Part shown: in pieces, positions 1 to 24,104 of the stretch
How the letters are laid out: each line of letters begins with the position of its first letter
How positions within the stretch are numbered: position 1 is the first letter of the stretch
IMG/VR virus record: IMGVR_UViG_3300031251_000100
Coordinates: 1 to 24,104 of that record
Origin: a virus
Direction: 5' to 3' (one strand)
Length of the DNA stretch: 24,104 nt
Program-made: the position numbers and the translations under genes
Notes under the pieces: model-generated
What the model was told of the DNA's origin: nothing
Database searches by the model: none
The model's input: the letters and a program-made list of their open reading frames with translations, nothing else

Positions 1-570
1 CCATTCATGATTTCCTCGAAATCGAGCTGATCGTCGAGGAAGCGGCACTGGAAGGAATAAGTGCAGGTCGCCGTGATCGCGTGGCCGGCGGTTGGGGCCG
101 TCGTGAACGTGATCGTGTTGCCGTTGTTCACTGTGAAGGCGCCGGCTGCGCCACCGTTGTCATGCACCACTGGGGTTCCGGTGATCCAGGATACGGGCTC
201 GGTGGCGCTACCCAGCGTCCGCTGCAACGTGAAGACCTTGTTGGATCCGTCGCCGGTCGCCGGTAGCGTCGCTAGAAAGGTTGTCTGCGCGTTGTCAAGG
301 GGATCGGTGTAAAGGAACGTGCCATATTGCCCTTGGCATTGAATATGAAGGCCCATGAGGCTTTGCAGAGAATTGGGCGTCAGCCCCGAGTACGCTGATC
401 CGGAGTCGAGGCCGTCGAAGGTCAGCTCGAACTCGTATAACCCCTGGGAATACAGCGGGGCGCGCACCTCGCGGCCCGAGACATGGCTCGCCACGCGGGT
501 TGAAAACAATGGCTTCTTGTGAACGGACCAACCTAGGCCGGAGAGGGTGGGAAAGCTCGGAGGAGTGGTC
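1..570 (-). CDS. DUF2460 / TIGR02217 tail-tip protein, 3' end cut by window
   Basis: The first 190 codons of a minus-strand gene that continues past base 1. Translation from the ATG at 570 gives PSFPTLSGLGWSVHKKP near the start, then FSTRVASHVSGREVRAPLYS, MGLHIQCQGQYGTFLYTDP and a late FQCRFLDDQLDFEEIMN. These segments match the DUF2460/TIGR02217 family from memory; in gene transfer agents and GTA-like phages this protein (GTA gp12) is a distal tail component joining the tube to the baseplate hub. It follows the tape measure gene, which is the expected place. Starting at 570 leaves about 70 bases after the tape measure stop, containing a promoter-like TTGACA. The visible part is nearly full length for the family, which usually ends near 200-210 residues. 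I am confident of the family; the exact tail-tip role is from family knowledge. Confidence 0.9.
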
Positions 571-601
571 ATGGATTCCTGTTGCGGTGATCTCTAGGCA
601 C

Positions 602-631
602 CATCTAGCACCACGATCTAATAGGTGTCAA
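602..631 (-). promoter_or_regulatory. promoter-like element before the DUF2460 gene
   Basis: On the minus strand a perfect TTGACA (631..626) begins the sequence TTGACACCTATTAGATCGTG. No good -10 hexamer follows: TAGATG at 18-bp spacing is the best match. I flag it because the element lies in the only gap between two tail genes. It also shares TTGACACC-N8-CGTG in the same register with the promoter at 22399-22427, and TTAGATC with the promoter at 16771-16799. A phage promoter driving tail-tip genes is an inference. Confidence 0.45.
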
Positions 632-640
632 GGTAATAGA

Positions 641-3600
641 CTACCTACCTAGGCGGGATAGCCCGAGATGGCCGCCCGTGCGCACACTTTCATTCAATGA
701 TTTGGCAATTGCCTTCCCGTGCTCCTTGAAGAATTGGTGGACGCTGCGCGAATCCATGGCGCTTACATTGAAATGGGTGTGGTGATGAACGCCGCCGCCC
801 CCCGCTGCGCCCCCCGCGCCTCCTACAGCGGACGACCCGCTACGGATTGCGCCTGCCTGCGCGGCCGGAATAATCATCTCGCCCTTGTGAACCTGGGCGA
901 TCATATCGTTGGGCAGCTCCCAAGAACCGCTGGCGAACGCTGGGAGCCCTATCGCCCCAAGCGCTAGGGTGGCGATGCCTCCGATCCCGCCGGGAAGGGC
1001 TAGGAGGGCCATCTGGGCTAGCCAGTTCGCGACAATCTTAGCGACGGCCTGGGCGAACATGCCTATGATGCTATCCAGAACATTTCTAACGGCATCCCTT
1101 AATTTTTGATGCTGCGTAATAATGCCTGTAAAAGCGGTGGCAACCGTTGAAGTTACAGAGCCGAAGACTTGCTGATATTGAGCGGCTACTTTTTCGGTCG
1201 CCTTCGCTTGCTCGTCAGCTATTTTCTTCGCGTATTCCGCGTCAACCTCTGCCTTTTTCTGGCTGTACTCCCTAAATTTCGTCAGGTCATCGGTGTATAG
1301 CGAGGACAGCTTACCGTAATGCGCGGTGTCTGCGGCTTCTTCCTTTTTATATAGGTCGATAATTTCTTGAGCGCCCTTGGAGAAAGAGATCGTCTTCTCC
1401 TGAACAGCGGCCTTTACATTGTCGATACTCGTTTCTAGGGACTTTTTCTCCGCATTCCAGCGGACGTTCTCCTCCTCTGCTTGGTTAGCCGTCTGCTGCT
1501 TATCGTAGGCGTCCTGAATTTGAAGCTTCTGCGCCTCGAATTCCTGAAACTTGGCCCCGTTGGGATCATTCGCGTAAGGCGCCTGCTCGACATTCACGGC
1601 GCCAAGTTTGGCGTTGAGTTCTTCCTTGCTGCCTTTGGTTGACCTCGCGTCCTCCAGATCAAATGACGCCTTTTTAGCGGCCGTAACCTTTTCGGTAAGC
1701 GCCGCCTCATCCTGTAGCAACTTCAATTTCGCCGTGCGGAATTTGGCGGAGTTCTGATCCGTCGCGCCGATATCTTTTAGGGCGGCAAGCTCTTTCTGGT
1801 CCGCCTCGACCATATCCCGAGCGGCTTTTACTTCGTTGATATTGCCGGCGGCGCGCGCCTCCAGTATGGCGAGCTGCGCTTGTTCAATAGCCGTGCCGCC
1901 GGAGCGCGCGTCAGCCTGGTCCTTGATCGATTCCCTGATTTTTTGCTGCTTATCGAGTTCGTCACCGACGGCCGCATTCATCGTGCCCTGCGACGAGACA
2001 TTCGCGGCCTCGGCGGCGCGGCGATCTGCATTGATGCCGCCGTTGTCCCCTTGGTGGGAGAGGATCGACGAAGATATCTGGCCCGAATCCCCTGTGCGCG
2101 CGGCCGCCGCAATATTGGCCGGAAGGTGCCCGTAATTATAAGCGATCGACGTTAGAGACGCTTTGGCCTGGTCGGACAATTTGGCCCATTCGGGTCCGAC
2201 GTCTTTGGCCGCTTGGTTCGTGAATTCCACGACCCGGCGCGCGAGGTCGCGCTGCGCATCGACGATCGTGGTCACGGTGTCCGCTACGACCGCGTGAACC
2301 TTCCCCGTCTCGTCGGTCGTCGTATCAGAACCATACCCCGCCCGGTATGCGTTCACGTCGTACTTCGCGGTCGGCTGGAACCCTTCAAACTGCTTGATCA
2401 ATGCCGTGGCGTCAGCCGTTCCGCCTGTCGCGCCGCCGGCAGCCCCGATCCCGCCGCTCGATATCGCCTTCAACCCTTGCTGGAGCTTTTCGACCTTGTC
2501 GATCGACTCCTGCAATTGCTGCGGAAGCGTATTTTCCTTGATGGTCAGGTTGTTGGCGTCGGCGATGACGTTTTTCAAGCGGGAGGAAAGGTCCTGCGCG
2601 CTCTTAGCCGCCTGTTCGAGTAGGGTGCTGGCAGAAGTAAGCGCCCGGCCGAAGTCATGCGTCGCCGCTGCGCCAACTTGCGCAAAAGTACCGAATCTAA
2701 AGAACTGCGAAGCGGCCGCAAGCATCCGCTCGCCAAAAGTTGTTGTCTCCGCAGAGGTGCCCTTGATCGCATCTTCGGTTCGTTTGAAGGCCGCAGCCAA
2801 ATGGCCGAGAATAACCGACCGCGCTTCATCGGCGTCGCCGGACTGCTGCGCCGTGTCGAGAGCTTGGGACTCTGCAAGAGACAAGGCCCCGAAGGATTCC
2901 GCCAACGCCTTACCGGCGGTGAATGGCTTATCCATCGCCGCGCTCATATTGGCCATCGCTGTCGGGATATCGGTCCCCGATATTTCGGCCAGCGGCTGAA
3001 TGGATTTCTCTATCGCAAGCGCTATTACACCAGAGGTGTCACCAATCTTAACGGCTACCGAAGATATTGCCGCAGACGCCTCTGATGTAGCGTCCGGGAT
3101 ACCCGCGAATCCTTCTTGGAGCGTTTTAATAGCCGCCAGCGTGGAGTTATTTCCGGCGGCAGCAGATTGCCGAAATAGACTCTGGGTCTGCTCCTTGAAT
3201 TCGAAAATCTTCGCGCTTAGGTAGCCAAGGTATCCTACCGCGATCGCAACCTCGCCGACGAAGGCAACGAGGCCAATTTTTGCGGCGGAGAAGGCGCCTG
3301 CGCTTTGCAATGCGGTGATCGTCACATTGGCGAGAGTGCCTTGCATCTGCCCGAAGCGGCCGGCGAGAGCCTCGTCGGTGATCGCGTGGCCTTCACGAAC
3401 ATAGAAGCCTAGTCCCGCCCCCGCGCGCTTGGCCTCCCCGCCGACGCCGTTGAGCTTCTTGCCGACTTTGTCCAGCTCGCCGCCGAACGCCGCCGTTATC
3501 TCGGCCGCTTCGATACCGGCCAGTTTGGATTGCTGTAGAGCCTGGAGATACCCGCCGAAGGCAGCCCCCGAGAGGGAGCTGGTCGGTCCCTGCCCGGCCC

Positions 3601-3979
3601 GCGTCGTTCCTTGAAAGCTTTTGCTGGTACGGTCGGCGGCCGCAACTTTTTCTGCCCTGTTTAACTGTTCCGTTTCTTTGTAAAGCTTGCTTGTCGCGAC
3701 AGCCTGGGCGAGGAGCGCTTTGGCGTTATCCTGCGCGGCCTTCGCTGCCTTCGCGTCCTCGACGCTCGTTCCCTTAAGAGAATCCTGCAACTCCTTGAGC
3801 TGCGCGGCCGCTCGCCCAGCGGCCAACGATGCGTCGTCTAGCTCGCGGCGCATAATATCTCCACCGACGCCTCGGGCAACGAGGTCGGAGAGTTCCTTTA
3901 CGGTGTTGTTGAAGGATTTGAGATTGGCTTGGGCCTGCGCGATCTCGGCCCTAATCTGAATGCTGACATCGTCTGCCAT
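641..3979 (-). CDS. tail tape measure protein with internal lysozyme-like domain
   Basis: A protein of 1112 residues, the longest in the window, located between the tail chaperones and the DUF2460 gene: the standard place for the tape measure protein, which sets tail length and is ejected into the host. The first 150 residues and residues 690-960 are charged and alanine-rich, predicted coiled coil. Hydrophobic stretches lie around residues 230-255 and 985-1015. The C-terminus contains a Gly-rich stretch, HHHTHFNVSAMDSRSVHQFF and KSLNES, typical of lambdoid and GTA-like tape measure proteins. Residues about 525-660 look like a T4-lysozyme-type (GH24-like) domain: IKQFEG, then AYRAGYGSDTTT in the position of the family's GYGHT, then SLTSIAYNYG. 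Such muralidase insertions in tape measure proteins help local cell-wall penetration. The start ATG follows the T chaperone stop by 18 bases. Assuming about 1.5 angstrom per residue, the tail would be roughly 160-170 nm, an estimate only. Confidence 0.92.
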   Translation of the reverse strand: MADDVSIQIRAEIAQAQANLKSFNNTVKELSDLVARGVGGDIMRRELDDASLAAGRAAAQLKELQDSLKGTSVEDAKAAKAAQDNAKALLAQAVATSKLYKETEQLNRAEKVAAADRTSKSFQGTTRAGQGPTSSLSGAAFGGYLQALQQSKLAGIEAAEITAAFGGELDKVGKKLNGVGGEAKRAGAGLGFYVREGHAITDEALAGRFGQMQGTLANVTITALQSAGAFSAAKIGLVAFVGEVAIAVGYLGYLSAKIFEFKEQTQSLFRQSAAAGNNSTLAAIKTLQEGFAGIPDATSEASAAISSVAVKIGDTSGVIALAIEKSIQPLAEISGTDIPTAMANMSAAMDKPFTAGKALAESFGALSLAESQALDTAQQSGDADEARSVILGHLAAAFKRTEDAIKGTSAETTTFGERMLAAASQFFRFGTFAQVGAAATHDFGRALTSASTLLEQAAKSAQDLSSRLKNVIADANNLTIKENTLPQQLQESIDKVEKLQQGLKAISSGGIGAAGGATGGTADATALIKQFEGFQPTAKYDVNAYRAGYGSDTTTDETGKVHAVVADTVTTIVDAQRDLARRVVEFTNQAAKDVGPEWAKLSDQAKASLTSIAYNYGHLPANIAAAARTGDSGQISSSILSHQGDNGGINADRRAAEAANVSSQGTMNAAVGDELDKQQKIRESIKDQADARSGGTAIEQAQLAILEARAAGNINEVKAARDMVEADQKELAALKDIGATDQNSAKFRTAKLKLLQDEAALTEKVTAAKKASFDLEDARSTKGSKEELNAKLGAVNVEQAPYANDPNGAKFQEFEAQKLQIQDAYDKQQTANQAEEENVRWNAEKKSLETSIDNVKAAVQEKTISFSKGAQEIIDLYKKEEAADTAHYGKLSSLYTDDLTKFREYSQKKAEVDAEYAKKIADEQAKATEKVAAQYQQVFGSVTSTVATAFTGIITQHQKLRDAVRNVLDSIIGMFAQAVAKIVANWLAQMALLALPGGIGGIATLALGAIGLPAFASGSWELPNDMIAQVHKGEMIIPAAQAGAIRSGSSAVGGAGGAAGGGGVHHHTHFNVSAMDSRSVHQFFKEHGKAIAKSLNESVRTGGHLGLSRLGR

Positions 3980-3997
3980 GGCGCGCTTTACCGTTCC

Positions 3998-4572
3998 CTA
4001 CATATTGTTCACGAACGCGCCTGGGATTTGGCCCATCAGATCTCCAATCCCACTCGGGTCATTCTGGTCTCTGGACTCGGTGACTTTCACCGCGTCCGTC
4101 TTTTTCTTCGAATCGCCCCCATGGACGTATTTCAATATCTCGTGCGTCGGAGGCCACTCGTTCCAATATTTGAACAAGGCCAGGACGTCCAACATCTCCA
4201 TCTCCCTGATTTGGTCCGGTGTGTAATGGCACACCGTCATCAGTCGGCAGTAGATGAACTCGAAATCTACTCGGCCGCCCCCGCTGGGGGCTCCGCTTCC
4301 CCCGGAGTTTTGTTCTCCAGGAACCCACCGAGACGAAGCACGGCGCCCATGGCCGCTGCGACTTGGTCGGTTGTCGCTTCAAAATCTCGGATTTTTTCCG
4401 AATCTTCCGGGTAGTCGCGACCTAGAGCAATTTTAACAATGGCGATTGAAAGGGGCATCGTGCTGCCGCCGGCCATGAGGATGGGTTCGATGTCTTCGAC
4501 CTGTCCCAACGTAAGCGGGCGGATGCTCCACTCTTTGTCGCCGAGGGTGATGGTGATTGGCTTTGCGCGCAT
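3998..4572 (-). CDS. tail assembly chaperone GT fusion made by -1 frameshift
   Basis: The 101-aa G-like frame (4267-4572) and the frame ending at 3998 lie in different phases. The downstream frame stays open back through the end of the G frame, reading G-S-G-A-P-S-G-G-G-R-V-D-F-E-F-I-Y-C-R-L-M before its first ATG at 4240. A single -1 shift near 4285-4303 joins them into a 191-aa product; 575 bases plus one re-read base gives exactly 192 codons. The best in-phase run is G GGG GAA at 4297-4303; G CCC CCA at 4285-4291 is a weaker option. In lambda and most long-tailed phages the G and GT proteins, made in this way, chaperone the tape measure protein during tail tube assembly. The T part (CHYTPDQIREMEMLD, YWNEWPPT) looks like that family. 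The site of slippage is inferred. Confidence 0.75.
4267..4572 (-). CDS. tail assembly chaperone, G-like (unshifted product)
   Basis: A 101-residue protein between the tail tube gene and the tape measure gene. It begins MRAKPITITLGDKEWSIRPL, a pattern seen in tail assembly chaperones of siphophages (short beta-rich start, then helices). It contains TLGQVEDIEPILMAGG and a helical end VAAAMGAVLRLGGFLE, followed by an acidic, Pro/Ala-rich tail. AAGGA upstream of the ATG at 4572 serves as ribosome binding site. By position and by the overlapping open -1 frame it is the counterpart of lambda gpG. The unshifted protein should be much more abundant than the GT fusion. The identification rests on synteny and overall shape rather than a catalytic motif. 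Confidence 0.78.
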   Translation of the reverse strand: MRAKPITITLGDKEWSIRPLTLGQVEDIEPILMAGGSTMPLSIAIVKIALGRDYPEDSEKIRDFEATTDQVAAAMGAVLRLGGFLENKTPGEAEPPAGAAE

Positions 4573-4631
4573 AAAAGAAAAGTCCTTTTTGGATTGTTGC
4601 TGCTTCGGTTAAATTATGACCCACTGATCCA

Positions 4632-5381
4632 TTATGAGATCTCGGGGAAGCTCATCGTCATGACGTTGCCCGAGCTGTCCGCGAAGAAGCCGAATTCGAA
4701 ATCGGGCATCACGAAGTCTTCGAGTTTGGTCGCGAGGCTAAAGCTGTTCGAGGTCGCGTTGTGGATCTTCACGACGAACGGCTTGCTCAGATAGGTCGTG
4801 TAGAGGGCCATCTGGAAGCTTGGCTGAGTGCCGAGCAACTGATTGCTCACGACAATCTTCTGCGTGGTAGCAGTCGCGGTCGTGTAGCCGTAATTGATGA
4901 GAACCGCCGTTCCCGTGTCGGCCGCAGCGAACGTGTAGATGCCCGTGGCAACGACAACGGAGTATTGCCCCGTGGTTGGCGCGCTGGCGACTTTCGTGAG
5001 GGGAAGGCCCGTCGCAAGGTTCGTCACGCCGAAGTCATCGACAAAAGTTGCGGCGTGGGAGACGGTGATCTGGAAGGGGGTCGTCGGGATAGATCCCGCT
5101 TCCTGATAGGCGACGGTGTACTGACCGGCCACCGGGTTGATGCCGAAAAACAGGTTCGCGTATGCCAAGCCACTGATCGAGGCGACTTTCGCCTTGCCCG
5201 TTGCCTTAATGGTGCCGCGTGCCGTGGCGACGGGGAACTGGAACTGACCATACAGCTCCTTTTGGTTCGCCTTGACGTCGATCGTCACCTCTTGAAGAAG
5301 TCCGAATGGGGTGGGGGTCGTATTTGCGACATCGATCCGCGCGGCCATAAGGACGCCCGAGCCAAACGAGTAAACAGCCAT
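4632..5381 (-). CDS. major tail tube protein with Ig-like insertion
   Basis: A 249-residue protein in the slot of the major tail (tube) protein, just before the tail chaperones. It opens MAVYSFGSGVLMAARIDVAN, followed by LLQEVTIDVKANQKELYG and FPVATARGTIKATGKAKVAS, a beta-rich pattern typical of phage tube proteins that polymerise into hexameric rings. Residues about 98-167 form a separate beta-rich unit (TPFQITV, LTKVASAPTTGQYSV, GIYTFAAADTG, INYGY), nearly the same as a unit in the head-tail connector at 6650-7459. The C-terminal part (LEDFVMPDFEFGFFADSSG) returns to the tube fold. GGAGC lies 8 bases before the ATG. Family assignment is strong from position and sequence; the Ig-like nature of the insert is inferred from pattern. 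Confidence 0.88.
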   Translation of the reverse strand: MAVYSFGSGVLMAARIDVANTTPTPFGLLQEVTIDVKANQKELYGQFQFPVATARGTIKATGKAKVASISGLAYANLFFGINPVAGQYTVAYQEAGSIPTTPFQITVSHAATFVDDFGVTNLATGLPLTKVASAPTTGQYSVVVATGIYTFAAADTGTAVLINYGYTTATATTQKIVVSNQLLGTQPSFQMALYTTYLSKPFVVKIHNATSNSFSLATKLEDFVMPDFEFGFFADSSGNVMTMSFPEIS

Positions 5382-5384
5382 AGC

Positions 5385-5693
5385 TTAAAGCTCCTTGATG
5401 AGTGCGGCGAGCCGCGTTTTCAAATCGTCTTTTGCGTGGTGCAAAAGGTTCCACGTTTGAACGTCTTGACCGAGCGCTGTTCCGACGAAAGAGTCCTGGA
5501 ACCAGCGTTCAATCGAATCATGCACCCGCGCGACAATTGGGTTGACTTGCGGCTTCGGGGCGGCCGGCGGCGCGGGAATAGGCGCGGGCGGCGCGGGAAT
5601 AGGCGCGGACGGCGCAGTAGCCGTCGTAACAGCCGTCGTGGGGGCCGGGGTAGGAGTGGCGGGGGCCTGCCCCGTTGTAACTTCCGAAACCAT
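5385..5693 (-). CDS. unknown protein with Pro/Ala-rich N-terminus
   Basis: A 102-residue protein between the tail terminator candidate and the tail tube gene. Residues 1-48 are almost wholly Pro, Ala, Thr and Val with repeated APIPAPP units; the DNA there carries a near-perfect tandem repeat of about 20 bases around 5570-5610. Residues 50-102 are a compact helical domain (IVARVHDSIERWFQDSF, LLHHAKDDLKTRLAALIKEL). The gene lies within the tail operon; its stop is 3 bases before the tail tube start codon. I do not recognise the family. A small linker-plus-helix protein could be a minor tail or tube-associated component, but this is a guess from position. Confidence 0.7.
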   Translation of the reverse strand: MVSEVTTGQAPATPTPAPTTAVTTATAPSAPIPAPPAPIPAPPAAPKPQVNPIVARVHDSIERWFQDSFVGTALGQDVQTWNLLHHAKDDLKTRLAALIKEL

Positions 5694-5703
5694 TAAAATT
5701 CAC

Positions 5704-6135
5704 CTACGGTAGTGTAACTAGAACCGGGACGACGATCATGCCGTCTCCGTCGAGATCGCCGGGAACCTTCAAAACGGTCCCGCGAATCTGGCAGTTGTAT
5801 GCCGCGCCGCCGAGGGTGTTTCGGCCGATCGCGGCGTCGGACCCGGTGGGGACCATTGCCAAATCGAGGGCATCCAAGATAGAATCCTGTAGAGGGGCGT
5901 CAGAAGTAACAGCGTCTGGCGCCCCCGTATAGATGTATAACCTAAAAGGTATGGTTCGTCTAGGGTGGGCTCCGTTGTGCCATTCGTACTTCTCCATGCC
6001 GCCTTCAAAGACAAAGCAGCACGGCCGAATGGTGGCGTCCGTGATCATCTTGAGCCGTGTTGAGACGGGCGTAGCCCACGCGTAAGCATTGTTGACTAAA
6101 GCGGTAAGGGCGACGGCTGCGGCTTGGCGGCTCAT
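5704..6135 (-). CDS. probable tail terminator / tail completion protein
   Basis: A 143-residue protein whose ATG overlaps the stop of the gp10-like gene (ATGA at 6132-6135). It starts with an alanine-rich helix (AAAVALTALVNNAYAW), continues with CCFVFEGGMEKYEWHNG and a strand-rich middle (RRTIPFRLYIYTG), and ends in GDLDGDGMIVVPVLVTLP. In siphophages the gene after the gp10-like connector and before the tail tube usually encodes the tail terminator, which caps the tube and joins it to the head. Length (about 130-150) and alpha/beta pattern fit. I see no diagnostic motif, so the call depends mainly on synteny. Confidence 0.65.
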   Translation of the reverse strand: MSRQAAAVALTALVNNAYAWATPVSTRLKMITDATIRPCCFVFEGGMEKYEWHNGAHPRRTIPFRLYIYTGAPDAVTSDAPLQDSILDALDLAMVPTGSDAAIGRNTLGGAAYNCQIRGTVLKVPGDLDGDGMIVVPVLVTLP

Positions 6136-6653
6136 ATCGACCTCAATTCTGCATCGAAATACTTCGCCATCTCGTCGAGAAAGGCCGCCTGCAACTCGGC
6201 GACAATCTGACCGCGCATGTCTTCCAGTGTGCTGCGCAGGTAAGACCGCTCGGGGATAGGAATGGCGTGCGCCTGCGCGGAGGCATGGAAGGTGCCGTCC
6301 TGGAATAGAAGGCTGCGGGCCGTAACCGGCAGCGTGACCCGGCGGGTGCTTACGGTGCCGCCGTATTCGTGGACACCCGCATAAGGCACGTCTGGGCCGC
6401 CGGCCGATATTGTCGCCGTGACCGAATCAGTGTCGTCGGTGACTTCATACTTGACCGAATCACCCAACCTGCCGGTCACGCGATTCAGAACCGCGCCATT
6501 CAGTTTGTTGAAGACGATTTCATCCCATAGCTTCAAGGCTATGTTGTCCATCTTCCTCATCATGAAATCATGAACTTCGTCGGGAAGATCCTCGAATAGC
6601 CGCTGCAAATTGTCGACCCCAAAGATGTCGACGGTGATGGCGTTGTCGCTCAC
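6132..6653 (-). CDS. HK97 gp10-like head-tail joining protein
   Basis: A 173-residue protein that fits the HK97 gp10-like family: a predicted N-terminal helix pair (LQRLFEDLPDEVHDFMMRK), the mid-protein DVPYAGVHEYGG, and the late IPERSYLRSTLEDM, all typical of that family (Y-A-x-x-H-E-x-G-G and P-x-R-x-F/Y-L motifs). Members act at the head-tail interface as stopper or tail-completion components. The start is GTG at 6653, overlapping the connector's TGA (GTGA), so translation is probably coupled. Its own stop overlaps the next gene in the same way. Confidence 0.85.
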   Translation of the reverse strand: MSDNAITVDIFGVDNLQRLFEDLPDEVHDFMMRKMDNIALKLWDEIVFNKLNGAVLNRVTGRLGDSVKYEVTDDTDSVTATISAGGPDVPYAGVHEYGGTVSTRRVTLPVTARSLLFQDGTFHASAQAHAIPIPERSYLRSTLEDMRGQIVAELQAAFLDEMAKYFDAELRSI

Positions 6654-7459
6654 GGCGTCACCGTGGCGCGGAACAGTTCGAGAGTTTCCCGGATGAAGGA
6701 CGAAACAGTGTTGGAGGCGAAAGTGACAGTCTCCTGGCCGCCGAGGGATTTCGATTGGTATCCCTTGTTGGTCCGGTAGTTGTAGCGATCGGCGACAAGC
6801 TCTGTGCAGGCTTCCGCAAGAGCCGCCGGGACGTATCCGTAGGAAATGGCAACGCTAGCCCCAGCGTCCGCTGCGTTGAATGTGTAGACGCCAGCCGCGA
6901 CGGAATACTGGCCGACTGCGGGCGCCGAGGCGACTTTCGTGAGCGCCGCGCCGCTGGCGTAGGCCACGTAAACGTCTGACGCCCAGCGGCCGTTCGGCTG
7001 TGTTACGGTAATCTGGAATGGCGTGGCCGGGACAACCCACTGCTCGCCGCTGATCTGGTATCCCGCCGTGTAGCTGATCGTGATGCCGTGTCGGTAAAAA
7101 CTTGGGTGGCATCCGATATAGAGGAACGTTGGGCGTCCCGGCGGGTATGGGTCAACCTGCTCAAGAGACCATCCGGAGGTGCCGGGCGTCGTCGCGGGAA
7201 GCGCGACGGCACCGTCGATAGACACAGACATGACGGAGATGACGGGCCAGCGGCGCAGCAGCAATCCTTGGTGATACTGGATGGCGTCGCGGACCTCGTT
7301 GTAGGTCGCGGGAAGAATCGATTGGCGCCCAAGAAGGGCGAGGATTTTCCCGCTCATGCTGGTGATGAGGGACGACAAAGTCGCGTCGTCCGCCGTCGAG
7401 GTTATGCCCAACCACGTCTTTACGGTAGATAGATCGGTTAGATCGTTGGGCGACGCCAC
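6650..7459 (-). CDS. head-tail connector (gp6-like) with Ig-like insertion
   Basis: A 269-residue protein. The beginning (LTDLSTVKTWLGITSTADDA, LSSLITSMSGKILALLGR) and the end (LAEACTELVADRYNYRT, SFIRETLELFRATV) form the helical gp6-like connector that docks under the portal. Family members are usually 100-200 residues; this one is enlarged by a beta-rich stretch at residues 143-209 (ATPFQITVT, LTKVASAPAVGQYSV, GVYTFNAADAG, ISYGY). Nearly the same module occurs in the tail tube protein. The start is GTG at 7459, chosen because AAGGA lies 7 bases upstream. It follows the 203-aa gene by only a few bases. The connector role is well supported by position and helix pattern; the purpose of the insertion is unknown. 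Confidence 0.85.
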   Translation of the reverse strand: MASPNDLTDLSTVKTWLGITSTADDATLSSLITSMSGKILALLGRQSILPATYNEVRDAIQYHQGLLLRRWPVISVMSVSIDGAVALPATTPGTSGWSLEQVDPYPPGRPTFLYIGCHPSFYRHGITISYTAGYQISGEQWVVPATPFQITVTQPNGRWASDVYVAYASGAALTKVASAPAVGQYSVAAGVYTFNAADAGASVAISYGYVPAALAEACTELVADRYNYRTNKGYQSKSLGGQETVTFASNTVSSFIRETLELFRATVTP

Positions 7460-7462
7460 GGA

Positions 7463-8074
7463 TTATTCCTTAGCGAAAGGAAATTCGGGAGCCAGCTCGT
7501 GCTCGTACTCCGCGTCGGCGACGAGCTTGTCGTCGGCGGCGAATTCGGCGGCCTTGTCAGCCTCGCGATCGGCGAAGAATTTATGACCGGCGGCGCGCAG
7601 CTCGGGGCCTTTCAGAGAGGGGAGAACCTTGAATCCGGTGGCCTTCAAGAACTTCTTGAGGTCGGGGAAGGTCATCGTGTCGACGTCTGCATCGGTTAGG
7701 GATCCGGGATCGAAGGGGGCATTTTCTGCCTCTTCGGGCGCATCGGGCTCAACCGGGGGAGTGAACTCACCTGGAAGGCTCTCGTCCGGCGGCGTTGAGG
7801 CGGTCAACCGATCGCGAAGCTCGTCTGCGGTAAGGCCCTGTAGAACCGCAATCGTGCGCTTCAACGCCTCGGCGTAGAGTTGGGAATAGGTCATATCGGA
7901 AAGTGCGGGGAGCGCCTCAAGGCCGGCGGGGCGCTTGAATCCGTGGGACAGGCACATTCCGAGTTCGGAGGGGAGCACCCAGGCTTCGCCTTTCTCATCC
8001 GGCACAATGGAGCGGCCGTTGAGGGACATAGAGCCGAACCCTTTGGGGGCGATGACTTTTTCAAAACCGTGCAT
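7463..8074 (-). CDS. unknown head-region protein with SAP/LEM-like C-terminal motif
   Basis: A 203-residue protein directly after the major capsid gene. The first 50 residues (SMSLNGRSIVPDEKGEAWVL, SELGMCLSHGF) resemble short beta domains common in small phage head proteins. The middle is an acidic, proline-rich linker (residues about 95-130). Residues about 130-160 (TFPDLKKFLKATGF, LKGPELRAAGHKFF) show the L-xx-FL-xxx-G-x(n)-K-xx-EL pattern of HeH/SAP-like helix-extended-loop-helix folds. Genes in this slot are often completion or decoration proteins. AGGAC lies 8 bases before the ATG. I do not recognise the full-length family, and the SAP-like comparison is by eye. Confidence 0.75.
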   Translation of the reverse strand: MHGFEKVIAPKGFGSMSLNGRSIVPDEKGEAWVLPSELGMCLSHGFKRPAGLEALPALSDMTYSQLYAEALKRTIAVLQGLTADELRDRLTASTPPDESLPGEFTPPVEPDAPEEAENAPFDPGSLTDADVDTMTFPDLKKFLKATGFKVLPSLKGPELRAAGHKFFADREADKAAEFAADDKLVADAEYEHELAPEFPFAKE

Positions 8075-8152
8075 AAAATCTTGTCCTGTTGCGTTGCTGG
8101 GGGAGGCAGAGCCGAGCTACCCCGGCTCTGTATTTCATCGATCGCGGCTGGA

Positions 8153-9730
8153 TTAGCCGTTGGCGATATTGGTGATCGCGGCGAAGGCGAAGGGCGCGTA
8201 GTTCTGCAACACTTCGTCGGCGTACACGCCATACTCGTACCGGCGCGAACGGAGCGGCCATTCGATCTGGTAATAGTCCTGACGGGTGCGGACCTGGAGG
8301 ACGTTGCCGACACCCGACACCGGATACGGAATGCTCTTCGAGGTGAAGAGGACCGTGCCCGCTGGCATGTTCGGATGGACCTTGATGTCCACAACCGAGC
8401 CGCCCTGCATCGAGAACCGGTTCAGGTAGGTGCGGACCATGATGCCGCCGCCGATCGCGTCCTGAACGGTTTCGAAGACGAAGCGCTGCGCGGAGGTCGA
8501 ACCACCTTGCAGAATCTTCTTCGAGATGTTCAGGGCTTCCTGCGAGTTGACCCACATGGTATCGGGGCCGAGACGGTACGTGTCCCACATCGTTTTCAGA
8601 ACGGCGTCGATTTCGGCGATGCCACCCGATCCATCTGCGGTCAGCGGAGTTCCAATGCCCGCCGTGCCCGTGGCCATCGTGTAGATGGTTGAGCCGAGGG
8701 TCTGGGAAATGCCGCTCGCCAGGGTATTGCCGGCGCCGCCATTCACTTGATAGATTTGGCTCAGGATGCCGTCGAAGGACAGCGAGTTCCGGCTGTAGTC
8801 GGCGTTGAACGCCGTGCCGAGAACAACGACGCCAGGAGCAACCGCAGTGCCGGTTCCGACCGCAGTGGTGATCAGAGCCGAGTTGGTCGTGACAATCGCG
8901 CCGAGGACTGCGCCCGCGTAGGTCGCGCCCCAGAACACGGCGTAGGCCACTGCACCGGCGGTCGCCGGCCAGGAAGCCGAGACCGAGTTGGTGGAACCGC
9001 CGCCCGCCGTCGCAACGCTGACGTCTGCGGAAGCTTGGCTCGATCCACCGTTGATCACATCGGTCGAACCATCGATGTTCGTCCGGGTGAACTGGCCTTG
9101 GACGCCGCCGTTGAGCGACGCGGCAAGGTAGCCTTCGAGGGTCAACGCCACGACACCGACATGGACGGTCGTGCCGGAGGCAATCGCGCCACTGGTTGTC
9201 GAGGTGGAGATCGCGACAGTGCCGACCTGGCCGAGGGCCAATCCGGAGTTACCGCCGAGGATCATGGCCTCTTCGATGAGCATCAGGGATTCGAGGCCGG
9301 TCTTGGCGCCGATGGCGCGGACGTCGTCGAAGCCTTGGCCAGCGTAGGTCGCTTCGAAATCGACGTTGGTTTCGATGCCGAGACCCTTGTAGGAGGCAAT
9401 GTAGTTGAAGACGTTGACGGTCTGGGTCGAGTTACGATTGCCAGCCGACACACCGCCGCGCACACCGGCCATATTGACACCGGTCACTGCACGCCAGTTC
9501 GCCTGAATGCCGCCCTTGCCCGAGACGCGAGGAATCGAGTTGCGGAGGGGAGTCAGAACGGGATAGAGGAATTTCGCGCCGGCTTCCAGGTCGTAGTAGG
9601 TAAGGCCAGAGGTGGCCGTTCCGGACTGAGCGAAGGAGCTGGCTTTTCCGAGGGCCGCGTCCGGAGCGGACTGGGCCTTTTTGAGTGCTTCGATGGCCGC
9701 AGCAGCGGCCTCGGCGGGAGACATAGTCAT
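8153..9730 (-). CDS. major capsid protein with large beta-rich insertion
   Basis: A 525-residue protein following the protease/scaffold gene. The N-terminal part (YYDLEAGAKFLYPVLTPLRN, GKGGIQANWRAVTG, YKGLGIETNVDFEATYAGQG) and C-terminal part (RLGPDTMWVNSQEALNISKK, FVFETVQDAIGGG, IPYPVSGVGNVLQVRTRQDY, RRYEYGVYADEVLQNYAPFA) have the layout of an HK97-fold capsid protein. Residues about 172-312 interrupt this fold with a Gly/Ser/Thr/Val-rich region that includes SASWPATAGAVAYAVFWG and TTNSALITT, similar to a fibronectin-III or Ig-like domain, and is probably displayed outside the shell. Two ATGs (residues 1 and 3) are possible starts. A leader of about 130 bases separates the gene from the upstream protease. 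The identification rests on order, size and recognisable sequence. Confidence 0.9.
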   Translation of the reverse strand: MTMSPAEAAAAAIEALKKAQSAPDAALGKASSFAQSGTATSGLTYYDLEAGAKFLYPVLTPLRNSIPRVSGKGGIQANWRAVTGVNMAGVRGGVSAGNRNSTQTVNVFNYIASYKGLGIETNVDFEATYAGQGFDDVRAIGAKTGLESLMLIEEAMILGGNSGLALGQVGTVAISTSTTSGAIASGTTVHVGVVALTLEGYLAASLNGGVQGQFTRTNIDGSTDVINGGSSQASADVSVATAGGGSTNSVSASWPATAGAVAYAVFWGATYAGAVLGAIVTTNSALITTAVGTGTAVAPGVVVLGTAFNADYSRNSLSFDGILSQIYQVNGGAGNTLASGISQTLGSTIYTMATGTAGIGTPLTADGSGGIAEIDAVLKTMWDTYRLGPDTMWVNSQEALNISKKILQGGSTSAQRFVFETVQDAIGGGIMVRTYLNRFSMQGGSVVDIKVHPNMPAGTVLFTSKSIPYPVSGVGNVLQVRTRQDYYQIEWPLRSRRYEYGVYADEVLQNYAPFAFAAITNIANG

Positions 9731-9859
9731 GGTGAATTACTTCCGTGTTGGGGATGGGTTTCTAGGTTTGGCTCCTGCGTTGTGCCCGTCCCCGGACGCC
9801 GGATGATATAGAAGTTGAGGTCTAGTAGCCGTCCCCGGCACCGACCCCGATATTAGAAA

Positions 9860-11437
9860 TTAGCCGCCAAAAGCCATTGGCTTCTGTTGGGCCTTTTTAA
9901 AATGGTACATCGCCGCAAATTCCGGATCGCTGACGATTTTGTGCGCAATTTCGCGATCGTCGGCCTCTTCCTGCGCGGACTTCTCAACAGCTCCGGCGCG
10001 ACCCTGCAAGGGCAGCGGAAGGGGCTGTTCTTCGATATTCTTGACCTTCTCAAGGAGGGTCAGCAGAAGCCCGTTCTGCGATTCGAATTTCTTGGTGAAC
10101 ACCTCAATTTGGAGGCGGGCGAGCCGCAGCTCCTCGGGAACTGACTTCGCCAGCTCGGCGTCGGCGGCGGCCTTGGCAACCGCTTCGTTGGCGACACGGT
10201 CGGCTTCGGCTTTCTCCAGCGCGATCCGGGCGGCTTCCACTTCGGCCGCAGCTTCTGCTTCGGCCGCAGCCTTATCGGCAGCGCGTTTGGCGAGGATCGT
10301 CTCGACCTCGGCTTCCGGAAGCAATTTGCTAACGGCTGCGAAGGCTTCGTCGGACATTCCGTCAACGCTGGCGAGAATCGACTTGACCATTTCGTCGGAA
10401 ATCGCGGGACCTTCGACAATTTTGGCGGGCTCGACCGGGGTCGCGCGCTTGGCGACTTCGGCGGCGAGTTCTGCGAGCGCAGCGTCTGTTGACGCCGTCG
10501 CATCGGCAACGATCTTGGCCGCGTCGAACGCTTCGTTGTAGGCGATCATTTCCGCTTTTTTGGCGAACAGCGATCCGTCCCGATTCGACTTCCAAACTTG
10601 GTCGCCGTGCTCGTTATTCGAGGGTGTCGTGACGGATACCTTACCGGCCGCCTTTGCAGCCTCGGCTTCCGCTGCCTTCGCGAGTTCAGCAGCTTTCGCG
10701 GCTTCCTCTTCGGCTACTTTGGCGGCTTCGATCTCGGCAGCCTTCGCCAGTTCGGCGGCTTCCGCTTCCTTGGCGGCCGCAGCGGCTTTTTCGTATCCGG
10801 GGTCGGTCTCGGCTACCAGCTCGACGCGGGCCGCTTCAACGAATTCGCCCCATTTGTCGGAGCCGGCGGCTTTGGCAAGGTCGGCGGCGCGAGCCGCGAT
10901 TTCTGGATTGGTCGGCATCGCGGGTTGGGCCTCTTTGATGTGAAATTTGCGCAGCTCGACGGCACCGTCGGCTTTGATCATGGAAAACGTGGCGGAGGGC
11001 AGGCAGGGAAGATCGACGAGCGACACTTCGGAGGGCTGCGCGGTGTAGCGCTGCAACCCTGTGGTCTCATCTTTCCACCGTTTGATATACGCGCCGCCCT
11101 GGCTGAAACCGGTGTAGACGCCCTCGACGACCTTGTTCCATTCGGCGTCATCGACGACCTTGGCGCAGATTTCGATCTGCTTGGCGGCATCATTGAATTC
11201 GATTTGCGTGACCTTGCCGGCCGCGACGTGCCCGTGCATGGCGCGCAGATTGCCGAGGCTCTTGCCGTCGGTCGTCTTGGCGATGTTGCCGGACCATTTC
11301 TCGTAGTAGGGCTTCGTGGTGGCGTAATCGCAGACTTCGCCGGAAGCGTCTTCGGCCTCCGCCGTGGCAATCCCGTACACAAGGCGCTTCGCTGCATCGA
11401 CCTTGGTGATCGGGATGAACATCTGCAATTCAGGCAT
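9860..11437 (-). CDS. XkdF-like prohead protease fused to coiled-coil scaffold-like region
   Basis: A 525-residue protein. Residues 1-160 resemble the XkdF-type putative phage serine protease: MFIPITKVDAAKRLVYGIAT, MHGHVAAGKVTQIEF (His68/His70), GVYTGFSQGGAYIKRW (Ser112 candidate nucleophile) and QPSEVSLVDLPCLPSATF. Residues about 175-420 are Ala/Glu/Lys repeats with strong coiled-coil character, including many AAKAAE-like units. The end has a further helical segment and a basic C-terminus. Such a layout suggests a maturation protease joined to its scaffold, which would be removed during capsid expansion. The start at 11437 (MPELQMF) is preferred over a TTG four codons upstream because GGAG lies 6 bases before this ATG. 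It lies between the 114-aa gene and the capsid gene, as expected. Protease assignment is good; the scaffold role is inferred. Confidence 0.82.
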   Translation of the reverse strand: MPELQMFIPITKVDAAKRLVYGIATAEAEDASGEVCDYATTKPYYEKWSGNIAKTTDGKSLGNLRAMHGHVAAGKVTQIEFNDAAKQIEICAKVVDDAEWNKVVEGVYTGFSQGGAYIKRWKDETTGLQRYTAQPSEVSLVDLPCLPSATFSMIKADGAVELRKFHIKEAQPAMPTNPEIAARAADLAKAAGSDKWGEFVEAARVELVAETDPGYEKAAAAAKEAEAAELAKAAEIEAAKVAEEEAAKAAELAKAAEAEAAKAAGKVSVTTPSNNEHGDQVWKSNRDGSLFAKKAEMIAYNEAFDAAKIVADATASTDAALAELAAEVAKRATPVEPAKIVEGPAISDEMVKSILASVDGMSDEAFAAVSKLLPEAEVETILAKRAADKAAAEAEAAAEVEAARIALEKAEADRVANEAVAKAAADAELAKSVPEELRLARLQIEVFTKKFESQNGLLLTLLEKVKNIEEQPLPLPLQGRAGAVEKSAQEEADDREIAHKIVSDPEFAAMYHFKKAQQKPMAFGG

Positions 11438-11451
11438 CAAAGGCTCCAAAA

Positions 11452-11796
11452 TTATCCGTAGACGAGGTGGCCGGTGATCTTGTTGGCCTTGACAGCAAGG
11501 CCCGACAGGTGGGTCACGATGTATGAAAGGGCCGTCCCGGCCGCATAAGCCGCCCCTGTGGTGGCAATGGCGATATCACGGCGCGCGGCGCTCATCGGCG
11601 GAATAGCGACTGAAAACAAAGGAGTGTCGGTTCCAAAAACCGGCGCGGCCTTATTGTAGAACCATAGGACGATCCCGTCGTCGCTCCTGGAACTGTTAAA
11701 AATGTCGTAGGCATCCAAGGACGCAACGGCGCTCGCAGAGATGACGACCGGATTTAAGGTTCCGTCGTTTTTGACATTGAAAATCGCAGCGGCCAT
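11452..11796 (-). CDS. unknown small structural candidate, 114 aa
   Basis: A 114-residue protein between the portal-linked 47-aa gene and the protease gene. It starts MAAAIFNVKNDGTLNPVVIS and contains YDIFNSSRSDDGIVLWFYNK and AATGAAYAAGTA-like small-residue stretches; the whole is beta-rich with no charged coiled coil and no membrane segment. Its stop lies 14 bases before the protease start. The position within the head module suggests a head decoration or completion protein. I do not recognise the family and cannot be more precise. Confidence 0.7.
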   Translation of the reverse strand: MAAAIFNVKNDGTLNPVVISASAVASLDAYDIFNSSRSDDGIVLWFYNKAAPVFGTDTPLFSVAIPPMSAARRDIAIATTGAAYAAGTALSYIVTHLSGLAVKANKITGHLVYG

Positions 11797-11880
11797 TGTC
11801 GGTCGATCAGCTCTCTGGTCTTATAATTCGCGCAGCCTATAGATCAGGCAACCTAGACATATACCAAATAGACGCAGCCG

Positions 11881-12024
11881 TCAAATAAGTGGGCTGCCGA
11901 TACAAATCGGGGTGCCTGGCCACGTGATGAGGGTATCTTTGATTCCGAATGGGAAAGGAAACCCGATAAGGATGATGTTGTCTTTTCCGATAACGATGGT
12001 GGGTTCCATTCTAATATCCTTCAT
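11881..12024 (-). CDS. 47-aa protein coupled to portal gene
   Basis: A small gene of 47 codons plus stop. Its ATG (12024..12022) overlaps the portal stop TGA (12023..12021) as ATGA. GGAGG lies 7 bases upstream of that ATG, inside the end of the portal gene, which is a strong translation start. The product is beta-rich and hydrophobic: it begins MKDIRMEPTIVIGKDNIILI and ends GTPICIGSPLI, with few charges. It is followed by about 85 bases before the next gene. No family is recognised. The overlap, ribosome binding site and position in the head module argue that it is real despite its size. Confidence 0.72.
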   Translation of the reverse strand: MKDIRMEPTIVIGKDNIILIGFPFPFGIKDTLITWPGTPICIGSPLI

Positions 12025-13580
12025 TCTGCGTCCTCCAACAGTTTGCGTGCGGTTTCCCCCGGCCCGTCCTGAGCCTTTGGTTTCGTGGCTGCGGGCTTGC
12101 CCGCGCCGGTCCCCTGCGGCGCCGAACCTCCGCCCGCGCCGGGCGGCTGGCTCTGGGGCATAATTCCCTCGCTGATCTTTTCCTTCATGCCATCGATGGT
12201 ATTCGCGCCGATCGGCACGTACCCGAGCGCGGTGTAGACCATCGGTTGGCTGAAATCCGGATCAGGCATCGGGTCTTGGCCGATCTTCACCCGAACTTCG
12301 TTGATCGACAGGACCCCCGCCTTGACGTACCCATCGAGAATGACAGCCTGGGTACTCTCGTCGACCGAATCCTCTCCCGTGAAGGTGAATTCTACATCTG
12401 GGGCATGTAATTCATCCTGCACCACACCGTCGATCAATTCCTTGATCCACGCCATGATAGGGACGAGACCTTCTTCCTCGGCCTGGGCCTTTTGGGTTTG
12501 GGACGCTGCGCGATTTACTTGCTTGATCAGGGCCTGATTCGAAACCGAGAACGCGAAGCAGACGAGCCGCGCCAGCCAGTCGTCAAACTCGGCTTTCAGG
12601 TCCGGCTCTTTGGTCTGGATAAAGGTCTTCGCGACGCCGCCGGGGACAAACTTGGCCTTGCGGCGCTTGGCGTCGTCACCCTCGAAATACGCGTCCCAAT
12701 ACTTCTGATAGACGGCGATCTGGTCGGGGGTCCAATTGTCCGGAACGCCAATCAGCGAATCCGGGATGTTCCCCTCGGTGAAATAAGCCGTTGTGAAGCT
12801 CTGCCGGCGGAGGGCCATTGTAACGGTGGCGACGATCTGCTCCACGGGGGAGTAGCCGTACACCGTATTGACCCTGACGTTGCGAGGCTTATAGATCAAA
12901 TCCCGTAACGAGTAGTCGAGTGCGGGGTATCCTTTAAGGATTTGTTGATACGCGACAGGGTAAATCATCCCACGACCGCGCTTATACGGACGCGGGGTCC
13001 TGCCGAAATTGTCGATTACTGGCTTGATCGTGGCCCCGTCGATGGGAAGCAGCTCGATCAATTGTCCCGCGCGATTACGTTGCTTGTAAAGGGTCGGCGC
13101 GTCGATAACAAAGAGGTCTTCTAGCAAAATGCCGAGCCACTCGGAGAACGTGTGGTATCCGTCCGGCTTTTTGAAGAAGTCTGTGACGGTTTTGATTTGG
13201 GAATCAACATTCTTCCTGGTGTGGCGATCCTTGGGCTGCACGCTCCAACGGAGGCGCTTCGCCTGGTCCTTGCGGGTCTCGATGACGAGGCGCAGAAGGT
13301 CCCAACTATCGGCCATCGCCCGCAAAGTGGGGAAATCGAGGCCCTTGTAGACACGCGCGGTCGTGTTGAGGTTATAGCCGGAAGGGAAATCGAATTGGCG
13401 CCCGTCGACGCCCTCGGGGGCGATCGGGACAAGCGGCTGTAGGGGACCGAACCAGGCTGATCCGGGAACCTCTTTCGGGGCTGCTGCCTTGGAGTCGCCA
13501 TAGGTGACTGTCACGTCATAAGGCGTCTGGGTCGTCAGATAGGTCCCGGTTCGTCCGGCGCGAGTCGGTGCGGATGCCAC
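12021..13580 (-). CDS. portal protein
   Basis: A 519-residue protein located after the terminase and small 98-aa genes. It contains FPTLRAMADSWDLLRLVIET, KRLRWSVQPKD, WLGILLEDLFVIDAPTLYK, LIELLPIDGATIKPVID, GYSPVEQIVATVTMALRR, TEGNIPDSLIGVP and FTGEDSVDE, all with the feel of a siphophage portal of the HK97-like type. The dodecameric portal forms the DNA entry channel and binds the terminase. The last 50 residues are Gly/Pro/Lys-rich and probably disordered. The start is GTG at 13580, three bases after the stop of the preceding gene. The stop overlaps the 47-aa gene. Confidence in the role is high. Confidence 0.93.
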   Translation of the reverse strand: MASAPTRAGRTGTYLTTQTPYDVTVTYGDSKAAAPKEVPGSAWFGPLQPLVPIAPEGVDGRQFDFPSGYNLNTTARVYKGLDFPTLRAMADSWDLLRLVIETRKDQAKRLRWSVQPKDRHTRKNVDSQIKTVTDFFKKPDGYHTFSEWLGILLEDLFVIDAPTLYKQRNRAGQLIELLPIDGATIKPVIDNFGRTPRPYKRGRGMIYPVAYQQILKGYPALDYSLRDLIYKPRNVRVNTVYGYSPVEQIVATVTMALRRQSFTTAYFTEGNIPDSLIGVPDNWTPDQIAVYQKYWDAYFEGDDAKRRKAKFVPGGVAKTFIQTKEPDLKAEFDDWLARLVCFAFSVSNQALIKQVNRAASQTQKAQAEEEGLVPIMAWIKELIDGVVQDELHAPDVEFTFTGEDSVDESTQAVILDGYVKAGVLSINEVRVKIGQDPMPDPDFSQPMVYTALGYVPIGANTIDGMKEKISEGIMPQSQPPGAGGGSAPQGTGAGKPAATKPKAQDGPGETARKLLEDAE

Positions 13581-13583
13581 AGT

Positions 13584-13880
13584 TTAGACGACGCCCCCGC
13601 TAAGGCTGTGGGTCCAAGAGTTCCCAGTAAAGGTGACAACGACCCCGAGATCGGTATCGAGGTAGGTCTGCTTCTTCGCGGGATGCACGGGACGTTGGGC
13701 TGTCGTGCCTACGCGAGCGAACGGCCCAGCGACATTCACCCAACCGTTCGCTTCAAGGACGAGGCCATCGAAGGTCGGGACGTCAATCGTTGACCCTACG
13801 GCGCACTTATAGTGGCGCCCGTTTGCCGTCGTATCGATATGGGAGCCGTCGTCGGGCGGCGTAAGGCGCATATTTGGCAT
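13584..13880 (-). CDS. small unknown structural-type protein, 98 aa
   Basis: A 98-residue protein between terL and portal. I choose the ATG at 13880 (MPNMRLTPPDDGSHIDTTAN) because GAGGAG lies 9 bases upstream; a further in-frame ATG at 13910 lacks such a site. The first half has HYKCAVGSTIDVPTFDG and LVLEANGWVNVAG. The second half, KKQTYLDTDLGVVVTFTGNS followed by W-T, resembles the short Y-x-D-T-x-L-x-x-x-V-x-x-x-G-x-x-W unit found in many phage fibre, collar and decoration proteins. A head fibre or decoration function is possible, but this is inferred from one motif and location. Confidence 0.72.
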   Translation of the reverse strand: MPNMRLTPPDDGSHIDTTANGRHYKCAVGSTIDVPTFDGLVLEANGWVNVAGPFARVGTTAQRPVHPAKKQTYLDTDLGVVVTFTGNSWTHSLSGGVV

Positions 13881-13913
13881 TTTGGGAGACTCCTCTTCCT
13901 TTTCATACACCTA

Positions 13914-15383
13914 TTAGATAGCGCTGTCTAGTATGGGGTCTTTTCCTTTCCCTTCCGCCATATCCTCGGTCAGCCGGCGGTAGAACTCGATGATCCCGGT
14001 GCCGTCGGCGGCGCCCAAAAGCTCCGTGAAGGCCCACACGAAGGCGTCGGCGTGGTCGGGGCTGTCCTGCCCCTGATATCCGGCCGAGCTGAACGCGCAT
14101 AGCTGGTCTTCGAGCTTTCCGAACTTGCCGGCGTGGTGAATGCGGCCGGCCTCCGCGTGCGCGGCGATCGGCTCGGCCCGAACGACTTTGCCTCGCGACG
14201 CGCTCACCATTTTGATGTTGACGTTCGGATCCACGGCGAGAATCGTGGCGCGCACCAACTCGCCGCCGAAGTTGCTTTCCGCGATGATCGCGTCGGCCTG
14301 ATATTGATAGTAGGCAGAGACCGCTTTGATCGCCCACTCGCGCGGCGACGCGCGCAATGAGTAATCAGCCAGAAGGTATCCGTGGCCATTCATTCCTTTG
14401 GCCGCGACAACGATGCCGATCTCGTCGGCGCTCAGGTCTTCCTCGCTCTTGGCGCCAGACGGATCGACCGCGACGACGACGCGCTGCCGATCGGAGACCG
14501 GGATATCCGAAAGCTCGCATCGGTTGCGATCGATGGCCTCGTAGGACCAAAGCGCGCCGGCGACCTCGTCAACGTAGACGCCTTCATAGAACCGCTTTTT
14601 CTGCTTCTCTGGCATATAGGCGAGGGTGTCGAGAAACTCCTTTGAAAGGTTGTGGGCGTTGTCGACCGGATTGAGAAAGGCGCGCCCGTAGGCTTCTGGG
14701 TTCCTAAGTGAAAGGTTTGTCGAAGGATCGACCCCCAGCCCAAACAGCTTGTTTGTCCAGTGCGACTTACCGGTTGGGTTCAAATCAGCATAGAAGCGCT
14801 GCTGGATTTTTGGGTGAACCTGGGCGAGACGGGTCGTCGCGATCAAATAGGAAGCGTAGGGAATCTGCGACGTTTCGTTTGTGAAAATCGTGCTGAATTC
14901 CGTTCCGAGAATCTTCTCGACGCGCTCCTTGTCGTCGAGGCCGCCAACCCAAATCTGAGAATCGTTGGGAAGGACGAAATATCCTTCCTGGCGTCTCTCT
15001 TCTAGCTTCACGCCGGGGAAGCAGATGCGCATGACGTCGGGCAGCGTGCCGAGCGATATGGTGGCGCGCGCCGCGTTGCCGCGAAACCGGAGAATGGCGT
15101 GACGGCTGCCTTCGGCCTTCAACGCCCGGACCATGATGGCGCGCACGACGAGGAACGTCTTGCCGCTACGAGTTCCGCCGACGAGATTGCAATAGCGCTT
15201 CGTCGGGTCCGACAGAACAGCCCATGCTTTTTGCTGATTCTCGCTCAAGAGAACCTCGCCCGGCATGAGGGGTGGCTTTTTACCGGCGTCGAGCAGCCCG
15301 CGAATCACGGCCAGCCGCTCGGGGGACTGCCGTCCTCCGATCACGCGCATTTTCGAAAGTTCTGGAAGTTTGTGATCTTCCAC
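13914..15383 (-). CDS. terL: terminase large subunit
   Basis: A 489-residue ATPase/nuclease that packages DNA into the prohead. Walker A is GGTRSGKT (residues 69-76); the Walker B region is STIFTNETSQ (164-173), with Asn-Glu in place of the usual Asp-Glu, as in some TerL families. A DLNPTG coupling-type motif lies at 200-205. The RNase H-like nuclease half has VVVAVDPSG (Asp307), AIIAESNFGG (Glu369) and DSPDHADAF (Asp443/Asp446), giving the expected acidic cluster. The start is GTG at 15383 with GGAATG 7 bases upstream. It directly follows terS and precedes the 98-aa and portal genes. The assignment is secure. Confidence 0.96.
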   Translation of the reverse strand: MEDHKLPELSKMRVIGGRQSPERLAVIRGLLDAGKKPPLMPGEVLLSENQQKAWAVLSDPTKRYCNLVGGTRSGKTFLVVRAIMVRALKAEGSRHAILRFRGNAARATISLGTLPDVMRICFPGVKLEERRQEGYFVLPNDSQIWVGGLDDKERVEKILGTEFSTIFTNETSQIPYASYLIATTRLAQVHPKIQQRFYADLNPTGKSHWTNKLFGLGVDPSTNLSLRNPEAYGRAFLNPVDNAHNLSKEFLDTLAYMPEKQKKRFYEGVYVDEVAGALWSYEAIDRNRCELSDIPVSDRQRVVVAVDPSGAKSEEDLSADEIGIVVAAKGMNGHGYLLADYSLRASPREWAIKAVSAYYQYQADAIIAESNFGGELVRATILAVDPNVNIKMVSASRGKVVRAEPIAAHAEAGRIHHAGKFGKLEDQLCAFSSAGYQGQDSPDHADAFVWAFTELLGAADGTGIIEFYRRLTEDMAEGKGKDPILDSAI

Positions 15384-15385
15384 GA

Positions 15386-16033
15386 TCAGACATTCCGATC
15401 GTCAACACCGACATACTGAATGGGGATTCCTTCACCCCTCGTCTTTTCATCCAGCCCGTAGGCCACTCGTTCGAGACCCTGATGCCGGGTCATGATTCGG
15501 GAGATCGTTTCGGCGACGTCGGAGATATTCTGACGTGCTCCCATCAAAGGAGCCTCGACCAATTCCCCTTGTGCGTTCTCAATCACGATTGGTTTGCCAT
15601 CGAGCACGGCTTGGAGGCGGTCCATCATGGTCCGCAACATGCCGCTAAGGCGGCGCAGATCGCCGCGATGACCTTGCACAGCGGCGACGGCGGCTGCGGC
15701 CGCCCCCTGGATCATAATTTCCTGCTCTTGCGCGTACTTGGTGCTGGTCGGCGGGATGCCGTGGCCGGCGCCGACGGGCCGATTCTCTTTGTATTCGGTC
15801 AGGTGCTGCTCGGCGAGCCGATTTTGGACCGCGATATTGAAGCGGTCTTTAAGGTCTTGCTGCCACCCATGCTTGGCGGCATACCGGCTGAGAATATTTT
15901 CAGTGGTCCCGATGCGCTGGGCTATGATAGCTGTGGAGTAGGCCCCGGTGCGCCAAAGTTGCTTGCCGTAGATCCAATTGACCTTATTGCGCTTTTCAAC
16001 CTTGGGGACGACGGTTAATTCTGTGCTAGCCAT
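15386..16033 (-). CDS. terS: terminase small subunit (probable)
   Basis: A 215-residue protein just upstream of terL. Residues about 18-60 form a helix-turn-helix-like stretch: WIYGKQLWRTGAYSTAIIAQ, then RIGTTENILSRYAAKHGW, typical of small terminases that bind the packaging site. The middle is helical (LKDRFNIAVQNRLAEQHL, GAAAAAVAAVQGHRGDLRRL), suitable for oligomerisation. The C-terminal 30 residues are likely flexible. The stop lies 2 bases before the terL GTG. The role is well supported by position and the helix-turn-helix; sequence families of TerS vary widely, so no closer assignment is possible. Confidence 0.85.
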   Translation of the reverse strand: MASTELTVVPKVEKRNKVNWIYGKQLWRTGAYSTAIIAQRIGTTENILSRYAAKHGWQQDLKDRFNIAVQNRLAEQHLTEYKENRPVGAGHGIPPTSTKYAQEQEIMIQGAAAAAVAAVQGHRGDLRRLSGMLRTMMDRLQAVLDGKPIVIENAQGELVEAPLMGARQNISDVAETISRIMTRHQGLERVAYGLDEKTRGEGIPIQYVGVDDRNV

Positions 16034-16045
16034 TGGGACCTGTAA

Positions 16046-16375
16046 TTATGAATCGTATGAAATGTAGAAAACCGCTTGCCTATCCTGGCCCTGACCAACG
16101 ATCCGCATCTTGACGCGATCGGCCGATACCTTGGGCCATTTTAAAAGATGCTCGGCCCAATCGTAAGGCGCGCATCCGGACGCGACCGCCTTGTCGTGGA
16201 CTTGCTTCACCTTTGGATGGGCTTCTTCTGGGGTGACGTGCGATCGGTACCGAAGTAACTCGACCGCGTTGTCCATGATGCGCTCGGCCTTACCATTGCG
16301 CATATGGTCCAGGTCCACCAAACAGGCGTGTGGAACCATAGGGTAAGCGAAATTAAAGGCGTCCGAGTCGGTCAT
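16046..16375 (-). CDS. unknown protein, 109 aa
   Basis: A 109-residue protein whose ATG overlaps the preceding stop (ATGA at 16372-16375). It begins MTDSDAFNFAYPMVPHACLV and contains VELLRYRSHVTPEEAHPKVK, CAPYDWAEHLLKWPKVS and a strand-rich end MRIVGQGQDRQAVFYISYDS. No membrane segment, signal peptide or known catalytic motif is visible. As the second gene of the terminase operon it may assist packaging or be an unrelated small protein. The family is not recognised. Confidence 0.7.
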   Translation of the reverse strand: MTDSDAFNFAYPMVPHACLVDLDHMRNGKAERIMDNAVELLRYRSHVTPEEAHPKVKQVHDKAVASGCAPYDWAEHLLKWPKVSADRVKMRIVGQGQDRQAVFYISYDS

Positions 16376-16665
16376 CGGGACGCATGGAAATAATACACGG
16401 CTGGATCGCTCACTTTTGCGCCCAGGTGTGTAAGCCTCACCGACATTAGCTCGCAGTCTATGTATCCTTTTGATTTCGCGAATTTTTCTGCCTTTTCCAA
16501 GGTCGGCACGAAAGATCCCTCAAATTTCGATACCTTGATACGGAAGGTCATCGTCTCCGCGTCGTTAATCGGCTCGTAGATTACCGTCGGGACGGGTGGC
16601 GGTGGCGGCTCCGGGGGCAGAAAATGGCCCTTTAAAAGGTTCGTCCAATCAGGAAATGTCATCAT
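16372..16665 (-). CDS. unknown protein, 97 aa, first gene of the late operon
   Basis: I start this gene at the ATG pair 16665/16662 because GAGGA lies 8 bases upstream; an in-frame TTG at 16710 has no such site. The product begins MMTFPDWTNLLKGHFLPPEP, has a PPEPPPPPVPTVIYEP proline-rich linker, then a beta-rich region (MTFRIKVSKFEGSF) and a helix (LEKAEKFAKSKGYIDCEL). It has no recognised domain. It is the first gene after the promoter at 16771-16799, with a leader of about 100 bases that can form a long stem. The stop overlaps the 109-aa gene. Confidence 0.72.
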   Translation of the reverse strand: MMTFPDWTNLLKGHFLPPEPPPPPVPTVIYEPINDAETMTFRIKVSKFEGSFVPTLEKAEKFAKSKGYIDCELMSVRLTHLGAKVSDPAVYYFHASR

Positions 16666-16692
16666 TTCGTTTGTCCTCGTTGCGAGAGGGGT

Positions 16693-16762
16693 GCTGGCGG
16701 GGATGCCCAATAGATCGTTTCTGTATTATGGGAACTTGGGATCTTGCCGCGTCCCCGCCAGC
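16693..16762 (-). promoter_or_regulatory. 5' leader stem-loop of the terminase operon
   Basis: On the minus strand GCTGGCGGGGA (16762..16752) is a perfect 11-base complement of TCCCCGCCAGC (16703..16693). Inside it CCCAA (16740..16736) can pair with TTGGG (16710..16706). The transcript from the adjacent promoter should begin near 16764, so this stem would sit at the very 5' end of the mRNA. 5'-terminal stems commonly protect phage late mRNAs from decay; that function here is inferred. The ribosome binding site of the first gene lies about 20 bases further on and is left free. Confidence 0.65.
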
Positions 16763-16770
16763 TCCATACC

Positions 16771-16799
16771 CTTATAGACTATGATCTAAGACGGGTCAA
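16771..16799 (-). promoter_or_regulatory. sigma70-type promoter for the packaging/head/tail operon
   Basis: TTGACC (16799..16794), a 17-base spacer and TATAAG (16776..16771) match the sigma70 consensus at 5 of 6 positions in each box. Transcription would start near 16764 and run into the terminase genes. The -35 box lies only 10 bases after the T tract of the upstream terminator, so one transcription unit ends and the next begins within about 50 bases. It resembles the promoter at 22399-22427 (same spacing, TCTAAG). Confidence 0.75.
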
Positions 16800-16809
16800 G
16801 GAATGCTTG

Positions 16810-16841
16810 AAAAATAAGGGGCCGCCGTTTAAGGCAGCCCC
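16810..16841 (-). terminator. intrinsic terminator of the ncRNA unit
   Basis: On the minus strand a 9-bp GC-rich stem (GGGGCTGCC / GGCGGCCCC, one G-U pair) with loop TTAAAC is followed at once by TTATTTTT. This is a standard Rho-independent terminator for RNA read from the right. It starts 2-3 bases after the 3' strand of the 9-bp long-range helix of the putative ncRNA, and would also stop read-through from phoH. Confidence 0.85.
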
Positions 16842-17326
16842 CTGTTTCGGTTTCCACTTAGCCTTGCGGCGTATCCCGCATCACGCGTTGACCGGCCCTA
16901 CGACCGGCGGGGGAGCGCTTTTCACAACCGAGCTATCACTCCAATGTCCCCAGGGGATTTGCGCGAGCGCAGTGATCGTTGCCTGTGGCGCACATTTAGA
17001 GGGCGGCTAGGATTTTAGACCTAGCCGCCCCTGCCCCTCGTTTTCTCACCTGAGCGGGACTACCCCAGGGCAACACCCTATCCGGGAGGGAAAAGGACAA
17101 ACCTTCACCGGCGGGCTGAGATCATCCGGGGCTCCGTAAGATAGGGACGCCATCCGGGAAGTGCAATCTTGACGTGTATCACGCCTTATAGACCGCGTCA
17201 ACTATTTCATGGGGGTGGCCGTCTTTCCGGCCTGCCATCGGTTTATCAGCCTTTCAACTGATCGATCTCCCATGGGAGAGTCCGCTACTTATTCGCGGCC
17301 TTGGGGCACCCAACCGAAACCCTCGC
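16810..17326 (-). ncRNA. candidate large structured non-coding RNA, about 515 nt
   Basis: No convincing minus-strand protein frame exists here, but complementary segments are dense. The ends pair: 17320..17312 (GTTTCGGTT) with 16852..16844 (AACCGAAAC), 9 perfect pairs closing about 460 bases. Inside, in order: hairpin 17279-17266 (TCTCC-CATG-GGAGA); bulged hairpin 17266-17237 (AUCAG/CUGAU plus AUCG/CGAU); hairpin 17232-17217 (GGCCG/CGGCC); 17201-17169 (TTGACG/CGTCAA); 17146-17140 with 17082-17076 (CCCTATC/GATAGGG); 17072-17067 with 17037-17032, enclosing two smaller stems; an 11-bp hairpin 17030-17001; and a three-way junction 16976-16935 (AUCACU/AGUGAU around two hairpins). A promoter-like TTGACA precedes it and an intrinsic terminator follows directly. 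In size and architecture it recalls the large phage RNAs GOLLD and ROOL, but I see no sequence signature of either. Not RNase P, tmRNA or a riboswitch that I recognise. Confidence 0.65.
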
Positions 17327-17332
17327 CTTCCC

Positions 17333-17361
17333 TACCTAATAGATGTTTAACCTATTGTCAA
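17333..17361 (-). promoter_or_regulatory. promoter-like element for the structured RNA
   Basis: TTGACA (17361..17356) begins on the base after the phoH stop codon. At 17-base spacing the -10 would be TAGGTA, a poor match; TATTAG is closer to consensus but only 14 bases away. If used, RNA would start near 17326, a few bases before the 5' strand of the long-range helix. The -35 is perfect, the -10 weak, so I hold this at moderate confidence. Confidence 0.45.
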
Positions 17362-18126
17362 TTATAAAAATCCGAGCACGTCAGCGACGATCGGATCCCT
17401 CTGCACGTCTTTCCTGTCCAATCGGATGACGGGATACCCGTGGTCCTCGAAGCGCTGGAGCGCCTCGCCGAGCCCGCTGCGCGCGCCGAGGTCTGATTGC
17501 TCCGTGTCTCCGGTGATGGTCATCGAGGACCCTTCGCCGAGGCGCGTCACAACCATCTTGATTTGGGAGAGCGTCGCGTTCTGCATTTCGTCGGCGACGA
17601 TCGCCGCCTTGCGCAGGGTCCGGCCCCGCATCATGCCGATCGGGATTATTTCAAGCATCCCGTCGCGAAACCATCCTTCGATTGTCCGGGTGGCGTTGGA
17701 GCCTCCGCCGATCTTGTTGGAAAGTTCGTCCATAAGCGGCTGGAGGTATCCGGCGAGCTTCTCGCGCACGGTGCCGGGGAGCGCTCCGATGTCCTCGTCC
17801 GCCGGAACGGCGGGGCGGCAGAACACCATCTTGTCAACTTGCTTGGAGAGGAAGAGATCGGCGGCGCGATCGACCGCAAGGAGGGTTTTACCGGTGCCGG
17901 CGGGGCCGCAGGCGAACACAAGACGGTTCTCGGCGAGGGCGGCTTTTAATTGGCGCTGACCCTCTGATTTTGGGTGAAAATATGCGATTTTTTGTGAAAA
18001 AGGCTCTTTGGCCGTGTTGTTTTTGGTGTATTTTTCGACTTTTTGTGAAAAATCCTCCCTATTTTGGTTCTGAGCTAACGTTTTTCGACGGTCCCGACGA
18101 TTCTGTCGGGCTCCGGATCCTGCCAT
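17362..18126 (-). CDS. phoH: PhoH-family ATPase
   Basis: A 254-residue PhoH-like P-loop protein. Walker A is GPAGTGKT (residues 74-81), Walker B AAIVADE (174-180) followed by MQNAT, and a late GDTEQSD (206-212) with arginine-rich LDRKDVQRD near the end: all family hallmarks. FCRPAVPADEDIGALPG (102-118) is also typical. The first 50 residues are basic and carry two FSQK units, coded by DNA with repeated TTTTTGTGAAAA-like strings (17985-18050 on the plus strand). PhoH proteins are common in phages; they are predicted RNA-associated ATPases/helicases, with no settled phage function. GGAG lies 7 bases before the ATG. Its neighbour downstream is the structured RNA candidate, which is notable given the suspected RNA link of the family. 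Confidence 0.95.
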   Translation of the reverse strand: MAGSGARQNRRDRRKTLAQNQNREDFSQKVEKYTKNNTAKEPFSQKIAYFHPKSEGQRQLKAALAENRLVFACGPAGTGKTLLAVDRAADLFLSKQVDKMVFCRPAVPADEDIGALPGTVREKLAGYLQPLMDELSNKIGGGSNATRTIEGWFRDGMLEIIPIGMMRGRTLRKAAIVADEMQNATLSQIKMVVTRLGEGSSMTITGDTEQSDLGARSGLGEALQRFEDHGYPVIRLDRKDVQRDPIVADVLGFL

Positions 18127-18149
18127 TGAGGCACTCCCTAGAACTTAGA

Positions 18150-18169
18150 CCGGGTATCCTACAACCCGG
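18150..18169 (-). promoter_or_regulatory. hairpin in the phoH leader
   Basis: CCGGGT and ACCCGG form a 6-bp stem with an 8-base loop between the promoter-like element at 18173-18201 and the phoH ribosome binding site. No T tract follows, so it is not an intrinsic terminator. It may be a leader structure; function unknown. Confidence 0.5.
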
Positions 18170-18172
18170 CCC

Positions 18173-18203
18173 ACAATGCTTGATTTGACGGGTGATGTCA
18201 AAT
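18173..18203 (-). promoter_or_regulatory. phoH promoter-like element overlapped by inverted repeat
   Basis: TTGACA (18201..18196) with 17-base spacing to CATTGT (18178..18173), a weak -10. The -35 box is embedded in a perfect 7-bp inverted repeat ATTTGAC-N7-GTCAAAT (18183-18203), which looks like an operator or a small hairpin right after the stop of the upstream MazG-like gene. A regulated promoter for phoH is possible. Confidence 0.45.
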
Positions 18204-18667
18204 TACGGCTGCGCTTCCGCCTCGGCCAAAAGTGCGCTCTCCGCCAAACTAATCCAATATTTCCGAGTCTGTAGGTTAGTCGCAAACCATGCCTGCTGTG
18301 CAGCGTACGTGCCCCGCAGTCCCAAGTCCCGACAGAACATCTCTAATGCTTTGTCGGTGATAAGGTAACTTTGGTTCTTGTCGACGAACCGGTCCATAGA
18401 TCCGATCATCTTGATCGCGACGGCCGCGACTTGAACCAGCTCGACGCGCAGATCGGCCTCTGACCGCTTGGATCGCTTCTGCTTCACGATGTCCCAGACC
18501 TCGTCAACTTCTTCGGCGAGAACCGCGTATGCCTCGTGAAGGCTGGCATATTTGCCGCCGTGGACCTTGGCGCGATTGAGTTCAGCGAGAACCTCGGCGA
18601 TCGCGTCTGGGGCCGCAATGACTTCGCTCACAACGCCGCCAGTAGCATGTAGCAGATAGTCGCTCAT
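18203..18667 (-). CDS. MazG-like nucleotide pyrophosphohydrolase-family protein
   Basis: A 154-residue protein from the ATG at 18667, which overlaps the stop of the 52-aa gene (ATGA) and has GAGG just upstream; the longer frame to 18727 has no supporting site. Residues 34-90 (HGGKYASLHEAYAVLAEEVD, EVWDIVKQKR, LRVELVQVAAVAIKMI) match phage MazG-like proteins. The first motif E52-E53-x-x-E56 is intact. The second, usually E-x-x-D, reads E76-L-V-Q79, so one metal-binding Asp is replaced by Gln. A tail of about 60 residues follows (EMFCRDLGLRGTYAAQQAW). Canonical MazG enzymes cleave NTPs/dNTPs to monophosphates; activity here is uncertain because of the change. Confidence 0.72.
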   Translation of the reverse strand: MSDYLLHATGGVVSEVIAAPDAIAEVLAELNRAKVHGGKYASLHEAYAVLAEEVDEVWDIVKQKRSKRSEADLRVELVQVAAVAIKMIGSMDRFVDKNQSYLITDKALEMFCRDLGLRGTYAAQQAWFATNLQTRKYWISLAESALLAEAEAQP

Positions 18668-18822
18668 GACCTCACCTCGGGCTTCGGGGCCGGCTGCGGC
18701 AGCACCACATACGACACCCACGGCCATCCTTCCGCCTCAACTCGAAGACCAACGAGCGGCCCTTGGTGAGTGTAGGCATTCCATGTCGGCTTGATCTTCT
18801 TGGTGGTTTTAAACGGGGGCAT
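18664..18822 (-). CDS. 52-aa protein with SYVVLPQ motif (copy A)
   Basis: A small gene with AGGAGG four bases before its ATG (18822) and a stop that overlaps the start of the MazG-like gene (ATGA). The product begins MPPFKTTKKIKPTWNAY, continues GPLVGLRVEAEGWPWVSYVV and ends LPQPAPKPEVRS. Its second half resembles the 45-aa product at 21555-21692: both have a Trp near the start, a P-(L/I)-V segment, then W-x-SYVVLPQ. No known domain is recognised. Strong ribosome binding site, coupling on the 3' side and a related second copy support a real gene. Confidence 0.75.
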   Translation of the reverse strand: MPPFKTTKKIKPTWNAYTHQGPLVGLRVEAEGWPWVSYVVLPQPAPKPEVRS

Positions 18823-18830
18823 TGGTCCTC

Positions 18831-19340
18831 CTATTTTGCGAGTGGGTGGCTTAGAACGGGCACGTAGGCCCCTTTAAGACCGGAGTTGTAGAGACGCCGC
18901 CTAGCCTCTTCGCCATATGCGACAAGGCAGCTCGGGGCGCCGGCGTTCGCCTTCGCGCGGCGGCCGTCCGGATAGTGGAAGTGCAGGCGTCCTTCGAAGA
19001 ACATGACTGCCTTGGCGGTCGCCGAATTCCACACGGAGTCGAAGAAGTATTTGGTCTCGGTGCGCGCGAAGATAAGCGCGATGCCATTGCCATGAGCCGA
19101 CATCCTCGCTAGCCATTCGGCGGCCTCGCGCCCATATGGCGGGTTGCACCAAACGAAGTGTTGCCACCAAACGGCTTCAAGACCGTTTTCTGGCAAGCAG
19201 ATATGGCGCTTCGCGGTGGGCCACGGGCGCGGCTCGGGCGCAGCGCAGGGGTCCAGATCGAAGGGTCCTAGCGCCTCGATGATCTCGGGCGGTGTCAGCC
19301 ACGTCGTCGTTTTGGCCTTGGCCGACTGATGGCTGCCCAT
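18831..19340 (-). CDS. Dam-type DNA N6-adenine methyltransferase
   Basis: A 169-residue protein from the ATG at 19340 (MGSHQSAKAK); the longer frame to 19403 would overlap the Tad2-like gene and lacks a better site. It has WLTPPEIIEALGPFDLDPCA (residues 14-33), the SAM-site and entry motif of phage Dam (PF05869) proteins, and the catalytic-type NPPY at 66-69 within HFVWCNPPYGREAAEWLA. Later FARTETKYFFDSVW and LHFHYPDGRR also fit. Phage Dam enzymes methylate adenine in phage DNA, often protecting against host restriction; target sequence unknown (GATC is typical for the family). It lies 10 bases after the Tad2-like gene. Size is usual for the compact phage type. Confidence 0.9.
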   Translation of the reverse strand: MGSHQSAKAKTTTWLTPPEIIEALGPFDLDPCAAPEPRPWPTAKRHICLPENGLEAVWWQHFVWCNPPYGREAAEWLARMSAHGNGIALIFARTETKYFFDSVWNSATAKAVMFFEGRLHFHYPDGRRAKANAGAPSCLVAYGEEARRRLYNSGLKGAYVPVLSHPLAK

Positions 19341-19350
19341 GGTTCGCTTC

Positions 19351-19575
19351 TTAGCCAACGAACAGGTTCCAATCTTCTGCGAGCACGTCGGTCTGCGAGG
19401 CAAGCCACGGCACGAGTGCGCCTGTCACCGTGGACATATAAATATATGGCAAACCCATCTTGGAATGAGCGTCTGGAACTTGTAGGGCAATCCACATGCC
19501 TTTTCCGTTCCAGCCCTCGCGGGCCACTCGATTACCATCCTTCAATAGTTCTAACGCTTCGCCAAAATTCATCAT
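19351..19575 (-). CDS. DUF2829 / Tad2-like protein, candidate anti-Thoeris
   Basis: A 74-residue protein with the full DUF2829 pattern: MNFGEALELLKDGNRVAREG, then W-N-G-K-G-M-W-I, LPYIYMSTVTGALVPWLASQ and TDVLAEDWNLF. Tad2 proteins of this family sequester the signalling nucleotide made by the Thoeris ThsB TIR protein and so block abortive defence. The length equals that of compact family members. CAGGAG precedes two adjacent ATGs (19575 and 19572); the second has better spacing. It sits just before a DNA methyltransferase, which would give two anti-defence genes side by side. Family membership is strong; the binding activity is inferred from the family. Confidence 0.88.
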   Translation of the reverse strand: MMNFGEALELLKDGNRVAREGWNGKGMWIALQVPDAHSKMGLPYIYMSTVTGALVPWLASQTDVLAEDWNLFVG

Positions 19576-19588
19576 TTACTCCTGTTGG

Positions 19589-19930
19589 TTAGAGAACCTT
19601 CTCCAGTTCCCGGATCGCTTCCTTGATCTGATCTTGCTCCTTGAACTTATCGAGCTTGCAGGAGTGAAGCATGTTCTCGAACACGGAGATGTCGGTGGGC
19701 TTGCAGGGACGAAACCGGGTTGAAACATAAGCAGATTCAGCCCCTGTCAAAGGGTTGTCAGGCAGGTGTATCTCTTGCAATCTAACCCCCGCCCCTCCTC
19801 CAAAATCGACGACCTCACGAACAGTGTAGACCTGCCCTAGCGTTAATCTGTCGAGGTGATTGTTCCCGCGTCCTAGAATCGGACGATTGTTGATGCACGC
19901 GACTAGCGCGCCTGGCTCCAAGATGCTCAT
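19589..19930 (-). CDS. unknown protein with SH3-like pattern, 113 aa
   Basis: A 113-residue protein. Residues 1-75 are beta-rich: GALVACINNRP, LTLGQVYTVREVVDFGGGAG, VRLQEIHL and YVSTRFRPCKPT. This resembles a small family of phage proteins with an SH3-like barrel that recurs in alphaproteobacterial phages, by my memory of the G-x-x-Y-T-V-R-x-V and R-F-R-P motifs. The last 35 residues are helical and charged (KFKEQDQIKEAIRELEKVL). GGAGG lies 8 bases before the ATG at 19930. Function unknown. Confidence 0.75.
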   Translation of the reverse strand: MSILEPGALVACINNRPILGRGNNHLDRLTLGQVYTVREVVDFGGGAGVRLQEIHLPDNPLTGAESAYVSTRFRPCKPTDISVFENMLHSCKLDKFKEQDQIKEAIRELEKVL

Positions 19931-19949
19931 CCTGCAATCCTCCGCTGTC

Positions 19950-20180
19950 TCAAAAGGGGATGTATTTCAATCGAAACGGCATATCCGCCATCATCTCGTG
20001 CATGGGCGTCCAGTCGTCGAAGACCTCCCACTGCCCGGCGCGCAACGTGTAATGGCGCACACGTTTGCCGTCGAAAACAAGGGTCATGGAGAGACCATAG
20101 GAGTGGGGGTTCTGGCGGGCTCGCACTAAGGCGCGGGTTTCCCTGTTCTGGTACAGACGAAGGTCTTCATGCCCCTCCAT
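19950..20180 (-). CDS. unknown protein, 76 aa
   Basis: I choose the ATG at 20180 (MEGHEDLRLYQNRETRAL), since AGGAGG lies 6 bases upstream. It overlaps the end of the preceding gene by 14 bases. The protein is basic and beta-rich in the centre (SYGLSMTLVFDGKRVRHYTL) with WEVFDDWTPMHEMM towards the end. No family is recognised and there is no membrane segment. Confidence 0.68.
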   Translation of the reverse strand: MEGHEDLRLYQNRETRALVRARQNPHSYGLSMTLVFDGKRVRHYTLRAGQWEVFDDWTPMHEMMADMPFRLKYIPF

Positions 20181-20406
20181 GGACGACCTCCTGCATCTCC
20201 GCTTGGAGCGCTCGATAGGCATTACTCCATGCGCCATTGAGCGCGATCATCGTCTCTTTGGTGAAGTGCTGAATGATCGCTTCCTTGGCTGCCTCTTCGA
20301 GTTCGGTGGCCTTGTCGTTCAAGGCGTTCGACTTGGCGTAGAGGGCGCCGCAACCGGCGGTGCGCGCGGCTGCGCGCAGCTTTTCACTGAGTTCGGTGAA
20401 GGCCAT
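20167..20406 (-). CDS. unknown helical protein, 79 aa
   Basis: Starts at the ATG at 20406 (MAFTELSEKLRAAARTAG), with AGGAGG 8 bases upstream. The longer open frame to 20529 is displaced by the 38-aa membrane peptide in another frame, whose TAA shares a base with this ATG (TAATG). The product is almost wholly alpha-helical (DKATELEEAAKEAIIQHFTK, AYRALQAEMQEVV) and probably an oligomerising small protein. Family not recognised. Confidence 0.72.
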   Translation of the reverse strand: MAFTELSEKLRAAARTAGCGALYAKSNALNDKATELEEAAKEAIIQHFTKETMIALNGAWSNAYRALQAEMQEVVHGGA

Positions 20407-20522
20407 TACTGGGGCCTCCTCTTTCTCTTCCATCCGATGTCGAGGCATTTGCATACCGCAACAAGCAGGACAAAAAGGTTGACGGCTAGAATGACCGAAA
20501 CGACAGCGAGGAAAATGTTCAA
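20406..20522 (-). CDS. 38-aa single-helix membrane peptide, TTG start
   Basis: A short frame read from TTG (20522..20520), whose last two bases overlap the stop of the DUF3850 gene (TTGA). GGAG lies 7 bases upstream of the TTG, and the frame ends in TAATG shared with the next gene. The product is MNIFLAVVSVILAVNLFVLL followed by V-A-V-C-K-C-L-D-I-G-W and a basic end KRKRRPQ: one membrane helix and a positively charged tail that should stay in the cytoplasm. Start and end couplings on both sides make a real gene likely. Small phage membrane peptides can act in lysis, exclusion or inhibition; I cannot tell which. Confidence 0.68.
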   Translation of the reverse strand: MNIFLAVVSVILAVNLFVLLVAVCKCLDIGWKRKRRPQ

Positions 20523-20803
20523 TGGCCATCTCCGCTCACCAACTCAATGCTCAGGATGCAGTAATCCTGGCCGAGCGCCCCGCCGGATAGGGCGCATGGG
20601 TACTCATTGGATGTCACATAGGTTATCCGGACTAGCGTCTGCCGTCCCGTGAAGCATCCCGCCTCCTGATCGTATTCTTGCAGAAGTATTTCATCCCCGG
20701 TCCGGTAATCCCGATCGGAGATTTTGCGGATCTCATGCTTCTTCCGGCCTGCAAGAATTTGCTCGTAAAGGTGTGGCCATGATTTGACGACGTGCGTGGT
20801 CAT
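20519..20803 (-). CDS. DUF3850 / ASCH-superfamily protein
   Basis: A 94-residue protein: HVVKSWPHLYEQILAGRKKH, EIRKISDRDYRTGDEILLQE, then Y-D-Q-E-A-G and later YCILSIELV. This is the DUF3850 pattern (H-x-L-K, G-x-K-x-x-E-I-R-x-x-D-R-x-(F/Y)-x-x-G-D), a PUA-like ASCH domain proposed to bind RNA or modified nucleotides. ATG overlaps the preceding stop (ATGA). Common in phages; a clear role is not established. Confidence 0.85.
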   Translation of the reverse strand: MTTHVVKSWPHLYEQILAGRKKHEIRKISDRDYRTGDEILLQEYDQEAGCFTGRQTLVRITYVTSNEYPCALSGGALGQDYCILSIELVSGDGH

Positions 20804-21078
20804 TGGCCGGCCTCGTCGGGGTTGGCGACGCGGCGCACGTTGACGGCCATGTCGGGCTCTACGACCGCGACGCGGGTGTATATGCTAAACGCGACGTTGT
20901 GCTTTTCGACTAGACGCTTTGCTTCGTCCTCGGCATCCTTGTATGTATCGCGTTCGCAGGACGGGTCATCGGTGTACCCCTTTCGGACGGTAGCGACGAT
21001 GTAGCGCTTGCCAGCGTCGGGATCGGTCTTCACGGGTTCGCTTTTATACGGGGGTGGCGGCGGCCAGAAAATTCCCAT
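20800..21078 (-). CDS. unknown protein, 92 aa
   Basis: The ATG at 21078 (MGIFWPPPPPYKSEPVKTD) has AAGGAG 7 bases upstream and is preferred over a much longer open frame to 21297. The start overlaps the end of the upstream 101-aa gene by 35 bases. After the proline run come GKRYIVATVRKGYTDDP, SCERDTYKDAEDEAKRLVEK and FSIYTRVAVVEP: a compact alpha/beta domain. No family recognised. The stop overlaps the DUF3850 start. Confidence 0.72.
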   Translation of the reverse strand: MGIFWPPPPPYKSEPVKTDPDAGKRYIVATVRKGYTDDPSCERDTYKDAEDEAKRLVEKHNVAFSIYTRVAVVEPDMAVNVRRVANPDEAGQ

Positions 21079-21349
21079 CTTGGAACTCCTTTCTTTTAGG
21101 TTGCGGTTTTGGATGCGGCCTCGGGACGAGGTAGCCGTTGCTGCCAACTCGTCGCGTTTCAGGAAATGGGGTGGAGAATTCCTCGAATTGGGATTCTCCG
21201 TAATATGAATCCAATGCGGCGCGCAGGGCGTCGCGATTGATGCTGCGAATATCCAGCTCGGGAGGATCGGCGGCGAGAAGCTCTTGCTGGCGAGCATGGA
21301 ACGCCTGCTCCATGATCTCGATGGCCTCGTCGTTGGGGCGCCTACTCAT
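21044..21349 (-). CDS. unknown protein, 101 aa
   Basis: Starts at the ATG at 21349 (MSRRPNDEAIEIMEQAFHA), overlapping the preceding stop as ATGA; the longer frame to 21622 reads through other genes. The first half is helical (QELLAADPPELDIRSINRDA, LRAALDSYYG), the second half Pro/Lys/Arg-rich (PRPHPKPQPKRKEF), perhaps a flexible nucleic-acid binding tail. Ribosome binding site is weak, so coupling is likely. No family recognised. Confidence 0.68.
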   Translation of the reverse strand: MSRRPNDEAIEIMEQAFHARQQELLAADPPELDIRSINRDALRAALDSYYGESQFEEFSTPFPETRRVGSNGYLVPRPHPKPQPKRKEFQDGNFLAAATPV

Positions 21350-21558
21350 CGTCCATCCCTGCGTGAAAATCTTTTTTCGAGGGCATCGCGGATGAGTAGA
21401 CCAATGAGCGCGTCGAACGCCTCTGGCGTTAGAGTAAATCCCGTCTTCACCCCCTCCTTGCTCTTGAACATGAAAGCTGGATGCCCTCCTTCGGAGTGAC
21501 CGAAGAAAACGATTCTGCCGTCGGGGAATTCGACTTGACGTCCGCGCACCTCGGTCAT
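21346..21558 (-). CDS. unknown protein, 70 aa
   Basis: Starts at ATG 21558 (MTEVRGRQVEFPDGRIVFFG), which overlaps the stop of the 45-aa gene as ATGA. It contains EGGHPAFMFKSKEGVKTGFT and a helix FDALIGLLIRDALEKRF. Small alpha/beta protein without a recognised motif. Coupled on both sides. Confidence 0.68.
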   Translation of the reverse strand: MTEVRGRQVEFPDGRIVFFGHSEGGHPAFMFKSKEGVKTGFTLTPEAFDALIGLLIRDALEKRFSRRDGR

Positions 21559-21692
21559 AGGCGCACCTGCGGCAGGACGACGTAGGACCACCACTCGATC
21601 CAGTCGCCGCACGGGCCGTCACGCCTGACGTAGGCTACAATCGGCGAGTCGAAGGAGATGAGGCCATACCAAGGGAGGCGGACCTTATTCAT
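21555..21692 (-). CDS. 45-aa protein with SYVVLPQ motif (copy B)
   Basis: A short gene with start ATG (21692) overlapping the stop of the 67-aa gene and stop overlapping the next start, both as ATGA. GGAGG lies 4 bases before the ATG. The product begins MNKVRLPWYGLISFDSPIVA, then YVRRDGPCGD, and ends W-I-E-W-W-SYVVLPQ-V-R-L. Its end matches the 52-aa product at 18664-18822 at SYVVLPQ, with the same preceding Trp. The double coupling and a related gene elsewhere in the same operon indicate it is translated. Function unknown. Confidence 0.75.
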   Translation of the reverse strand: MNKVRLPWYGLISFDSPIVAYVRRDGPCGDWIEWWSYVVLPQVRL

Positions 21693-21892
21693 CGCCCCTC
21701 CGGTACGCTGCCTAAATCCGGCCTCTCGACCACCTGCCTGGGATTGGCCAGGACGGTCTTTATAACGTCGAGGTTGTCGGCAATCCGCTTCAAGGAGATC
21801 GCGATCGAGGCGACGGCGCCGGTCAGATCGAGGGGATGAATATCGGGCTCGATCCGATCGACGGTAGCGATATAGAGGTCGGGGTCGCTCAC
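21689..21892 (-). CDS. unknown protein, 67 aa
   Basis: A 67-residue protein starting with MSDPDLYIATVDRIEPDIHP. Residues 24-55 are helical (GAVASIAISLKRIADNLDVI), similar to small phage proteins that form helical bundles. ATG overlaps the preceding stop (ATGA). No family recognised. Confidence 0.7.
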   Translation of the reverse strand: MSDPDLYIATVDRIEPDIHPLDLTGAVASIAISLKRIADNLDVIKTVLANPRQVVERPDLGSVPEGR

Positions 21893-22176
21893 CGGCCCGC
21901 TCCCGCCAGCTTATGGGCGGCCTTCCGCTCGCGCTTGCCGAGGACTTCGAACTTCAATGGACGAAGCCCCGCCTCGATCCGCAGATAGCGTTGAAGCTGG
22001 CGCAGGCCGCGCGGGTGTTTCAGGCGGTACGTGGCGGCTGCCGCCGGGCCGGTTTCGAAAGCGAGGAGGGCGCGGTGTTTAGGCGGCTTGATCTGTGAGC
22101 GCGCATTGTTCACGCCCCAGAACGCCGCGCGCATGTATTCGATAAGGCCCATGGCTTGGTTGGACAATTTTTTCAA
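21889..22176 (-). CDS. unknown basic protein, 95 aa, TTG start
   Basis: I choose TTG at 22176 because AAAGGAG lies 7 bases upstream and it begins just after the stop of the 53-aa gene; the ATG at 22218 overlaps that gene and has no binding site. The product has QAMGLIEYMRAAFWGVNNAR, then AAAATYRLKHPRGLRQLQRY and KFEVLGKRERKAAHKLAG. It is strongly basic and helical, perhaps nucleic-acid binding. Family not recognised. Confidence 0.68.
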   Translation of the reverse strand: MKKLSNQAMGLIEYMRAAFWGVNNARSQIKPPKHRALLAFETGPAAAATYRLKHPRGLRQLQRYLRIEAGLRPLKFEVLGKRERKAAHKLAGAGR

Positions 22177-22190
22177 GTATGGCTCCTTTT

Positions 22191-22352
22191 TTAATTCCGG
22201 GTTGCGACCGGAAAGCATTGCGCGAGAACGACCCTATCTACAGCGTTAAGGGTGTCGCGCGCTTTCTCGCAGGCGGATAGGTCTGCGAATTGCACGGGCG
22301 TCGCTGCCCCTGTGTGATAGGACAATATGAGAATAATCAGCACGTAGGCCAT
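22191..22352 (-). CDS. 53-aa small exported protein with two cysteines
   Basis: Short gene with AAGGA 5 bases before the ATG at 22352. The product starts MAYVLIILILSYHTGAATPV, a hydrophobic signal or anchor, followed by FADLSACEKARDTLNAVDR and VLAQCFPVATRN. The F-x-x-L-x-A-C-E-x-A-R-D ... C-x-P layout recurs in small secreted proteins of phages, from memory; the two cysteines may form a disulfide in the periplasm. It is the first gene after the promoter at 22399-22427, so probably expressed early. Function unknown. Confidence 0.7.
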   Translation of the reverse strand: MAYVLIILILSYHTGAATPVQFADLSACEKARDTLNAVDRVVLAQCFPVATRN

Positions 22353-22398
22353 ATCGGTCCTTTCAAAAATGCGCCCCTGTTGCGTCAGGGCATATCCT

Positions 22399-22427
22399 CT
22401 TAGATCACACGTCTATAATGGTGTCAA
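22399..22427 (-). promoter_or_regulatory. sigma70-type promoter of the early/accessory operon
   Basis: TTGACA (22427..22422), 17-base spacer, TCTAAG (22404..22399): perfect -35 and 4 of 6 at the -10. Transcription starting near 22392 would lead into the 53-aa gene and the chain of small genes beyond. Same spacing as the promoter at 16771-16799. Confidence 0.65.
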
Positions 22428-22428
22428 G

Positions 22429-22446
22429 ATAGATTCTGCGATCTAT
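22429..22446. promoter_or_regulatory. inverted repeat beside the early promoter (possible operator)
   Basis: ATAGAT-TCTGCG-ATCTAT, a perfect 6-bp inverted repeat one base upstream of the -35 box of the promoter at 22399-22427 and after the GH16 stop codon. A binding site for a regulator is possible; it lacks a T tract, so it is not a terminator. Confidence 0.4.
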
Positions 22447-22478
22447 TATGGGGTCGCTCGGCCGTTCCGCGTATTCGC

Positions 22479-23933
22479 TTATTGCGGTACGATCTGCACC
22501 CCAACTATCCCGCCGCCCGAACCGAGTGTTTCATAGACCTTGAAGCTGGTTCCAGTAATGCCGGGGAAAACGACATAATTCGCGGCGACGGGAGGGTTTG
22601 CCGCCGCAACGAATCCGGTAACACTGGCGCTTGGAAAGGATACCGTGGAACCGCCCGTGAACATTGTGCCGCTGGGTGTGCCATTGATATTGATGCTTCC
22701 CGCGCCGCCCTCAAAATAAACATAAACATTATAGGTCGCGAAGGGCACACCCGTTGCGCCGACATAGGCGTACCAACCACTATTTGAACCGCCATAGGCA
22801 AACAGAGCGCTGCTATAGAGATCACCATTTCCAAGGGCGTTCGTGGTGAAATTGTAGCCGCCAAAGCCCCAGTGCCCACCACTACCGTTTGCGCCCCATG
22901 CGACGGCCATACCGGGGACTGTGTTGCCGCCGCTGTCTTTTACCGTCGCGAGATTTCCGCTGAGTGGATTTGCGCTAGTATTGTTCCAATTGCTTTGCGG
23001 GACTACGCCTGCCAAGGCAGTCGCCGGGATAGGTATCCCATCCATGGAAAAATCAATGCCAACGGGCAATTTCGAAACCGGAAGCGAGTAAGCCCTAACC
23101 CAATCCACATCGAGATGCGAATTGTTCACCGCGCCGGACAGGGGCCAGCCGCCGCCCAGAGCATAATCCACCATCATGTAAAATGGGCTGGTCATGTGGC
23201 TTGTCGGCGTGGCGATTTGATTGGTTTGGACGCCGTCAATGTACCATGTGATGGAATCTGGCCGGACAAGAATGCCGTAATTATGAAAGGCCGACCAAGG
23301 CGCGGTCGAGTCGGGCATCGGAGTTTGCGGCTTATAAAGGTAGGGCAATGTCAGGTCTTGCGAACCATCAACGTTCCAGTTGTGCGAAGCTTGCTGTACA
23401 ACGCCAGGGACTTGATCATGCGCAACGCCGTACCATTCGAAGACGTCGAGTTCCTCTCCAGGGAGACCATTCTTTATCGCAGGAATGCCGCCCGTCTGCC
23501 CCAACCAGAATGCGGGCCATGAGCCCGAAGCGGAATTTGGCATCCGAGCGCGGATCTCGAAATATCCCCATTGCTGAGAAAAACCAGCGCCGGTTGTGTC
23601 CACTGAGGAGAGATTGCCCGAGTGCCAGGCTCCGCCGGAGTCGGTGAAGGCTTTATCGGAGAGGATGCCGCCAGAGACACTAAATGCCGAAGCATCCCAT
23701 ACCGACGCGGAGTATGCGGCCGCCGCACCATATGGCGGCCAATAATACCATGTTGCCGGAGATTTAGGCGACACCGTTGCGACGCTAAGAGTGTTGAACT
23801 CGTCCGAAAAAGTGAGGGTATAGCCGGTCAAGTCAATATCGCCGGGCGAGCAAATTGGTGCGAGCGGCGCGGCGATCGCCGGGCTAGCACAGGCGATCAA
23901 CCAAAGGGCTATTAACGTGCGTGGCATTTTCAT
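22479..23933 (-). CDS. secreted GH16-family glycoside hydrolase
   Basis: A 484-residue protein. Residues 1-22 form a signal peptide (LIALWLIACASPAIAA); LIAC at 12-15 also resembles a lipobox, so a lipoprotein is possible. Residues about 35-285 are a GH16 domain: LTFSDEFNTLS, WGYFEIRARMP, SWPAFWLG, then the catalytic signature E161-L-D163-V-F-E166, followed by HNYGILVRPDSITWYIDG and LDVDWVRAY. GH16 enzymes cut beta-1,3/1,4 glucans, galactans or similar polymers. Residues 290-484 are a beta-sandwich-like domain (GVVPQSNWNNTS, YNVYVYFEGG), possibly carbohydrate-binding. The ATG directly follows the upstream stop. A phage GH16 with an export signal could degrade host exopolysaccharide or be a lysogenic-type cargo gene; the substrate is unknown. 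Confidence 0.9.
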   Translation of the reverse strand: MKMPRTLIALWLIACASPAIAAPLAPICSPGDIDLTGYTLTFSDEFNTLSVATVSPKSPATWYYWPPYGAAAAYSASVWDASAFSVSGGILSDKAFTDSGGAWHSGNLSSVDTTGAGFSQQWGYFEIRARMPNSASGSWPAFWLGQTGGIPAIKNGLPGEELDVFEWYGVAHDQVPGVVQQASHNWNVDGSQDLTLPYLYKPQTPMPDSTAPWSAFHNYGILVRPDSITWYIDGVQTNQIATPTSHMTSPFYMMVDYALGGGWPLSGAVNNSHLDVDWVRAYSLPVSKLPVGIDFSMDGIPIPATALAGVVPQSNWNNTSANPLSGNLATVKDSGGNTVPGMAVAWGANGSGGHWGFGGYNFTTNALGNGDLYSSALFAYGGSNSGWYAYVGATGVPFATYNVYVYFEGGAGSININGTPSGTMFTGGSTVSFPSASVTGFVAAANPPVAANYVVFPGITGTSFKVYETLGSGGGIVGVQIVPQ

Positions 23934-24104
23934 TTACTCTGCTTGCGTGAATTCGTAGACGCCGAGCGCGCGGACGTCGTTGTAGAACTGCGCGGCGAGG
24001 TGATCCCGCTGCCTAGGTGTGAGGCCGACGCCGGTGCGCTCCTCGGCGTTCTGGGCGAGCACGCGGACGACCACATTGAGGGCGCCCTGGACTTCGGCGG
24101 CGAA
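23934..24104 (-). CDS. C-terminal end of an unidentified gene
   Basis: The last 56 codons of a minus-strand gene entering from the right edge. It includes LNVVVRVLAQNAEERTGVGL, TPRQRDHLAAQFYNDVRALG and ends VYEFTQAE. Its TAA (23936..23934) abuts the GH16 ATG, so the two are in one operon. Helical, no recognised motif. The frame is open to the window edge and the codon composition matches neighbours. Confidence 0.65.
   Translation of the reverse strand, partial: FAAEVQGALNVVVRVLAQNAEERTGVGLTPRQRDHLAAQFYNDVRALGVYEFTQAE

Follow-up and report, generated by a model that had tools for sequence, protein, structure and literature searches.

On balance, the noncoding stretch that precedes this phage's packaging operon appears to be a terminated transcription unit with a hairpin core of about 60 nt, probably a regulatory RNA, and this reading is held with modest confidence. 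The best reading of the two available sequences is a new, small, two-member phage noncoding RNA that is terminated and lies ahead of the packaging operon.

The window, i.e. the whole stretch of DNA analysed, is the 24,104-base IMG/VR virus record IMGVR_UViG_3300031251_000100. It has no end repeats and is thus probably a fragment. All recognised phage genes of the window lie on the minus strand. The gene phoH occupies 17362-18126 (-) (PhoH, 9e-57 in Pfam) and is separated from the packaging operon by some 650 bases that hold no credible gene; the operon consists of two small genes without an assigned role followed by terS, terL and portal. The nearest TerL relatives are Hyphomicrobiales prophages, with matches of ~62% in Methylocapsa, Methylovirgula and other Beijerinckiaceae; the latter point to a host within the Hyphomicrobiales. 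Elsewhere, the window encodes a tape-measure protein of 1112 aa (641-3979 (-)) with endolysin-like residues 524-660 (PHROG 3572, 2.8e-10), a Dam-type DNA adenine methyltransferase (18831-19403 (-), Pfam 2.1e-10) and a glycosyl hydrolase family 16 protein (22479-23933 (-), Pfam 2.3e-14), perhaps a polysaccharide-degrading enzyme.

Boundaries and folding of the noncoding stretch

The features of the region are listed in the direction of the minus strand, with the basis of each in brackets; L082 is the relative described below.

17333-17361 (-): putative promoter P1, TTGACA (17361-17356), 17 nt, TAGGTA (17338-17333) (sequence)
16810-17326 (-): putative noncoding RNA, ~517 nt (no credible ORF, fold z = -4.0, no Rfam match)
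17312-17320 (-): 5' arm of the end helix, 9 bp, GUUUCGGUU (pair probability 0.89-0.99 for eight pairs)
17067-17153 (-): conserved core, stems GGCG:UGCC and CCCUA:UAGGG around GUGAAGGUUUGUCCUUUUCCCUCC (homology to L082 4427-4487)
17001-17030 (-): 11-bp hairpin, GGGCGGCUAGG / CCUAGCCGCCC (pair probability 0.99)
16844-16852 (-): 3' arm of the end helix, AACCGAAAC (pair probability)
16808-16843 (-): intrinsic terminator, 11 pairs, loop of 6, tail ATTTTT (terminator scan)
16771-16800 (-): promoter P2, CTTGAC-N17-CTATAAG, with TAGATCAT-AG-TCTATA inside (homologous promoter in L082, 4540-4568)
16693-16762 (-): leader hairpin of the packaging operon, 11-bp stem GCUGGCGGGGA / UCCCCGCCAGC (stem kept in L082)
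16675-16689 (-): hairpin at the ribosome-binding site, CCUC-UCGCAAC-GAGG (L082 counterpart CCUC-GCAACG-GAGG)

No minus-strand ORF longer than 51 aa was found inside 16810-17361, and the small ORFs on both strands of this region gave no family match in Pfam or PHROGs. The minus strand of 17326-16810 folded with -224.6 kcal/mol, corresponding to z = -4.0 against shuffled sequences with the terminator included. When the terminator was left out (17326-16843), z was -2.9 for the minus and -2.1 for the plus strand, compared with a mean of approx. -0.9 (range -2.3 to +1.2) for 16 control segments of 484 nt from elsewhere in the window. The region is unusually foldable, and more so on the minus strand, which is the proposed one, than on the plus strand. 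The three-way junctions inside the RNA are output of the fold model.

With the start of the RNA set at 17326, eight pairs of the end helix were predicted with probabilities of 0.89-0.99 and the ninth with 0.33; the helix was absent from the minimum free energy structure when the fold began at TTGACA. A perfect 9-mer complement is expected roughly 0.6-1 times by chance in 550 nt (our own estimate), and the helix is therefore informative mainly because it adjoins the terminator. The stem of the latter pairs within 16843-16816 and is followed by ATTTTT; it was the sole minus-strand site that the terminator scan listed in 15900-18250.

Most structural claims of the preliminary description were borne out: the ends (17320-17312 and 16852-16844) are exact 9-bp complements, the adjoining intrinsic terminator is real as a sequence feature (11-pair stem plus ATTTTT, listed by the scan), the 11-bp internal hairpin is present at 17030-17020/17011-17001, no credible minus-strand gene lies between phoH and the terminase operon, and the proposed comparison of folding energy with shuffles came out in favour of structure. 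A promoter of its own, which had also been claimed, was found in part. TTGACA is perfect and lies directly after the phoH stop, with an expected start at ~17326, but the -10 element TAGGTA is poor and P1 was not among the sites listed by the promoter scan. With a good -35 and a poor -10, P1 is half convincing as the promoter of a noncoding RNA. We infer that 17326-16810 is transcribed and that P1 is its promoter.

The conserved core and the syntenic relative

One syntenic virus, L082, was reached via TerL (a 78.5-kb contig); a second, L083, is identical to it over the 480 nt compared. The comparative evidence consists of two independent sequences, the window and L082. The proteins of L082 are 69% (portal), 68% (MCP), 65% (TerL) and 40% (TerS) identical to those of the window, and the small gene preceding terS 28%. 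No phoH was detected in L082, and the gene upstream of the unit differs from that of the window. In L082, the upstream operon ends in a strong terminator (4318-4345, terminator scan), after which a putative promoter TTGACA-N17-TACAAA (4353-4381) occupies the place equivalent to P1. The noncoding stretch equivalent to the RNA of the window comprises ~150-165 nt and on its own folds slightly better than its shuffles (z = -1.1). Its 3' hairpin CGGCGUUU/AAACGCCG has a weak T-run and was not listed as a terminator by the scan. Both phages share the order promoter, noncoding stretch, hairpin, P2, leader hairpin, hairpin at the ribosome-binding site and packaging genes.

The part shared by both stretches (window 17153-17067, L082 4427-4487) measures ~60 nt. 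Its local alignment score was 68 against 22.5 ± 3.3 for 1,000 shuffles, the best of which reached 36. Homology amounted to 50 bits with a model, R1, which has L082 itself among its members and is sequence-only because the MAFFT alignments A3 and A4 misplace the core stems. Folded separately, the two cores formed identical stems, GGCG:UGCC and CCCU:AGGG, and one compensatory A-U to G-C double change was observed in the stems between the two phages. The consensus energy of the core was -14.1 compared with -7.3 ± 2.4 for column shuffles, one out of 500 being as good; given that this alignment holds two sequences and was fitted by hand under guidance of the structure, the result is modest evidence. 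Across single-base indels that alter the reading frame of the core, TTTGTCC and GGGNGTTGCC remain conserved, in different frames, which favours a function as RNA or DNA over a peptide. With its shared hairpin, compensatory change and indels, the core seems to fit an RNA better than a protein.

No alignable relative was found for the remaining ~400 nt of the RNA in the window, so its large-scale fold is without comparative support. The 11-bp hairpin has no counterpart in L082. The interpretation of the preliminary description is thereby supported in part: a noncoding transcript with structure and a terminator remains the best reading, but a large RNA is not supported, the stretch of the relative being ~150-165 nt long with only ~60 nt conserved.

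The elements downstream of the terminator are kept as well. P2 of L082 reads TTGACATCGAATAGATCATCTTCTATACG. The leader hairpin of L082 has the stem CUGGCGGGG/CCCCGCCAG; relative to the window, an outer G-C pair is replaced by U-A, a double change, and the interior differs. The hairpin at 16675-16689 pairs the ribosome-binding site of the first gene of the packaging operon (ATG at 16665), and the structured leader (16675-16762 (-)) can be considered as a candidate for translational control.

A TAGA/TCTA dyad overlaps the -10 of P2 in the motif TAGATCA-N3/4-TCTATA. It was found twice in the window (16773-16788 (-) and 22401-22417 (+); 0.00 expected by shuffles), and the L082 contig, 78.5 kb long, has a single copy, at P2 (4552-4567). 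The motif is a possible phage operator. A promoter-like sequence CTTGACACCTATTAGATCGTGGTGCTAGATG resembling P2 lies at 603-632 (-), right after the tape-measure gene.

No further member was found in IMG/VR, INPHARED or ~1,180 alphaproteobacterial genomes. IMG/VR searches with DNA patterns for the core, P2 and the leader yielded only L082, L083 and matches without terS, terL or core; those of the off-target matches that were read looked coding-like by eye. TerS scans gave only L082 and L083; a weak TerS relative in one genome, L232, was not accompanied by any further related packaging gene. Relatives of TerL with 57-64% identity had different upstream genes and no core. Blastn against INPHARED found neither a close DNA relative nor a third member. 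R1 gave nothing above chance in 397, 397 and 385 genomes from the family, order and class of Methylocapsa, respectively, and nothing above chance for such numbers in 45 further genomes or records and ~120 loci; as it was built from two sequences only, distant members could be missed.

Rfam gave no hit at the gathering score in the whole window, with RNase P, tmRNA, riboswitches and introns included in the search, in agreement with the claim that signatures of RNase P, tmRNA and riboswitches are lacking. ARAGORN detected no tRNA or tmRNA in the 24-kb window. An identity as tRNA, tmRNA or another Rfam family was rejected in the absence of matches.

Proposed function and rival explanations

The transcript would start just past phoH (~17326) and end at the intrinsic terminator (~16810), with P2 and the operon's structured leader following immediately. 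The functional heart of the transcript would be a hairpin of ~60 nt that carries the conserved segment GUGAAGGUUU(U)GUCCUUU(U)CCCUCC, and the other ~400 nt would be particular to this one phage, perhaps a stabilising scaffold. Two modes of action may be envisaged. The exposed conserved segment may bind an RNA or protein target; alternatively, the terminated transcript, while nascent, may influence transcription into the packaging operon, comparable to the leader RNA of the lambda late promoter. We infer a regulatory function for the RNA. As only the ~60-nt core is common to one distant relative, a new regulatory RNA of small size is probable, rather than a further giant RNA cage.

The main rival, considered as unlikely, is a terminase recognition site in the DNA: the core, ~1 kb upstream of terS, would be a pac or cos site to which the terminase small subunit binds. 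Its position (~1.0 kb upstream of terS in the window and 0.9 kb in L082) and its conservation despite a different upstream neighbour gene are in line with such a site. The excess foldability of one strand, the flanking terminator and the shared hairpin with its compensatory change argue against it, and no array of direct or inverted repeats was recognised by eye.

Rather improbable is a cis-acting leader of the packaging operon, in which transcription from P1 or from farther upstream passes the terminator while the RNA either acts like HK022 put or loads a Q-like antiterminator. Promoter, structured RNA, terminator and late genes do follow in that order in both phages; still, the conserved P2 after the terminator can serve the operon alone.

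Antisense regulation is very doubtful. Here, GUUUGUCCU of the core would pair with AGGACAAAC at the ribosome-binding site of the first gene of the packaging operon, a perfect 9-nt complement in the window; of the 29 gene starts there, this one scores best (-26.9 kcal/mol). However, a U-rich run followed by CCU matches many ribosome-binding sites, the pairing is merely in the top 5% of window tiles, and the equivalent start ranks sixth of seven in L082. Conservation of this pairing in relatives was rejected accordingly.

A short conserved peptide (...PPVKVCPFPS... in the window, ...PAVKVLSFPS... in L082), starting from ATG GCG TCC in both frames, is given slightly less credence still. The frames can be aligned, with 7 of 14 residues matching in VKV..FPS.....P, but the alignment of the nucleotides requires indels that shift the frame, and the conserved TTTGTCC and GGGNGTTGCC are in different frames; neither ATG is preceded by a ribosome-binding site, and there is no family match in Pfam or PHROGs. 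A hidden protein gene was rejected, given the missing family match and a frame that is not kept. Least probable of all, and hardly credible, is a decayed gene or chance GC-rich spacer without function: ~400 of the 517 nt have no detectable relative and GC-rich sequence folds readily, but the terminator, the end helix and a core similarity far beyond chance contradict it.

Returning to the regulatory RNA, a more far-reaching version appears quite improbable, namely a new class of phage RNAs with a hairpin core before the packaging operon, in some phages expanded to an ornate RNA of ~500 nt, that controls or joins the late packaging programme. Structured RNAs are little charted in phages of soil Alphaproteobacteria. 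For the candidate, boundaries and a core motif are defined, and its place before the packaging operon is fixed. Should it regulate the packaging genes, the late programme would be controlled at the RNA level in a new way. With two sequences behind it, the candidate RNA may be regarded as a lead.

Comparison with known phage RNAs

At pR', the late promoter of lambda, a short noncoding leader RNA ('6S') is terminated intrinsically before the late-gene operon, and an antiterminator protein drives read-through. The putative RNA of the window would likewise be a noncoding transcript with an intrinsic terminator and a late-gene operon next to it. It differs in being longer and strongly folded and in having a second promoter after the terminator. 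Of the pR'-type layout, the terminator and the order are present in the window, P1 is weak and P2 follows.

The architecture had been likened to GOLLD and ROOL in the preliminary description, and this did not hold. Proximity to tRNA islands is frequent, not obligatory, for these RNAs, whose folds are broadly conserved (PMC12286853). They and the putative RNA of the window are alike in being large, noncoding and phage-borne, with paired ends (PMC12286853). Membership was nevertheless rejected: there was no covariance-model match (neither GOLLD nor ROOL was among the Rfam matches to the region at E<=10), the window has no tRNAs, and the fold is not conserved in L082, whose shorter version shares the 60-nt core.

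Lambda OOP is a small phage regulatory RNA antisense to cII (PMC12197685). It resembles the candidate as a short phage RNA with its own promoter, putative in the window, and a presumed regulatory role; unlike OOP, the candidate has nothing recognisable opposite to it. The put RNA of HK022, an element of the early genes, needs no phage protein to act on RNA polymerase in cis and suppresses downstream termination (PMC9378689). Both are structured phage RNAs near the start of a transcription unit (PMC9378689), whereas put belongs to early genes and suppresses termination further downstream and the RNA of the window directly precedes its terminator. By analogy, put could serve as a model for a cis-acting variant of the RNA described here.
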